Source of the DNA: Streptomyces albipurpureus
GTDB taxonomy: Bacteria > Actinomycetota > Actinomycetes > Streptomycetales > Streptomycetaceae
Direction: 5' to 3'
Length of the DNA: 64,000 nucleotides
NCBI RefSeq assembly: GCF_023701525.1
Contig: NZ_JAMQAW010000052.1
Coordinates: 1-64,000 of the forward strand
Below, in pieces: positions 1 through 64,000 of this stretch. The notes under the pieces were generated by a model. The model saw nothing but the letters and a program-made list of their open reading frames with translations. It searched no databases and was not told where the DNA came from. A program made the position numbers and the translations under genes. How positions within the stretch are numbered: the stretch's first letter is position 1; the number at the start of each line of letters is the position of its first letter.

Positions 1-44
1 CTGGAGCGGAGCGCCTCGATGCAAATCGAGGCGCTCCGCTCCAG
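1..44. terminator. Perfect 20-bp hairpin downstream of rnj
   Basis: Two perfectly complementary 20-base arms (1-20 and 25-44) surround the loop GCAA. It lies 20 bases past the rnj stop and has no long T run, as is common for Streptomyces terminators. It could serve both strands; what lies to the left is outside the window. Confidence 0.75.
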
Positions 45-63
45 GAAGCGCGACGTCAGGCTG

Positions 64-1749
64 TCAGACCTCGACCACCACGGGGAGGATCATCGGGCGG
101 CGCCGGTAGGTGTCGGAGACCCACTTGCCCACCGCGCGCCGTACCAACTGCTGGAGTTGATGCGGTTCCACGACGCCGTCGGAAGCCGACTTGGCGATCG
201 CGTCCTCGATCTTCGGGAGCACATCGCCGAAAGCCGCGTCGTCGATGCCGGAGCCGCGGGCCTGCACATGAGGACCGCCCACGACCTTGCCGGTGGTGGA
301 GTCGACGACCACGAAGACGGAGATGAAGCCCTCGTCTCCGAGGATGCGTCGGTCCTTGAGGGAGGACTCGGTGACATCGCCGACCGAGAGGCCGTCCACA
401 TAGACATAGCCGGCCTGGACCTTGCCGACGATCCTGGCCTTGCCGTCGATGAGGTCGACCACGACGCCGTCCTCGGCGATGACGATGCGGTCCTTGGGAA
501 CCCCGGTGAGCGCGCCGAGCTCCGCGTTCGCCCGAAGGTGACGCCATTCGCCATGGACCGGCATCAGGTTCTTGGGCTTGCAGATGTTGTAGAAGTACAG
601 CAGCTCGCCCGCCGAGGCATGGCCGGACACATGGACCTTGGCGTTGCCCTTGTGGATGACGTTCGCGCCCCACCGGGTGAGGCCGTTGATCACGCGGTAG
701 ACCGCGTTCTCGTTGCCCGGGATCAGGGAGGACGCCAGGATCACCGTGTCGCCTTGGACGATACGGATCTGGTGGTCGCGGTTGGCCATCCGGGACAGGG
801 CTGCCATCGGCTCGCCTTGTGAGCCCGTACAGACCAGGACCACCTGGTGGTCCGGCAGATCGTCGAGCGTCTTGAGGTCCACGACGAGACCGGCGGGAAC
901 GCGCAGGTAGCCGAGATCGCGGGCGATGCCCATGTTGCGGACCATGGAGCGACCGACGAACGCGACCCGGCGGCCGTACTCATGCGCCGCGTCGAGAATC
1001 TGCTGGATGCGGTGCACATGGCTGGCGAAGCTCGCCACGATGATCCGCTTCTGGGCGTTCGCGAACACCTGGCGCAGCACATTGGAGATCTCGCGCTCAG
1101 GCGGGACAAAGCCCGGGACCTCGGCATTGGTCGAGTCGGACAGCAGAAGATCGATGCCCTCCTCGCTGAGCCGGGCGAAGGCGTGCAGGTCAGTGAGCCT
1201 GTTGTCCAGCGGCAGCTGGTCCATCTTGAAGTCGCCGGTGTGGACCACCATCCCCGCGGGGGTGCGAATGGCGACCGCGAGAGCGTCCGGAATGGAGTGG
1301 TTGACGGCGATGAACTCGCAGTCGAAGGGTCCGATGCGCTCGCGGTTCCCCTCGGAGACCTCAAGGGTGTACGGCCGGATGCGATGCTCCTGGAGCTTCG
1401 CCTCGATCAGTGCGAGGGTCAGCTTGGAGCCGATCAGGGGGATGTCCGGCTTCAGCCGGAGCAGGAAGGGGACACCACCGATGTGGTCCTCGTGACCATG
1501 GGTGAGGACGATCCCCTCGACGTCGTCGAGGCGATCTCTGATGGTGGTGAAGTCGGGCAGGATCAGGTCGATTCCGGGCTGCTCCTCCTCGGGGAAGAGA
1601 ACACCGCAGTCGACGACAAGCAATCGGCCGTCGACTTCGAAGACCGTCATGTTCCGACCGATCTCACCGAGCCCGCCCAGCGGGGTGACGCGTAGTCCAC
1701 CCTTGGTGAGCTTCGGCGGGGGGCCGAGTTCGGGATGCGGATGGCTCAA
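64..1749 (-). CDS. rnj: Ribonuclease J
   Basis: This is a metallo-beta-lactamase/beta-CASP ribonuclease of 561 residues, the usual length for the Streptomyces enzyme. It combines 5'-3' exonuclease and endonuclease activity in mRNA decay and rRNA processing. The metal-binding motif HGHEDH is at about residues 84-89, a later HTGDF motif supplies another ligand, and the beta-CASP and C-terminal domains follow. I chose the TTG start at 1749 because AGGAG sits six bases upstream; the longer reading frame to 1815 has no ribosome binding site and runs through a large hairpin. It follows dapA on the same strand after 132 bases. Confidence 0.93.
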   Translation of the reverse strand: MSHPHPELGPPPKLTKGGLRVTPLGGLGEIGRNMTVFEVDGRLLVVDCGVLFPEEEQPGIDLILPDFTTIRDRLDDVEGIVLTHGHEDHIGGVPFLLRLKPDIPLIGSKLTLALIEAKLQEHRIRPYTLEVSEGNRERIGPFDCEFIAVNHSIPDALAVAIRTPAGMVVHTGDFKMDQLPLDNRLTDLHAFARLSEEGIDLLLSDSTNAEVPGFVPPEREISNVLRQVFANAQKRIIVASFASHVHRIQQILDAAHEYGRRVAFVGRSMVRNMGIARDLGYLRVPAGLVVDLKTLDDLPDHQVVLVCTGSQGEPMAALSRMANRDHQIRIVQGDTVILASSLIPGNENAVYRVINGLTRWGANVIHKGNAKVHVSGHASAGELLYFYNICKPKNLMPVHGEWRHLRANAELGALTGVPKDRIVIAEDGVVVDLIDGKARIVGKVQAGYVYVDGLSVGDVTESSLKDRRILGDEGFISVFVVVDSTTGKVVGGPHVQARGSGIDDAAFGDVLPKIEDAIAKSASDGVVEPHQLQQLVRRAVGKWVSDTYRRRPMILPVVVEV

Positions 1750-1763
1750 AAGACTCTCCTCAC

Positions 1764-1803
1764 CACGTACGCCACGTGCCGCTGAGGACACGTGGCGTAC
1801 GTG
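1764..1803. promoter_or_regulatory. Perfect 15-bp inverted repeat in the rnj leader
   Basis: Arms 1764-1778 and 1789-1803 (core CACGTACGCCACGTG) are perfect complements with a 10-base loop. On the minus strand the hairpin ends right beside the AGGAG ribosome binding site of rnj. It could be the dapA terminator, a protein-binding palindrome, or a leader structure that controls rnj translation or decay. The sequence alone does not decide between these. Confidence 0.6.
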
Positions 1804-1881
1804 ACATTCGTGCACTTGCTGTTTCTGTACCCGATCGTTGTCGATCGGTTCACTTGGCTTATTCAGTTGTGAAGTGTGTGG

Positions 1882-2790
1882 TCAGAGCTGTACCCCACCA
1901 GCGCTGAGGTCGATCTTCAGCTGGGCCGTCTCCTCCGGGGACAGCTCCACGAGGGGGAGCCTGAGGGGACCGGACGGGAGGCCGAGAAGAGCGAGGGCGG
2001 CCTTGGTGGTGATGACGCCCTGTGTCCGGAACATACCCGTGAAAACGGGGAGCAGACGCTGATGGATCTCGGTGGCCTTCTGGACGTCACCGTTGGCATG
2101 GGCATCGACCAGGGAGCGCAGCTCAGGGGTGACGACATGGCCGACGACGGAGACAAAGCCGATCGCGCCGACCGACAGCAAGGGGAGGTTGAGCATGTCG
2201 TCGCCGGAGTACCAGGCCAGGCCGCTCCGGGCGATGGCCCAGCTGGCGCGCCCGAGATCGCCCTTGGCGTCCTTGTTCGCGACGATCCTGGGGTGTTCGG
2301 CGAGCCGGACGATGGTCTCGGTGTCGATCGGGACGCCACTGCGGCCAGGGATGTCATAGAGCATCACCGGCAGCTCGGTGGCGTCGGCGATGGCCGAGAA
2401 GTGGCGGAGCAAACCCTCTTGAGGGGGCTTGTTGTAGTACGGCGTCACCGCGAGCAGGCCGTGTGCGCCGGCGCGCTCGGCCGTGCGGGCCAGTTCCATG
2501 CTGTGGCGGGTGTCGTTGGTGCCGATACCGGCCACGACCTGCGCGCGATCTCCGACCGCTTCCAGTACGGCTCGTACGAGCTGGTCTTTCTCCGCGTCGC
2601 TGGTGGTGGGCGATTCTCCGGTGGTGCCGTTGATGACGAGGCCGTCATTGCCTGCGTCCACCAGATGGGCCGCCAGACGCTGTGCGCCGTCGATGTCGAG
2701 TGCGCCGTCCGCCGTGAATGGCGTGACCATGGCGGTGAGGACCCGCCCGAAGGGGGTCTGCGGAGTGGAGATCGGAGCCATGGGTAACAC
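1882..2790 (-). CDS. dapA: 4-hydroxy-tetrahydrodipicolinate synthase
   Basis: The enzyme condenses pyruvate with aspartate semialdehyde, the first committed step to diaminopimelate and lysine. The 302-residue TIM-barrel protein shows the GTTGE motif (about 55-59), the TPYYN segment (116-120), a catalytic Tyr in LYDIPGRSG (about 145) and the Schiff-base Lys in ANKDAKGD (about 173). The start is either the GTG at 2790 or the ATG at 2781; neither has a strong ribosome binding site. It lies between thyX and rnj, all on the minus strand. dapB, a later enzyme of the pathway, is 3 kb away in the pnp cluster. Confidence 0.95.
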   Translation of the reverse strand: MLPMAPISTPQTPFGRVLTAMVTPFTADGALDIDGAQRLAAHLVDAGNDGLVINGTTGESPTTSDAEKDQLVRAVLEAVGDRAQVVAGIGTNDTRHSMELARTAERAGAHGLLAVTPYYNKPPQEGLLRHFSAIADATELPVMLYDIPGRSGVPIDTETIVRLAEHPRIVANKDAKGDLGRASWAIARSGLAWYSGDDMLNLPLLSVGAIGFVSVVGHVVTPELRSLVDAHANGDVQKATEIHQRLLPVFTGMFRTQGVITTKAALALLGLPSGPLRLPLVELSPEETAQLKIDLSAGGVQL

Positions 2791-2853
2791 GCTACTCGTT
2801 GCTCAGCACACTGTGTCCCTTGAGGGGGCGTGACGTACGACGTGACCTAAGGA

Positions 2854-2893
2854 ACCCGGCACTGCCTGCTCGGGGGTTCAGGCAGTGCCGGGT
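2854..2893 (-). terminator. Terminator hairpin after thyX
   Basis: Perfect 15-bp arms (2854-2868 and 2879-2893) with a 10-base loop; on the minus strand the stem is followed by TTCCTT. It lies about 160 bases past the thyX stop and before dapA, so it probably separates the two transcription units. Confidence 0.7.
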
Positions 2894-3052
2894 CCGTTTG
2901 ATCAGCCTAGATGAACTTCACGAAACACCGCAATGTGGACACTTCGCCGGGTGAATCCGTACATCTGTCTCGCCGCCCCGCCCAGGTGTCAGGCCCGGGC
3001 CACCCCTTGGGTCGCAGAACGAGAGACATACAAAACACGGGGTTCCGGTGGC

Positions 3053-3793
3053 TCAGGGTGCGATACGGCCATTCGCGTTGAAGGCGGAATGGGTGAGCGG
3101 CATCAGCTGGGCCCAGTGCTCTTCCATCCGCTCGCCGACCATCTCGATCTCCCGCTGCGGGAAGGACGGGACCTTCGCCTGTTCGTGCTGGGTGCGCAGA
3201 CCGAGGAAGTGCATCAGCGAGCGGGCGTTGCAGGTCGCGTACATGGAGGAGAAGAGGCCCACGGGCAGGACCGCGCGGGCGACCTCGCGGGCGATACCGG
3301 CGGCGAGCATCTCCTGGTAGGTCTCGTACGACCGTCGGTAGGAGTCTTCCATCGCCTCACTGACGACCTTGTGCTGCTCGGGGGTGCCGTCGATGAAGAC
3401 GTACTTGCCCGGGCGGCCCTCCTGCACCAGTTTGCGGTCCTGACCGGGTACGTAGAAGACCGGCTGGAGCTCCCGGTAACGGCCGGACTCCTCGTTGTAC
3501 GACCAGCCCACCCGGTGGCGCATGAACTCGCGGAAGACGAAGATCGGGGCGCTGATGAAGAACGTCATCGAGTTGTGCTCGAAGGGGCTGCCGTGACGGT
3601 CGCGCATCAGGTAGTTGATGAGCCCCTTGGAGCGCTCGGGGTCCTTCTGCAGCTCCGCCAAGGACTGTTCACCAGCCGTGGAGACGCGCGCGGCCCAGAG
3701 CACATCGGAGTCCTGCGCGGCGTGCTTCACCAGCTCGACGCTGACATCGGCGCGGAAGCTGGGGGGTGCGGACTCGTCGGGAGTGTCGGTCAC
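3053..3793 (-). CDS. thyX: Flavin-dependent thymidylate synthase ThyX
   Basis: ThyX makes dTMP from dUMP using FAD, NADPH and methylene-tetrahydrofolate. The signature RHR...SGRY is visible at about residues 92-106, followed by the conserved ELQPVFY stretch. The C-terminal part carries NARSLMHFLGLR, the substrate-binding region of the family. I chose the GTG at 3793: it gives 246 residues, the normal length, and has GGAAGGA eight bases upstream. The frame is open further upstream to 3982, but that extension is arginine-rich and unlike the family. It is transcribed ahead of dapA, with a hairpin between them. Confidence 0.94.
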   Translation of the reverse strand: MTDTPDESAPPSFRADVSVELVKHAAQDSDVLWAARVSTAGEQSLAELQKDPERSKGLINYLMRDRHGSPFEHNSMTFFISAPIFVFREFMRHRVGWSYNEESGRYRELQPVFYVPGQDRKLVQEGRPGKYVFIDGTPEQHKVVSEAMEDSYRRSYETYQEMLAAGIAREVARAVLPVGLFSSMYATCNARSLMHFLGLRTQHEQAKVPSFPQREIEMVGERMEEHWAQLMPLTHSAFNANGRIAP

Positions 3794-4046
3794 CAGGAGG
3801 GTCCTTCCAAGGGCTGCGTGGGCGGCGACCACTCTAGTCCACCCCTTCGCCCCTCCTTCGTCGGCCCTTGGCCGGCGAGACCCGATTGACCAGCATGTTT
3901 CAGCCGGTCCAGCAACCTTCGCCCGCCGTTTCGTACGGGATGAGGGCCGGCGTCCTTCGATCCGCCCGGCGAAATCGGGCACCGATTCGGCCTTCCATAC
4001 GTCTATAGGTGTGACAGCACCGAGTCCGAATCAAGGAGAGTTCCTG

Positions 4047-4286
4047 ATGTTCCGCCGGCGGGAGGCCGTCCCGTTTTCGTTCGTAGCCGAGCAGAACAAC
4101 TTCCGCAGTAACGTCACTCCACCGCCACGGGAACGCCCGAGTATCTCTCAGCTCGGCGGTCGTACGCTGATCGGGCTGACCGTCGTCGCCGGTCTCGTCG
4201 GTTCACTGCTCCTGGGGATGCCCTCGCTGGAGTCCAGCGCGGTGCCGGCTCACGGCCAGCAGTCCGAGGCCACCGAGCGGCGCTGA
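4047..4286 (+). CDS. Small single-pass membrane protein, function unknown
   Basis: This is a 79-residue protein on the strand opposite thyX. The ATG at 4047 has a strong ribosome binding site (AAGGAGAG, six bases upstream). The N-terminus is charged (MFRRREAV) and polar. One hydrophobic segment follows at about residues 39-58 (LIGLTVVAGLVGSLLLGM), then a short polar tail, so it is probably anchored with the first 38 residues in the cytoplasm. I recognise it only as a conserved hypothetical protein next to thyX in Streptomyces. Confidence 0.7.
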   Translation: MFRRREAVPFSFVAEQNNFRSNVTPPPRERPSISQLGGRTLIGLTVVAGLVGSLLLGMPSLESSAVPAHGQQSEATERR

Positions 4287-4382
4287 CTCGTACGGCCCCC
4301 CTGGGGTGGTCGGTCGAGGGACACCTCGGTAGCCTCACCCGTCACAGCCCCATCCCCGTGTGCTGGTGAGTGAGGATCAGTC

Positions 4383-4934
4383 GTGCCCTTGCCCTTTCTG
4401 ACGGCGGATCGCACATTTGACGCGAACGCGGACGATGTTGCGCTGCCCTTCGACGATCATGACCTTTGGCGGCGGCCCTACCGTCCCGGGCCCTGGCGGG
4501 TGGGAACAGCCGCGGTGCTGCTCCTCCTCGCCTCTTTTGTGCTCATCGCCGGGATGATCACCGCTTTCGCCGGTGAGCTGGGTGGGGCCGCCGTGTGTAT
4601 GGCGCTGGGGCTCACCGTGATCGCCGCGGCGCTGCGACTTCTGCGGATGGGTGTGTGGGTGAGCCGCCATGGGCTGCGGCGGGTGGCGCTCCTCATCACG
4701 ACCACGGTGGCGTGGGACCAGATCGCGGAGGTACGGACGGCACAGCAGCCCGTGCGGTGGCTGGGGCTGCCCCGGACCGTCCAGGGGCAGGCGCTCCTTC
4801 TCGTACGGAAGGGGTCGAGCGAGCCGCTACTCCTGCTGACCGACCACAACGCGGACTTCCTGTCGCGCGTCGAGGCTTTCGATCGGGCGGCGGACACCGT
4901 TGAGGCGTGGGGGTCGGAGTACCAGAAGGCGTGA
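4383..4934 (+). CDS. Membrane protein with PH-like domain
   Basis: This 183-residue protein has two adjacent hydrophobic segments at about 43-63 and 68-87. A basic loop and a soluble C-terminal half follow that looks like a bacterial PH-like fold (VWVSRHGLRRV...VAWDQIAEVRTA...), a type often found beside paired membrane helices. The GTG start at 4383 has GAGGA six bases upstream. It lies 96 bases after the preceding small membrane protein gene and could share its transcript. No enzymatic motif is visible. Confidence 0.7.
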   Translation: MPLPFLTADRTFDANADDVALPFDDHDLWRRPYRPGPWRVGTAAVLLLLASFVLIAGMITAFAGELGGAAVCMALGLTVIAAALRLLRMGVWVSRHGLRRVALLITTTVAWDQIAEVRTAQQPVRWLGLPRTVQGQALLLVRKGSSEPLLLLTDHNADFLSRVEAFDRAADTVEAWGSEYQKA

Positions 4935-5071
4935 GGCGGGGCCGCGCTCCCGTGGCCCAGCGCCGGCGGGGCTGGTTCTTGCGACGCGTTTCGGGGCGGG
5001 GTATCTCCGATGTGCCGCCCGGGCCTACGCCGTACACCCGGGCGAGGCCGACTCCACTGATCCAGCGGGGA

Positions 5072-5530
5072 CTACTTCTGGGTCGCCTTCGGGGTCGCCG
5101 CGTGGAGGGTGATCGCCCGTTGCATCGCCTTGCGGGCACGGGGGGTGTCGCGAGCGTCGTGGTAGGCGACGGCGAGACGGAACCAGTTGCGCCAGTCGTC
5201 GGGGGCGGCCTCCGTCTCGGCGCGGCGCCGGGCGAAGACCTGGTCCGCGGAATCGCGGTCGATCCTGCCGCTGGGCAGGCGTACCAACTCGTCCACCGGG
5301 AGGCCGCCCTCGGCCTCCAGTTCGGTGGCGAGACGGTTGGCCCTGGTCACGAACTGGGTGTTCTTCCAGAGGAACCAGATACCGATCACCGGCAGGATCA
5401 GCACCGCCACCCCGAAGGTGACGGTGATCAGAGTGCCCTGCTGGAGGAGCATCACGCCCCTGCTGCCGACCAGGACGAAGTAGACGACCAGGGCGGCAGC
5501 CAGGACAAGGTAAGTGATCTTCGCGCGCAT
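5072..5530 (-). CDS. Membrane protein with TPR-like C-terminus
   Basis: This is a 152-residue protein. Two N-terminal membrane segments (about 5-27 and 34-55) lead into a charged helical region. The C-terminal 50 residues (DDWRNWFRLAVAYHD...ARKAMQRAI) resemble a tetratricopeptide repeat, suggesting a protein-protein contact site in the cytoplasm. It starts 13 bases after the dapB stop and so is the last gene of the rpsO-pnp-M16-dapB transcript. The function is unknown. Confidence 0.75.
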   Translation of the reverse strand: MRAKITYLVLAAALVVYFVLVGSRGVMLLQQGTLITVTFGVAVLILPVIGIWFLWKNTQFVTRANRLATELEAEGGLPVDELVRLPSGRIDRDSADQVFARRRAETEAAPDDWRNWFRLAVAYHDARDTPRARKAMQRAITLHAATPKATQK

Positions 5531-5543
5531 GGGTGCAGAGCCC

Positions 5544-7716
<2,173 letters not shown>

Positions 7717-7720
<4 letters not shown>

Positions 7721-9942
7721 TTGGCAGCGTCGTCCTTGTCCTCGGAGCCGCCGGCGTCGGACTCGCCGTCGATCACGGGGATCAGGGAGAGCTTGCCGCG
7801 GGAGTCGATCTCGGCGATCTCGACCTGGACCTTGGAACCGACCGCGAGCACGTCCTCGACGTTCTCCACGCGCTTGCCACCGGCGAGCTTGCGGATCTGC
7901 GAGATGTGCAGCAGACCGTCCTTGCCGGGGAGCAGCGAGACGAACGCACCGAAGGTGGTCGTCTTGACGACCGTGCCCAGGTAGCGCTCGCCGACCTCCG
8001 GCATGGTCGGGTTGGCGATGCTGTTGATCGTGGCGCGGGCGGCCTCGGCGGCCGGGCCGTCGGCGGCACCGATGTAGATGGTGCCGTCGTCCTCGATCGT
8101 GATCTCGGCGCCGGTGTCCTCCTGGATCTGGTTGATCATCTTGCCCTTCGGGCCGATGACCTCGCCGATCTTGTCCACGGGGATCTTGACGGTGATGATC
8201 CGCGGGGCGTTGGGGGACATCTCGTCCGGGGTGTCGATCGCTTCCATCATCACGTCGAGGATGTGGAGGCGAGCGTCGCGGGCCTGCTTGAGGGCCGCGG
8301 CCAGGACGGAGGCGGGGATGCCGTCCAGCTTGGTGTCGAGCTGGAGGGCGGTGACGAATTCCTTCGTACCGGCGACCTTGAAGTCCATGTCACCGAAGGC
8401 GTCCTCCGCACCGAGGATGTCGGTGAGGGCGACGTAGTGCGTCTGGCCGTCGATCTCCTGGGAGATCAGGCCCATGGCGATACCGGCGACGGGGGCCTTC
8501 AGCGGCACACCGGCGTTCAGCAGCGACATGGTGGAGGCGCAGACCGAGCCCATGGAGGTGGAGCCGTTGGAGCCGAGGGCCTCGGAGACCTGGCGGATCG
8601 CGTAGGGGAACTCCTCGCGGGTCGGCAGGACGGGCACGATCGCGCGCTCGGCGAGCGCGCCGTGGCCGATCTCGCGGCGCTTGGGCGAGCCCACGCGGCC
8701 GGTCTCACCGACGGAGTACGGCGGGAAGTTGTAGTTGTGCATGTAGCGCTTGCGGGTCACCGGGGAAAGGGTGTCCAGCTGCTGCTCCATGCGGAGCATG
8801 TTCAGGGTGGTGACGCCCAGGATCTGGGTCTCGCCACGCTCGAACAGCGCGGAGCCGTGGACGCGCGGGATCGCCTCGACCTCGGCGGCCAGCGTACGGA
8901 TGTCCGTGATGCCACGGCCGTCGATGCGGACCTTGTCCTTGATGACGCGCTCGCGCACCAGGGCCTTGGTCAGGCTGCGGTAGGCGGCGGAGATCTCCTT
9001 CTCGCGGCCTTCGAAGGCCGGGAGCAGCTTCTCGGCCGCGAGCTCCTTGACGCGGTCCAGCTCGCTCTCGCGGTCCTGCTTGCCCGCGATGGTGAGCGCC
9101 TGGGTCAGCTCGTCCTTGACGGCCGAGGACAGTGCCTCGTACACGTCGTCCTGGTAGTCCAGGAAGACCGGGAACTCGCCGACCGGCTTGGCGGCCTTGG
9201 CGGCGAGGTCGGCCTGGGCCTTGCAGAGGACCTTGATGAAGGGCTTCGCGGCGTCCAGACCAGCGGCGACGATCTCCTCGGTCGGAGCCTCGGCACCGCC
9301 CTTGACCAGCGCGATGGTCTTCTCGGTCGCCTCGGCCTCGACCATCATGATCGCGACATCGCCGTCTTCGAGGGCACGGCCGGCGACGACCATGTCGAAG
9401 ACGGCGTCCTCCAGCTCGGTGTGCGTCGGGAAGGCGACCCACTGGCCCTTGATCAGTGCGACGCGGACGCCGCCGATCGGACCGGAGAAGGGCAGACCGG
9501 CCAGCTGGGTGGAGGCCGAGGCGGCGTTGATGGCCACGACGTCGTACAGGTGGTCGGGGTTGAGCGCCATGATCGTCGCGACGACCTGGATCTCGTTGCG
9601 CAGACCCTTCTTGAAGGAGGGGCGCAGCGGGCGGTCGATCAGGCGGCAGGTGAGGATCGCGTCCTCGGAGGGCCGGCCCTCGCGGCGGAAGAAGGAGCCG
9701 GGGATCTTGCCGGCCGCGTACATCCGCTCCTCGACGTCGACCGTCAGGGGGAAGAAGTCCAGCTGGTCCTTGGGCTTCTTGGAAGCGGTGGTGGCCGACA
9801 GCACCATGGTGTCGTCGTCCAGATACGCCACGGCGGAGCCGGCGGCCTGCCTGGCCAGGCGGCCCGTCTCGAAGCGGATGGTGCGGGTGCCGAAGGAACC
9901 GTTGTCAATGACGGCCTCGGCGTAGTGGGTCTCGTTCTCCAC
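7717..9942 (-). CDS. pnp: Polyribonucleotide nucleotidyltransferase (PNPase)
   Basis: PNPase degrades RNA 3'-5' using phosphate and in Streptomyces also adds heteropolymeric 3' tails. The protein of 741 residues has two RNase PH domains with the RPSF/RPLRPSF-type RNA loop, a helical linker, a KH domain with GPKG and a C-terminal S1 domain ending in an acidic tail. I chose the GTG at 9942 (GGAG nine bases upstream), which gives the normal length; the frame is open upstream to 10056. It lies downstream of rpsO with a hairpin between them. Confidence 0.95.
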
Positions 9943-10277
9943 TAGTGATTTCTCCGTTACTTTGCGTCTTGTGTCCCGGCGCCCGTGTGGCGGGGGGACG
10001 TGGCGGAGAAGCTCTCGTGCCTGGGGCCGGTCTTCGATCGAAGCACCCGGGGGCACCGGTGGTCCGGTTTCCGGGAGCCACTACCGAGGACCGGCGGCGG
10101 CGAGTCGGCTTCTCGCACATTCAGTGGTGCTAGGGGTAGTGCTGGGGGTCGTGCGCTGGGGCGTCACTCTTGCTTTGTGTGACCACACCAGAGTAAATGC
10201 CGGGTGGTATGTCGCGCACGTACAGCAAAGGGAGCGGTCCCCTTGTTACGGGGGAACCGCTCCCTCCACGTGGCGTC
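9943..10277. other. rpsO-pnp intergenic region
   Basis: These 335 bases hold no convincing gene. Near the rpsO end is a bulged hairpin (10229-10265). The rest is likely to contain promoters for pnp, which are known in this region in S. coelicolor, but I could not place a clear -10/-35 pair. Confidence 0.6.
10229..10265 (-). terminator. Bulged hairpin between rpsO and pnp
   Basis: A 14-bp stem with one bulged base has arms 10229-10242 and 10251-10265 and an eight-base loop. It starts 13 bases past the rpsO stop. Work on S. coelicolor reports RNase III-dependent expression of rpsO-pnp, so this may be a processing site as much as a terminator. Confidence 0.65.
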
Positions 10278-10568
10278 TTACTTGGCACCGCCGGCCGCAC
10301 CGCGGCGGATGCCGAGGCGGTCGACCAGCGTACGGAAGCGCTGGATGTCCTTCTTGGCCAGGTACTGCAGCAGACGGCGACGCTGGCCAACCAGGATCAG
10401 CAGACCACGACGGGAGTGGTGGTCGTGCTTGTGCGTCTTGAGGTGCTCGGTCAGGTCCGAGATCCGGCGCGAGAGCATGGCGACCTGGACCTCGGGGGAG
10501 CCGGTGTCGCCCTCCTTGGTGCCGAACTCGGTAAAGATCTGCTTCTTCGTAGCGGCGTCGAGAGACAC
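10278..10568 (-). CDS. rpsO: 30S ribosomal protein S15
   Basis: S15 binds the central domain of 16S rRNA early in 30S assembly. The 96-residue protein matches the family over its whole length, with the conserved [27 protein letters not shown] and RRRLLQYL segments that form the rRNA-binding surface. The GTG at 10568 has AGGAG six bases upstream; the longer open frame to 10709 is an artefact of high GC. It is the first gene of the rpsO-pnp cluster. Confidence 0.96.
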
Positions 10569-10720
10569 TCGGTACTCCTCTGTGGTGTTCGATGCGCCCA
10601 CGAGTGCCCCTGGTCTTGTTCTCAGGGGGGCTTCCGTTACTCGCAGGCGAAGGCGCGATGGGCGCTGCTCCCAGAGAGAACCGGGGGCGCGTACACAAAC
10701 GGCCGTCACCCAGCGTACCA

Positions 10721-10773
10721 GCCCCTTTGTGGGCGTCCGGACCAGCCCCCGCAGCTACCGCCGGGAAAGGGGC
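10721..10773 (-). terminator. Possible eccD terminator
   Basis: GCCCCTTT (10721-10728) and AAAGGGGC (10766-10773) can pair across a 37-base loop, starting four bases past the eccD stop. The loop is long, so this is a weak call. Confidence 0.3.
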
Positions 10774-10776
10774 CGC

Positions 10777-12258
10777 CTAGCTGGTCAGGGAGCGTGCGGC
10801 GGCGTACACGTCGAGGACCGCGAGGCAGAGCGGGACGAGTGAGAGCAGTACGAGGCCCTCGGTGAGGTCGAGCAGTCTGCCCCAGAAGGGTGACAGGCCC
10901 TTCTTCGGGATGACGAGGCCGATGGCGGTGATCAGTGCGGCGCCGGTGGCGACGGCCGCGGTGAGCCAGACCGTACGGATGTCGAGTCCGCCGCGGTCCC
11001 CGTACATCACGAGGTCCTTGACCAGGTCGAGCGGCGGGTTGAGGGAGAGGCCGATGACCAGGAGTGCGATGGCGGTGATGCCGGCGACCAGGGCGCAGGC
11101 GACCTGGGAGGTGTAGCGGAAGAGCCGGGCGCGCAGCAGCATCGCCAGGCCGGCGGCGAGGGCGAGCAGCTGGCCCCAGAAGCTGCTGGAGAAGCCGAGG
11201 ACGGCGGCGCAGCCGACCACGACCGCCGCGCAGCCGCCGACGAGGCCGAGGAGCATTTCATGGCCGCGGCGGGCCTGGAGGGCGATGCGTTCGCCGTCGA
11301 CCGGTTCGGGCGTGGCGCCGGGGTCGGCGGGGTCCGAGAGGTCGGCGTTGAAGTCGTCCTCGGCGGCGCTGCGGGGTGACGCGTAGCCGATGGGGAGCCG
11401 GGCGAAGCGGGCGGAGAGTCCGGGCAGGAAGGCGACGAGCCCTATGGCGACGGGGACGACGACCGCCGCGGTCTCGGTGGCGGTGGCCTCGGTGAGGATG
11501 CCGATGAAGGTGGCGAGGGTGCCGGTGGCGCTCAGGAAGGTGGCGGCGACGAAGGGCGCGTCACCGCTGGGGGTGAGCGCGACGAGGGCGACCGAGGCGA
11601 CCAGGACGGTGACGCAGCCGAGGAGGAACTGGAGTCGTCCTGGTCCGTCGCCGCTGTCGGGGGCGATGATGCCGGAGCCGGCGATCAGGAGCAGGGGCAG
11701 CGCGCCGAGTCCGAGGGCGACGGCGCTGGCGCGGTCGGCGTAGACCCGGGCGCGGACGCCGGCGAAGGCGGTGAGGATGACTCCGGCCGCGCCCGCGATG
11801 ATCCCCGGCAGGCTGTTCATGTCGTGGTGGACCGGGTCGGCGAACCAGAGGATGAAGCCCATCAGCACCAGCAGCACCACTCCGCCGAGCTGGCCCGCGA
11901 TGCGCAGGAGTTCATCGCTCCACAGGTGGCGGTCGCGGCGGACGGCCGACGCCACGGCGTCTGACACATCGTCATAGACGGCCGGTGGGAGGGATTCGGC
12001 GAACGGGCGCAGACTGAGGACTTCGCCGTCCAGGATCTGCTGGGCGGCCAGGGTGCGCGCGCCGTCGAGTACGGTGCCGTCGCGGCGGACGAGGTGGAAT
12101 CCGGTGGGAGTGCCGGCCGCCTGGGTCTGGCCGGTGAGCCGCAGGATCTCCGGGTAGACGTCGGCTACGGCGATGTCCTCGGGAAGAGCGACATCGATCC
12201 GGCTGTCCGGCGCGACGACGGTGACACGGCAGAAGCCGGTCGCTGTGGTCGTACTCAC
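10777..12258 (-). CDS. eccD: Type VII secretion membrane channel protein EccD
   Basis: EccD is the multi-spanning subunit of the ESX/type VII membrane complex. The first 90 residues (FCRVTVVAPDSRIDVALP...) form the ubiquitin-like cytosolic domain. About eleven hydrophobic segments follow, interrupted by a charged cytosolic loop near the middle (SPRSAAEDDFNADLSDP). The GTG at 12258 has AGGGGG eight bases upstream and gives 493 residues; the open frame runs on to 12630 but without homologous character. It is divergent from eccC, with 191 bases between them that probably hold both promoters. Confidence 0.92.
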   Translation of the reverse strand: MSTTTATGFCRVTVVAPDSRIDVALPEDIAVADVYPEILRLTGQTQAAGTPTGFHLVRRDGTVLDGARTLAAQQILDGEVLSLRPFAESLPPAVYDDVSDAVASAVRRDRHLWSDELLRIAGQLGGVVLLVLMGFILWFADPVHHDMNSLPGIIAGAAGVILTAFAGVRARVYADRASAVALGLGALPLLLIAGSGIIAPDSGDGPGRLQFLLGCVTVLVASVALVALTPSGDAPFVAATFLSATGTLATFIGILTEATATETAAVVVPVAIGLVAFLPGLSARFARLPIGYASPRSAAEDDFNADLSDPADPGATPEPVDGERIALQARRGHEMLLGLVGGCAAVVVGCAAVLGFSSSFWGQLLALAAGLAMLLRARLFRYTSQVACALVAGITAIALLVIGLSLNPPLDLVKDLVMYGDRGGLDIRTVWLTAAVATGAALITAIGLVIPKKGLSPFWGRLLDLTEGLVLLSLVPLCLAVLDVYAAARSLTS

Positions 12259-12449
12259 TGTCTGGACCCCCTGATTCGCGGTTGCGCACACTGCGCGCGC
12301 CACCCTACCGGGACATCTTGGGCTGGTCTGCAAGTAGGATCGCCGTCGCGCGGAGGGGGCCCGCCGCTCACGGGGGCGTCGGTACGAAAGCTGCCCGCCT
12401 GCATTCAACTGCACCTGCTTTTCGTCCGTATTGAGGGATTGATGCTCCG

Positions 12450-15400
12450 GTGAGCCTGATCGTCGTGAAACGCCCGCCGAGGTCCCTGCCGCCTGAAGTG
12501 CCCACTGATCCATTGGCTCTTGAGCCGCCTCCGGAGCTGCCCAGGGGGCAGCAAGAGGGCATGTTGATGCAGATCCTGCCGGTGCTCGGCATGGGGTCGT
12601 CGGTGGTCTTCTTCTTCTCGCCGCAGGCACCTCCGTTCATGCGCATCATGGGTGTGCTGATGCTGGTGTCAACGCTGGCGATGGTCATCGCCCAGGTCGT
12701 GAGATTCCGCCGCGGTACGCAGGGGCAAATGGCCGATGTGCGGCGGGACTACCTCAAATACCTCGCGCAGACGCGGCGCACGATCCGCAAGACGGCCCGC
12801 AGGCAGCGGGACGCACAGCTGTATCTGAACCCCGAACCGGAGCAGCTCTGGTCGCTGGTGGCCGAGGGGTCGCGGGTGTGGGAGCGACGGGTCGGCGACC
12901 ATGATTTCGGTCAGATCCGCGTCGGTCTCGGCGCCCAGCAGTTGGCGACGCCGCTCATCGCACCGGACACGGCGCCCGTGGATGAGCTGGAGCCGTTGGC
13001 CGCGGGGGCGATGCAGCAGTTCCTGGCGGTGCACGGTTCGCTGGACGGGCTGCCGATGGCGGTCTCCCTGCGGGCCTTCTACCATCTGACGGTTTCCGGG
13101 GAGCCCGAGTCGGCGCAGTCGGCCGCGCGGGCGTTGGTGACCCAGTTGGTGACACTGCACTCCCCCGAGGACCTGATGGTCGCCGTGGTGGCGATGCCGG
13201 GTGCGGTGGAACGCTGGGACTGGACCAAGTGGCTGCCGCACACCCAGGTGCCGGGGCAGATCGACGGGGCGGGCACCAAGCGGCTGTTCGGCGATGACCT
13301 CGGCGAGTTGGAACAGCTGCTGTACAGCAGGTTGGAGGGCCGGCCCCGGTTCAGCCGGGAGAATCAGCCGGTGCTCGACCAGCCCCATGTCGTCGTGGTC
13401 CTCGACGGTGGGATGGTGCCTCCGGATTCCCTGTTCGCGGCGGCGGAGGGCTTGCAGGGAGTGACCATCATCGAGGTGGTCTCCGGTGATCTCGATGAGC
13501 CGCGGGGTGGTCTGTCGATCGTGGTGCGACCGGGCAGACTGCGCCTGGCGTCCGGCCACCGGGTGGCGTACGAGGGTGTCCCGGACGGGATCTCACTGCC
13601 GGCCGCGGAGGCGCTGGCGCGTCAGTTGGCACCGCTGCGGATCGGTGGCGGGGACGACGACGAGCCGCTGCTGGCCAATCTGGACTTCACCGATCTGCTG
13701 AACCTGGGGGACGCGGCGAGCGTCGATGTCGCCCGTACGTGGCGGCCCCGGTCCATGGCGGAGCGGCTGCGGGTGCCGATCGGAGTGGGTGAGGACGGCC
13801 AGCCGGTGATGCTGGACCTCAAGGAGGCGGCCCAGGAGGGCATGGGTCCGCACGGGCTCTGCGTCGGCGCCACCGGTTCCGGCAAGTCGGAGCTGCTGCG
13901 CACCCTGGTCCTCGGCCTCGCGGTCACCCATTCGTCGGAGACCTTGAACTTCGTACTCGCCGACTTCAAGGGTGGTGCGACCTTCGCGGGCATGTCGCAG
14001 ATGCCGCATGTGGCGGCCGTGATCACCAACCTGTCGGACGATCTGACGCTGGTGGACCGCATGGGAGACGCGATCCGCGGTGAGCTCCAGCGCCGGCAGG
14101 AACTGCTCCACCGCTCCGGCAACTACGCCAACATCCACGACTACGAGAAGGCACGCGCCGCGGGTGCTCCGCTGGAGCCGCTGGCCTCACTGGTGCTGGT
14201 GCTCGACGAGTTCTCCGAACTCCTCACCGCCAAGCCCGACTTCATCGACATGTTCATCCAGATCGGCCGGATCGGCCGTTCACTCGGGGTGCATCTGCTG
14301 CTGGCGTCCCAGCGGCTGGAAGAGGGCAAGCTCCGCGGCCTCGACACCTATCTGTCGTACCGCATCGGTCTGCGGACGTTCTCGGCGGCCGAGTCCCGGG
14401 CGGCGATCGGGGTGCCGGACGCCTACCATCTGCCGTCGGTGCCGGGGTCGGGCTATCTGAAGTTCGGTACGGAGGAGATGACCCGCTTCAAGGCGGCGTA
14501 TGTCTCCGGGACCTACCGCACCGGCGGCCCGGATCTCTCAGCGGGTCAGCTGCCCATCGAGCGAAGGCCCGCGCTCTTCACCGCGACCCCGGTCCCGGTG
14601 GTGTACGCGGCCCCGGACCCCACCGCCGGGGCGGCGGCGCGCGGCGGGGAGGACGAAGCGAACGCGGACACCGTGCTCGATGTCATCGTGCGCCGGCTGG
14701 AAGGGCAGGGGGTGCCCGCGCACCAGGTGTGGCTGCCGCCGCTGGAGCAGGCGCCCACACTGGACCAACTGCTGCCGGGGCTGGCGCCGACCGCGGACCG
14801 CGGGCTGACCGCGACCGAGTACACCCGACCGGGTGGTCTCACCGTTCCGCTGGGTCTGATCGACAAGCCCTTCGAGCAGCGGCGCGAGGTGCTGTACCGG
14901 GACTTCTCCGGAGCCGCCGGCCATATGATGATCGTCGGTGGCCCCCAGTCCGGGAAGTCCACCCTGATGCGGACGCTCGTCTCGTCCTTCGCGCTCACCC
15001 ACACCCCCCATGAAGTGCAGTTCTACTGCCTGGACTTCGGCGGTGGCGGTCTGTCGTCGCTGGCGGATCTCCCGCATGTGGGCGGGGTCGCCTCCCGGCT
15101 TGACCCGGAGCGGGTGCGGCGCGCGGTCGCCGAGGTGCTCGGCGTGCTCAACCGGCGCGAGGAGTTCTTCCGCGCCAACGGCATCGACTCGATCGGCACC
15201 TATCGCCGTCGGCGGGCCGCGGGTGATCTGCCCGGCGAGGCCTGGGGCGATGTCTTCCTGGTCATCGACGGCTGGGGCGGCTTCAAGAACGACTACGAGA
15301 TGTTGGAACCGGTCGTCGCCGATCTGACCTCGCGGGGTCTTGGCTACGGCATCCATGTGGTGATCACCGCCGCGCGCTATATGGAGGTGCGGGCGGCCCT

Positions 15401-16403
15401 GAAGGACCAGATGCTGGGGCGGTTGGAGCTACGGCTCGGCGATGTCATGGACTCCGAGTTCGACCGCAAGGTGGCGGCCAACGTTCCGACCGGAGTGCCC
15501 GGTCGTGGCCAGGTCCCGGAGAAGCTGCACTTCATGACCGCGCTGCCGCGGATCGACTCGGTCAGTTCGGCGACCGACCTCTCGGAAGGCTGCGCCGCCT
15601 TTGTCCAGTCGGTGAAGAGCCACTGGAGCGGGCCGCCGGCCCCGGTCATCCGGCTGCTCCCGCGCAGGCTCCCCGCCGAGCAGTTGCCCAAGGGCTTTGA
15701 GCAGCCGCAGCACGGCATCGCGATCGGTATCGACGAGACCAGTCTGGAGCCGGTGTTCGTCGACTTCGAGACCGATCCGTTCTTCCTGGTCTTCGGTGAG
15801 AGCGAGTCCGGTAAGACGGCGCTGCTGCGGCTGATCGCCAAGCAGATCACCGAGCGATACACCCCGGAGCAGGCCAGGATCGTGGTGGGCGACTACCGGC
15901 GCACCATGCTGGAGGCGGTCGCCCCGTCGCATCTCCTGGAGTACGCGCCGATGACGTCGGCCATGGAGATGCACATGGACGCCATCGGTACGGTGATGGG
16001 CAAGCGTGCGCCCAAGCCGGACATCACCCCGCAGCAGCTGCGGGACCGCAGTTGGTGGACGGGTCCCCAACTGTTCGTGATCATCGATGACTACGAACTG
16101 GTCGCCACCAACTCGGGCAATCCGCTGTCGGTGTTGGTGCAGCACCTGCCGTTCGCTCGCGATGTGGGCATTCGCTTCATCGTGGCCCGTAGTTCGGCGG
16201 GGGCGTCACGGGCGATGTACGAGACGTTCATGCAGCGGGTCAAGGAGCTGGGCGCCCAGGGCGTCATCCTCTCCGGGGACCCGGGTGAGGGCGACATCCT
16301 GGGCAGTGTGCGGGCTCGGCCCATGCCTCCGGGCCGGGGCACGTTCGTTTCGCGCAAGCGTGGCGCGCCGCTGATCCAGGTGGGCTGGCTGCCGGATCGC
16401 TGA
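12450..16403 (+). CDS. eccC: Type VII secretion ATPase EccC (EccCa-EccCb fusion)
   Basis: EccC is the FtsK/SpoIIIE-type motor that recognises substrates and powers ESX secretion. The 1317-residue chain has two membrane segments at about residues 45-85 and then three ATPase modules. Walker A motifs are GATGSGKSE (about 472), GGPQSGKST (about 829) and GESESGKTA (about 1115). The first module has a full Walker B (LVLVLDEF). The second and third have VFLVIDGW and LFVIIDDY, lacking the usual Glu in module two, which fits the regulatory role of these modules in the family. Fused EccCa and EccCb is normal for Streptomyces. The GTG start has only a distant GAGGG. Confidence 0.94.
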   Translation: MSLIVVKRPPRSLPPEVPTDPLALEPPPELPRGQQEGMLMQILPVLGMGSSVVFFFSPQAPPFMRIMGVLMLVSTLAMVIAQVVRFRRGTQGQMADVRRDYLKYLAQTRRTIRKTARRQRDAQLYLNPEPEQLWSLVAEGSRVWERRVGDHDFGQIRVGLGAQQLATPLIAPDTAPVDELEPLAAGAMQQFLAVHGSLDGLPMAVSLRAFYHLTVSGEPESAQSAARALVTQLVTLHSPEDLMVAVVAMPGAVERWDWTKWLPHTQVPGQIDGAGTKRLFGDDLGELEQLLYSRLEGRPRFSRENQPVLDQPHVVVVLDGGMVPPDSLFAAAEGLQGVTIIEVVSGDLDEPRGGLSIVVRPGRLRLASGHRVAYEGVPDGISLPAAEALARQLAPLRIGGGDDDEPLLANLDFTDLLNLGDAASVDVARTWRPRSMAERLRVPIGVGEDGQPVMLDLKEAAQEGMGPHGLCVGATGSGKSELLRTLVLGLAVTHSSETLNFVLADFKGGATFAGMSQMPHVAAVITNLSDDLTLVDRMGDAIRGELQRRQELLHRSGNYANIHDYEKARAAGAPLEPLASLVLVLDEFSELLTAKPDFIDMFIQIGRIGRSLGVHLLLASQRLEEGKLRGLDTYLSYRIGLRTFSAAESRAAIGVPDAYHLPSVPGSGYLKFGTEEMTRFKAAYVSGTYRTGGPDLSAGQLPIERRPALFTATPVPVVYAAPDPTAGAAARGGEDEANADTVLDVIVRRLEGQGVPAHQVWLPPLEQAPTLDQLLPGLAPTADRGLTATEYTRPGGLTVPLGLIDKPFEQRREVLYRDFSGAAGHMMIVGGPQSGKSTLMRTLVSSFALTHTPHEVQFYCLDFGGGGLSSLADLPHVGGVASRLDPERVRRAVAEVLGVLNRREEFFRANGIDSIGTYRRRRAAGDLPGEAWGDVFLVIDGWGGFKNDYEMLEPVVADLTSRGLGYGIHVVITAARYMEVRAALKDQMLGRLELRLGDVMDSEFDRKVAANVPTGVPGRGQVPEKLHFMTALPRIDSVSSATDLSEGCAAFVQSVKSHWSGPPAPVIRLLPRRLPAEQLPKGFEQPQHGIAIGIDETSLEPVFVDFETDPFFLVFGESESGKTALLRLIAKQITERYTPEQARIVVGDYRRTMLEAVAPSHLLEYAPMTSAMEMHMDAIGTVMGKRAPKPDITPQQLRDRSWWTGPQLFVIIDDYELVATNSGNPLSVLVQHLPFARDVGIRFIVARSSAGASRAMYETFMQRVKELGAQGVILSGDPGEGDILGSVRARPMPPGRGTFVSRKRGAPLIQVGWLPDR

Positions 16404-16505
16404 CGCCCATAGGGTGTCCAGGGCCGTCCGAAGGGGCGGCCCAGCAGGTGGCCCTGCGCAGGTGCGGGCCGCCTTGTCTGACCGAACCGTGGGAGGGACA
16501 GCGCG

Positions 16506-16751
16506 ATGGCTGACGCAGCCGACAAGGAACGCGAGAAGGACGAGCTGTACGCCCTGGACATCTCCGGTGTGGAGTGGCTGAGCGCCCCCGGCACCAGCGA
16601 GGACGAAGAGCGGGTGGAGATCGCCCATCTTCCCGATGGGGCCGTCGCGATGCGCTCGTCGCTCGACCCGGACACCGTGCTGCGGTACACCGAAGCCGAG
16701 TGGCGGGCCTTTGTCCTCGGGGCGCGTGATGGGGAGTTCGACCTGAAGTAG
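16506..16751 (+). CDS. DUF397 domain protein
   Basis: This 81-residue acidic protein has the DUF397 pattern: GVEWLSAPG near residue 20, VEIAHLPDGAVAMRSSLDPDTVLRYT in the middle and EWRAFVLGARDGEFD at the end. DUF397 proteins are very common in Streptomyces. Elsewhere they pair with XRE-type regulators in WhiJ/AbaA-like loci; here no regulator is adjacent. It sits 102 bases after eccC on the same strand and probably shares its transcript. GGAGGGA lies eight bases before the ATG. Confidence 0.85.
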   Translation: MADAADKEREKDELYALDISGVEWLSAPGTSEDEERVEIAHLPDGAVAMRSSLDPDTVLRYTEAEWRAFVLGARDGEFDLK

Positions 16752-16771
16752 GGACCTGACGAAGGAGACGC

Positions 16772-16814
16772 CAGAAGGGGGGTTGCCCGGCATCGCCGGG
16801 CAACCCCCCTTCTG
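16772..16814. terminator. Perfect 20-bp bidirectional terminator hairpin
   Basis: Arms 16772-16791 and 16795-16814 are perfectly complementary with the loop ATC. It sits exactly between the converging DUF397 gene (stop 16751) and the WXG100 gene (stop 16830), so it can end both ESX transcripts. Confidence 0.85.
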
Positions 16815-16829
16815 CTGGGCAGGGTTGGT

Positions 16830-17123
16830 TCACTGCATCATGCGGAACCGGGCCGCGTTGCCCTTGTCGGTGTCCTGGTAGCCGACGACGGCCTGGTCCA
16901 GGAGGCGCGCGATGGTGGCGAGCTCCTGGTTGAGGCCGTCCATGTTGGTGGCGATGTTGCCCTGGACGGTGATGTAGGCCTCGCGGGCCTCACCCTGCCA
17001 GTTCCCCGCGACCTGCTTGACCTGGCCCAGCAGGTCCTGGAGCTGCTGGTTGAGGTAGGAGGAGGTGGCGCGCACATCGCTGGCCGCCGTGGTTACCGTG
17101 TCGTAATTGACAGCAGTCGTCAT
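16830..17123 (-). CDS. WXG100 protein (EsxA/EsxB family), 97 aa
   Basis: This is a small secreted substrate of the ESX system. Two amphipathic helices flank the WxG turn, seen as NWQGEA at about residues 41-46, and there is no signal peptide. AGGAG lies six bases before the ATG. It is the second gene of a WXG100 pair, 45 bases after the first, and the two products should form a heterodimer. By position I would equate it with EsxA (nearer eccC) of S. coelicolor, where the pair is reported to act in sporulation, but I cannot confirm which name applies. Confidence 0.9.
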   Translation of the reverse strand: MTTAVNYDTVTTAASDVRATSSYLNQQLQDLLGQVKQVAGNWQGEAREAYITVQGNIATNMDGLNQELATIARLLDQAVVGYQDTDKGNAARFRMMQ

Positions 17124-17168
17124 GGTTTGCTCCTAGTGGCGATGGTGGTGCAAGGGGTGCGCGGATGC

Positions 17169-17504
17169 TCAGACGTTGAGGATGGCGCTGCCCTGTCCGG
17201 GCTCCATCTTGCGGAAGGCCTGGATGCGCTCGGTCTCCTGGGCGTCGAAGCCGTCGGCGCTCATCTTCACGAGCTGCTGGAGGTTGTCCAGGTCGCGCTG
17301 CACATCGCGCAGTCGACGGTTGAGCTCGGCCTGCACCCGGTCGTACTCCTGCTGGGCCGCGCCCTTCCAGCCCGCCTGAATGCGGTCCACAACGCCGTTG
17401 AGCGAGGTGATCCGGCTGTTCAGTTCCTGCTGAAACTTGTCGATCTTGCCGGATAGACCGACAAGTTCGCCACTAGTGACATCAAGGTCCCTGTTGCCCG
17501 ACAT
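17169..17504 (-). CDS. WXG100 protein (EsxA/EsxB family), 111 aa
   Basis: This is the larger partner of the WXG100 pair. The WxG turn appears as GWKGAA at about residues 45-50, between helices with long runs of charged and Gln/Asn residues. It has a tail beyond the second helix (ETERIQAFRKMEPGQG); tails of this kind carry the export signal in WXG100 partners, though a strict YxxxD/E motif is not seen. It lies 145 bases downstream of mycP on the same strand, so a separate promoter is possible. By position it may correspond to EsxB of S. coelicolor. Confidence 0.9.
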   Translation of the reverse strand: MSGNRDLDVTSGELVGLSGKIDKFQQELNSRITSLNGVVDRIQAGWKGAAQQEYDRVQAELNRRLRDVQRDLDNLQQLVKMSADGFDAQETERIQAFRKMEPGQGSAILNV

Positions 17505-17649
17505 CGTGCCCCTTCTTCCTTCGACGGTGACGTAGACGGAAGCCGTATGGATGCCGCCCCCGTTGCGGACGGGTTTCCACCCAGTCCTACTGTCACTCTA
17601 TCGACTCGATACAGCTGTTCCAACTGCAAAGTAACAAGGCGTACTTGTC

Positions 17650-18933
17650 CTACCGGGCGCTCCTGCGCCGGGTGTCGCGGACGACCGTCGCCGTCCCGGC
17701 GACCACGGCTACCAGGACGACGCCTATTCCCAGTGCGTAGGTTGCGTACCGTTCGTCGCGCTCCTGCGGAGTCTCGTGGAGCGTCAGTTCGGCGGGCTCC
17801 GGCGCGGGGGCCCTGGCAGGTCCGGGGTCGGGGGTCGCCTGCTGCGGCGGCCCGCTTTCGCCGTTGAGCGCACGTACCGGATCGATGACGCCCCACCCGA
17901 CGAAGTCGTCGCGACCGTTGATGCCGCGCTCGGCGGTCTGCTCGATCTGGGCGACGATCTCATGCGGCTTCCACTTCGGGTACTTCGCCTTCAGCAGTGC
18001 CGCGACCCCGGCGACATAGGGCGCCGAGAAGCTCGTACCGTTGTCGACGCACTGGCCGTTGCCGGGGACGGTGGAGACCACGTCCACACCGGGGGCGGCG
18101 ATCCCGACGAAGTCACCCGCCTGGGAGAAGGCCGCCCGCTCGTTGTTGCGGTCGGACGAGGCGACGGCGAGGACACCGGGGAAGGCAGCGGGGTAGGTGT
18201 TCTTCGTCTTGCCGTCCATGCCGTCGTTGCCCGCCGACGCCACGACGACGATGTCCTTCTCCAGCGCCCGGCGCACCGCGAGTCCCAATGCCGAGTCAGG
18301 GGCGAGCGCCTTGGTCGTGTCCTGCGAGATGTTGATGACATCGGCCTCCTCGGCGATCGCGTGGTCGATCGCCGTGGCCATGGTCTTGTCGCTACCGCTG
18401 TTCTTCTCGTCGTTCTGGCGGATCGGAATGATCGTGGCCTCGGGCGCCAGTCCCACGAAGCCGGTGCCCTTGCGGGGGCGGGCGGCGATGATCCCGGCGA
18501 CCTTGGTGCCATGGCCGATCTCGTCGACCGTGCCATTGGTCTTCCCCGCGTTACCGCTCGGGTCCTCCTTGTCGGGGGGCAGCAGGTCCTTACCGGCGGA
18601 TACGTCGACGGCGGAGCTCAGCTGGGGATTCTTGTTGTCAACGCCGGTGTCGATCACCGCGACCCGGACCCCCTTGCCCTTGGTGTCCTGCCAGAGCTCG
18701 TCCAGCAGGACCCGCTGGAGCGGCCAGGGGATGCCCGGGATCTGCTCCTTCATGGGGATGGTGCACTCACCGCTGCCGTTCAGGGTGAGATCCCTGCCGT
18801 GCTGGCGGTCGGAGGTGCCGCCCGTCCCTGGCCCCGTGGCATCCACGGCGTACGCGAACGAGGGCGCGGCGGCCAACCCCGTCAGAGCGGTCGCGGCGGT
18901 GAGCAGAGCGGCTTTCCTGGACAGTCGCGGCAT
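17650..18933 (-). CDS. mycP: Mycosin: ESX-associated subtilisin-like protease
   Basis: This 427-residue membrane-anchored S8 serine protease begins with a signal peptide (MPRLSRKAALLTAATALTGL...). The catalytic triad is seen in VAVIDTGVD (Asp), GHGTKVAGI (His) and GTSFSAPYVAG (Ser). A Pro-rich linker and a C-terminal membrane helix (YALGIGVVLVAVVAG...) place the protease domain outside. In mycobacteria MycP cleaves ESX substrates and stabilises the membrane complex. The ATG at 18933 lies 13 bases after the eccB stop with AGGGGGTGG upstream, so the two are co-transcribed. The frame is open upstream, but that part lies inside eccB. Confidence 0.93.
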   Translation of the reverse strand: MPRLSRKAALLTAATALTGLAAAPSFAYAVDATGPGTGGTSDRQHGRDLTLNGSGECTIPMKEQIPGIPWPLQRVLLDELWQDTKGKGVRVAVIDTGVDNKNPQLSSAVDVSAGKDLLPPDKEDPSGNAGKTNGTVDEIGHGTKVAGIIAARPRKGTGFVGLAPEATIIPIRQNDEKNSGSDKTMATAIDHAIAEEADVINISQDTTKALAPDSALGLAVRRALEKDIVVVASAGNDGMDGKTKNTYPAAFPGVLAVASSDRNNERAAFSQAGDFVGIAAPGVDVVSTVPGNGQCVDNGTSFSAPYVAGVAALLKAKYPKWKPHEIVAQIEQTAERGINGRDDFVGWGVIDPVRALNGESGPPQQATPDPGPARAPAPEPAELTLHETPQERDERYATYALGIGVVLVAVVAGTATVVRDTRRRSAR

Positions 18934-18946
18934 GGGTGGCCACCCC

Positions 18947-20485
18947 CTACGAACCCTGCGGCTGACGCGCGCTGTTGGTGTCGAGCCGGGGGCCCTTGGA
19001 CAGGAACTCCGACCACACGATCGGTACCAGGGCGGGAGTGACCTTGCCGTAGCCCAGGCGGTTCTGCGCCTCGCTCGGCTCAGGGCGGCCGTCCGACTGC
19101 CCCTGCTGATCACCGGTGCCGATCTCCGAGCGGTCGCTGTCGCTGTCGCCGTTGGCCTGCACCGCGTACCGCAGTCCGGTGTCGGTCACCAGGAAGAGCG
19201 AGCCGTCGGGCTGGGCCTGCTCGCCCTGGATCTGGGTGTAGAGCAGACCGGTGCCGGGGGTCACATAGGTGCTGGTGCCACCGGCGGTGATCTCCGCCGG
19301 ATAGCGGGAGCCGGCCCACATCGACAGCGTCGTACGCCCCTTGTCGTCAACCTTGCGCAGCACACTGCAGATCGTGTCGCGTTCGCCGCCCGCGGAGTTG
19401 ACCGGCTCGGCCTTGAGCAGCGGCCAGCGGTACTGGGCGCCGAAGTCCTCCGACTCCGGGGAGAGTGACGACGCGTCCACTCGGGTTGCCTCACCCTCCA
19501 TGTTGAGCGGGTCGGTCTGCGGTGAGTTGATCAGCAGCCAGGCGGTGAAGTCGGAGACCGGGCGCACCTCGCCCTTCAGAACGACGTAGTGCTGGGGGCC
19601 GGTTCCGGTGGCCGCACGCAGCACCATACCGATCCGGTCCTGCTCCTTGGTGAGACCACCGGAGACACCCGCGGGAGCGCCCACCTCACCGGGTACCCGG
19701 GGGAACTCGACCCGGCTGCCGTCATGGAGGGTGGCCAGCCAGTCGTCGGTGACGGATTGGGGCTGTTCCCGGTTGACCAGGGTTCGGGTCAACAAGTCGG
19801 CCGAACTGTCACCCGGTACCAGGTACTTGGTGCCGGAGGGGTCCACCAGGTACCGCTGCTCGCGCTGGCCCTGCACATAGAGGACCTGGCCGTCCCTGAG
19901 CTTCTGCGCGCCTTCGGTCAACCCGTGGTCCCGCTTGCCGAGGACGAAGGTCGCCTTCTGCACCGAGGTGCCCTTGCCCGCGCCGGGTTGCTCGCAGGCC
20001 GCCCACCGCTTGGCCCGTCCTGCCTCCTTCTCCGCGGGGAGCCGGTCGGGGGCGTACGGGATGCCGAGAATGGGTCCGCGCGGTGGCTTCCCCCGGTCAA
20101 GGACGTCATCGCTGACCGTGATTACCTTGAACCCCTGGGGGTTGAGCAGCAGTCGTGCCGACGCGAGATTGAGCACCGGATGGAGGAGGACCTTCTTGCT
20201 CTTGTCCTTGCCGGTCTCCAAGACCACATAGCGGGTGGTGGACTTCTTGCCCACGATCACCTTGGTGCCGGGGGCCGCCCAGTCCTTGGGCGCCTTGGGC
20301 TTGAACATGCCGAAGGCACCGAATCCCGCGAGAACCAGTGCACCGACGATCAGCCCGGGGACGATGGCCCGCATCGGACGTGGCGCGCCTTCCTCCGTAC
20401 CCGTGGCGGAAGGCTGGAGGAATGCCGCCACCGTGCGTTTCTTCGCAAAGGTGTACGCGTTGAGCTCATCCCGCCGTGATGCCAT
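18947..20485 (-). CDS. eccB: Type VII secretion protein EccB
   Basis: EccB is a single-pass core component of the ESX membrane complex. The 512-residue protein has the family N-terminus (MASRRDELNAYTFAKKR), one membrane helix at about residues 38-60 and a large extracytoplasmic domain of repeated beta-structure with two Cys (about 183 and 375) that could form a disulfide. The tail ends at the mycP gene. It is divergent from eccE with 217 bases between, which probably contains the promoters for both arms of the locus. Confidence 0.93.
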   Translation of the reverse strand: MASRRDELNAYTFAKKRTVAAFLQPSATGTEEGAPRPMRAIVPGLIVGALVLAGFGAFGMFKPKAPKDWAAPGTKVIVGKKSTTRYVVLETGKDKSKKVLLHPVLNLASARLLLNPQGFKVITVSDDVLDRGKPPRGPILGIPYAPDRLPAEKEAGRAKRWAACEQPGAGKGTSVQKATFVLGKRDHGLTEGAQKLRDGQVLYVQGQREQRYLVDPSGTKYLVPGDSSADLLTRTLVNREQPQSVTDDWLATLHDGSRVEFPRVPGEVGAPAGVSGGLTKEQDRIGMVLRAATGTGPQHYVVLKGEVRPVSDFTAWLLINSPQTDPLNMEGEATRVDASSLSPESEDFGAQYRWPLLKAEPVNSAGGERDTICSVLRKVDDKGRTTLSMWAGSRYPAEITAGGTSTYVTPGTGLLYTQIQGEQAQPDGSLFLVTDTGLRYAVQANGDSDSDRSEIGTGDQQGQSDGRPEPSEAQNRLGYGKVTPALVPIVWSEFLSKGPRLDTNSARQPQGS

Positions 20486-20702
20486 GAGTCCCCATTGATG
20501 AAGAAGGCGCTATTTCCCCGTGGAGGCCGTGTGGTGCGTTCGGCCTCGGGTCCTGGATACCGGACCAGCCCCCTACTATGCCTGTTATCCGATGGTCCGC
20601 GTGGGCCGGGTAGGGTGTTCCGGCCCCTGAAAGCCCTTATGGGAAAGGGTCATCAGGGGTGATCGGGACGGTTTGTGGATTGATGAACTGGGGGACGGAT
20701 TA

Positions 20703-21998
20703 ATGGCTTCCGCTACGCGTGCGCGGCGCGCCGCCCGGGGGCAGTCCCCGGCCAGGTCCGCGGCACCTCCCCAGGGAGCCGTCGCACCCCGGCTCAAGGG
20801 ACGACCCGGACACTTCGGCTCGTTCCGACTGCAACAATTCGTACTGATCGAAATCGCCGCCGCACTGCTGCTGGTGGCCTGGGTGATCGATGCCCTGCTG
20901 CTGGTACCGGCGGCGGCGGTCGCCTCCGTGCTGGTGCTCCTCGCCCTCCTGCGCAGACATCGGCGATCGCTGCCCGAATGGCTCTCCACCGTGCTGGCCC
21001 TGCGCTCCCGGACCCGCAAGGCCGCGTCCCTGGTGCTGCCACCGGACACCGAGCCGGGACTGGCACCCGCCGTGGAATGCGATCCGGCCCTGCGGACGTA
21101 CACCTTCAGTGACCGGGATCGACGCCCGGTCGGGATGATCGGCGACGGCACCTTCCTGACCGCGGTCCTCCAGGTCGAATCAGGACCCACCGCCCTCCGC
21201 CCGGAGCGCACCGCACGACCGCTGCCCGTCTCACTCGTCCGTGATGTGCTGGAAGTGGACGGCATCCGGCTGGAGTCCGCGCAGATCGTCCAGCACACCC
21301 AGCCCGCGCCCGCCCCGCATCTGCCCGAGCAGTCGGTGGCCGCACGCAACTACGCGCCCCTCCAGGCCCAGACGGGCTCCCCCGCGCTCCGGATCACCTG
21401 GATCGCGCTCAAGCTCGATCCCGAACTCTGCCCCGAGGCCGTGGCGGCCCGCGGTGGGGGGTTGGAGGGGGCACAGAAGTGCCTGGTGCGGACGGCGGAC
21501 CAGTTGGCGAGCCGACTGGCGGGGGCCGGATTCACCGCGACCGTGCTGACGGAGCCGGAGTTGATCGCCGCCATCGCCACCTCCACCTGCGCCAGCCCGC
21601 TGGCCATCGCCCAGGCCGGTCGCGCGGACGCGCCCACCCGGCGCACCCAGGAGACCTCCCGCACCTGGCGCGTGGACGACCGCCGGCACACCACGTACTG
21701 GATGGGCCGCTGGCCGCAACTGGGCGGCGGCGGCGCCTCCATGCCCCAGTTGGTCGCACTGCTCACCTCGATCCCCGCGCTGGCCACGACCTTCAGCCTC
21801 ACCCTGGGGCAGGGCGACCGGCAGGGAGTGACCGTGACCGGTCATGTTCGTATCACCGGTCGCAGCGACGAGGAACTCGTCACCGCCCGCCATGAACTGG
21901 AGCGCGCCGCCCGGGGAGTCCGTACCGGACTGGTACGCCTCGATCGGGAGCAGCTGCCCGGAATGCTCGCCACACTGCCGCTCGGGGGAGCCCGCTGA
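20703..21998 (+). CDS. eccE: Type VII secretion protein EccE
   Basis: EccE sits at the edge of the ESX membrane complex. The 431-residue protein starts with a basic, disordered segment, has two hydrophobic segments at about 45-85 (FVLIEIAAALLLVAWVIDALLLV...), then a cytosolic domain typical of EccE. I chose the ATG at 20703, preceded by GGGGGACGG, over the in-frame TTG at 20673. Its stop overlaps the next start as TGATG, so the two are translationally coupled. Sequence conservation in EccE is low, so the name rests partly on context. Confidence 0.85.
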   Translation: MASATRARRAARGQSPARSAAPPQGAVAPRLKGRPGHFGSFRLQQFVLIEIAAALLLVAWVIDALLLVPAAAVASVLVLLALLRRHRRSLPEWLSTVLALRSRTRKAASLVLPPDTEPGLAPAVECDPALRTYTFSDRDRRPVGMIGDGTFLTAVLQVESGPTALRPERTARPLPVSLVRDVLEVDGIRLESAQIVQHTQPAPAPHLPEQSVAARNYAPLQAQTGSPALRITWIALKLDPELCPEAVAARGGGLEGAQKCLVRTADQLASRLAGAGFTATVLTEPELIAAIATSTCASPLAIAQAGRADAPTRRTQETSRTWRVDDRRHTTYWMGRWPQLGGGGASMPQLVALLTSIPALATTFSLTLGQGDRQGVTVTGHVRITGRSDEELVTARHELERAARGVRTGLVRLDREQLPGMLATLPLGGAR

Positions 21999-22717
21999 TG
22001 CCATCACCCACGGCCAGACCGCGCACCGGTCTGGGACTGATCGGACCGCGCCGCGACCGGCATGAACTGCCGTTGGACCAGCTCGCTCCGCTGGCGCTGC
22101 CGGTGGGCGACGACGGGATGGTCATCGGCGTGGACGCCGAGGGCCGGCCGTCCGTGCTCGGTATCAATCGCCCCACACCGTATGACGTCACCCTGATCGG
22201 CGGTCTGTGGACGGCACAGGTACTGGCGCTACGGGCGGCGGCCACGGGCGCCCGGGTGACGGTCGAGACCGGTCGGGCACCCGCCTGGACCGCACTGGCA
22301 CAGGCCGCCGGCGGCGGTCAGCAGTGCATCTCCCTGCACGACGTGGGTCGGGTGCCGCCCCAGGGCCCCTCGGCGGGGAGCCCGGTGGTGGTGGTCCGTG
22401 ACTGCGGGATGCGCCCGCCCCGGGGGCGGGTGGTGTCCGGTCCCTGGCAGTCGGTGCTGACGCTGCTGCCGTACCTCAGCCCGGTCGCGCCACGGCTGAT
22501 GGAGAAGTCGGGCGTGGTCGGTGTCCAGCGGGTGTCTCCGGACGAGGCCGGCCGGATCGGCCGCATCATGCATCTACCGGGGGCCGAGACCGAGGCGCTG
22601 TCCACTCTTGCTGACGGTGTGACGCTCTGGTGTACGGCTCGTGATCGGCAGTTCGTCATGACCCAGGCGACCGACGCCGAGACCGGATTGTTGGGCAGCG
22701 CCCGACGGATGGACTGA
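21998..22717 (+). CDS. ESX-locus protein of unknown function
   Basis: This 239-residue protein is translationally coupled to eccE. It has no signal peptide or membrane helix. The sequence alternates short hydrophobic strands (VTLIGGLWTAQVLALRAAATGARVTVETG) with glycines, resembling a nucleotide-binding or degenerate ATPase-like fold, but no Walker motif is present. The C-terminus is rich in charged residues. I do not recognise a named family. Position suggests an accessory part of the Streptomyces ESX machine. Confidence 0.75.
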   Translation: MPSPTARPRTGLGLIGPRRDRHELPLDQLAPLALPVGDDGMVIGVDAEGRPSVLGINRPTPYDVTLIGGLWTAQVLALRAAATGARVTVETGRAPAWTALAQAAGGGQQCISLHDVGRVPPQGPSAGSPVVVVRDCGMRPPRGRVVSGPWQSVLTLLPYLSPVAPRLMEKSGVVGVQRVSPDEAGRIGRIMHLPGAETEALSTLADGVTLWCTARDRQFVMTQATDAETGLLGSARRMD

Positions 22718-23035
22718 GCGCTTTACCACGCAGGGAGTTGACCGGCTTTATCCGGTTTTTCCCTGGCGTTTTGTTTACCGCGTTGTGGGCATTGGCCACT
22801 TGGGGACCACCCGTGCCGTACGGGACGGTAGCCAACGGGTGGTCGGCCCTGCCGGAGGGGCCTTGTTGACGATTAGGGTGGTAGGGAGAGCGGCGGAAGA
22901 CCCTGCGGGAACCTCGCCGCGGAACCTGAGGGGACACCGGCCGCGGCCCACAGGGAGAGAGCCGGGCCGATCGGGACAGAGCGGTCGCCCCCACCCACGA
23001 CGGCACCAGGGTGCTCGACCACACCAGGAGGCACA
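22718..23035. other. Gene-free stretch before the EspI-like gene
   Basis: These 318 bases contain one hairpin near the left end (22731-22765) and otherwise no convincing reading frame. The right part must hold the promoter of the EspI-like gene; no clear -35/-10 pair could be picked out. AGGAGG lies at 23026-23031. Confidence 0.6.
22731..22765 (+). terminator. Terminator hairpin after the eccE unit
   Basis: An outer stem CAGGGA/TCCCTG and an inner stem ACCGG/CCGGT enclose the loop CTTTAT, with a run of five T in the descending arm. It lies 14 bases past the stop of the preceding gene. Confidence 0.6.
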
Positions 23036-26000
23036 GTGAACAGCGATCGGGACGAGATCCGCGGGGGATGGGTCCCTGCCGATGAGTCCGACGCGGAGCC
23101 CGCCGAGATGACGGGTGAGTTCACCATCGACTACACCCCGCCGGCCTGGTACACGCAGAACGCGTCGGGTGACCCCTCGGGCTCCGGGGCTGGTCATACC
23201 GCGCCTCCGCCGCCCAACGGGGCGCCGGTCGCGGTGCCCGGGCTGCCCACGGGGAGTGGGTTCGAGCCGAGTTGGACTCAGCAGCCGATGCCCCAGCCGC
23301 CGATGACCCAGCAGTCGGGTGAGCAGTCGGGTGAGCAGTCGGGCCAGCCCGCTGGACACCTTCCGGGGCCTTCCCGAGGTCAGCTCTCGACAGGGACTCC
23401 CCCACCGCTTCCGCAGAGCGAAGGACACTCCCCCTCGACTGCTGGCGTTGCCGCCTCTTCGGGTGCTGTTCCCGCTGCCGGGGCCATTCCGGTTTCGGCC
23501 GCGCCTGCCGTGCCGGCCGTTGACGGTTCTCCCAGCACGGAACCCCCGACCGGGAGGGTGACGGGCGAGCCCCTGACGGGTACGGCAGCTGACGGCGGGC
23601 CCGTTCCCCGTACGGCTCCCGAGTCGCCGAGTGAACCCATGACGCATCCAACCGCCGCAGCCGTCGCGGAATCGACTCCCCTCGCCCAGAGCGCCCATGA
23701 GCCGGAGTCCTTGGACCAGGGCTCTGAGTCAGTCCAGGCGCCGACCGGGCTCGCTGACCCGGCCGCCGGGCAGGGACAACTGAGCCACTCGGCCACCGCT
23801 GAGCCCGCGCACTCCGAGCCCTTCGGGGGCGGCGATGTGGAGAGCGGCGCGACCATGCGCTTCTCCCCCGCCGCGCTGAAGCAGGAGATCGCGCGACGGG
23901 ACGCGGCGGCGCAGCAGGAGGGCGCCGGGGCGCCCGCGTCCCACGACGACGTTTCCCGGACCGCCGGGACGGACCAGGCCGAGGTGGACGAAGCCGCGGC
24001 CGTGGATCGTCCTTCGGTCGGACCGCCACCAGCGGAGCCGGCGAGCATCGCCGACGCACGGCGGCAGGCCGAACCCGCCGATCGGACGCCGGCCCCCGTG
24101 GCCGAGCCCTCGCCCCCGACCGTGGACGAGGTGTCGGTGTCCCGGGCCGCGACCGATGAGGCCGCCGTGGCTGATCTCGCTCCACCTGGGGTCCCGGATC
24201 AGCATGTCCTTCCGCGGGCGGTCCCGGATCAGCAGCACCCCATCGGGGACGCCGCGGATGATCGGACTTCCGGTTCCGGTCCCCAGGACGCGGTTGCGGC
24301 GGCATCCGCTGCCCCGGCCGCGCTACCCGCGCCGGCACATCCCTGGTCTCCTGGCGCTCAGCCGCCCGATGCCGCGCTGCCCCCGCTTCCGCCCGCTTTC
24401 CAGCCCGCGGCTCCCGCATCGGCGCCGCAGTGGCCGGTGTCCCCGCAGAGTTCGGAGCAGTCGGCGCCGCCGCCGCTGCCCGCTGTCCCCCAGGGCGGGC
24501 CCGCGCCGGGCTATGGCTTCCCTCACCCGAGCGTGCCGCACCACGCGGGCGGGCCGGACCAGAGTGGGTACGGCTATCCGCCACAGGCTCCGCCCGCTCC
24601 TCAGGGGCCCTATGCGACACCTGGCCCCCAGCAGTATCAGGGACCCCAGGGGCATCACGGGCTTCCACCAGCACCGGGTCCCCAGGGGGTGCCGGGCCAG
24701 CCGTCGGCCCCGAGTCAGCCTGCGGTGGCCGCGCAGTCGGGGTTCCCGGCTCAGCACCAGGCGCCCAACGCCCCCGTACCTCAGCCGCCGCAGCAGCTGG
24801 GGCAGCCGGTGGAACCCGCGCTACCAGGGCCGCTCCCCGTACCGCAGCAGCCCAGCACCGCGCCGGGGCCCGGCGGTTACGGCTTCCCCCAACCGCCGAA
24901 CCCGCCAGGCCCCCTCCCCGGCGTCCAGCAGCATCCGCCCGCACCGGCGCAGGTGCAGGCGCCGCCGCCCGGATACGGCTATCCGCAGCAGCCCCAGGCC
25001 GGTGACCAGGCATCACTTCCGTTGCCGCCGCAGCGCCCCGGTCCCGCTGAGCCGCCCGTACAGCAGGCCCCGCACACGCAGCAGGCCCCGCCCGCGCAAC
25101 AGGCGCCACCCGTACAGCAGCCCCCGTCCGCGTATCAGCAGAGTCAGCCACCGGCCGGTCCGCCCGCCCCCGTGGGCCAGCCCGTCGACCCTCGGGCCGG
25201 GGCGGCTTGGCCGACTCCCGTGACACACGATCAGCGCGAGCGATCGGTGCCCGGAGCGCCGCTTGGCTACACGGCGGCCGTGGAGCTGTCATCGGACCGG
25301 CTGTTGCGCAACAACCGGCAGAAGCCCAAGTCGAGCCGTAGCCCTTCGGGCGCCTCACGGTTCAAGCTCGGCGGCAAGAAGGAGGAGGCCGAGCGGCTGC
25401 GCAAGCTCGATCTCATCCGTACGCCGGTGCTGTCCTGCTATCGGATCGCGGTGATCAGCCTCAAGGGCGGTGTCGGCAAGACCACCACGACCACCGCACT
25501 GGGTTCGACGTTGGCGACCGAGCGTCAGGACAAGATCCTGGCCATCGACGCCAACCCGGACGCGGGCACGCTCGGCCGTCGGGTGCGCCGGGAGACCGGG
25601 GCCACCATCCGGGACCTGGTCCAGGCGATCCCGTACCTCCATTCGTATATGGACATCCGGCGGTTCACCTCGCAGGCCCCGTCCGGACTGGAGATCATCG
25701 CCAACGATGTGGACCCGGCGGTCTCGACGGCGTTCAACGACGAGGACTACCGACGGGCCATCGAGGTGTTGGGCCGTCAGTACCCGATCATCCTCACGGA
25801 CTCGGGCACCGGGCTGCTCTACAGCGCGATGCGGGGGGTGCTGGATCTCGCCGATCAGTTGATCATCGTCTCCACACCGTCGGTGGATGGTGCCAGCAGT
25901 GCGTCGACGACGCTCGACTGGCTGTCCGCGCATGGCTACGCGGATCTGGTGCAGCGTTCGGTGACGGTGATCTCCGGAGTCCGCGAGACCGGCAAGATGA

Positions 26001-26713
26001 TCAAGGTCGAGGACATCGTGCAGCACTTCCAGACGCGCTGCCGGGGAGTGGTCGTCGTACCGTTCGACGAGCATCTCGCGGCGGGTGCCGAAGTCGATCT
26101 GGACATGATGCGGCCCAAGACGCGTGAGGCGTACTTCAATCTCTCCGCGCTGATCGCGGAGGACTTCGTCCGGGCCCAGCAGCAGCAGGGGCTGTGGACC
26201 GCATCGAACGGCAATGCACCGCCGACGATGGCACCGCCGATGCCCGGCCACCAGGGCGCTCCGGCGGCGCAGCAGCCGGGCGTGCCCGGGCAGCACACAG
26301 GACAGGGCGGGCAGCAGTACGGGCAGCCGGGCGGGCCGGCGCAGGGGCCCTACGGTCAGCCGGGGCCCCCTCAGCAAGGGGCCGGTGCCCCCTACGGCGG
26401 CGCTCCGCAGCAGCAGTCCTACCCGCCACAGGGTTGGCAGTTGCAGCCCGGGCAGGGGCAGCAGCCACCGGCGCAGCCGACGAGTCCGCCGGGATTCCCC
26501 GCGCAGGCTCCGCATCACCCGGGTCCCGCACAGCCGGGTCCCCAGCACCCCGGGGCCCAGCAGCCGGGACATGGTCAGCAGGGAAACCCGGGGCAGTCGG
26601 CAGGGCAGGGCCAACCGGGTGGTTCCGAGCCGCCAGAACCCCAGGCTCCGCTCCCCCCGAACACCTGGCCGCCACAGCAACCGCCGCACCCGCCACAGGC
26701 CCCACCGCAGTAG
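23036..26713 (+). CDS. EspI-like protein: Pro/Gln-rich arm plus MinD/ParA ATPase
   Basis: This 1225-residue ESX-associated protein has three parts. Residues 1 to about 740 are disordered and rich in Pro, Gln, Ala and Gly. A basic linker follows (about 745-800). Residues 800-1045 are a MinD/ParA ATPase with the deviant Walker A KGGVGKTT (about 809-817) and DANPDAGT. The last 180 residues are again Pro/Gln-rich. Mycobacterial EspI has the same order and is linked to ESX-1 control, but is about half this length. The GTG start has AGGAGG four bases upstream. A tight hairpin follows the stop. Confidence 0.85.
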
Positions 26714-26726
26714 CTCCCTCCACCTG

Positions 26727-26753
26727 GGCCCATACCGCCGAGCGGTATGGGCC
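26727..26753 (+). terminator. Perfect 12-bp terminator hairpin
   Basis: Arms 26727-26738 and 26742-26753 pair perfectly with the loop CGA, 13 bases past the stop of the EspI-like gene. It separates the ESX locus from the ABC importer operon. Confidence 0.75.
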
Positions 26754-26792
26754 GAGGTGCGCCTATGTCCCTGACACCCGGTCAGCGGGTCG

Positions 26793-26821
26793 TTGACCCG
26801 CGGAACCGCCCTTGATAGACG
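26793..26821 (+). promoter_or_regulatory. Candidate housekeeping promoter of the ABC importer operon
   Basis: TTGACC (26793-26798) and TAGACG (26816-26821) are spaced by 17 bases. The -35 is close to the Streptomyces HrdB consensus and the -10 is weaker. The site is 70 bases upstream of the TTG start of the binding-protein gene. Confidence 0.4.
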
Positions 26822-26891
26822 TCGCTTCACCGATGGTCCGGCCAGCAACCGGCCATCTGCTCCCCGTGAGTGATGACGCGAGGTCACCAAC

Positions 26892-28703
26892 TTGGCCACA
26901 GAGCTCTCGGCCCGTATGCGCCACACGCTCGCCTTCGGCGTCGCGGTGCTTGTGGCGGCCCTGTCGGCGCAGCCGGTACGGGCGGCGGATGACGGCGAGC
27001 GGGTGCTGTCGGTGGCCGTCTCCCAGAGCGTGGACTCACTGAGCCCGTTTCTGGCCCAGCGACTGGTCGCCATCACCGTTCATCGGCTGATCTACGAGAA
27101 TCTCACCAACTACGACGTCCGCGACGGGCGCGCGATCCCTGGTCTCGCCACCGCCTGGACCTCCTCGCCGTCCAAGCTCATCTGGACCTACACCATCCGG
27201 TCCAACTCGCGATGGTCCGATGGGGAACCGGTCACCGCCGAGGACGCGGCATGGACGTTCAACACCATGATGAGCGATCCACGGGCGGCGACCGCCAACG
27301 GTAGTTTCACGGCGAATTTCCGCAAGGTCACCGCACCCGATCCTCGGACGCTGGTCATCGAACTGAAGAAGCCGCAGGCCACGATGTTGGCGCTCGATGT
27401 TCCGATCGTGCCGAAGCATCAGTGGGAGAAGGTGCGGAACTTCTCCTCCTTCAACAACGACCAGAAGTTCCCGATCGTGGGGAACGGTCCGTTCATCCTG
27501 ACCGATTTCCAGGTGGACCGGTTCATCAGGCTGCGGCCGAACAAGGACTTCTGGCGAGGTGCTCCGCACTTCGACGAACTGGTGCTCACCTACTACAAGG
27601 ACGGGGACGCGGCGGTCGCGGCCCTCCGAAAGGGCGAGGTCTCCTTCGTACCAGGCCTCACCCCAGCGCAGGCGTCGGCGCTCTCCCGCACCGAGCGCAT
27701 CAAGGTCAATGACGCGCCGGGCCGCCGCTTCCTCGCCCTGGCCACCAACCCCGGGGCACGCTCCCAGGACGGTCAGCGCTTCGGCAGCGGCCATCGCGCC
27801 CTACTCGATCCCGGTGTGCGCAAGGCCCTCTTCCATGCCACCGATCGGCGAACCATTGTCGAGAAGGTGTTCCGGGGCCATGCCGTGGAGGGCGCGGGAT
27901 ACATTCCGCCACGGTTCACCCCGTATTTCTGGAAACCGCCCGCTGGGCAGCGGATCGGTTATGAACCGGGAAAGGCGGCAGAACTGCTCGACCAGGCCGG
28001 CTACCGCCGCAAGGGAAACGGAAAGCGCCGGGACAAGAACGGGCGACCGCTGGAGTTCCGCGTCCTGTGCCATGCCACGGACCCCAATGACAAGGCCATT
28101 GGCCGATATCTTCAGGAGTGGTGGGGCAGGCTCGGCATCGGATTGCAGCTCGACTGTCGGGACAATGTCTCCGACCCCTGGCTGAGCGGTGACTACGACC
28201 TCGCTTTCGATGGCTGGTCGGTCAGTCCCGATCCGGACTTCGTCCTGTCGATCCACACCTGCGCCGCCCTTCCCGCCACTGCCCGCGATACCGGCTCAAC
28301 CGACAACTTCATCTGCGATCGACGGTTTGACGAGTTGTATGCCAAGCAATCCGTGGAGTACGACGCACCACAGCGCGCCGAACTGGTGAAGAAGATGCAG
28401 TCACGGCTCTACGACACGGGCTATCTGAACATTCTGGCGTACCCCAACGCCGTTGAGGCCTATCGCACCGACCAGATCGCCTCGATCACCACGATGCCCG
28501 AATCCGGGGGCAATATCTGGGGGCAGGACGGCTACTGGAGTTGGTGGTCGGCGAAGCCGGCAGCCGGCGCCGGTGCGGGTGCGTCGGGTCAGCCGTCCGC
28601 CGCGGCGGTGCTCTCCGGGATGGGAACGGCCCTGGCCGGCGCGGCTCTGGTCGCCGCCGTGATCGGCTGGCGGCGGCGGGCCACGGCGGATGACCGTGAG
28701 TAG
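26892..28703 (+). CDS. Oligopeptide ABC transporter substrate-binding protein
   Basis: This 603-residue protein of the DppA/OppA (SBP family 5) type begins with a signal peptide ending near VRAADDGE. It shows the family landmarks YENLTNYD, ATAWTSSPSKLIWTYTIR and RWSDGEPVTAEDAAWTF. It has no lipobox Cys. Instead a Gly/Ala-rich linker and a C-terminal membrane helix (MGTALAGAALVAAVIGWRRR) follow the binding domain, so it is probably tethered by its C-terminus. The TTG start at 26892 has GAGG eight bases upstream, better than the ATG at 26916. It is the first gene of a five-gene operon. Confidence 0.9.
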   Translation: MATELSARMRHTLAFGVAVLVAALSAQPVRAADDGERVLSVAVSQSVDSLSPFLAQRLVAITVHRLIYENLTNYDVRDGRAIPGLATAWTSSPSKLIWTYTIRSNSRWSDGEPVTAEDAAWTFNTMMSDPRAATANGSFTANFRKVTAPDPRTLVIELKKPQATMLALDVPIVPKHQWEKVRNFSSFNNDQKFPIVGNGPFILTDFQVDRFIRLRPNKDFWRGAPHFDELVLTYYKDGDAAVAALRKGEVSFVPGLTPAQASALSRTERIKVNDAPGRRFLALATNPGARSQDGQRFGSGHRALLDPGVRKALFHATDRRTIVEKVFRGHAVEGAGYIPPRFTPYFWKPPAGQRIGYEPGKAAELLDQAGYRRKGNGKRRDKNGRPLEFRVLCHATDPNDKAIGRYLQEWWGRLGIGLQLDCRDNVSDPWLSGDYDLAFDGWSVSPDPDFVLSIHTCAALPATARDTGSTDNFICDRRFDELYAKQSVEYDAPQRAELVKKMQSRLYDTGYLNILAYPNAVEAYRTDQIASITTMPESGGNIWGQDGYWSWWSAKPAAGAGAGASGQPSAAAVLSGMGTALAGAALVAAVIGWRRRATADDRE

Positions 28704-28790
28704 CCGCCTGCGGGGCGTCTCCTCGGCCCTGGCCGGGGTGGTCTGGCGACGCTGCCCCGCACCGGGGACGCCGACGATCGGGAGCCGGCG

Positions 28791-29816
28791 ATGACGGCGA
28801 CCACGGCGGTGGTCGCACCCGCCCCAGTGGACCGGAAGCGGACGGGCTATCTCCGCTATGGGGCGGGCAAGCTGGGTGGTGCGCTCATCTCGCTGGTCGC
28901 GGTCCTGGTCACCGGCTTCTTCCTGTTCCGGATCATCCCCGGCGATCCGGTGAAGGCCATGACCCATGGAATGCCGACCTCGGCCGAACAGCTGGCGACC
29001 CTCCGCGGCCAGTTCGGGCTGGATCTCCCCCTCTGGCGGCAGTTCACCGACTACTGCGGCAAGGCGCTCACGGGCGATCTCGGCCTCTCCTACCAGTTCC
29101 ACGCACCCGTGGGGGAGCTCATCGCGCAGAAGCTGCCCGCCACCCTGCTGCTGACCGGAACCGCCGTACTGCTCTACTCGACCCTCGGCCTCTGGCTCGG
29201 CACCCGCTCCGCCTGGCGGCACGGCGGAAGGGCGGATCGGCTCACCACCGGTGTGGCGCTGACCCTGTGGTCCGTGCCGTCCTTCTGGCTGGGACTGTTG
29301 TTGATCATCACCTTCGCCGTGGGGGTGGGCCCACTGCCGGGGCTCTTTCCCACCGGGGGGATGGAGTCGGGTGGCGAGCGGGGTTTCGCGTATGCCATCG
29401 ATGTGGCACACCACCTGGTGCTGCCGGTCCTCACCCTGGTCGCGGTGGGCTATGCGCAGACGCTGCTGGTGGTGCGCTCCTCCCTGCTGGACGAAATGGG
29501 CGGCGACTATCTGACGACCGCCCGGGCCAAAGGGCTGCGGGACGCTGCCGTACGCCGTCGCCATGCGGTGCCCAACGCGCTGCTGCCGACGGTGACCATG
29601 GTCTTCATCAATCTGGGCCATGTGGTGGCCGGTTCGATCCTGGTGGAGACGGTGTTCTCCTGGCCGGGCCTCGGCGGCCTCTTCTACCAGGCACTCAGCG
29701 TCCCCGATCTGCCCCTGGTCCAGGGGCTCTTCATCGTCTTCGCCGGAGCCATGATCGTGATGAACCTGCTGGCCGATCTGATCTATCCGCTGCTGGACCC
29801 ACGGGTGCGCCGATGA
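28791..29816 (+). CDS. ABC transporter permease (DppB type)
   Basis: This is the first membrane subunit of the peptide importer. The 341-residue protein has six predicted membrane segments, the family N-terminal segment RIIPGDPVKAM, and the EAA-type coupling loop (DYLTTARAKGLRDAAVRRRHAVPNALLP) that contacts the ATPases. The ATG has GGGAG six bases upstream and lies 87 bases after the binding-protein gene. Its stop overlaps the next start as ATGA. Confidence 0.93.
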   Translation: MTATTAVVAPAPVDRKRTGYLRYGAGKLGGALISLVAVLVTGFFLFRIIPGDPVKAMTHGMPTSAEQLATLRGQFGLDLPLWRQFTDYCGKALTGDLGLSYQFHAPVGELIAQKLPATLLLTGTAVLLYSTLGLWLGTRSAWRHGGRADRLTTGVALTLWSVPSFWLGLLLIITFAVGVGPLPGLFPTGGMESGGERGFAYAIDVAHHLVLPVLTLVAVGYAQTLLVVRSSLLDEMGGDYLTTARAKGLRDAAVRRRHAVPNALLPTVTMVFINLGHVVAGSILVETVFSWPGLGGLFYQALSVPDLPLVQGLFIVFAGAMIVMNLLADLIYPLLDPRVRR

Positions 29817-30700
29817 CCACCCCCCTGGTGTGGGCGCGCCGCCGTGACTCGCTGACTCGCTTCTGGGGGACCTACCGCCAACAGCGGACCGGGCTGTGGG
29901 GACTGACGGCGCTGCTGGTGATCGGTGCGGTCGCCCTGGCCACCCCCCTGCTGACGGACGGGGATCTGCGGAGCGTGGCCGATGCGCCCGGCGGGCCGCT
30001 GGAGGCGCCCAGTGGGGCGTTCTGGCTGGGAACCGACCAGTTCGGGCGCTCCCTGCTGGGGTTGCTGCTGTGGGGTGCCAGGATCTCGCTGGCGGTCGGG
30101 CTGCTCGCGGCGGTGCTGTCGGTGGGAATCGGCACCCTGGTCGGGGTGATCGCCGGACACTACGGCGGCTGGTTCGCCACCGCCTTGATGCGGGTGACCG
30201 ACTGGTTTCTGGTGATGCCCGCGCTGGTGCTGGCCATCGTGCTGGCGACGGTGATGTCACGGAGCCTGTGGACCGTGGTGATCGCGATCGGAGTGACCAG
30301 CTGGCCCACGACGGCACGGCTGGTACGGGCACAGACCCTCGCCGTAGAGTCCCGCCCCTACATCGAGCGCGCCAAGGCGCTCGGCGGCGGTCATGGGCAC
30401 ATCATGAGCCGCCATGTGCTGCCGAATGTGATGCCGCTGGTGCTGGCCCAGACCACCCTCGGCATCTCGACGGCGATCCTCACCGAGGCGACGCTGGCGT
30501 TCCTCGGGCTGGGCGATCCGGCGGTGGTCTCCTGGGGCGGGATGCTCCAGGACGCACGGGAGGCGGGTGCGGTCTCCTCGGGGCACTGGTGGTACCTCGC
30601 CCCACCGGGGGTGGCGATCGCGCTGGTCGCGGTGGCGTTCACCCTCTGCGGGCGAGCGGTGGAGTCGGTGCTCAACCCGAGGCTGGGGGCGGTGCGATGA
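29813..30700 (+). CDS. ABC transporter permease (DppC type)
   Basis: This is the second membrane subunit, 295 residues with about six membrane segments. The motif GTDQFGRSLLGLLLWG after the first helix is typical of DppC/OppC. The coupling loop is PYIERAKALGGGHGHIMSRHVLPNV. The ATG at 29813 overlaps the previous stop, and its own stop overlaps the next start as ATGA, so subunit synthesis is coupled. Longer open frames upstream lie inside the DppB-type gene. Confidence 0.93.
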   Translation: MTTPLVWARRRDSLTRFWGTYRQQRTGLWGLTALLVIGAVALATPLLTDGDLRSVADAPGGPLEAPSGAFWLGTDQFGRSLLGLLLWGARISLAVGLLAAVLSVGIGTLVGVIAGHYGGWFATALMRVTDWFLVMPALVLAIVLATVMSRSLWTVVIAIGVTSWPTTARLVRAQTLAVESRPYIERAKALGGGHGHIMSRHVLPNVMPLVLAQTTLGISTAILTEATLAFLGLGDPAVVSWGGMLQDAREAGAVSSGHWWYLAPPGVAIALVAVAFTLCGRAVESVLNPRLGAVR

Positions 30701-31683
30701 GCCTGCTGGAGGTACGGGACCTGCATGTCACCTATGGTTCGGGCCCCCACGCGGTGCCCGCCGTACGAGGTGTGGACCTCACCGTGGCCGCCGGGCAGAA
30801 GTGCGGCATCGCCGGTGAATCGGGGTGCGGGAAGTCCACCATCGCCCTCGCCCTGTTGCGCTTGCTGCCTCCGTCCGCCCGGTTGCGCGGAGAGATCCTG
30901 CTCCAGGGCGAGGATGTGCTCACCATGCGCTGGGGGCGGCTGCGGGCGGTGCGTTGGGCCGGCGCTTCGATCGTCTTCCAGGGGGCGATGCACTCGCTCA
31001 ACGCGGTACGCCGGATCGGTGAGCAGATCGCCGAACCGGCGCTCGTCCATCGTCGCGCCACTCCCGCCGCGGCCCGTCGACTGGCCCAGGACCTGCTTGA
31101 GCAGGTCGGGTTGCCCGGCAGCCGGGCGGCTGCCTACCCCCATGAGCTCTCCGGCGGTCAGCGCCAGCGGGTCATGATCGCGATGGCGCTGGCCTGCGCT
31201 CCCTCGCTGATCGTCGCCGATGAACCGACGACAGCGCTGGATGTGATGATCCAGGCGCAGATCCTGGGCCTCATCGGGCGGCTGGTCACCGACCGGGACA
31301 TCGGGCTGCTGATGATCAGTCACGATCTGGCGGTACTGGCGGACGTCTGCGACCGGCTGTCGGTGATGTACGCGGGGCGAGTGGTCGAAGAGGGCCCGGC
31401 GCGCGCGGTGTACGAGGGGGCCCGGCATCCCTATGGGCAGGCGCTGTCGGCCGCGTTCCCCCGGGTGGGCGACGCCTCCTCCCGCCGGGCCCCCCGCGGA
31501 CTGCCCGGTGACCCACCCGATCCCTCGGCGCTCCCCGCGGGTTGTGCCTTCCATCCGCGGTGCGCGCTGGCACTGGACCTGTGCGGCCACCAGGAGCAGG
31601 TGCTGACGGGGGACGATCCGCACCGGGCCGCCTGTCTACGGGCCGGCGACCTCCAAACCGTCCCGCTGGGAAGGACCCCATGA
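30697..31683 (+). CDS. ABC transporter ATPase (DppD type)
   Basis: This is the first nucleotide-binding subunit of the importer, 328 residues. It has Walker A GESGCGKS (40-47), the signature LSGGQRQRV, Walker B LIVADEPTTALD and the switch His in SHDLAVLA. The C-terminal extension contains the Cys-rich pattern of oligopeptide ATPases (AGCAFHPRCALALDLC), which in related proteins can bind an iron-sulfur cluster. It overlaps both neighbours by four bases. Confidence 0.93.
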   Translation: MSLLEVRDLHVTYGSGPHAVPAVRGVDLTVAAGQKCGIAGESGCGKSTIALALLRLLPPSARLRGEILLQGEDVLTMRWGRLRAVRWAGASIVFQGAMHSLNAVRRIGEQIAEPALVHRRATPAAARRLAQDLLEQVGLPGSRAAAYPHELSGGQRQRVMIAMALACAPSLIVADEPTTALDVMIQAQILGLIGRLVTDRDIGLLMISHDLAVLADVCDRLSVMYAGRVVEEGPARAVYEGARHPYGQALSAAFPRVGDASSRRAPRGLPGDPPDPSALPAGCAFHPRCALALDLCGHQEQVLTGDDPHRAACLRAGDLQTVPLGRTP

Positions 31684-32678
31684 CCACCACTCCCCTGCTG
31701 ACCGCGAGCGGGGTGCGGATCAGCTTTCCCGGGCACCGCGGCGGGCCACCCGTACACGCCGTGGACGGGGTCGATCTCGCGGTCGAGGCGGGCGAGATCG
31801 TGGCCCTCGTCGGTGAGTCGGGGTGCGGGAAGACCACTCTGGCACGCGCCCTGCTGGGACTGGTGGCACCCGCGTCGGGGCAGATCCGCTGTGCCGGCCA
31901 ACCGCTCGCCTACACCGCGCGGGCGCTGAAGTCCCATCGGCGCAAGGTCCAGCTGGTGCTCCAGGACCCCACCGGTTCGCTCAACCCCCGGCACACGGTG
32001 TACGACGCCGTGGCGGAGGGACTGAGGATCCACCGTCACGTAGGCGATGAACGCACCGCGGTCTGCCAGGCGCTCTCCCAGGCCGGACTGCGACCGCCCG
32101 AGCGCTTTCTGCTGCGCTATCCGCATGAGCTGTCGGGTGGCCAACGGCAGCGGGTGGTCATCGCGGGTGCGCTCGTACTGGGACCGGAACTGATCATCGC
32201 CGATGAGCCGGTGGCATCGCTGGACGCATCGGTGCGAGGGGAGATCCTCGCCCTGGTGCTGCGGCTGAGGGATCAACTCGGTCTGTCGGCCTTGGTCGTG
32301 ACGCATGATCTGGGCCTGGCCTGGAACATCGCGGACCGGGTCGCGGTGATGTATCTGGGGCGGATCGTGGAGTACGGGACGGTCGAGGAGGTGCTGACCG
32401 CGCCTCGCCACCCCTACACACAGGCACTGCTGTCAGTCCTTCCGGAGTCCAAGACCCCGGCCGTGGTACTGAGGGGCGAGCCACCGGACCCGGCGAGGAT
32501 TCCGGCCGGGTGCCGATTCCACCAGCGCTGCCAGGTGCTGGCCGGGATGGGACGGCGGGAGCCCACCCCCGATGGTCCCGCCACCGCCCAGGGCGCTGAC
32601 CCCCTCCGCGCACTGCGGTGCCGGACGCAGCCCCTGCCCGTACTGACGGGGCCGGGGGTGGCCTGCCACTGGGCGTGA
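31680..32678 (+). CDS. ABC transporter ATPase (DppF type)
   Basis: This is the second nucleotide-binding subunit, 332 residues. It has Walker A GESGCGKT (45-52), signature LSGGQRQRVVIAG, Walker B LIIADEPVASLD and THDLGLAW with the switch His. The C-terminus keeps only part of the Cys cluster (AGCRFHQRCQ). The start overlaps the preceding stop as ATGA, and GGGAAGGA lies upstream. It is the last gene of the operon, followed by a strong hairpin. Confidence 0.93.
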   Translation: MTTTPLLTASGVRISFPGHRGGPPVHAVDGVDLAVEAGEIVALVGESGCGKTTLARALLGLVAPASGQIRCAGQPLAYTARALKSHRRKVQLVLQDPTGSLNPRHTVYDAVAEGLRIHRHVGDERTAVCQALSQAGLRPPERFLLRYPHELSGGQRQRVVIAGALVLGPELIIADEPVASLDASVRGEILALVLRLRDQLGLSALVVTHDLGLAWNIADRVAVMYLGRIVEYGTVEEVLTAPRHPYTQALLSVLPESKTPAVVLRGEPPDPARIPAGCRFHQRCQVLAGMGRREPTPDGPATAQGADPLRALRCRTQPLPVLTGPGVACHWA

Positions 32679-32786
32679 CCCGCAGGCCCGGTCCGGGCGG
32701 CGGGGCAGCCCTGGGGCTCCTGGGCGCCGCGCCCTGGCGGTACGGCGGGCGACCGCACCGGCTGGCAGCCGCCGCTGAAAGCGTTG

Positions 32787-32817
32787 TGCCCTGCCCCGGC
32801 TCGGCCGGGGCAGGGCA
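32787..32817. terminator. Perfect 14-bp bidirectional terminator hairpin
   Basis: Arms 32787-32800 and 32804-32817 pair perfectly around the loop TCG. It lies between the converging ABC operon and ribF and can serve both. Confidence 0.8.
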
Positions 32818-32848
32818 GCACTCGCCGGAGGGGGTCAGCCGACCGGAC

Positions 32849-33796
32849 TCACGACGCGGCGGCGATCAGCTCCCGGCACTTCTTGACGTCCTCGGCCATG
32901 GCGACCAGGAGCTCATCGATCGAGGAGAACTTCAGCATGCCCCGGATGTAGGCCAGGAAGTCCACCGCGACATGGAGACCGTAGAGATCCAGTCCCACCC
33001 GGTCGATGGCGTATGCCTCCACGGTCCGTTCCGTACCGTTGAACGTCGGGTTGGTGCCCACCGAGATCGCGGCGGGCATCCGTTCGCCGTTCGCCGTCAA
33101 CCAGCCCGCGTAGACACCGTCGGACGGGATCGCGGTGTGCGGCAGGGTCTGCAGGTTCGCCGTCGGGTAGCCCAGTTCGCGCCCGCGCTGCGCTCCTCGC
33201 ACCACCACGCCCTCGACCCGGTGGGGGCGGCCCAGGATCTCGTTCGCGCCCGCGATGTCGCCACTGGCGAGCAGGCGTCGGGTCAGCGTGGACGAGAACG
33301 GTTCACCACCGCCGGCGGCACCGGTCACAAAGAGGTCGATGACCTCGACCTCGTAGTCATAGGTGGCACCCAGCTCGGCCAGGTAGGCGACATTGCCCGC
33401 GGCCTTGTGGCCGAAGCGGAAGTTCGGGCCCTCCACCACCAGGAGGGCGTGCAACTTGTCGACCAGGACCTTCACGATGAAGTCTGCCGGGGAGAGCTGG
33501 GAGAACTCGGCGGTGAACGGCAGGATCAGTACCGCGTCCACCCCCAGCTCCGCCATCAGCTCGGCCCGTCGGTGGTGCGCGGAGAGCAGCGGTGGATGGC
33601 TGCCCGGGCGCACGACCTCGCTGGGATGCGGATCGAAGGTCACCACGACCGAGGGCAGGGAGAGCTCACGCGCCCGCTCCACGGCCTTTCCGATGATCAC
33701 CTGGTGCCCGCCGTGCACCCCGTCATAGGAGCCGATGGTGACGACGCTGCGCCCCCAGTCCTGGGGGATGTCCTCCAAGCCACGCCAGCGCTGCAC
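32849..33796 (-). CDS. ribF: Bifunctional riboflavin kinase/FAD synthetase
   Basis: RibF converts riboflavin to FMN and FMN to FAD. The N-terminal nucleotidyltransferase domain (about 1-185) shows TIGSYDGVHGGHQ with the nucleotide-binding His residues and the later SSTLTRRLL segment. The C-terminal kinase domain carries GRELGYPTANL (about 210-220). The length of 315 residues is normal. The GTG start at 33796 has GAGGAG eight to nine bases upstream. The usual neighbour truB lies 589 bases upstream, beyond an apparently empty stretch. Confidence 0.95.
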   Translation of the reverse strand: MQRWRGLEDIPQDWGRSVVTIGSYDGVHGGHQVIIGKAVERARELSLPSVVVTFDPHPSEVVRPGSHPPLLSAHHRRAELMAELGVDAVLILPFTAEFSQLSPADFIVKVLVDKLHALLVVEGPNFRFGHKAAGNVAYLAELGATYDYEVEVIDLFVTGAAGGGEPFSSTLTRRLLASGDIAGANEILGRPHRVEGVVVRGAQRGRELGYPTANLQTLPHTAIPSDGVYAGWLTANGERMPAAISVGTNPTFNGTERTVEAYAIDRVGLDLYGLHVAVDFLAYIRGMLKFSSIDELLVAMAEDVKKCRELIAAAS

Positions 33797-34385
33797 TGCG
33801 ACCGCTCCTCGCCCGAACCCGATTAACAGATGTGCCGATCTGCCGGTGTGTCGACATTCCGACAGTCGATTGCCGATTACGCAGGTCTAAGACTGCCATG
33901 CCCACGCCGTACGGTTCGCATCGGCATCGCACCACCTCGGTTACGGACCCTCCCGTGCCCTTTCCGACCATGCGGCGCAACGCACCCTCGGGGGCGCTAT
34001 CCAGCCGCCCGACCAGGGGCGGGGCGGGTTCGGGGCGTCATGGGCGGGCTCAGCCGACCGCTGGTCAAAAGGGTCGGCGCCTGGGGCGTGCGGGTGCTGA
34101 GCACCCCGGCGCCCAGCACCGGATGCGCTCGTCGGGTGGGTACCGCGCACGGCTCGCACGGCCCGCCGGAGGTCGCCGTGCCCTTGCCGGGCGGGCGTCC
34201 CGCAAGCAGGCGTCGACGGTGGGCCGGACGTGATCAGCGGGTGAGGGAACGCCCTGCGAACACGCCCCGCGACCGTTGATCACCCGGGGTGCGTGGGACA
34301 GATCCCCTACCGGAGGGAGATCGTGGGGCGGGCGGTCCCGGACTGCGGGCCGCCCGTCCCACGGTGTGAGAACCAGCCCTGGACG
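33797..34385. other. 589-bp gene-free stretch between ribF and truB
   Basis: No convincing gene is seen on either strand; the open frames are Arg/Pro/Gly-rich and look like high-GC noise. The right end holds the truB terminator (34323-34362). At 33898 the + strand reads MPTPYGS, which I recall as the start of a conserved Streptomyces hypothetical protein, but the following sequence does not continue that protein. Confidence 0.55.
34323..34362 (-). terminator. Terminator hairpin after truB
   Basis: Thirteen-base arms (34323-34335 and 34350-34362) pair with one G-U wobble around a 14-base loop. It starts 23 bases past the truB stop. Confidence 0.7.
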
Positions 34386-35282
34386 TCAGCCGAAGACGGC
34401 AAGGCTCTTCGCCTTGCCCTTCTGCTCCTCCACCAGGGCGAGAAAGCGTCCCTCAGGGCCGAAGACGGCGACCGGGGACCGGGTGTACGTGGGCATGTCC
34501 AGGCGTACGCCATGGGCCAGGAGCTTGGCCCGTCGCTCGTCCACTTCCCACCGCGGGAACGCGGCGGCGGCGGCATCGGCGATCGGCATCACGGTCAGCT
34601 CCTGCTGGAGCTGGTCGAGCGTCCTGGCCGCGTCGATGCCGTACGGTCCGACCCGGGTGCGTCGCAGTGCGGTGAGATGGCCCCCGACGCCGAGCCCGGC
34701 GCCGAGGTCGCGGGCGAGGGCGCGGATGTAGGTACCCGAGGAGCAGACCACCGAGACGACCAGGTCCATGACCGGGGTGCCGTCGTCGGCGACGGCTTCC
34801 CGCACGTCGTAAACCTGGAACGAGGAGACGGTGACCGGGCGGGCCGGGATCTCGAACTCCTCGCCGCCACGGACCCGGGCGTAGGAGCGTTTGCCATCGA
34901 TCTTGATCGCGCTGACCTTCGACGGCACCTGCATGATGGGGCCGCTCAACGCGGCCACTCCCGCGTCGATGCCCTCCCGGGTGACCCCGGAGGCGGCCAC
35001 GGAGGCCATGATCTCGCCCTCGGCGTCATCCGTGACGGTGCTCTGCCCGAGCCGGATGGTGCCCAGGTACTCCTTCTCGGTCAGGGCGAGGTGCCCGAGG
35101 AGCTTGGTGGCCCGCTCAACTCCGAGCACCAGCACTCCGGTTGCCATGGGGTCAAGCGTGCCCGCGTGCCCCACCCGGCGGGTTCTGGCGATCCCGCGCA
35201 TCTTGGCGACGACATCATGGGAGGTGAAGCCCGACGGCTTGTCCACGATGACCAAGCCGTCGGGGGTGTTCTGCTGTGTCAT
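34386..35282 (-). CDS. truB: tRNA pseudouridine(55) synthase TruB
   Basis: TruB makes pseudouridine 55 in the T loop of tRNAs. The catalytic Asp is in GHAGTLDPMATGVL (Asp44), after the N-terminal VDKPSGFTSHD motif. KRSYARVRGGEE and SSGTYIRALARDLG follow in the expected order. The length of 298 residues is normal for actinobacteria. The start overlaps the rbfA stop as ATGA. It is the last gene of the nusA-infB operon. Confidence 0.95.
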   Translation of the reverse strand: MTQQNTPDGLVIVDKPSGFTSHDVVAKMRGIARTRRVGHAGTLDPMATGVLVLGVERATKLLGHLALTEKEYLGTIRLGQSTVTDDAEGEIMASVAASGVTREGIDAGVAALSGPIMQVPSKVSAIKIDGKRSYARVRGGEEFEIPARPVTVSSFQVYDVREAVADDGTPVMDLVVSVVCSSGTYIRALARDLGAGLGVGGHLTALRRTRVGPYGIDAARTLDQLQQELTVMPIADAAAAAFPRWEVDERRAKLLAHGVRLDMPTYTRSPVAVFGPEGRFLALVEEQKGKAKSLAVFG

Positions 35283-35722
35283 GCGGAGGTGTCGTCCTCG
35301 TCCTCCGGCTTGCGGTACGGGTCCGCTTCGCCGGCGTAGCTCGCACCTGACGATGCCTCGCGGACCTTCTCGTCCGAGGCACGTGCCTTGTCGAGCAGGT
35401 CCTCGATCGTCTTGGCGTTCTCCGGGAGGGCATCCGCCACAAAGGTCAGGGTGGGCGTGAACTTGGTCCCCGCCGCGGCCCCGACCGCGCTGCGCAGCAC
35501 GCCCTTGGCGCTCTGCAGTCCGGCTGCGGCACTCGCCCGGTCCTCGTCATCGCCGTAGACCGTGTAGAAGACCGTGGCCTCCCGCAGATCGCCGGTGACT
35601 CGGGTGTCGGTGATGGTCACATGGGTGCCGAGCCGCGGGTCCTTGACGCCGCGCTGCAGCTTCTCAGCGACCACTTCCCGGATGAGGTCCGCCAGTTTCT
35701 TCGCCCGCGCGTTGTCGGCCAC
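35279..35722 (-). CDS. rbfA: 30S ribosome-binding factor RbfA
   Basis: RbfA helps mature the 5' end of 16S rRNA during 30S assembly. The KH-like fold is evident from the N-terminal ADNARAKKLADLIREVVAEKL and the later RVTGDLREATVFYTV stretch. The C-terminus is a long acidic tail (KPEDEDDTSA). The GTG at 35722 has AAAGGAG upstream. It lies 33 bases after the DUF503 gene and overlaps truB. Confidence 0.95.
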   Translation of the reverse strand: MADNARAKKLADLIREVVAEKLQRGVKDPRLGTHVTITDTRVTGDLREATVFYTVYGDDEDRASAAAGLQSAKGVLRSAVGAAAGTKFTPTLTFVADALPENAKTIEDLLDKARASDEKVREASSGASYAGEADPYRKPEDEDDTSA

Positions 35723-35755
35723 TGGTCCTTCTCCTTTTACCTGCTTGCCTTGCCA

Positions 35756-36049
35756 TCAGTCTTCGTCGCCGTGGAGCCTGCGTCGAACTGAGAGCAGCTC
35801 CACCTCTGGCCGGCCCGCGACGAAGCGCTCGCACCGGTCCAGTACTTCCGTGAGGTGCGCCACGTCCCCTGATACCACCGCCAAGCCGATCTGGGCTCTG
35901 CGGTAGAGGTCCTGATCCCCGGTCTCCGCCACACTCACCGAGAACTTCCGTTGGATCTCGGCGACGATCGGGCGGACCACGGAGCGTTTCTCCTTCAGTG
36001 ACCGTATGTCACCGAGAAGCACATCGAAGGACAGCGTCCCTACATACAT
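35756..36049 (-). CDS. DUF503 (YlxP-like) family protein
   Basis: This small protein is of the type that lies between infB and rbfA in many Gram-positive bacteria. The 97-residue form starts MYVGTLSFDVLL and has the family motif SLKEKRSVVRP, then an alternating beta-alpha pattern resembling a ferredoxin-like fold. An in-frame ATG at 36082 would add 11 residues; neither start has a strong ribosome binding site, and I prefer 36049 because it matches where the family usually begins. Its function is unknown, perhaps in ribosome assembly given its neighbours. Confidence 0.85.
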   Translation of the reverse strand: MYVGTLSFDVLLGDIRSLKEKRSVVRPIVAEIQRKFSVSVAETGDQDLYRRAQIGLAVVSGDVAHLTEVLDRCERFVAGRPEVELLSVRRRLHGDED

Positions 36050-36150
36050 GTATGCCCGGATATCCCGCCGGTTCGGGTTCATGTGCGATTGAGGTGTCTC
36101 CGCCGTGGTGCGTGACGCGGGGCGGGAACATCAGAACCGTACACGCGGCA

Positions 36151-36194
36151 GCCGGGGCCGATCGACGGAATATTCTCCGTCGATCGGCCCCGGC
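36151..36194 (-). terminator. Perfect 19-bp hairpin just after infB
   Basis: Arms 36151-36169 and 36176-36194 pair perfectly around ATATTC, 14 bases past the infB stop. There is no T run. It lies inside what is otherwise a continuous operon, so it may reduce read-through into the DUF503 gene or be a processing site. Confidence 0.65.
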
Positions 36195-36208
36195 GATGCC
36201 ATAGGCGA

Positions 36209-39200
36209 TCAGCCGCGCGGCTTCTCGCGCATCTCGTACGTCGCGATGACGTCGTCGATCTTGATGTCGTTGAAGTTTCCGAGGTTGATACCGCCCTCGA
36301 AGCCTTCCCGAATCTCGGTGACGTCGTCCTTGAAGCGGCGCAGACCCTCGATGTTGAGGCTCTCCGCGATGACCTTGCCATCGCGGATGAGACGGGCCTT
36401 GGTGTTCCGCTTGACCTCGCCGGAGCGGATGAGAACACCCGCGATGTTGCCCAGCTTGGACGAGCGGAAGACCTCGCGGATCTCCGCCGTACCGAGCTCG
36501 ACCTCTTCGTACTCCGGCTTCAGCATGCCCTTCAGGGCTGCCTCGATCTCCTCGATGGCCTGGTAGATCACCGAGTAGTACCGAACGTCGACGCCCTCGC
36601 GCTCCGCCATCTGCGCGGCACGGCCGGCCGCACGGACGTTGAAGCCGATGACGATGGCGTCGGAGCCCATCGCCAGGTCGATGTCGGACTCGGTGACCGC
36701 ACCCACGCCACGGTGCAGCACGCGGATGTCGACCTCTTCGCCGACGTCGAGCTGGAGCAGCGAGGACTCCAGAGCCTCCACCGAACCGGACGCGTCGCCC
36801 TTGATGATGAGGTTGAGCTCTTGGACCAGTCCGGCCTTGAGCGCCTCGTCCAGGTTCTCCAGGGAGAACCGGACACCCTTGCGGGCGAAGTTGGCGTTGC
36901 GCTCACGAGCGGCACGCTTCTCGGCGATCTGACGGGCCGTACGGTCCTCGTCGACCACCAGGAAGTTGTCGCCGGCGCCCGGGACGTTGGTGAGACCGAG
37001 CACGAGGACGGGGGTCGAGGGACCCGCTTCCTCCACGTTCTCGCCCTTGTCGTCGAGCATGGCGCGGACTCGGCCGTAAGCGTCACCGGCGACCATCGTG
37101 TCGCCGACGCGGAGGGTACCGCGCTGGACGAGGACGGTGGCGACGGCGCCGCGACCGCGGTCGAGGTGGGCCTCGATCGCAATACCCTGCGCGTCCTGAC
37201 CCGGGTTGGCCCGGAGGTCGAGCGAGGCGTCCGCGGTGAGGACCACGGCCTCCAGCAGGGAGTCGATGTGCAGACCCTGCTTGGCGGAGATGTCGACGAA
37301 CATGGTGTCGCCGCCGTACTCCTCGGCGACCAGACCGAACTCGGTGAGCTGACCGCGCACCTTGACCGGGTCGGCGCCTTCGACGTCGATCTTGTTGACC
37401 GCGACCACGATCGGCACACCGGCCGCCTTGGCGTGGTTCAACGCCTCGATCGTCTGCGGCATCACACCGTCGTTCGCCGCGACCACGAGGATCGCGATGT
37501 CGGTGGACTTCGCACCACGGGCACGCATGGCGGTGAACGCCTCGTGACCGGGGGTGTCAATGAAGGTGATCTTGCGGTGCTCGCCGTTGACCTCGGTGCC
37601 GACCTGGTAGGCGCCGATGTGCTGGGTGATACCGCCGGCCTCGCCCGCGACGACGTTCGTCTTGCGGATCGCGTCCAGCAGCCGGGTCTTTCCGTGGTCG
37701 ACGTGACCCATGACGGTGACGACCGGCGGACGGGACTCAAGGAACTCCTCGCCGCCCTCGTCCTCGCCGAACTCGATGTCGAAGGACTCGAGCAGCTCGC
37801 GGTCCTCCTCCTCGGGGCTGACGATCTCCAGGACGAAGTTCATCTCGTCCGCGAGCATCTTCAGCGTCTCGTCGGAGACGGACTGCGTGGCGGTGACCAT
37901 CTCGCCGAGGTTCATCATCACGCCGACGAGCGACGCCGGGTTGGCGTTGATCTTCTCGGCGAAGTCGGTCAGCGAGGCACCGCGCGACAGTCGGACGGTC
38001 TGTCCGTTGCCGCGAGGCAACATCACGCCGCCGACCGACGGGGCCTGCATGGCCTCGTACTCCTGGCGCCTCTGTCGCTTCGACTTGCGGCCACGACGGG
38101 CCGGACCACCGGGACGACCGAACGCACCCTGTGTGCCGCCACGGCCACCGGGGCCACCGGGACGACCGGCGAAACCGGGACGACCGCCGCCGAAGCCGCC
38201 GCCACCACCGGGGCCACCGCCACCGGGACGACCGGCGAAACCGCCACCGCCACCGGGACGACCGCCACCGCCACCGCCACCGGGACGACCGGCGAAACCG
38301 CCGCCGCCACCACCGGGACGACCGGCACCAGCGCCGCCGCCGCCACCGGGACGACCGCCACCGCCGCCACCAGGACCACGACCGCCGCCGCCACCACCGG
38401 GGCCACCGCCGGGGCGGGGACCGGCAGCGGGACGCTGCGGCATCATGCCCGGGTTCGGGCGATTACCTGCGGGACCGCCGCTGCCACCGGGACGCGGGGA
38501 CTGCGGACGGGGCATCCCGCCGGGGCTCGGACGGGCGCCGCCCTGACCCTGCGGACGGGGCGCGCCACCGGGACCACCCTGCGGACGTGCGGCGCCGGGG
38601 GCGCCACCCTGACCGCCGGGTCGCGGGGCACCGCCGGGACGGGGCGCCTGCGGGCGCGCCATACCGGTGGAGCCACCAGAGGTGAAGGGGTTGTTGCCCG
38701 GACGGGGACCCGCCGGACGGTTGCCGCCGGGACGCGGGGCGCCCTGGCCGGACGCGGGGCGTCCACCACGGTCGCCACGCTCACCGCCGCGACCCTGACC
38801 ACCCTCGCGCTGGCCGCCTTCACGCTGGCCACCGTCGCGCTGGCCGCCGGCCGGGGCCGGACGGGCCGGACGCGGTCCGGGGGTAGCGGGACGCGCGGAC
38901 TGCGGGGTCTGAGGTGTGGCGGGCTGCGCCGGCGCGGAGAACTCCGCAGCGGGCACGGGAGCCGCCGGAGCAGGCTTGGCCGGCGCGGGCTTGGGACCCG
39001 GACGCGGGCCGGAGGCTGCCGGGGTCACCGGTGCGCTGGCGGCGGGGGCACTGCTTGCGGGCGCTTCGGCCGCGGTGGGCCGAGGGGCGGGCGCGCCGGG
39101 CTTGGGAGCCCCGGGGCGGGCCGGCGCGGCCGGAGTGGGGCCACCCGGACGGGGGGCGGCGGGGGAAGGCGCGGCCTTGCGGGGCGCGCCAGGCTTGGCA

Positions 39201-39379
39201 GCGGACTTACCGGCGGCGCCGGGTCCCTGCAAAGCGTCAGTCAACTTTCGTACAACCGGCGCCTCGATCGTCGAGGAAGCCGAACGGACGAATTCACCGA
39301 GCTCTTGGAGCTTGGCCATGACGACCTTGCTCTCTACGCCGAACTCCTTGGCGAGTTCGTATACCCGGACCTTAGCCAC
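36209..39379 (-). CDS. infB: Translation initiation factor IF-2
   Basis: IF-2 is the GTPase that brings initiator tRNA to the ribosome. The 1056-residue protein starts with the IF2_N fold ([18 protein letters not shown]). A very long Pro/Ala- then Gly-rich arm follows (about 55-435), in which the Gly part consists of short imperfect repeats. The GTPase domain has GHVDHGKT (about 558), DTPGHE and NKID, and domains II-IV follow. Streptomyces IF-2 is always long. The GTG at 39379 has AAAGGAG upstream. Confidence 0.96.
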
Positions 39380-39530
39380 TTCGCTCCTTTTAGGTCCGGG
39401 TTACCGCCGGACCGTCGCTACTTCATGGGCGTACTCATCGCGTACTCATCGAGGGGTGCTCATCGCAATCTCGACCTACTTCCGACTCGCGAGGTACCTG
39501 ACCGCACGGGATTCCGTGCCGTACTTCTTC

Positions 39531-39827
39531 TTACGGTGCTGTCTGCGCCGCCTCCTGTGCGTCCTGCATATGCCGACGCACTCCAGCCGCGTCGAGCGGT
39601 CCCTTGACCTTGAAGGCCCTGAGGAACGCCCGGCGTCGTACAGCCAGATCGAGACAGACCAAGGCGGGGTGTACATACGCGCCCCGGCCGGGCAGCGTAC
39701 CGCGATCATCGGGGACGCAGTTGTCTCCGACCACCACGATGCGCAGCAGATCGGTCTTGGCCGCTCGTTCCCGGCAGCCCACGCAGGTGCGCTCAGGGCG
39801 TAGGCGGGCAAACGTCCGGCCAGACAC
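39531..39827 (-). CDS. YlxR family RNA-binding protein
   Basis: This 98-residue basic protein has the YlxR (DUF448) motif RTCVGCRERAAKTDLLRIV near the N-terminus and GRGAYVHPALVCLDLAVRRRAFLRAF later, which form the putative RNA-binding face. The gene sits between nusA and infB, as in most Gram-positive bacteria. The GTG at 39827 has a GAGG about ten bases upstream. Work on homologues suggests links to RNase P or transcription control, which I cannot test here. Confidence 0.9.
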   Translation of the reverse strand: MSGRTFARLRPERTCVGCRERAAKTDLLRIVVVGDNCVPDDRGTLPGRGAYVHPALVCLDLAVRRRAFLRAFKVKGPLDAAGVRRHMQDAQEAAQTAP

Positions 39828-39995
39828 GTTAAAGTCTACCTCCCCGTAGCGACCTCACCCCTTTGGGGCAGGAATCGAACGTTCGTTGTCTCGATACTGG
39901 TGACCCACCACACCCTCCCATCGGCCCTTTCATCGGGCGCGGGAGGGCTGCTGGGCCCGGCTGGACCCGTCTCGGTGTTTGTCTCGGTGTCGGTT

Positions 39996-41069
39996 TCAGC
40001 CCCGGTACCGGTCGCGGTCCTGACCACGGTCACGATCCCGGTCACGATCCCGGTCACGGTCGGAGCCGTCCGAGGGTCCGGACTGCTCCGGCTGCTCGGT
40101 GTCCGGGCGGATGTCGATGCGCCAGCCGGTGAGACGGGCGGCCAGTCGGGCGTTCTGCCCTTCCTTGCCGATCGCCAGGGACAGCTGGTAGTCCGGCACG
40201 GTCACCCGGGCGGAGCGTGCGCCCAGATCGACGACCTCCACCTTGCTCACCCGTGCGGGGGAGAGCGCGTTCGCCACCATCTCCGCGGGGTCGTCCGACC
40301 AGTCGACGATGTCGATCTTCTCACCGAGCAGTTCGGCCATGACATTGCGCACCCGGCCGCCCATGGGGCCGATGCAGGCGCCCTTGGCGTTGAGTCCGGA
40401 GCGGGTGGAGCGGACCGCGATCTTGGTGCGGTGACCGGCCTCGCGGGCGATCGCCGAGATCTCCACACTGCCGTCCGCGATCTCCGGGACCTCCAGCGCG
40501 AAGAGCTTCTTCACCAGGTTGGGATGGGTGCGCGACAGGGTGACGGACGGGCCGCGCACGCCCTTGGCCACCCGTACGACATAGGTGCGCAGCCGCAGAC
40601 CGTGGGTGTACACCTCGCCGGGGACCTGCTCCTGCACCGGCAGGATCGCCTCCAGCTTGTCGTCAAGGCGCACCAGGACGTTCTTCGGGTCCTTGCCCTG
40701 CTGGACCATGCCGGCGACGACATCGCCCTCTCGGCGGGCGTACTCACCGAAGGTGACATCGTTCTCGGCGTCGCGCAGCCGCTGCTGAATGACCTGTCGG
40801 GCCGTGGTGGCGGCGATCCGGCCGAAGTCCGACGGGGTGTCGTCGAACTCCTTGGGCTCCTGGCCCTCCTCCAGATCGGCCGCGTCCTCCTTCGCCCACA
40901 CCGTCACGTGCCCGGTCTCCCGACTGAGCACCACACGTGACTGACGGCGGCTGCCCTCGGTGCGGTGGTACGCGATGAGGAGGGCCGACTCGATCGCCTC
41001 GACCAGAAGGTCGAAGGGGATCTCCTTCTCCTGTGCCAAGCCCTTCAGGAGCTTTACGTCGATGTCCAC
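39996..41069 (-). CDS. nusA: Transcription elongation/termination factor NusA
   Basis: NusA binds RNA polymerase and nascent RNA in pausing, termination and antitermination. The order is an N-terminal RNA polymerase-binding domain (1-125), S1 (about 130-200) and two KH domains (about 225-335; [11 protein letters not shown] and [13 protein letters not shown]). The last 25 residues are an unusual Asp-Arg repeat tail. The length of 357 is close to other Streptomyces proteins. The GTG start follows the rimP stop after only two bases, with GAGGAGG inside the end of rimP. Confidence 0.95.
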
Positions 41070-41071
41070 GG

Positions 41072-41572
41072 CTACGCCTCCTCTTCCTGCTTCTTGTCCT
41101 TGCGGTTGAACTCGATCTCCACCCGCGCCTTGGCGATGTCACCGAAGGCGATACGGCGGGCGGTGGGCTTGCGCCCCTTCACGCCCGGCACTTCGAGGTC
41201 GAGTCCCTCGTCATCCACGGTGAGCACCCGGGCCACCAGTTCGCCGCTGTCGTCGAGCTGGAACCTGACCAGCCGGCCGACGGCACGCACATAGTGACGG
41301 TGCTCGGTCAGGGGGCGGTCGGCGCCGGGCGAGCTGACTTCGAGGACGTACTCCTCGTCGCCCATGGCGTCGCTCTCGTCGAGCTGCTGGGAGATGACAC
41401 GGCTCAATTCGGCGCAGGCATCGAGGGTGGCGCCGTCCTCGGAGTCCACGATGACCCTCAGTACCCGGCGACGTCCCGCGCGGGACACCTCGATCTCTTC
41501 CAGGTCCAGGTCCGCGGCGCTGACAAGTGGCTCCAGCAGCCCGCGCAGCCTCTCGCTCTGGGTGGTGCTCAT
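41072..41572 (-). CDS. rimP: Ribosome maturation factor RimP
   Basis: RimP acts in early 30S subunit assembly. The 166-residue protein shows the family landmarks [34 protein letters not shown] and [15 protein letters not shown] positively charged and then acidic tail ([11 protein letters not shown]) closes it. The ATG has GAGGAG eight bases upstream. It is the first gene of the rimP-nusA-ylxR-infB-DUF503-rbfA-truB operon and is divergent from the lipoprotein gene. Confidence 0.95.
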
Positions 41573-41733
41573 CCGGGTGACTCCTCGGCCGCGTGTGCTG
41601 TTGTCGGGTGCGCTGCAAGTCTGCGTGTCAGATCAAAGGGTATCCGGTCCGGGAGGGTGTTGCCGTCCACGGACGGGGGACCCACGGGTACGCTCGCCTG
41701 CGGCGATGATCACCGAGATGCAGGGAGACACGT

Positions 41734-42273
41734 GTGGGGCGCACGGGGACGACACGCAGACGTGCCCTCGTCGTGACGGCCGTCGCAGCTGCGGGATCGC
41801 TGGCGGGTTGCTCCGGCGGCGGCGCCGGAACGACCGCGCGGCAGCGGGAAGCGGAGCGGACGGCACAGCGGCGGGCGCAAGCTGACGCGGTGACGCGGAA
41901 ACGGTTGGCCGCGGCCAGTGGAGCGCTCAGGGACCACTATGACGCAACAGTAGCCCGCCATCCGGAGCTGGCCGTGCGGTTGACCGCGCTGCGGGGCTCG
42001 GTGGCCGAACATGTGACCGCCTTCGGTGGCACCGTTCGAACGGTGCCACCGCCCTCGGTCCCGGCCGACGCCGCCGCCGCGCTCAAGGCCCTGGCCACCG
42101 CCGAACGCCATACCGCGGACGCCCACACGGCCGCGCTCATGGACGCGGAGCCGGAGCTCGCGAGGCTGCTGGCGTCCATCGCCGCGGCCGGCGCCGCCCA
42201 CGGCTATCTGCTGACCACGACGCTGACGACCACCCCGCTCACCCCACCGGCCCCGAGCGGTGACGCCGTATGA
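41734..42273 (+). CDS. Predicted lipoprotein, function unknown
   Basis: This 179-residue protein has a clear lipoprotein signal: TRRRALVVTAVAAAGSLAGC, with Cys at about residue 26. The three arginines before the hydrophobic part could make it a Tat substrate, although the motif is not perfect. The mature part is Ala-rich and helical, with a Thr/Pro-rich tail. The GTG start has AGGGAGA upstream. It overlaps the ferritin-like gene as ATGA, so the two products probably work together at the cell surface. Confidence 0.8.
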   Translation: MGRTGTTRRRALVVTAVAAAGSLAGCSGGGAGTTARQREAERTAQRRAQADAVTRKRLAAASGALRDHYDATVARHPELAVRLTALRGSVAEHVTAFGGTVRTVPPPSVPADAAAALKALATAERHTADAHTAALMDAEPELARLLASIAAAGAAHGYLLTTTLTTTPLTPPAPSGDAV

Positions 42274-42713
42274 GTGCGGACGACACGCAGGGGCTGTTGA
42301 CCGCCGTCCAAGCCGCCCTGGCGGCGGAGCACGCCGCGGTGTACGGGTACGGGGTCGTCGGCGCCCGGGTGGAGAAGGCCCGCGAGGCCGAGGCCGTCGA
42401 GGCGTACGGTGCACACCGCGCGCGGCGGGACGCGCTGGCCCGTACCGTGCGCGATCTGGGTGGCAGGCCCACTCCGGCGGCTCCTGGCTACGCCCTGCCC
42501 TTCCCGGTGCCGGACAGCGTGGCCGCCATACGGTTCGCCACGCATCTGGAGGATCGGATCGCCGGTGTCTACTCCGATCTCGTCAGGGCCGCGGACGGGC
42601 AGCTCAGACGGGAGGCGGCGGTGGCGCTGCGGGAGGCGGCAGTGCGGTCGGTGCGGTGGCGGGGCCGCGGCGTAGCCTTTCCTGGGCTCGCCGAACGGGC
42701 GACCCCCCAGTGA
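42270..42713 (+). CDS. DUF4439 ferritin-like protein
   Basis: This 147-residue all-helical protein has the pattern of the ferritin-like DUF4439 domain: LLTAVQAALAAEHAAVYGYGVVGAR near the start with Glu and His in helix one, AYGAHRARRDALARTV in helix two, and FATHLEDRIAGVYSDL later. These Glu/His positions could bind metals, but a complete di-iron set is not obvious. It is translationally coupled to the upstream lipoprotein gene. The role is unknown. Confidence 0.8.
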   Translation: MSADDTQGLLTAVQAALAAEHAAVYGYGVVGARVEKAREAEAVEAYGAHRARRDALARTVRDLGGRPTPAAPGYALPFPVPDSVAAIRFATHLEDRIAGVYSDLVRAADGQLRREAAVALREAAVRSVRWRGRGVAFPGLAERATPQ

Positions 42714-42864
42714 TGTCGTCCGGGGCGTGATGTCCTTGGCGCCGGTGGAGCGGTCTTCACCGGTCGAGCCCGCTGGGACGACGCGGCAGCAGTGCCTTTG
42801 TCGGTGGCTGCGGCTCTGGCCGTGGCGAACGTGGTGAAGATGTCGGAGAGGGAACTACTCGCGC

Positions 42865-43725
42865 ATGGGTTTTGAAGCGCCCCAGCGTCTGGTGCGGGCG
42901 CTCGACGAGGGCGATGCCTGGCTGGCCGGGCTGCCATCGACCGTCGAACAGACGGTGAACCGACTGGGACTGACGGTCGACCGCACGGTGGTCCCCGGCG
43001 GCAGAAGCAGCTGTGTCCTCCTCGTGCGTCGGGCGGACGGCACCCCGGCGGCGCTCAAGCTCGCACCGCCGGCAGCCGCCCCCGAACGGGAGCAGGTGGC
43101 GCTGGAGCGTTGGGACGGCTGGGGTGCGGTACGCCCGCTCGCCGCGGAAGGACGTCCACAGGGGGCACTCCTGCTGGAGCGGCTGCATCCGGAGGTCTCC
43201 CTGCGGTCGCTGCCCGACGCCAAGGCGCTGCTGGAGGCGGCCGGGATCGTACGGCGGCTCTGGGTGGAGCCGCCGCCCCGGCATGACCTGGAGTCGGTCG
43301 CGGAACGGACCGAGCGGCAGTCGCTGGCGATGCGGGACTCCACCGATCCCCTGGTGAGGGCCGCTCTGGCCGCTCGCGATGAGCTGGTCGCCACCTCGCC
43401 GGAGACCCTGCTGCTGCACGGGAGCTTCCGTCAGGGCAAGGTGCTGGCCGGGGACCAGACGCCATGGGTGGCGGTGGGTCCTGATCCGCTGGTCGGTGAG
43501 CGGGCCTACGACCTGGCCCGGCTGGTGCGGGACCGGGTGGAGGACCTGGTGGCCGCGTCGGCGGGGGCATCGGCGGCCCGGCGCAGGGTGAAGAAGCTGG
43601 CCGACTCGCTGGAAGTGGACGCGGAACGGGTACGCGGATGGGCGCTGTTCCGCGCGGTGGAGTCGGCGGGTCGGGTGCCCACTCGGGAGGCGGAACTCCG
43701 CTTGGAGTTCGCTTCCTGGCTCTGA
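42865..43725 (+). CDS. APH-fold protein, probable pseudokinase
   Basis: This 286-residue protein resembles the streptomycin 6-kinase/APH(6) family. It has the ATP-site Lys region (PAALKLAPP), LLLERL, a catalytic-loop equivalent and the family ending PLVGERAYDLARLVRDR. But the catalytic loop reads HGSFRQGK (about 185-192) instead of HGDxxxxN, so both the catalytic Asp and the metal-binding Asn are changed. The following IDP motif is VGP, which removes the second metal Asp. It is therefore unlikely to be an active kinase or resistance gene. It starts 151 bases after the ferritin-like gene. Confidence 0.8.
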   Translation: MGFEAPQRLVRALDEGDAWLAGLPSTVEQTVNRLGLTVDRTVVPGGRSSCVLLVRRADGTPAALKLAPPAAAPEREQVALERWDGWGAVRPLAAEGRPQGALLLERLHPEVSLRSLPDAKALLEAAGIVRRLWVEPPPRHDLESVAERTERQSLAMRDSTDPLVRAALAARDELVATSPETLLLHGSFRQGKVLAGDQTPWVAVGPDPLVGERAYDLARLVRDRVEDLVAASAGASAARRRVKKLADSLEVDAERVRGWALFRAVESAGRVPTREAELRLEFASWL

Positions 43726-43810
43726 ACGCCCATGGGAGAGCCGGTCCGCTGGGGCTACTCCCCGCGCGGGCCCGGCTCCACGTTCGGTCGGATGCCGCAG
43801 GGGACACACG

Positions 43811-43844
43811 CTCGCCCAGTCCGCATGGCGGCGGACCGGGCGAG
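43811..43844. terminator. Hairpin between the APH-like gene and proS
   Basis: Fourteen-base arms (43811-43824 and 43831-43844) pair with one G-T wobble around a six-base loop. It lies between converging genes and can serve both. Confidence 0.65.
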
Positions 43845-43855
43845 TAGGCAGGCCG

Positions 43856-45553
43856 TCAGGCGCGCAGTCGGGCAACCGCTTCCGCGAGGGGGAGTTCCTC
43901 GCGCTCGCCGGTGCGGCGGTCCTTCAGTTCGAGGACGCCCTCAGCCGCACGGCGGCCGGCGACCAGGATCTTGGGGACACCGATCAGCTCGGCGTCGGTG
44001 AACTTCACGCCCGGCGAGACACCCGGACGCTCGTCCACCAGCACGCGCAGCCCGGCCTCGGCCAGCTGCTCGGCCGCCTGGAGCGCCAGTTCGATCTGGA
44101 GGGCCTTGCCGGCCGCGACCACATGGACGTCCGCGGGCGCGATCTCAGCGGGCCAGCACAGACCCTGCTCATCGGCGGTCTGCTCGGCGAGCGCCGCGAC
44201 CGCACGGGAGACGCCGATGCCGTAGGAGCCCATGGTGACGCGGGTGGGCTTGCCGTTCTGCCCCAGCACATCGAGCTGGAAGGCGTCGGCGTACTTGCGG
44301 CCCAGCTGGAAGATATGGCCGATCTCGATGGCGCGGTCCAACTTGAGGCCGGTCCCGCACTTCGGGCAGGGGTCGCCGTCCTGGACCACGACGACATCCA
44401 CGTACTCGTCGATCTCGAAGTCCCGCCCGGCCACCACATTGCGGACATGGGCGCCGTCCTTGTTGGCGCCGGTGATCCAGGCGGTGCCGGCGGCGATCCG
44501 CGGGTCGGCGAGGTAGCGGACCTTCTCCAGGCCCTGCGGGCCGACGTAGCCGCGCACCAGGTCGGGGCGGTCGGTGAAGTCCTCCGCGGTGACCAGCTCC
44601 ACCTGGGCGGGGGCGAGGTGGTCGCCGAGCTTTCCGAGGTCCACCTCGCGGTCCCCGGGCACCCCGACGGCGACGATCTCTCCGTCGACCTTCACCAGGA
44701 GGTTCTTCAGGGTGGCGGAGGCCCGCACCCCGAGGTGGGCGGCGAGGGACTCGATGGTCGGGGTGTCGGGGGTGTCCAGCTCCTCCATGGCGGGGTGCGC
44801 CACGGCGGCGGGGGCCTCGACGGTGAAGGTCACGGCCTCCGTGTTCGCCGCGTAGTCGCAGGAGGTGCAGTGGACGAAGGTGTCCTCGCCGGCCGCGGCC
44901 GGGGCCAGGAACTCCTCCGACGCCGAGCCGCCCATGGCGCCCGAGACCGCGGAGACGATCCGGTGGTCGAGCCCGAGCCTGCGGAAGATCTTGATGTACG
45001 CCTCACGGTGCAGGCCGTAGGACTCGGTGAGGCCCTCGTCGGTGGTGTCGAAGGAGTACGAGTCCTTCATCAGGAACTCCCGGCCGCGCAGGATGCCCGA
45101 GCGGGGGCGGGCCTCGTCGCGGTACTTCGACTGGATCTGGTAGAGGACCACGGGCAGGTCCTTGTAGGAGCTGCACTGGTCCTTGACAAGAAGGGTGAAG
45201 ATCTCCTCGTGGGTGGGTCCGAGGAGGTAGTCGGCTCCCTTGCGGTCCTTGAGCCTGAACAGCTCGGGCCCGTACTCCTCCCAGCGCCCGCTGGCCTCGT
45301 AGGGCTCCTTGGGGAGCACTGCCGGGAGGAGGACCTCCTGGCCGCCCATGGCGTCCATCTCCTCGCGCACCACACGGGTGACGTTCTCCAGGACCTGCTT
45401 GCCGAGCGGCAGCCAGGACCAGATGCCCGCCGCGTTGCGCCGCACATAGCCGGCCCGGACGAGCAGCTTGTGACTGAGCGTTTCGGCGTCTGCCGGGTCA
45501 TCGCGCAGTGTCTTGACCATCAGACGGGACATGCGCTGGACCTGGGCTGCCAT
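43856..45553 (-). CDS. proS: Prolyl-tRNA synthetase, bacterial type
   Basis: This class II synthetase of 565 residues charges tRNA-Pro. Motif 2 is visible as [17 protein letters not shown] and motif 3 as GSYGIGVSR. The editing (INS/YbaK-like) domain is inserted between them at about 225-390 and contains [10 protein letters not shown]. The C-terminal anticodon-binding domain has [13 protein letters not shown]. The ATG has CAGGAGAG six bases upstream. Apart from its converging neighbour it seems to be transcribed on its own. Confidence 0.96.
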
Positions 45554-45622
45554 GGGGAACTCTCCTGCGTCAAGAAAGGGTGGTGCTCAGGAGGTTAGCT
45601 GGGTGGCCGCTGAGGGTGGAAA

Positions 45623-46171
45623 TCAGTTCCCCCGCAGCAACGGCAGCGGGGCGCCCATGACCACGTAGGGACTGGGTGCGCTGGGGAAGTGGACCGGGCG
45701 CGCGAGGTCCTGGTAGCCGAGGCTGCGATAGAGCCCGCGGGCCGGGGACTCGAAGTCGAGGGCGGAGAGGATGGAGCGCGGCTGATCCACGCCGTCGGTG
45801 ATGGAGGTGATCAGCGAACGCCCGATGCCCCGGCCCTGGAAGGCGGGGTGGACATGGAGTTCGGTGATGACGAACGAGTCATCGAGCCAGTGGTCGATGC
45901 CCTGGCGGCGGAGGTAGGGCTCCACCACGGTGGACCACCAGTGCCCGCGGTCGTTGGGCATGCCGTAGACGAACCCCACGAGCCGGCCGGATTCCGTCTG
46001 GGCGCCGAGGGCCCAGGCGCCCGGCTGGAGCAGATGGCGGTAGACGATGTGGCGGCGCACGCCGATCTCTTCGTCGGTGAGCCCGAAGGCGAGGGCCTGC
46101 ACCGCAAGGGCTTCGTCGATCCGGGCGGCGAGATTGACCGGCCCGACCACAACATCGGAGAGTGCTGCCAT
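45623..46171 (-). CDS. GNAT family N-acetyltransferase
   Basis: This 182-residue GNAT protein has the acetyl-CoA-binding motif QGRGIGRSL (about 116-124), preceded by ELHVHPAF, and a C-terminal RGLYRSLGYQ. No substrate can be named. The N-terminal half has the IGVRRHIVYRHL segment that I have seen in Streptomyces acetyltransferases next to proS. It is separated from proS by 69 bases on the same strand, and proS is downstream of it, so they could share a transcript. Confidence 0.88.
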   Translation of the reverse strand: MAALSDVVVGPVNLAARIDEALAVQALAFGLTDEEIGVRRHIVYRHLLQPGAWALGAQTESGRLVGFVYGMPNDRGHWWSTVVEPYLRRQGIDHWLDDSFVITELHVHPAFQGRGIGRSLITSITDGVDQPRSILSALDFESPARGLYRSLGYQDLARPVHFPSAPSPYVVMGAPLPLLRGN

Positions 46172-46332
46172 GCGCGAACCCTACTGGGCGCACTCGGTGT
46201 CCAGGTCGGCGCACGGTGACCAAGGGGCGGATGCGCGGCCCGCTGCCCAGCCGGTTCACCGATGGCCGGGGGAAGAGGCACCAGGACAGGGCGCCGGAAC
46301 TGGGCGCCAGAGGCGAACGTCAGGGGTTGGCG

Positions 46333-47178
46333 TTAGAACAGGACGCTCATAAAGGCGCCGGTCTCCTCGAAGCCCACCCGTCGATACGCGGCCCGCGCGG
46401 CGGTGTTGTAGTCGTTCACATAGAGGCTGACGACGGGCGCCACATCGGCGAGTGCGTAGCGCAGCACGGCGGCCATACCGGTCTCGGACAGTCCGCGGCC
46501 CCGGTACTCGGGGTCGACCCAGACGCCCTGGATCTGGCAGGCCTGGGGGGTGGCGGCGCCGATCTCGGCCTTGAAGATGACTCTGCCGTCGTCGATGCGG
46601 GCGAACGAGCGGCCGGCCCCCACGAGTTCCGCCACCCGTGCCTGGTAGAGGAGTCCGCCGTCACCGGCCATCGGGGAGATGCCGACCTCCTCGGTGAACA
46701 TCGCCACACAGGCGGGCATGATCACATCCATCTCATCCTTGCGGATGCGGCGGACATAGGGGTCGGGCTCGATGTCGGTGGGCAGCCGATCGGCGACCAT
46801 CAGCGGCTGATGGGGGCGTACGTCCCTGGCCGGGCCCCAGCTCGGTTCCAGCAGGCGCCAGAGTCTGGCCGTGGGTTCGGCCGGGCCGACGATCGACGAG
46901 CAGCGACGGCCGGCCCGGCGGGCGCGGTCGGCAAAGGCGCGGATGGCCTCGGGGGTGGCGCAGATGGGCACCAGATTGGCGCCGGAGTAGCACAGGGAGC
47001 GCAGGCGGCCGTCGGTGTACCAGCCCCACATCTCGCCGCCGAGCCGCCAGGGGTCGAGTCCGGCGACCTGAACCCGAGAGGTGACGAAGGCGTTCGTCAC
47101 AGGTTCGCTCTCCAGAACGGCGAGCGCCGCTCCGAGTTCGCTGGGTTCGAGGACCCGGGTGGTGGTCTGCGTCAACAC
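46333..47178 (-). CDS. Two-domain GNAT protein (DUF4081 plus acetyltransferase)
   Basis: This is a 281-residue protein. The N-terminal half (about 1-130) has the DUF4081-type pattern NAFVTSRVQVAGLDPWRLGGEMWGW. The C-terminal half is a GNAT domain with VWVDPEYRGRGLSE (acetyl-CoA binding) and VNDYNTAARAAYRRVGFEETG. The GTG at 47178 has a GAGG seven bases upstream; a TTG follows immediately as an alternative. It lies between ispG and the smaller acetyltransferase gene on the same strand. The substrate is unknown. Confidence 0.88.
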   Translation of the reverse strand: MLTQTTTRVLEPSELGAALAVLESEPVTNAFVTSRVQVAGLDPWRLGGEMWGWYTDGRLRSLCYSGANLVPICATPEAIRAFADRARRAGRRCSSIVGPAEPTARLWRLLEPSWGPARDVRPHQPLMVADRLPTDIEPDPYVRRIRKDEMDVIMPACVAMFTEEVGISPMAGDGGLLYQARVAELVGAGRSFARIDDGRVIFKAEIGAATPQACQIQGVWVDPEYRGRGLSETGMAAVLRYALADVAPVVSLYVNDYNTAARAAYRRVGFEETGAFMSVLF

Positions 47179-47546
47179 GAGGGGGCCTCACCAAACGGTC
47201 TGCTGATCCCCGAACTGTACCTGCCAGGTGGGCGGGGTGCCGAGCAGCGGATGGCCCCGCAACCGCGACGGAGACGGATACGGGGCCGAAATGCCCTGGT
47301 GAGGGGCTGGTCAACGGTTTCGGGGCGGGTGGGCCCAGTGGGCATCGGTCAGGGCTGTGACCGGGGTCGTGCACCCGTTTCCGCGGTGTTCCCGCTGGGC
47401 GGACCCGGGGGCTGTCGCGGGGCCCACCGCATATCGCTGCGGTAGGCCCAGCGAAACCACGGAGGGGGAACGTCGCCTCCCCGCACAGGCTTCCCGGCGC
47501 GGGCCTCCCAGCGCCGGGGCCGCAAGCGCGCGTGGCAGAGCCGGAC
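47179..47546. other. Gene-free stretch after ispG
   Basis: These 368 bases hold no convincing gene. Two hairpins are seen: 47493-47518 (8-bp stem CCCGGCGC/GCGCCGGG, 29 bases past the ispG stop) and 47420-47449 (12-base arms with one mismatch). The right-hand one is the likelier ispG terminator. The left end should carry the promoter of the DUF4081-GNAT gene. Confidence 0.6.
47420..47449 (-). terminator. Second hairpin downstream of ispG
   Basis: Twelve-base arms (47420-47431 and 47438-47449) pair with one mismatch around TATCGC. It lies about 100 bases past the ispG stop, beyond a smaller hairpin at 47493-47518. Confidence 0.45.
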
Positions 47547-48704
47547 TCAGACGCCGATCGAGACCGTCGGTTCGCCCGAGCCGATGCCGGCCTTCTCCAT
47601 CTCCTCGGCGATCTTCATCGCCTCGTCGATCAGGGTCTCCACGATCTTCGACTCGGGGACGGTCTTGATGACCTCGCCCTTGACGAAGATCTGCCCCTTG
47701 CCATTGCCGGATGCCACGCCGAGGTCGGCCTCACGGGCCTCGCCCGGTCCGTTCACCACACAGCCCATGACGGCGACCCGCAGGGGCACCTCCATGCCCT
47801 CAAGGCCGGCGGTGACCTCCTCGGCGAGCTTGTAGACATCGACCTGGGCCCGACCGCAGGAGGGGCAGGAGACGATCTCCAGTCGGCGCTGGCGGAGGTT
47901 GAGCGACTCCAGGATCTGGATGCCGACCTTGATCTCCTCGACCGGAGGGGCCGAGAGCGAGACGCGGATGGTGTCGCCGATGCCCTCGCTCAGCAGTGCG
48001 CCGAACGCCACGGCCGACTTGATGGTGCCCTGGAAGGCGGGTCCTGCCTCGGTGACACCGAGGTGGAGCGGGTAGTCGCACTGGGCCGCGAGTTGGCGGT
48101 AGGCGTTGACCATCACCACGGGGTCGTTGTGCTTGACCGAGATCTTGATGTCCCGGAAGCCGTGCTCCTCGAAGAGCGAGGCCTCCCACAGCGCCGATTC
48201 GACCAGCGCTTCGGGGGTGGCCTTGCCGTACTTCTTCATCAGCCGCGCATCCAGCGAGCCGGCGTTGACCCCGATCCGGATCGGGGTGCCGGATGCCAGC
48301 GCGGCCCCCGCGATCTCCTTCACCTTGTCGTCGAACTGCTTGATGTTGCCCGGGTTGACCCGGACCGCGGCGCAGCCGGCGTCGATGGCGGCGAAGACAT
48401 ACTTCGGCTGGAAGTGAATGTCGGCGATGACCGGAATCTGCGACTTGCGCGCAATGGTGGCGAGCGCGTCGGCGTCGTCCTGGGTCGGGCAGGCCACCCG
48501 GACGATCTGGCAGCCGGAGGCCGTCAGCTCGGCGATCTGCTGAAGGGTCGCACCGATGTCGGAGGTGCGGGTCGTCGTCATCGACTGCACGGAGACCTGG
48601 GCGTCACCGCCTACCGCCACGGACCCGACCTGGATCTTCCGGCTGACCCGTCGGTCGGCGAGCTTGATCGGAACGGGAGGAATTCCGAGAGAAATCGCGG
48701 TCAT
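47547..48704 (-). CDS. ispG: 4-hydroxy-3-methylbut-2-enyl-diphosphate synthase
   Basis: IspG (GcpE) is the iron-sulfur enzyme of the penultimate step of the MEP isoprenoid pathway. The 385-residue protein has the N-terminal TIM-barrel ([26 protein letters not shown]) and the C-terminal cluster-binding Cys in CPSCGR and [10 protein letters not shown]. The ATG has no strong ribosome binding site. It is followed by 368 bases with hairpins. With the M50 and dxr genes just upstream it forms the isoprenoid cluster typical of actinobacteria. Confidence 0.95.
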
Positions 48705-48825
48705 CTGCTGTGCAACCCCAAGGTGTGGATCGAGGTCCCGAGAACGGCGGGCTCCAGGTAGTCGAGATTACGGCACCGGGGTTACGACAAGCACATCGCG
48801 CGAGGAAAACACCACCCATAGGTGA

Positions 48826-48854
48826 GCGGCCGGGTGCAAAGTGCACCCGGCCGC
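48826..48854 (-). terminator. Perfect 13-bp terminator between the M50 gene and ispG
   Basis: Arms 48826-48838 and 48842-48854 pair perfectly around AAG, 16 bases past the M50 gene stop. It suggests that ispG has its own promoter in 48705-48825. Confidence 0.75.
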
Positions 48855-48870
48855 CGCACAAGGGGGCCCT

Positions 48871-50172
48871 TCAGCTGATCTTGACCGGGTTGACGATGTC
48901 CGCGACGAGCACCAGCAGGGTGAAGCAGATGAAGACGCCCGCGACCACATAGGCGACCGGCATCAGCTTGGCGACGTCGAAGGGGCCGGGGTCCGGGCGC
49001 CGGAAGACCTTCGCCACGTTGCGGCGTACGGACTCCCACAGGGCGCCGGCGATATGGCCGCCGTCCAGGGGCAGCAGCGGCAGCATGTTGAACAGGAACA
49101 GGGAGAGGTTGAAGCCGGCGAGCAGCATCATGAAGGTGGCGATGATGTTCTCGGTGGGCACATCGAGGTTCATCACCTCACCGCTGATGCGGGCCGCGCC
49201 GACCACACCGACCGGCGAGTCGTCCTTGCGCTCGCCGTCGCTGAAGGCCGCGTCCCAGAGGTCCGGGACCTTGGCGGGCAGCGCGATGATCGACTCGACG
49301 CCGTTCTCCATCATGTCGCCCATGCGGTCGACGGACTGCGGGAAGTTCAGCGGCAGGATCTCGGTCTGGGCGGCGAAGCCGAGGTAGCCGGCCGGGATGA
49401 AGGCGTCCGGGACGACCTCGCCGTCGGAGTCCTTCTTGGCCACCATGTTCTTGATGAGGGTGGCCTGGAGGACCTGCTCGGTTCCATCGCGCTCGACCGT
49501 GATGGAGGCCGGGCCGATCGTCTCGCGGATGCGGTCGGAGAGCTCGGGCCAGCCGGAGACGGGCTCACCGTTGAAAGCGACGATCTTGTCGCCCTCCTGG
49601 AGGCCGGCCTGCTTGGCGGGCGACACCGGGTCGCCGGCCGCGCACTTGTCACGCTTCTCGCTCTGCTCGATGACACAGCTCTGGACACCGGCGACCTTGG
49701 TGGTCTGGGTGGCGAAACCGAAGGTCATCGCCACGCCGAGGAAGATCGCCACGGCCAGGATCAGATTCATGAACGGCCCGGCGAACATCACGATGACGCG
49801 CTTCCACGGCTTGCGGGTGTAGAACAGCCGCTTCTCGTCGCCCGGCTGGAGCTCCTCGTAGGCAGCGGTGCGGGCGTCTTCGATCATGCCGCGCCACGGC
49901 GAGGTGGAACGGGCCTCGATGCGGCCGTCGGCCCCGGGTGGGAACATCCCGATCATGCGGATGTAGCCGCCCATGGGGATGGCCTTGATGCCGTACTCCG
50001 TCTCCCCCCGGCGCCGGGAGAAGAGGGTCGGGCCGAAACCGACCATGTACTGGGGCACCCGGATGCCGAAGAGCTTCGCCGTGGAGAGATGGCCCAGCTC
50101 ATGCCAGGCGATGGAGAACAGCAGCCCCACGGCGAACAGCCCGATGCCGAGGATGGTCAACAACATCGTCAT
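48871..50172 (-). CDS. M50 family site-2 metalloprotease
   Basis: This 433-residue RseP-type intramembrane protease has HELGH in its first membrane segment ([12 protein letters not shown], residues 24-28). A PDZ-like domain in the middle includes [21 protein letters not shown]. The second active-site motif is PLLPLDGGH, in a later membrane helix. Such enzymes complete regulated cleavage of anti-sigma factors; no partner is visible here. The start overlaps the dxr stop as ATGA, so the two are coupled, as in many actinobacteria. Confidence 0.93.
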
Positions 50173-51419
50173 GCGCGAGCCTCCGCTGTGGCCTTGACCG
50201 CGAGTTCCCGAGCCCGGGCCCGGGCCCAGGTCTCCGCTTGCAGGACGTCGGACACCGCCAGTGAAGTTCCCCGGGCGGGCACTCCGTGTTCGGTGACGAC
50301 CTCCGTGACCGTATCCATGATGGCGTTGAACGGCAGCCGGCCGGCGAGAAACGCCTCGACGCACTCCTCGTTCGCCGCGTTGAACACGGCCGGTGCGGTG
50401 CCACCCAGCTCGCCCACCCGGCGGGCCAGACCCACCGAGGGAAAGGCCTCGGTGTCCAGGGGGAAGAACTCCCAAGCCGACGCCTTGGTCCAGTCGAAGG
50501 CCGGGGCCGCGTCGGGCACCCGCTCGGGCCAGCCGATGCCGAGCGCGATCGGGCCGCGCATATCGGGCGGCGTTGCCTGGGCCAGCGTCGAGCCGTCGAT
50601 GAACTCCACCATGGAGTGAACGTAGGACTGCGGGTGGACGACGACCTCGATGCGCTCGAAGGGGATGTCGTAGAGGAGGTGTGCCTCGATGACCTCCAGG
50701 CCCTTGTTGACCAGGGTCGCGCTGTTGACGGTGATCACCGGGCCCATGGCCCAGGTGGGGTGTGCCAGTGCCTGCGAGGGGGTGACCTCGGCCAGCTCCG
50801 CCCGGGTACGCCCGCGGAAGGGGCCGCCGGAGGCGGTGACCACCAGCTTGCGGACCTCGGAGCGCTTGCCGGAGGCGAGCGACTGGAAGAGCGCGGCGTG
50901 CTCGGAGTCCACCGGGATGATCTGGCCCGGTTTGGCGAGGGCCTTGACGAGGGGCCCGCCGACGATGAGCGACTCCTTGTTGGCGAGGGCCAGGGTGCGG
51001 CCCGCCCGGAGCGCGGCCAGGGTGGGGGCGAGCCCGATGGAGCCGGTGATTCCGTTGAGCACGGTGTGGCACTCGGATGCGGCCAGGTCGGTGGCCGCGT
51101 CCGGTCCGGCCAGGATCTCGGGCAGCGGCTGGGAACCGTACTCCGCGCAGAGTGCGGCGCGGAGCGCCGGAACGGCTTCCTCGCGGGCCACGGCGACGGC
51201 GCGGACTCCCAACCGATGGGCCTGCTCGGCCAGCAGGGCGACCCGCCCGCCCGCGGCGGAGAGCGCCGTGACCCGGAAGCGCTCCGGGTTGCGCAGGACG
51301 AGGTCGATGGCCTGGGTGCCGATCGATCCGGTGCTGCCGAGGACGACGACGTCCCTGCGGCCGGTGGCCGGATCGAAGACGGTGTGCGGATCGGCAAGGG
51401 GGGATGGGCTGTCGCTCAT
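50169..51419 (-). CDS. dxr: 1-deoxy-D-xylulose 5-phosphate reductoisomerase
   Basis: Dxr is the second enzyme of the MEP pathway and the target of fosmidomycin. The 416-residue protein shows the NADPH motif GSTGSIG (28-34), [10 protein letters not shown], the metal-binding [19 protein letters not shown] and [12 protein letters not shown]. The start at 51419 is an ATG with GGGGGG directly upstream; the open frame beyond it overlaps the next gene and is not real. The 52-base gap to the acyl-CoA dehydrogenase gene suggests they may be co-transcribed. Confidence 0.95.
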
Positions 51420-51471
51420 CCCCCCATTGTGGCCGTAATCTCCGGCGGCCCTGACAGCGGTGCCGACCGGG

Positions 51472-53427
51472 TCAGGGGATGGGCCGGTGGACGTTCTCCC
51501 GCTGGGAGGGGCCGGGGCTGGCGTCCGCGATCCAGGGGCCTTCACCGCTGGGGTCGACGATGCCTTCCTCCAGCCACTCGTACCGTCCCGCGAGCACCCC
51601 GTCGACCACGCGGCGATCGATGTCGTCGGTGTTGGACCACAGCCGGGTGAACAACTCCTCGATCCGCACCCGGGACTGCCGGCAGAACGCGTCCGCGAGC
51701 TGGTACGCCTCACGGCCGTGCTCACCGGAGCCGCGCAGCATCTCCGCCCGTACACAGGCCGCGCTGATCGCGAACAGTTCGGCGCCGATGTCGACGATCC
51801 GGCCCAGGAAACCCTGTTTGGTCTCCATCCGGCCCTGCCAGCGGGACATGGCGAGGAAGGTCGAGCGGGCGAGCTTACGGGCGGAGCGTTCGGCGTAGCG
51901 CAGATGCACGGCCAGATCGGGGTAGCCACGGGGGTGGAACTCGCCGTACGACCGGGGGCTCTGGCCCGCTCCCACCACCAGTTTGGGCAGCCAGCGGGCG
52001 TAGAAGGCGGACGCCTGGGCCCCGGCCCTGGCCTTGTCGCCCAGTGACTTGTCCGGATCGATGAGGTCGCCCGCCACCTTGAGGTGGGCGTCGACCGCCT
52101 CGCGTGCGATCAGCAGGTGCATGATCTCGGTGGAACCCTCGAAGATGCGGTTGATCCGCAGATCGCGCAGCATCTGCTCGGCCGGCACCGCCCGCTCACC
52201 GCGGGCGGCCAGCGAGTCCGCGGTCTCAAAGCCACGGCCGCCGCGGATCTGGACCAGCTCGTCCGCCATCAGACAGGCCATCTCGGAGCCGTACAGCTTG
52301 GCCAGGGCCGCCTCGATACGGATGTCGTTGCGGTCCTCGTCGGCCAGCTGGGAGGCGAGGTCGATGACGGCTTCCAGGGCGAAGGTGGTGGCGGCGATGA
52401 AGGAGATCTTCGCGCCCACCGCCTCGTGCTGGGCGACCGGCTTGCCCCACTGCTCCCGGGCGGATGACCACTCGCGGGCGATCTTCAGACACCACTTCCC
52501 CGCGGCGGCGCACATCGCCGGCAGCGACAGCCGGCCGGTGTTGAGGGTGGTGAGGGCGATCTTCAGCCCGGCCCCCTCGGGACCGATGCGGTTGGCGGCC
52601 GGGACCCGTACCCGGTGGAAGCGGGTGACACCGTTCTCCAGACCGCGCAGCCCCATGAAGGCGTTGCGGTTCTCCACCGTGATGCCCTCGCTGTCCGCCT
52701 CCACCACGAAGGCGGTGATGCCCCCGGGGTGCCCATCGGACTTCGGCACCCGGGCCATCACCACCAGGAGGTTGGCGACGACACCGTTGGTGGTCCAGAG
52801 CTTGACCCCGTCGAGGACGTACGAGTCCCCGTCCGGCACCGCGGTGGTGGCGAGCCGGGCCGGGTCGGAGCCGACATCGGGCTCGGTGAGCAGAAAGGCC
52901 GAGATATCGGTACGGGCGAGCCTCGGCAGGAAGGTGTCCTTCTGCTCCTCGGTGCCGAAGGTCTTCAGCGGCTGCGGTACGCCGATCGACTGGTGAGCGG
53001 AGAGCAGCGCGCCGATCGCGGGGCTGGCCGAGCCCACGAGCGCCAGGGCCCGGTTGTAGTAGAGCTGGGTCAGACCGAGCCCCCCGTACTTGGTGTCGAT
53101 CTTCATCCCCAGGGCGCCGATCTCCCGGAGGCCGTTGATGACGTCATCGGGGATACGGGCCTCACGGTCGATGAGCGCGCCGTCGATACGGGTCTCACAG
53201 AACTCGCGCAGCTTGGCGAGGAACTCCTCGCCCCGCCGGCTGGCCTCACCCGAGGGAACAGGGTGAGGATGGATCAGATCGAGCCGCAGCCGGCCCAGGA
53301 ACAGCTCCTTGGCGAAGCTCGGCTTGTGCCAGTCCTGCTCACGCGCGGCCTCGGCGACCTGCCGGGCCTCACGCTCGGTGACCTTGGGGGTGCGGTCCTT
53401 CTCCAGTGGTGCGGTCATGAGGTCCAC
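51472..53427 (-). CDS. Acyl-CoA dehydrogenase, large (FadE type)
   Basis: This 651-residue flavoprotein belongs to the acyl-CoA dehydrogenase family. The FAD-binding signature [18 protein letters not shown] is at about 190-207, the middle domain contains KLWTTNG, and the C-terminal helical domain ends with the expected [13 protein letters not shown], which carries the catalytic-base region. A further 180 residues extend past the normal end, a feature of the larger subfamily. The start is either the GTG at 53427 or the ATG at 53418. The substrate is unknown. Confidence 0.9.
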
Positions 53428-53654
53428 CTCGCCGCGAGTCGGGTTGGGGCGCCGGTCGGGGCGGGGCGCTCGACCAACCGGTACTACTCGTCCGTATTAC
53501 CCGATTACGGGACCGCTCACCATATGGGGGCAGCAGGTGGGGGAATGGTGGGGCGGAGGGGTGGGGAATCGGCCTCCGCGTCACCTCGCGGTGTGGGCGC
53601 CAGCGGTCCCGGAGCTGGTCGGCCAGGACCCGCACCACGGGTGTGCCAGGCTGG

Positions 53655-53993
53655 TCATCCCTCGCCAGCGGAACCCGGCAGGCTCCTGGCCACCAGGTGC
53701 CGAAGCCGGTCATCGAGCAGCTTCTCCCCGTCCGGGGTGATGGTGGCCAACGCGACCATGCTGGTCACGATGACATCGCACAGCTCCTTCTCCACGTCCT
53801 GCCAGGTGTGGCTGAATCCTTTACGGGGATTGGCGCCCAACGCGCCGTGCAGGGCCTGTGCGACCTCGCCGTACTCCTCACCGATCTTGAGCACCCGCAG
53901 CAGCTTGACGTCTCCCGCCTCAGCCACGACGGCTTCCCTGTCCAGCCAGTCCTTCAACAGCTCCACCCGGGCCCAGGTGGTGTTCGCTTCCAT
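53655..53993 (-). CDS. MazG-like nucleotide pyrophosphohydrolase
   Basis: This 112-residue protein has the all-alpha NTP-pyrophosphatase pattern: an EExxE-type motif (Glu39, 40, 43 in KIGEEYGEVAQAL) followed 30 residues on by KELCD with Glu70 and Asp73, which together bind magnesium. The ATG at 53993 has AAGGAG six bases upstream; the longer open frame to 54047 is not real. It lies 31 bases downstream of the truncated nuclease gene and probably belonged to its operon. A role in cleaning non-canonical nucleotides is typical for the fold. Confidence 0.85.
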   Translation of the reverse strand: MEANTTWARVELLKDWLDREAVVAEAGDVKLLRVLKIGEEYGEVAQALHGALGANPRKGFSHTWQDVEKELCDVIVTSMVALATITPDGEKLLDDRLRHLVARSLPGSAGEG

Positions 53994-54024
53994 ATCGGTC
54001 TCCTTCTGTCTTCGCTGGCGGGGG

Positions 54025-54300
54025 TCAGAAAAGGGCAGGCACGGCACGGACCGGGTCGGTCACGGACAGCGGCTCCGTGGCGTCGCGGTCGAGCGCCAAG
54101 GTCAGGGCCGAATGGTCCGTGAGTCGATCGGGTCCGATCCGGGGCTCGTGCACGTGCTGGCAGTTGCGCACGCGATCCTTGAGCGGAGCGGATACATGGG
54201 CGTGGTCGTAGCGATAGCCGTCCCCGGTGCGTCCCACCCATGAGTACTCCAGGGTGTTCGGGGAGAGCAGACGGAACGCATCGACGTAGCGGCCCGTCCT
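54025..54300 (-). pseudogene. 3' remnant of an endonuclease/exonuclease/phosphatase family gene
   Basis: Reading from 54300, the frame translates as RTGRYVDAFRLL..., then EYSWVGRTGDGYRYDHAHVS and RLTDHSALTL near the end. These match the C-terminal end of the endonuclease/exonuclease/phosphatase family, where the DH of SDH/TDHSAL is catalytic. The frame is closed upstream by the TAG of the next gene at 54301-54303, so the N-terminal two thirds, with the other catalytic residues, are missing. A GTG at 54237 could still start a 70-residue piece, without an obvious ribosome binding site. Confidence 0.75.
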
Positions 54301-55134
54301 CTACTGACGACGCCCACGCCACGCCAGGAACCCGGCGTAGTCGTCTAGTGCCGGTGTCCTCTCTCGCTCAGGCTCACGTACGTGGTAGCCGGCTGCGGTC
54401 AGCCCCCGCCGCACACGGTCGATCCCCCCTCGCCAGTGCTCCCCCGCCGCTGCCGGGACCGCGCCGTCCGGATGACGCAGAAACGCGGGGGCTGGCCGCC
54501 ACAGGACCCGGACACACAACTCGGCGTACGGAGGCCATAGGACCGCCAGTGCCTGTTGCGCCATCAGGGTCCCGTGGGGCTGAGCCCACTGGCTCTGCGT
54601 CTGGCTGAGCACCGCTTGCACCATGCGCAAGGGATCACGCTCCGGGTATACGTAGGCGGGCTGGCCGAGGTGCGGGCGAGCCGGCTCCGATCCCTCCCAC
54701 GCGCACGGGGGTGGCCACAACTCATCGTGGTCCTGGCGCCACACCAGGATGTCTTCATTCGCATGGAGGCTGGGCACCCTCTGCGGGCCGGTGATCTCGG
54801 CCTGATATCCCAGCGTCCGCAAGGACTCGCAGAGCGATTTCGTACGCGCCTTCCAGTGCTCTTCGGCACCGGTCGGTGTCAGACCGGTTCTAGTGTCTCG
54901 GCGCCAGGTCCTATCGGGATACCAGCGCACGACGACACATCGAGTCGCACCGGGCGGCCACGCTTCTTCGGGTGCGGAGAGCACCTGGCACCAACCAAGC
55001 CCATCGGGCAGCGTGCGATAGGAAATGCCGCCTCGGACGGCCGAGGAGGGAGTCAATCCAAGATCCCGGAGAATCCGCTCCACCTCGATGGTGTCCAGGA
55101 GACGATTTCGGCGGAGCGCGTCTGGTCGGGTCAT
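54301..55134 (-). CDS. Unknown protein with internal duplication, 277 aa
   Basis: This protein is of no family that I recognise. It is soluble, Trp- and Arg-rich, with no signal peptide. It seems to contain two related halves: residues about 65-134 (CVVVRWYP...EEHWKAR...LRTLGYQ...LVWRQ) and about 206-274 (LCVRVLWRP...GEHWRGG...LTAAGYHV...LAWRGR). The ATG at 55134 has GGGAA upstream; an in-frame ATG at 55164 is less likely. Its TAG stop lies exactly at the junction with the truncated nuclease gene. It is the last gene of a four-gene accessory unit. Confidence 0.7.
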   Translation of the reverse strand: MTRPDALRRNRLLDTIEVERILRDLGLTPSSAVRGGISYRTLPDGLGWCQVLSAPEEAWPPGATRCVVVRWYPDRTWRRDTRTGLTPTGAEEHWKARTKSLCESLRTLGYQAEITGPQRVPSLHANEDILVWRQDHDELWPPPCAWEGSEPARPHLGQPAYVYPERDPLRMVQAVLSQTQSQWAQPHGTLMAQQALAVLWPPYAELCVRVLWRPAPAFLRHPDGAVPAAAGEHWRGGIDRVRRGLTAAGYHVREPERERTPALDDYAGFLAWRGRRQ

Positions 55135-55174
55135 AAGGTTCCCGTCGGGAATGCAAAGGGACATCGGCGTCTAC

Positions 55175-55315
55175 TCATTGACTGGTCACGCTGTACGCGA
55201 GCACGGTCATCCATCCGGCGACGACCGCTACGCACAGGGCCTGACGTATCCGCTCGGCCTTCTTGGCAAGGGGGCGTTTCCCTAGCTCGCCATATGCCGC
55301 CTGAGGACGTCGCAA
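55175..55315 (-). CDS. Small predicted membrane protein with TTG start, 46 aa
   Basis: The TTG at 55315 has a very good ribosome binding site (AAGGAG, six bases upstream). The product starts LRRPQAAYGELGKRPLA, is strongly basic, and then has one hydrophobic segment (ALCVAVVAGWMTVLAYSV) close to its C-terminus, so it is probably a tail-anchored or single-pass protein with its basic part in the cytoplasm. It lies 45 bases after the 156-residue gene and 40 bases before the 277-residue gene, on the same strand. I do not recognise a family. Confidence 0.5.
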   Translation of the reverse strand: MRRPQAAYGELGKRPLAKKAERIRQALCVAVVAGWMTVLAYSVTSQ

Positions 55316-55360
55316 CCGGCTCTCCTTAACTGTTCAGCGCAAGATTTGGCGGTGGCGCAT

Positions 55361-55831
55361 TCAGCGCCGTGAGAGGAATCCGGGTCGACGTTTCGGTGGC
55401 TGTGCACGCGGAGGACCAAATGCGCTCTGGTCAGCGCGGACGGGGAGGACCGTGGGCACCAAACCCAGCACATATCGGCCGGACCAGTCAGATGCAACGA
55501 GTGTGAACGGCTGGCCTGCCTTGAGCCTTTCGAAGTCGTTGTATCGACGGCGCTCGTCGTTGACCCACATCCGCAATTGGGTCGGCGCATCACCAAGATC
55601 AAGGGCGAGTTGGGGCTCTATGGCTACGCAGATCAAGGCGGCCGACCAGGGCACATCGGGGTCAGGATCAAGCCCGTTGGCGATCCGGACCGCCTGGACG
55701 CACAACCACCGCATGGCCCGCCCCGCGTAGGGGGTCGCGAACGTGCCGAGTACGACCCGAGGAGGTGAAGAATCAGGCGACTCCACCTCGGCCACGGCCT
55801 GGGCCCAATACGCGAGCCGGCCGGAGGTCAC
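55361..55831 (-). CDS. Unknown protein of the accessory module, 156 aa
   Basis: The GTG at 55831 is preceded by GGAGG with a six-base spacer and overlaps the stop of the HATPase gene as GTGA, so the two are translationally coupled. The protein starts TSGRLAYWAQAVAEVE, contains Trp-rich helical segments and ends in a basic Pro/Arg tail (GPPRAQPPKRRPGFLSRR). No membrane segment, Cys cluster or known catalytic motif is seen. The coupling suggests that it works with the HATPase protein. Confidence 0.7.
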   Translation of the reverse strand: MTSGRLAYWAQAVAEVESPDSSPPRVVLGTFATPYAGRAMRWLCVQAVRIANGLDPDPDVPWSAALICVAIEPQLALDLGDAPTQLRMWVNDERRRYNDFERLKAGQPFTLVASDWSGRYVLGLVPTVLPVRADQSAFGPPRAQPPKRRPGFLSRR

Positions 55832-56316
55832 CGACCGCCTCCAAGCGCAAAGACACACCAAGTGCGGTTAAGCGAGCCGTCCTCAACAACCCCCCAGCTA
55901 TCTGCGTAGGCGTCCACCAGCATCAGCCCACGACCGCTCTCGTCTAGTAGATCTACTTCACGCGGGCATAACGGCATCTGCTGGCGGCCCGTGCTGCTAC
56001 TCACCTCGATATGGATCTGGGTGTTCGTACACCACATGCGCACCCCGACGTTGCCCTCCCCGTGGAGGAACGCGTTCGTGACCAGCTCGGAGAGGCACAG
56101 GCTGACGGCATCACCGAAGGATGAGAAGCCCCACAGGCTCGCGTGAGCACGGCCGAGGCGGCGGATCTGACCGGGCCTTTGTCTGTCCTCCGGCGTCATG
56201 GGGTGACCAGGCCGAGTACTAGGGCGCAGGCAGAGAGAGAAGATGGGCGCGCCCTTCGGCGGGGACGGAGCGTCGCGGACGGTAAGTGTGGTCTGACGAG
56301 ACGTTGAGGGCGACAT
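55828..56316 (-). CDS. HATPase-domain protein (anti-sigma-factor-kinase-like)
   Basis: This 162-residue protein has a single RsbW/SpoIIAB-like ATP-binding fold. The N box is SELVTNAFLHG (Asn81) and the G1 box is DESGRGLMLVD (125-135), both intact, so ATP binding is likely. Streptomyces has dozens of such proteins, many next to XRE regulators. The ATG has GGAGAG upstream. It is first in the four-gene module and divergent from the XRE-TPR regulator. It may act by binding a partner or as a kinase; which one cannot be told. Confidence 0.88.
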   Translation of the reverse strand: MSPSTSRQTTLTVRDAPSPPKGAPIFSLCLRPSTRPGHPMTPEDRQRPGQIRRLGRAHASLWGFSSFGDAVSLCLSELVTNAFLHGEGNVGVRMWCTNTQIHIEVSSSTGRQQMPLCPREVDLLDESGRGLMLVDAYADSWGVVEDGSLNRTWCVFALGGGR

Positions 56317-56691
56317 GAGGGTGTCTCTCCATCAGTCGGGAACGCGCTGGTGGCGCTTGTGCCACGTGATGTTCTCTGCTGGCACGGTCCGTATCCGAAC
56401 GGCCACCCATGCGTTTCAGATGGCTCAGAGGAGGTGGTTCCTGGGCCGCAGGTCAGCTCAGATCCGGAGGTCATACGACGGTCTGTTGCCCAGAATGGTC
56501 AGTCGGGCGCCGGAGCTGTCCCGCTCTCCCCGGGCACCCGTCTGTGGTGCTCCTCAAGTCAACCGGTCTGAGTTATGCACTCACAGGTCAGAAGGCACCG
56601 ACTTCGCGCCGGGGAGGCGGACAATTTGACCAACGGACGGGTGGGTCATAGCTACGGTCAGCGGTACAACTCGCGGCAAGTGGGGTATCCG
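56317..56691. other. Divergent control region of the accessory module
   Basis: These 375 bases separate the HATPase and XRE-TPR genes. A good promoter for the regulator lies at 56626-56654. The left part must hold the promoter for the HATPase unit, which I could not place. No clear operator repeat was found by eye. Confidence 0.55.
56626..56654 (+). promoter_or_regulatory. Candidate housekeeping promoter of the XRE-TPR gene
   Basis: TTGACC (56626-56631) and TAGCTA (56649-56654) are spaced by exactly 17 bases, a close fit to the HrdB-type promoter. The -10 lies 37 bases upstream of the chosen ATG. Confidence 0.5.
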
Positions 56692-57921
56692 ATGAGCAGT
56701 CCGGCGAACCGTCAACTTAGTCTTCTGATGCAGGAGTTCGGCTATACGCAAGAAAGCCTGGCCGAGAGGATCAATGAAACAGCAGCTCTCTTCTGCGGTG
56801 GTGGTCTTCAACCTTGCACGGACCGGAACATCCGACGCTGGCTGTCGGGCCAGGTCCGCTGGCCGCACGCGCGCTATCTTGTCGCACTGGAACACATTTT
56901 CGGGCGCCCAGCCCATGAGATCGGCTTTGTGCCGAGAGGAAAGAGCAGCGTGGTGCCAAAACCGCCCGCGCCGCTCGAATCGGAGGAGGACCCAGTGTTG
57001 CGTCGCCGGTTCGTCACCGCTTCCACAGCCGCAACGTTCGCTACCACCCTCGGAATCGACGAAACACCACAGCAGGGCCGCATCTCCATGGGCGATGTAG
57101 GCCGCGTGAACGAGCGGATCGATCGGCTCGAAGCCGAGTTCTTTGCCATCGGCGGCAGCCCTCTCGTTGAAGTCGCAGTTGCCTACATCACGCGGCTACG
57201 AGCCGCGCTCGATGGCTGCTCCTACAGCGACCGGGTCGAAAAGGAACTGCTCAAGTCGATCAGCAGCCTGTACTGCAAAGCCGGATGGGGAGCCTGGGAC
57301 AGCGACAACATCGTTCAGGCGTCGCGGATGCACTCCGCTTCCCTACAAAGCGCTCTTGTGGCCGGTGACTCGATTGCCGCTGCGCGCGCGTGGTCGGCCT
57401 TATCCATCCAAGCCCGGCTCGAAGGTCGTCACCGCGAGGCGGTCCAGATCGTAGAGACCGCCCTCAGCGATCGCCGCGCACGGCAGGACCCGTACATCTG
57501 CACTCTCCTGCACGCTCGACTCGCGTGCGGGCACGCCCGCAACCGCGACCGGTCGAAGACAGCGCGAGCCCTGCTCCGCGCCGAGCAAGCCTACGACCGG
57601 GTCCCCGTCGGCGGCCCGCCAGCCGTCTGGCTGAACTTCCTCAACGCGGCGGAAGTGTCAGGGCTCGCGGCACATGCCCAGCGAGAGCTGGGCTCCTACG
57701 ACCACGCAGAAGCCGCTGCCACCCAGGCGCTGGGCCTTCTCCCTCCCGCGTTGCGTCGCAGCAGGGCCTACATCCAGGTGCAGTTGGCTGAGCTTCAGGT
57801 GCTCAACAGCGAGCGCGAAGGCGCTGCCGCGACCCTTGCCGAGATCGAGACACCCTCTCTCGTCATTCCTCGCCTCACCGGGCGGATCACAGCTGTGCGG
57901 CGAATCGTCGCAGCCGCCTAG
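56692..57921 (+). CDS. XRE-family regulator with TPR-like C-terminus
   Basis: This 409-residue protein has a helix-turn-helix at its N-terminus (LSLLMQEFGYTQESLAERI, then DRNIRRWLSGQVRWPHARYL). A Ser/Thr/Ala linker with RRRFVTAS follows at about 100. A long helical region of repeated 34-40-residue units (about 155-400) resembles TPR repeats. Such proteins often control the genes next to them. I chose the ATG at 56692, preceded by GTGGGG; an upstream frame reaches 56575 but crosses the promoter. It is divergent from the HATPase gene, so regulation of that module is the simplest guess. Confidence 0.85.
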   Translation: MSSPANRQLSLLMQEFGYTQESLAERINETAALFCGGGLQPCTDRNIRRWLSGQVRWPHARYLVALEHIFGRPAHEIGFVPRGKSSVVPKPPAPLESEEDPVLRRRFVTASTAATFATTLGIDETPQQGRISMGDVGRVNERIDRLEAEFFAIGGSPLVEVAVAYITRLRAALDGCSYSDRVEKELLKSISSLYCKAGWGAWDSDNIVQASRMHSASLQSALVAGDSIAAARAWSALSIQARLEGRHREAVQIVETALSDRRARQDPYICTLLHARLACGHARNRDRSKTARALLRAEQAYDRVPVGGPPAVWLNFLNAAEVSGLAAHAQRELGSYDHAEAAATQALGLLPPALRRSRAYIQVQLAELQVLNSEREGAAATLAEIETPSLVIPRLTGRITAVRRIVAAA

Positions 57922-58042
57922 GACGGGCCGGTTCGTGACTGCCAGCATCAGCAACCAGTAGGCCAGGAGCAGGCCGCCGAACTGCCGTCCAGGTAAATGG
58001 AGTACGCCTACGCCAAGGGGGTGTACGCCACGAGATAGCGGC

Positions 58043-58342
58043 TCATCCCGCGCTCCGGTACTCGTCGTCATCGAGATCCTCGGCGAAGGTGACGCCCGAC
58101 AGGTCTCCGGACCGAATCCGTTCCACCAGGGCCCGCTCAGCGTCGTCGTGCTCGGTGGGAATGTTCATCGCCCAGCGGACCAACACCGTGCGTAGCTCGT
58201 CAGCCGCTGCGTTCTCGATCTCAGCCGTGAACGCAGCGCGCTCCTCCTCTGGCAGTGCTTCCCGGACGCCGCGAATCGTGGCAGGCAGCCGCACGGTCCC
58301 GGCCGTCATATACATCGCCAAGTGATGACCTGTATGGGCCAT
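58043..58342 (-). CDS. Small acidic protein, possibly antitoxin-like (DUF6247 type)
   Basis: This 99-residue protein has a central charged helical part (LPATIRGVREALPEEERAAFTAEIENAAADELRTVLVRWA) and an acidic tail (FAEDLDDDEYRSAG). It resembles the DUF6247 group, which I recall as lying upstream of RelE/ParE-like toxin genes. The ATG at 58342 has GAAGGGA upstream. The stop overlaps a start codon as ATGA, but the frame that starts there closes after 12 codons, so any partner gene is broken. The family call is tentative. Confidence 0.6.
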   Translation of the reverse strand: MAHTGHHLAMYMTAGTVRLPATIRGVREALPEEERAAFTAEIENAAADELRTVLVRWAMNIPTEHDDAERALVERIRSGDLSGVTFAEDLDDDEYRSAG

Positions 58343-58620
58343 TTGATTCCCTTCCGCAGATACGGGCCCCACTCCCGGTCATCGTAGGAGGACGGCACTC
58401 AGGACATGTGGTCCCACCAGCCGGCGCGTGGGGCCAACCGAGGGCGTGGGGAGCGCGTCGGGCACTCCCGCGTTCGGAGTGAGTGGGACCTCGACCGTAC
58501 TGTCGAGTTTCGCCGGGAACGAGCACCTGCCCGTTGCTCGATCCTCAGCGTCCAGGCAGAGGTACGTCTGGGCGACGGACTGATGGCCCGTTCACGACGT
58601 AGCGCGCTTCGGGCAAGGGC

Positions 58621-59835
58621 CTATCGGCCTGCCCGTCCAGGCCCAGTGGGATGGCCGGATGCGGCGGACAAGATCACGTCCACCAGCCTGTCCGCCGCAT
58701 CCGGCCGTCCGTGTGCCCGGGCCCGCTCCGCCATGGCGACACGCCGCACGGGGTCCGTCAGGAGCGGACCGGCCGCTGCGCGCAAGCTGTCGGCTGTGAC
58801 CTCACCCAGCAGAGCAACGGCCGCGCCGCTCTCCTCCAGGTGCCGGGCGTTGTGCGCCTGCTCGTTCCCGGCCGAGGAGGCAAGCGGGATGAACACCGCG
58901 GGCTTGCCAAGGGCGGTCAGCTCCGCCAGCGTGCCCGCCCCGCTTCGCGAGATCACGACGTCTGCCAGCGCCAGGACGTCAGGAAGCTCCGGGCCGACGA
59001 ACCCGGTCAGGTGGTACCGGCGGGACAACGCGGGGGAAAGTGCGGCGGCCTGCTTCCGCAGGCTTTCGACATGTGCCGGCCCGCACTGGTGGATCACGTT
59101 CGCACGCTCCAACAGCCAGGGGAGCGCATCCCGCACAACATCGTTGATCTGCTGAGACCCTTGGGCGCCCCCAGTGACGTACACCGTTGGCACGTTCCGG
59201 TCGAAGCCGCGCAGCTCCAGCGTCTCGATCGCTTTGCTCGCGTGCCCGGCCAGTACCTCGGGGCGAATCGGATTGCCCGTCACCACCGCCATCTCCCGTA
59301 CCGACTCGGGCAGGAGCGGCAGAGACGACTCGGACGAGAGGGCGATGTACGTCGCCGAGCCGGAGAGTTTCCGGTTGGCCAGGCCCAGGCGCACGGTCTG
59401 CTCGTGCAACACCAGCGGGCGGCGGCACATACGGGCAGCCAGACCGGCGGGAACAGCGACATACCCGCCGGTGGCGAGTACGACATCCGGCTGGAAGCCA
59501 GCGATGATCCTCCGGGCCTGAGCCACACCGAGCGGCACGCGCGCCATGTCCCGCACATTCGCCGGCGACACCAATTTGAGCGGATTCGCCGAACGGCGGA
59601 TCTTGCCCGTCGCGACCGTGACGAACGCGACGCCCTCGGCCGGGGCAACTCGTGCCTCCAGGCCGTCCTGCGTACCGATCCACAGCGCGTCCAACGCTCG
59701 GCCGTTCGCCGCGAGTCGGGCCTGTAGCGTCCGGATCGCAGTCAAGGCCGGATAAGTGTGGCCGCCGGTCCCTCCCCCAGTGACGATCAGGCGGAAGGCA
59801 CTTGAGGGATGGGAAGCGCTGTTCACCCCCCGCAC
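58621..59835 (-). CDS. MurG-type UDP-GlcNAc transferase paralogue
   Basis: This 404-residue GT-B glycosyltransferase resembles MurG, which adds GlcNAc to lipid I. It has the MurG N-terminal loop TGGGTGGHTYPA, ATGGYVAVPA, LHEQTVRLGLANR, TGGAQGSQQIND and ISRSGAGTLAEL, all in the usual order, so catalysis is likely. It is not in a division/cell-wall cluster, so this should be a second copy beside the housekeeping murG. The start is uncertain: GTG at 59835 or 59826, neither with a good ribosome binding site. Only 26 bases separate it from the next hairpin. Confidence 0.85.
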   Translation of the reverse strand: MRGVNSASHPSSAFRLIVTGGGTGGHTYPALTAIRTLQARLAANGRALDALWIGTQDGLEARVAPAEGVAFVTVATGKIRRSANPLKLVSPANVRDMARVPLGVAQARRIIAGFQPDVVLATGGYVAVPAGLAARMCRRPLVLHEQTVRLGLANRKLSGSATYIALSSESSLPLLPESVREMAVVTGNPIRPEVLAGHASKAIETLELRGFDRNVPTVYVTGGAQGSQQINDVVRDALPWLLERANVIHQCGPAHVESLRKQAAALSPALSRRYHLTGFVGPELPDVLALADVVISRSGAGTLAELTALGKPAVFIPLASSAGNEQAHNARHLEESGAAVALLGEVTADSLRAAAGPLLTDPVRRVAMAERARAHGRPDAADRLVDVILSAASGHPTGPGRAGR

Positions 59836-59861
59836 ATTACTGGCGGGCGCGCATAGAGGAA

Positions 59862-59900
59862 AACGGCCGGAGCCCCCGCACAGTGTGGGCTCCGGCCGTT
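59862..59900 (-). terminator. Perfect 14-bp terminator of the aldehyde dehydrogenase gene
   Basis: Arms 59862-59875 and 59887-59900 are perfect complements with an 11-base loop, followed on the minus strand by TTTTCC. It starts 20 bases past the stop. It separates core genes on the right from the accessory stretch on the left. Confidence 0.8.
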
Positions 59901-59919
59901 GGTTTGTACTCGCGGGAAA

Positions 59920-61365
59920 CTACAGGGCGAGGCCCGTCAGGACCAGTACCCGCTCATAGGTGTAGTCGTCCATCGCGTAGGCGACTCCCTCGCGGCCCAC
60001 GCCGGACTGCTTGGCTCCGCCGTACGGCATCTGGTCGGCGCGGTAGGACGGGACATCGCCGACGATCACGCCGCCGACCTCCAGCGCGCGGTGGGCGCGG
60101 AAGGCGGTCTGGACGTCGTGGGTGAAGACTCCGGCCTGGAGGCCGTACGGGGAGTCGTTGACGGCGGCGAACGCCTCGGCCTCGCCGGTCACCTTGCTGA
60201 CCGTGAGGACCGGTCCGAAGACCTCCTCGCAGGAGATGGTGGTGTCCGCGGGGACCTCGGCGAGGACGGTGGGGGCGTAGGTGGCGTTGTCGCGCTTGCC
60301 GCCGGTGAGGAGTTGGGCGCCCGCCTGTACGGCCTCGTTCACCCAGGACTCGACGCGCTTGGCGGCGTCCTCGTTGACCAGCGGGCCCACGTCGGTGGCG
60401 TCGTCGGCGGGGTCGCCGGTGACCTGGGCCTCCACGGCGGCCACGATCTTCGGGAGCAGTCGGTCGTAGACGGAGGCGTCGGCGATCACCCGCTGGACCG
60501 AGATGCAGGACTGGCCGCCCTGGTAGTTGGAGAAGGTGGCGATGCGGGTCGCGGCCCAGTCCAGGTCCTGGTCGGACGCCCAGTCCGCGAGGACGACCGC
60601 GGCGCCGTTGCCGCCGAGCTCCAGGGTGCAGTGCTTGCGCGGTACCGAGTCCATGATCGCGTAACCGACGGGACCCGAGCCGGTGAAGGAGATCACGGGC
60701 AGCCGCTCGTCCTGGACCAGGGCGGGCATCCGGTCGTTCGGGACCGGCAGCACCGACCAGGAGCCGGCCGGCAGCTCGGTCTCCGCGAGCAGTTCGCCGA
60801 GGACCAGCGAGGAGATCGGGGTGGCCGGGGCGGGCTTCAGGATGATCGGGGCGCCGACGGCGAGTGCGGGGGCCACCTTGTGGGCGCTCAGGTTCAGCGG
60901 GAAGTTGAAGGGCGCGATACCGAGGACGACGCCCTTGGGGATGCGCCGGGTCAGGGCGAGACGTCCGGTGCCGCCGGCGTCGGTGTCCAGGCGCTGGGCC
61001 TCGCCGCCGTTGAAGCGGCGGGCCTCCTCTGCGGCGAGCCGGAAGACGGACACGGCCCGGCCGACCTCACCGCGGGCCCACTTGATGGGCTTGCCGTTCT
61101 CGGCCGAGATCAGCTGGGCGATCTCCTCGTTGCGCTCGGCGAGACGCTTCGCCACGTGGTCGAGCGCGGTGGCGCGCACATGGGCCGGGGTGGCCGCGAA
61201 CTCCTCGCGTACGGCGTAGGCGGCGGCGACAGCTTCCTCGACCTGGGCCTCGGTGGGCACCGAGACCCGGCCGACGAGACGACCGTCCCACGAGTTGGTG
61301 ACATCAAAGGTGGTCTCGCCAGTGGCCGCACGGCCGGCGAGCCAGAAGGCGTGGGTGGAGGTCAT
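59920..61365 (-). CDS. Aldehyde dehydrogenase family protein
   Basis: This 481-residue NAD(P)-dependent enzyme has the cofactor motifs PFNFPLN and FTGSGPVGYAI, the catalytic Glu in ELGGNGAA and the catalytic Cys in YQGGQSC, and ends with the usual PYGGAKQSGVGREG. The substrate is not predictable from sequence; homologues include succinate-semialdehyde and other small aldehyde dehydrogenases. The ATG start gives the normal length. It seems to be transcribed alone, ended by a strong terminator. Confidence 0.93.
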   Translation of the reverse strand: MTSTHAFWLAGRAATGETTFDVTNSWDGRLVGRVSVPTEAQVEEAVAAAYAVREEFAATPAHVRATALDHVAKRLAERNEEIAQLISAENGKPIKWARGEVGRAVSVFRLAAEEARRFNGGEAQRLDTDAGGTGRLALTRRIPKGVVLGIAPFNFPLNLSAHKVAPALAVGAPIILKPAPATPISSLVLGELLAETELPAGSWSVLPVPNDRMPALVQDERLPVISFTGSGPVGYAIMDSVPRKHCTLELGGNGAAVVLADWASDQDLDWAATRIATFSNYQGGQSCISVQRVIADASVYDRLLPKIVAAVEAQVTGDPADDATDVGPLVNEDAAKRVESWVNEAVQAGAQLLTGGKRDNATYAPTVLAEVPADTTISCEEVFGPVLTVSKVTGEAEAFAAVNDSPYGLQAGVFTHDVQTAFRAHRALEVGGVIVGDVPSYRADQMPYGGAKQSGVGREGVAYAMDDYTYERVLVLTGLAL

Positions 61366-61531
61366 GTCCCGGCCCTTCCGAGGTGGAGTGCGTATGAGTG
61401 AGGCGGTGCCCGCCCCACGGTAGGGCCGGGAGGCGAATTGTTGGTTTATCCGGGGTGGAGTGATCGTCGAGGGGTTCCTGCCGCTTTGGCGCGTCGGTGA
61501 GTGGTACTCCCGGTGCCTGCTGGTGAGGGGG

Positions 61532-62527
61532 TCAGCCGCGGCGTTCGGTGCTCACGATCAGACAGACGCCTGCCACGACCACCGCACCGCCCACCGCGAT
61601 CGGCCAGCTCAGCTCCTCCTGGAGAAACAACGACCCCAGCAGCACCGCCACCACCGGATTGACATAGGCGTAGGTCGCCACCAGGGAGAGCGGAGCTCTG
61701 TGGAGCAGCCAGGCGTAGGCGGTGAACGCCACCAGCGAGCCGAACACCAGCAGATAGGCCAGGGCGATCCAGGAGCCGGTGGAGACCTCGCTCAGTACGA
61801 AGCCCCGCTGCTCGCCCCTGCCGAAACCGACCAGCGCACAGCCGATGCCGCCCGCGAACATCTCGTAGGCGCTCGCGGTGTACGGGTTGGCGGGGATCGG
61901 GATGCGGGAGGAGGAGAAGGAGCCCACCGACCAGCAGAGGGTTGCCGCGATCACCACGAGGACGCCCCAGAGCTGTACGTCACCGCTGAGGCCCGGCAGG
62001 GTGAGCACGGCCAGGCCCACCAAGCCCAGCAGCACACCGCCGTACGCGCCGATGCCGGGGCGTTCACCGGCCAGCAGACGCAGCAGCACCACCCAGGCCG
62101 GTACGACCGCCACCAGGAGCGCTGCCAGGCCGGAGGGGACGGCGGTCTCGGCCAGGACGATCAGACCGTTGCCGCCGAGCAGTAGCAGCAGACCGACCAG
62201 GGTGACCGAGGCCAGTTGGGCCCGGGTCAGCCGTAGTGCGGCCAGGCCCTGGCGCCAGGCGACCAGGGCGGCGAGGATCAGGCCCGCGAGGATGAAGCGG
62301 GCTCCGGCCGAGAGGAACGGCGGCATGGTCTCGACCACGACGGCGATGCCCAGATAGGTCGAGCCCCAGACGACGTACACAATGGCGAGCGCGGCCCAGA
62401 CCGCACTGGATATTCGCCGACGGGGGCGAGTCGGCGGCGCGAGTGCCAGACCCTCTACGGGTGCGACGGGTGCGACGGGTGCGGTGGAGTCGGCGGCGGG
62501 CAGGCCGGTGTCAGCGCGTTCTCTCAT
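61532..62527 (-). CDS. EamA/DMT-family transporter
   Basis: This 331-residue protein starts with a Pro/Ala-rich cytoplasmic leader containing VAPVAPV repeats. About ten membrane helices follow, arranged as two EamA repeats (SAVWAALAIVYVVWGSTYLGI... and WGVLVVIAATLCWSVGSFSSSR...). The final helix and a short basic end are typical. Such proteins export small metabolites or amino acids; no substrate can be named. It follows the PucR regulator gene on the same strand, 213 bases downstream. Confidence 0.9.
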   Translation of the reverse strand: MRERADTGLPAADSTAPVAPVAPVEGLALAPPTRPRRRISSAVWAALAIVYVVWGSTYLGIAVVVETMPPFLSAGARFILAGLILAALVAWRQGLAALRLTRAQLASVTLVGLLLLLGGNGLIVLAETAVPSGLAALLVAVVPAWVVLLRLLAGERPGIGAYGGVLLGLVGLAVLTLPGLSGDVQLWGVLVVIAATLCWSVGSFSSSRIPIPANPYTASAYEMFAGGIGCALVGFGRGEQRGFVLSEVSTGSWIALAYLLVFGSLVAFTAYAWLLHRAPLSLVATYAYVNPVVAVLLGSLFLQEELSWPIAVGGAVVVAGVCLIVSTERRG

Positions 62528-62687
62528 CAGTCCTTCTGAAGTCCCCAGACGGCGGTCCGGGCGACTCCCCTCCGCTGCGTCGACGAGACTTTAGGGAGTA
62601 CGGCGGCGGCCTGCCAAGGCTTTTGCCCGACTTCGGGCAGTAGGACGGAAGGATCTTCTGCGCTGGTTCAGAGATCTTCTGTGTTGG

Positions 62688-62751
62688 TTCACTGACCGGG
62701 GTTGGTTCACTGTCCGGGTCAGTTCACTGTCCGGGTCAGTTCACTGTCCGG
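62688..62751. repeat. 17-bp tandem repeat across the pucR stop codon
   Basis: The unit TTCACTGTCCGGGTCAG occurs at 62706-62722 and 62723-62739, then partly at 62740-62751, with a degenerate copy before it (62688-62705). Each copy contains TCA, the reverse complement of the pucR stop TGA, whose own copy is at 62741-62743. Confidence 0.85.
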
Positions 62752-64000
62752 CGGGGCCTGCCGTGGTCTTCAGGGCGAGCCACAGCTCCATCCGCGCATC
62801 CGGATCGTCCAGTGAGCGGCCCAGGATCTCCTCCACCCGGCGCATCCGATAGCGCAGGGTGTGACGGTGTACCCCGAGGTCGGCGGCGGCGGCGTCCCAC
62901 TGGCCGTGGCGTGACAGCCAGGCTCTGAGCGAGGCCACCAGATCGCCCCGGCCCGTCGCGTCGTGCTCGTAGAGCGGGCGCAGCATCCCATCGGCGAAGG
63001 CCCGTACGGCGTCGTCGGCGAGCAGCGGAACGACGGAACCGGCCGCCAGGTCTTCGTGCTCGACGAGGGCGCGGCCGCGTCGACGGGCGACGGAGAGTGC
63101 CTGTTCGCACTGTTTGTACGCACCGGCGACGGCGATGGGGCCGGTCGGCGCGGAGAGGCCGATCACCACCCCGGCTTCGTCGGCTTCCTGCGGGGCGTAC
63201 ACCGCGAGGCAGTCGGCGACCACCGCTCCTCCGTCGGCGGCCAGCACCGCCAGTCGACCGTCGGTGTCCGGTACCGCGATCAGTGTCTGCCCCGCCCGTG
63301 AGGCCGCGGCTTCCAGTGACTCGGCCAGGGCCTGGAGTTGCGGGCCGCCGTCGTCGGCGGGGAAGAGGGGTTCGGCGAGCAGCAGCCGGAAGGGGGCGTC
63401 GAGGAGGGTGCCGTAGAGGTCGCCGGCGACGGCCCGGGCATGGTCGGGTTCGCCCGAGAGCAGCATGCTCAGGACGGCGGCGCCCAGGCGTTGTTCGGCC
63501 TGCTGGAGCGCGCGGGAGCGTTCGGTGGTGAGGGTGAGCAGGGCGATGGCGGAGTGCACGGCATAGCGTTCGGCGGTGCCGAGTGGGGCGCCGGTGCCGA
63601 CGGCGAGCGCCCCACGGACCCGGCGCCCGCTGCCCAGCGACTGGAGTTCGACCCGATCGTCGCCGGTGTCGCCGGCGACGGCGCTCGCCGGTGCGGAACG
63701 CTCGCGCAGCCGCTCCACATCGCCGGTGAGCCGGGCGGCGCGCCGGGCGGCCCAGTCGGGGGACGCTGCGACGACGGCGCCCGACGCGTCGTAGAGCGCG
63801 GCCCAGCCGTGCACATGGGCGGCGAGTCGGGCGATGACGGCGCTCGGGCCGTCGGAGAGCGCGGCCCGGGTCAGTTCACGCTGGACCTCGAATCCGGCGG
63901 TGACCGCCCGGTACTGATCGGCGGCGATGGCGGCCGAGACCGCTTTGCTGATGGCGAGGAAGGGGGTGCGGCGGGGTACGGCGAGCAGCGGGAAGCCCTC
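62741..64000 (-). CDS. PucR-family transcriptional regulator, 5' end outside the window
   Basis: The frame is open to the right edge and continues upstream (EGFPLLAVPRRTPFLAISKAVSAAI...), so the gene is cut by the window. The visible 419 codons include part of the PucR N-terminal sensor, a GGDEF-like middle region, and the C-terminal PucR helix-turn-helix (GQWDAAAADLGVHRHTLRYRMRRVEEILGR, seen in pieces at about 62810-62910). In this family the regulated genes are often adjacent metabolic or transport genes, here possibly the aldehyde dehydrogenase or the EamA transporter. The stop lies in a tandem repeat. Confidence 0.88.
   Translation of the reverse strand, partial: EGFPLLAVPRRTPFLAISKAVSAAIAADQYRAVTAGFEVQRELTRAALSDGPSAVIARLAAHVHGWAALYDASGAVVAASPDWAARRAARLTGDVERLRERSAPASAVAGDTGDDRVELQSLGSGRRVRGALAVGTGAPLGTAERYAVHSAIALLTLTTERSRALQQAEQRLGAAVLSMLLSGEPDHARAVAGDLYGTLLDAPFRLLLAEPLFPADDGGPQLQALAESLEAAASRAGQTLIAVPDTDGRLAVLAADGGAVVADCLAVYAPQEADEAGVVIGLSAPTGPIAVAGAYKQCEQALSVARRRGRALVEHEDLAAGSVVPLLADDAVRAFADGMLRPLYEHDATGRGDLVASLRAWLSRHGQWDAAAADLGVHRHTLRYRMRRVEEILGRSLDDPDARMELWLALKTTAGPAGQ

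Follow-up and report, generated by a model that had tools for sequence, protein, structure and literature searches.

The window analyzed here is a 64,000-nucleotide stretch of Streptomyces albipurpureus DNA (contig NZ_JAMQAW010000052.1) in which the gene of an XRE-TPR regulator stands opposite a minus-strand string encoding a HATPase, P166, P46 and P287 (Table 1). All five genes named in the original prediction are open frames at the places given for them. The likelier start of the regulator is ATG 56692, because its conserved part begins at 56683. The start of P166 and the stop of the HATPase share 4 bases, and the earlier description of P166 as a coupled protein therefore fits. P166, P46 and P287 are without any Pfam, NCBIfam or PADLOC family, and no integrase family was matched in the same databases among seven window proteins scanned, as had been claimed on both counts. 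The string continues past P287 into a truncated EEP-family frame and a MazG-like gene, which match a known operon end; this continuation had been overlooked.

The locus is indeed lower in GC than its surroundings (64.9% versus 69.5% in the rest of the 48–64 kb region), and such a low value is reached by about 2.5% of window segments of the same size. It fills the ALDH–ACAD interval, which measures 6.5 kb in the window and 150 bp in a relative (G006). Repeat and promoter scans of the locus gave no convincing operator or promoter.

Table 1. Features of the locus, in window coordinates.
Feature	Position	Strand	Basis or remark
XRE-TPR regulator, NsdA family	56575..57921	+	NCBIfam NF053720; likely start ATG 56692
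Upstream region common to regulator and HATPase operon, proposed operator	56317..56691		Position only
HATPase (HATPase_c_2), AbaA-like	55828..56316	-	PF13581
P166, unrecognised, coupled to HATPase, multi-copy family	55361..55831	-	GTG start 55831, 156 aa
P46, short one-helix peptide	55175..55315	-	Similar tails elsewhere and hydrophobic segment; ends 10 bp before P287
P287, unrecognised, two ~95-residue repeats	54301..55164	-	277 aa from inner ATG
EEP-family (exonuclease III-like) gene, 3' remnant, cargo relic	54030..54300	-	Identity to L095:14108-14914
MazG-like gene, last of former cargo	53655..54047	-	Identity to NBC_00690 MazG-like protein

The regulator and the HATPase

The regulator passes the NsdA family model NF053720 with 239.2 bits against a cut-off of 75. 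As judged by the equivalog cut-offs, it is not NsdA or NsdB proper (41.2 of 830 and 44.4 of 700 bits, respectively). No model match to XRE-DUF5753, the WhiJ-type regulator, is found in the window, where this NsdA-family protein stands instead, and the reported lack of a DUF397 partner is confirmed by the absence of any DUF397-model match there. The HATPase scores 39 bits with PF13581 (cut-off 27.4). An alignment of 11 proteins shows that it retains the Asn box and the GRGL of the G2 box, and that the G1-box Asp is replaced in four of them, the window protein included. The XRE-TPR and HATPase genes contain one TTA codon each.

P166 recurs beside XRE regulators

P166 has nine matches in its own genome and occurs in 105 of 199 genus genomes. 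Leaving out the fragments L083 and L084, this genome and that of Streptomyces sp. NBC_00690 together have 10 intact copies; all 10 face an XRE regulator, and a HATPase is present at six. An XRE gene was found in 17 of 29 ~3.4-kb P166 loci versus none of 20 control loci, which include the window's own ACAD locus (L195), with P287 visible and no XRE gene. Seven of the 12 P166 loci that show no XRE gene represent an acidic subfamily seen alone. Some relatives of P166 are located in XRE-DUF5753/DUF397 (WhiJ-type) loci.

An assignment of P166 to DUF6415 was rejected (no Pfam match at E 1; hhalign probability 0.2). A relation of P166 to IosA, the protein neighbouring the WhiJ9-type operator, was approached through the WhiJ9 operator consensus of PMC10294661, which as a search pattern matched 28 of 392 genomes. 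Thirteen fetched loci with a tight triple repeat carry XRE-DUF5753 and DUF397; in nine the gene caller gave a facing frame that encodes a basic protein, and in four (L168, L177, L190 and L192) it chose another frame. The P166 model matched nothing in these 13 loci, a comparison that stands in for IosA's own sequence. The basic protein has a weak profile match (16% probability) to a protein that precedes the HATPase in some of the TPR loci. The predicted fold of P166 (pLDDT 75.8) has no PDB or viral match at E 0.001, and its best VIA-align Z of 4.6, to a ribosomal protein, is not interpretable.

P46 and P287

The last ~26 residues of P46 contain one hydrophobic segment, and sequence similar to this tail occurs in two NBC_00690 loci. 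Because similarity and hydrophobic segment both lie in the tail, the true P46 may be shorter than 46 aa. The duplication ascribed to P287 is borne out by a profile comparison of repeat 1 with repeat 2 (probability 99.3, E 1e-20, 95 columns). A fold predicted for P287 from one sequence reached a pLDDT of 49.1.

P287 is rare, being found in 10 of 392 genus genomes, and absences may be overstated because the genome search scored only the best candidates per genome. A search of named genomes for P287 confirmed no locus. Sixteen intact P287 loci were opened (the fragments L076, L083, L085, L159 and L163 and the plasmid match H5 are left out): 12 contain a HATPase, many run on into biosynthetic genes, and only two contain P166 as well. 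Eight of the 11 regulators scored in these loci (all but those of L095, L096, L161, L224 and L225) pass the NsdA cut-off. At one locus, L158, P287 occurs with XRE-DUF5753, DUF397 and a HATPase. No integrase was found at L221 by Pfam or NCBIfam.

Probable relics of a biosynthetic operon

The EEP-family frame is the last third of a gene and is 64% identical to residues 181–267 of the 268-residue counterpart on the NBC_00690 plasmid. The MazG-like protein is 66% identical to that of NBC_00690 and scores 15.6 bits with PF03819, under the cut-off of 22. The two genes correspond to the last part of the operon on the NBC_00690 plasmid, and cargo is annotated after P287 in NBC_00690, S. coelicoflavus and four other plasmids. 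Compared with the NBC_00690 plasmid, the window would have undergone a deletion of ~4.8 kb that took the genes for radical SAM and dTMP kinase together with the greater part of the EEP gene. The cassette probably once controlled small-molecule genes that have since been mostly deleted.

XRE, HATPase and P166 genes recur together, and the complete set, P166 and P287 included, was seen intact at just one further site, the NBC_00690 plasmid. Descriptions of P166 and P287 were absent from the literature searched, which excluded preprints, most subscription papers and supplements. The label "undescribed four-gene module" should be revised: the set is a mosaic front end to cargo operons, and most of the cargo is missing from the window copy.

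Interpretation of the locus

On balance, we favor the view that the locus is an AbaA/WhiJ-like regulatory cassette that once stood before a radical-SAM/nucleotide-enzyme operon and is now orphaned. An NsdA-family regulator would take WhiJ's place in a cassette of the AbaA/WhiJ kind, where the XRE-TPR protein would bind the common upstream region and control both its own gene and the divergent operon. This operon, comprising the HATPase, P166, P46 and P287 genes, would formerly have continued into the biosynthetic cargo. The HATPase and its coupled partner P166 may act on the regulator by contact, and the TTA codons would link the cassette to the bldA developmental tRNA. The deletion would have left two relics of the cargo and an orphan switch, which might affect development or metabolism. 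Of the two roles guessed originally, signalling switch and phage defence, the former is the better putative role. We count against the cassette reading the 12 P166 loci that lack an XRE gene, the pairing of P166 with P287 in two of 16 loci, the absent G1-box Asp, and the lack of an operator or promoter in the scans.

A dying relic, in which the cassette has lain idle since losing its cargo and the frames are merely not yet broken, is unlikely but the most serious competitor. It would account for the loss of most cargo and of the G1-box Asp, for a stop in P287 of the NBC_00690 chromosome copy, and for the P166 and P287 fragments elsewhere in the same genome (L083, L084 and L085). However, every frame of the window set is open, and dN/dS, a value that averages over history, is 0.24 for the HATPase and for P166 (each against the NBC_00690 chromosome copy) and 0.34 for P287 (against the NBC_00690 plasmid copy).

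It is improbable that P166 or P287 is the toxin of a toxin-antitoxin or addiction pair, restrained by the XRE and HATPase proteins. XRE-DUF397 pairs are proposed as type II toxin-antitoxin systems in PMC6262351 and PMC10364602, and small size and mosaic spread would suit such a pair. Against this, no toxin family was matched in Pfam, NCBIfam or PADLOC, P287 adjoins biosynthetic genes, and the XRE-DUF397 pair Scr1/Scr2 is described as an activator of antibiotic production.

Phage defence is more improbable still, even though the locus occupies a variable interval and the NBC_00690 cargo includes a weakly viperin-like radical SAM protein (55.9 bits) and a kinase weakly like the PADLOC model VakA (26.8 bits). 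The radical SAM protein is absent from the window and reaches 48 of the 180 bits needed on NCBI's viperin model, and none of the seven window proteins matches PADLOC at E 1. Among 50,697 phage records P287 has no match, and P166 matches weakly in two phages; the original guess thus gains no support from PADLOC or the phage records. In the PADLOC scan of the cargo of these two relatives, NBC_00690 and S. coelicoflavus, the NBC_00690 kinase is also weakly like PDC-M51B, and the S. coelicoflavus exonuclease resembles DEDDh exonucleases catalogued alongside CRISPR systems.

That unrelated genes stand together by chance, as the infrequent pairing of P166 with P287 might suggest, is hardly credible and already disfavored by recurrence: the order of an XRE gene opposite P166, with or without a HATPase, is seen at 10 sites across two genomes, and XRE genes are found in P166 loci and not in controls. 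Nor do the genes never co-occur elsewhere, or each belong to a known, unrelated family.

More tentatively, P166 and P287 may be components that plug into portable control cassettes, a family spread across the genus in which cargo loss leaves orphan switches. If so, the same front end, made up of an XRE regulator, a HATPase and exchangeable partners (P166 or DUF6415 proteins, for example), would recur next to small-molecule operons of unrelated kinds: radical SAM and nucleotide enzymes, ATP-grasp peptide (graspetide-type) genes and MurA-like enzymes. Orphan switches would then become part of the WhiJ/AbaA developmental network. Streptomyces has many WhiJ/AbaA/BldB paralogues, most of them without an explanation, and some of the unexplained WhiJ/AbaA paralogues would have started out as pathway regulators. 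The window copy illustrates how a pathway switch could become an orphan regulator, in a cassette related to genes governing spore formation and antibiotic production. P166, present in NsdA-type and WhiJ-type loci, and P287, repeatedly beside biosynthetic genes, are concrete proteins to study, and P287 may serve as a signpost to unrecognised small-molecule operons.

Comparison with known systems

The regulator shares the NF053720 family with NsdA and NsdB but falls far under both equivalog cut-offs. SspH, like the window HATPase, is a single-domain HATPase; according to PMC9137472, it is a HATPase-only regulator affecting antibiotic production and requires Asp84, whereas the window protein has no Asp in its G1 box.

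AbaA paralogues are described in PMC10294661 as HATPase_c proteins adjoining whiJ and bldB paralogues. The predicted resemblance to WhiJ/AbaA/BldB(DUF397) loci is upheld by homology, not by layout alone: besides an XRE regulator opposite a HATPase gene, such loci contain P166 relatives and, at L158, P287. The window differs in having an NsdA-type TPR regulator instead of XRE-DUF5753, in lacking DUF397, and in adding P46, P287 and the cargo relics.

The XRE-TPR/HATPase/DUF6415/P287 loci on plasmids of S. coelicoflavus, S. anthocyanicus and SYP-A7193 share the divergent regulator, the HATPase and a terminal P287, there followed by enzymes. In these loci, however, DUF6415 occupies the position of P166, and the two have no profile similarity. 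The NBC_00690 linear plasmid locus (NZ_CP109010, L095) has the XRE, HATPase, P166, P287, EEP and MazG-like genes in common with the window, and differs in its intervening STAS and HTH genes and in its complete cargo, radical SAM and dTMP kinase included.

Cassette genes and family assignments

We analyzed the 54,301–57,921 region and found all five genes of the original prediction, namely an XRE-TPR regulator facing a HATPase and three unrecognized proteins, here named P166, P46 and P287.

Genes of the cassette, with window coordinates
Gene	Coordinates	Strand	Feature
XRE-TPR regulator	56575-57921	+	
HATPase	55828-56316	-	HATPase_c_2
P166	55361-55831	-	GTG start, overlaps HATPase stop
P46	55175-55315	-	
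P287	54301-55164	-	two copies of a ~95-residue unit

Third-position GC is lower in the five genes (0.68–0.74) than in the genes flanking them, dxr, ACAD and ALDH (0.90–0.94). A simple coding score missed P166 and most of P287, and both are taken as genes because of similarity and dN/dS values of 0.24–0.34, ratios that are rough since dS is at least 1.1; the P46 value comes from 42 codons. The plasmid-borne relatives of the window belong to Streptomyces.

As judged by profile matching, the regulator is a member of the NsdA family (NCBIfam NF053720), being neither NsdA nor NsdB. An alignment of 11 proteins shows the Asn box and GRG motif conserved in the window HATPase; four of the 11, that of the window among them, have another residue in place of the G1-box Asp. 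SspH is described as a HATPase-only regulator that requires Asn54 and Asp84 (PMC9137472). With no such Asp, the protein of the window may work independently of ATP, or may be failing. P166, P46 and P287 gave nothing over the cut-offs of Pfam, NCBIfam and PADLOC, and P166 and P287 constitute two families without description in the literature searched.

P166 at XRE loci

P166 has nine matches in the window's own genome and at least one in 105 of 199 genus genomes. In longer stretches from its own genome and NBC_00690, every one of the 10 intact copies stands opposite an XRE gene (nine TPR; one DUF5753 with DUF397), and six also have a HATPase. Among 29 P166 loci of ~3.4 kb, 17 contain an XRE gene (6 TPR, 11 DUF5753), seven a DUF397 gene, three a HATPase, and 15 a conserved ~73-residue protein between XRE and P166 (for example L132:9690-9908, in S. 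pyxinicus), each compared with 0/20 control loci. No XRE gene is seen in 12 of the 29; seven of these represent one acidic subfamily, alone in these stretches. Nine further P166 loci were taken from viral and genome collections: DUF397 and XRE-DUF5753 genes adjoin P166 in three (L128, L132 and, from S. albidoflavus, L135), lie ~3.5 kb off in L131, where a HATPase is beside P166, and an XRE-TPR gene is present in L136; DUF397, XRE-DUF5753 and XRE-TPR genes are all absent from L129, L130, L133 and L134. On these gene neighborhoods, we regard P166 as a part common to XRE loci.

Streptomyces phages SF1 and SF3 (H9-H12) encode a protein distantly related to P166 (32% identity, E 1e-3).

P287 and its cargo

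P287 is found in 9/199 genus genomes by sequence and in 10/392 by profile. Sixteen intact loci were opened: 12 contain a HATPase, six a DUF6415 gene (with a weak match in one further), and two P166, these being the window and the NBC_00690 linear plasmid. Eleven regulators were scored (the window and ten others), of which eight exceed the NsdA cut-off, that of L158 matches the Sco1979 family under cut-off, and those of L157 and L162 are over no family cut-off.

The biosynthetic genes beyond P287 (cargo) comprise radical SAM, dTMP kinase, EEP (exonuclease III-like) and MazG-like genes in NBC_00690; thymidylate synthase, NDK, radical SAM and exonuclease genes in S. coelicoflavus; thymidylate synthase and NDK in genome G093 (L160); glycosyltransferase, aldolase, MurA-like and exonuclease genes on four plasmids; and a radical SAM protein in L155. 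P287 adjoins a conservon-like set of roadblock, DUF742 and ATP-binding genes at L153:9270-10052. In L158, an XRE-DUF5753/DUF397 pair stands opposite P287 and HATPase; beyond P287 come two genes scoring below their cut-offs, an ATP-grasp peptide maturase (345 of 350 bits) and the associated methyltransferase (259 of 380). From this gene content, P287 is read as a marker of cassettes with cargo, the cargo differing between loci.

Graspetide-type (ATP-grasp peptide) genes adjoin XRE/HATPase cassettes in L079, L158 and, by reading of the gene list, L080; in L079, which has P166 without P287, RiPP precursor, maturase and methyltransferase genes downstream of the XRE gene are all over cut-offs.

Directly after the window P287, a frame corresponds to residues 181–267 of the 268-residue NBC_00690 EEP protein (64% identical), and the next gene is MazG-like (66% identical to that of NBC_00690). 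The NBC_00690 plasmid has ~4.8 kb between the P287 end and the matching EEP position. The simplest reading is a deletion of cargo in the window copy, which may be an orphan or relic.

Chromosomal site

Between the same flanking genes, the NBC_00690 chromosome carries a related locus in which P287 is broken and the XRE gene distant, alongside HATPase, P166 and P46. Between the two chromosomes, dS is 0.30 and 0.49 for flanking genes and 1.1–1.75 for HATPase, P166 and P46; the cassettes have probably not descended quietly alongside their flanks. The ALDH–ACAD gap is 150 bp in G006 and 6.5 kb in the window (53428-59919), and other genes fill it in G005, G012, G004 and G003; in three of the eight genomes fetched (G009, G007 and G011) ALDH was not found within the fetched stretch. 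This interval is an apparent insertion site.

Beside the cassette in this interval is a MurG-like glycosyltransferase gene (58621-59835, minus strand; 238.8 bits, just below the murG cut-off of 250.25), which was not seen in the gene list of the NBC_00690 chromosome interval.

Proposed mechanism

We propose that the XRE-TPR protein would bind the shared upstream region (56317-56691) and set the divergent operon, and that HATPase and P166 would act on the regulator by contact; P46 may be a tether, or reflect mere translational coupling. TTA codons occur in the HATPase (codon 116) and XRE (codon 237, counted from the ATG at 56692) genes, which suggests bldA dependence of the cassette. TTA is present in 9/17 XRE-TPR genes versus 14/175 other genes of the same loci, where the lower GC of the former raises the chance of its occurrence.

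Relation to WhiJ/AbaA loci

AbaA paralogues are described as HATPase_c proteins adjoining whiJ and bldB paralogues; WhiJ9 is reported to bind the shared intergenic region, and a strain overexpressing abaA6 to be deficient in sporulation (PMC10294661). A 2013 account calls the role of the whiJ-locus HATPase protein unknown (PMC4255298).

In 13 genus genomes, a tight triple repeat fitting the published WhiJ9 operator occurs near position 1501 of the fetched locus, beside XRE-DUF5753 and DUF397 genes (L168, L169, L174, L176, L177, L179, L185, L186, L187, L188, L190, L191 and L192). The basic protein encoded opposite in these loci (for example L174:1644-2051) matches no Pfam family and is probably the iosA product.

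WhiJ/AbaA loci have parts in common with the window cassette. Because XRE-DUF5753 and DUF397, two defining features of those loci, were looked for in the cassette and not found, we do not class it as a member; it probably works like them.
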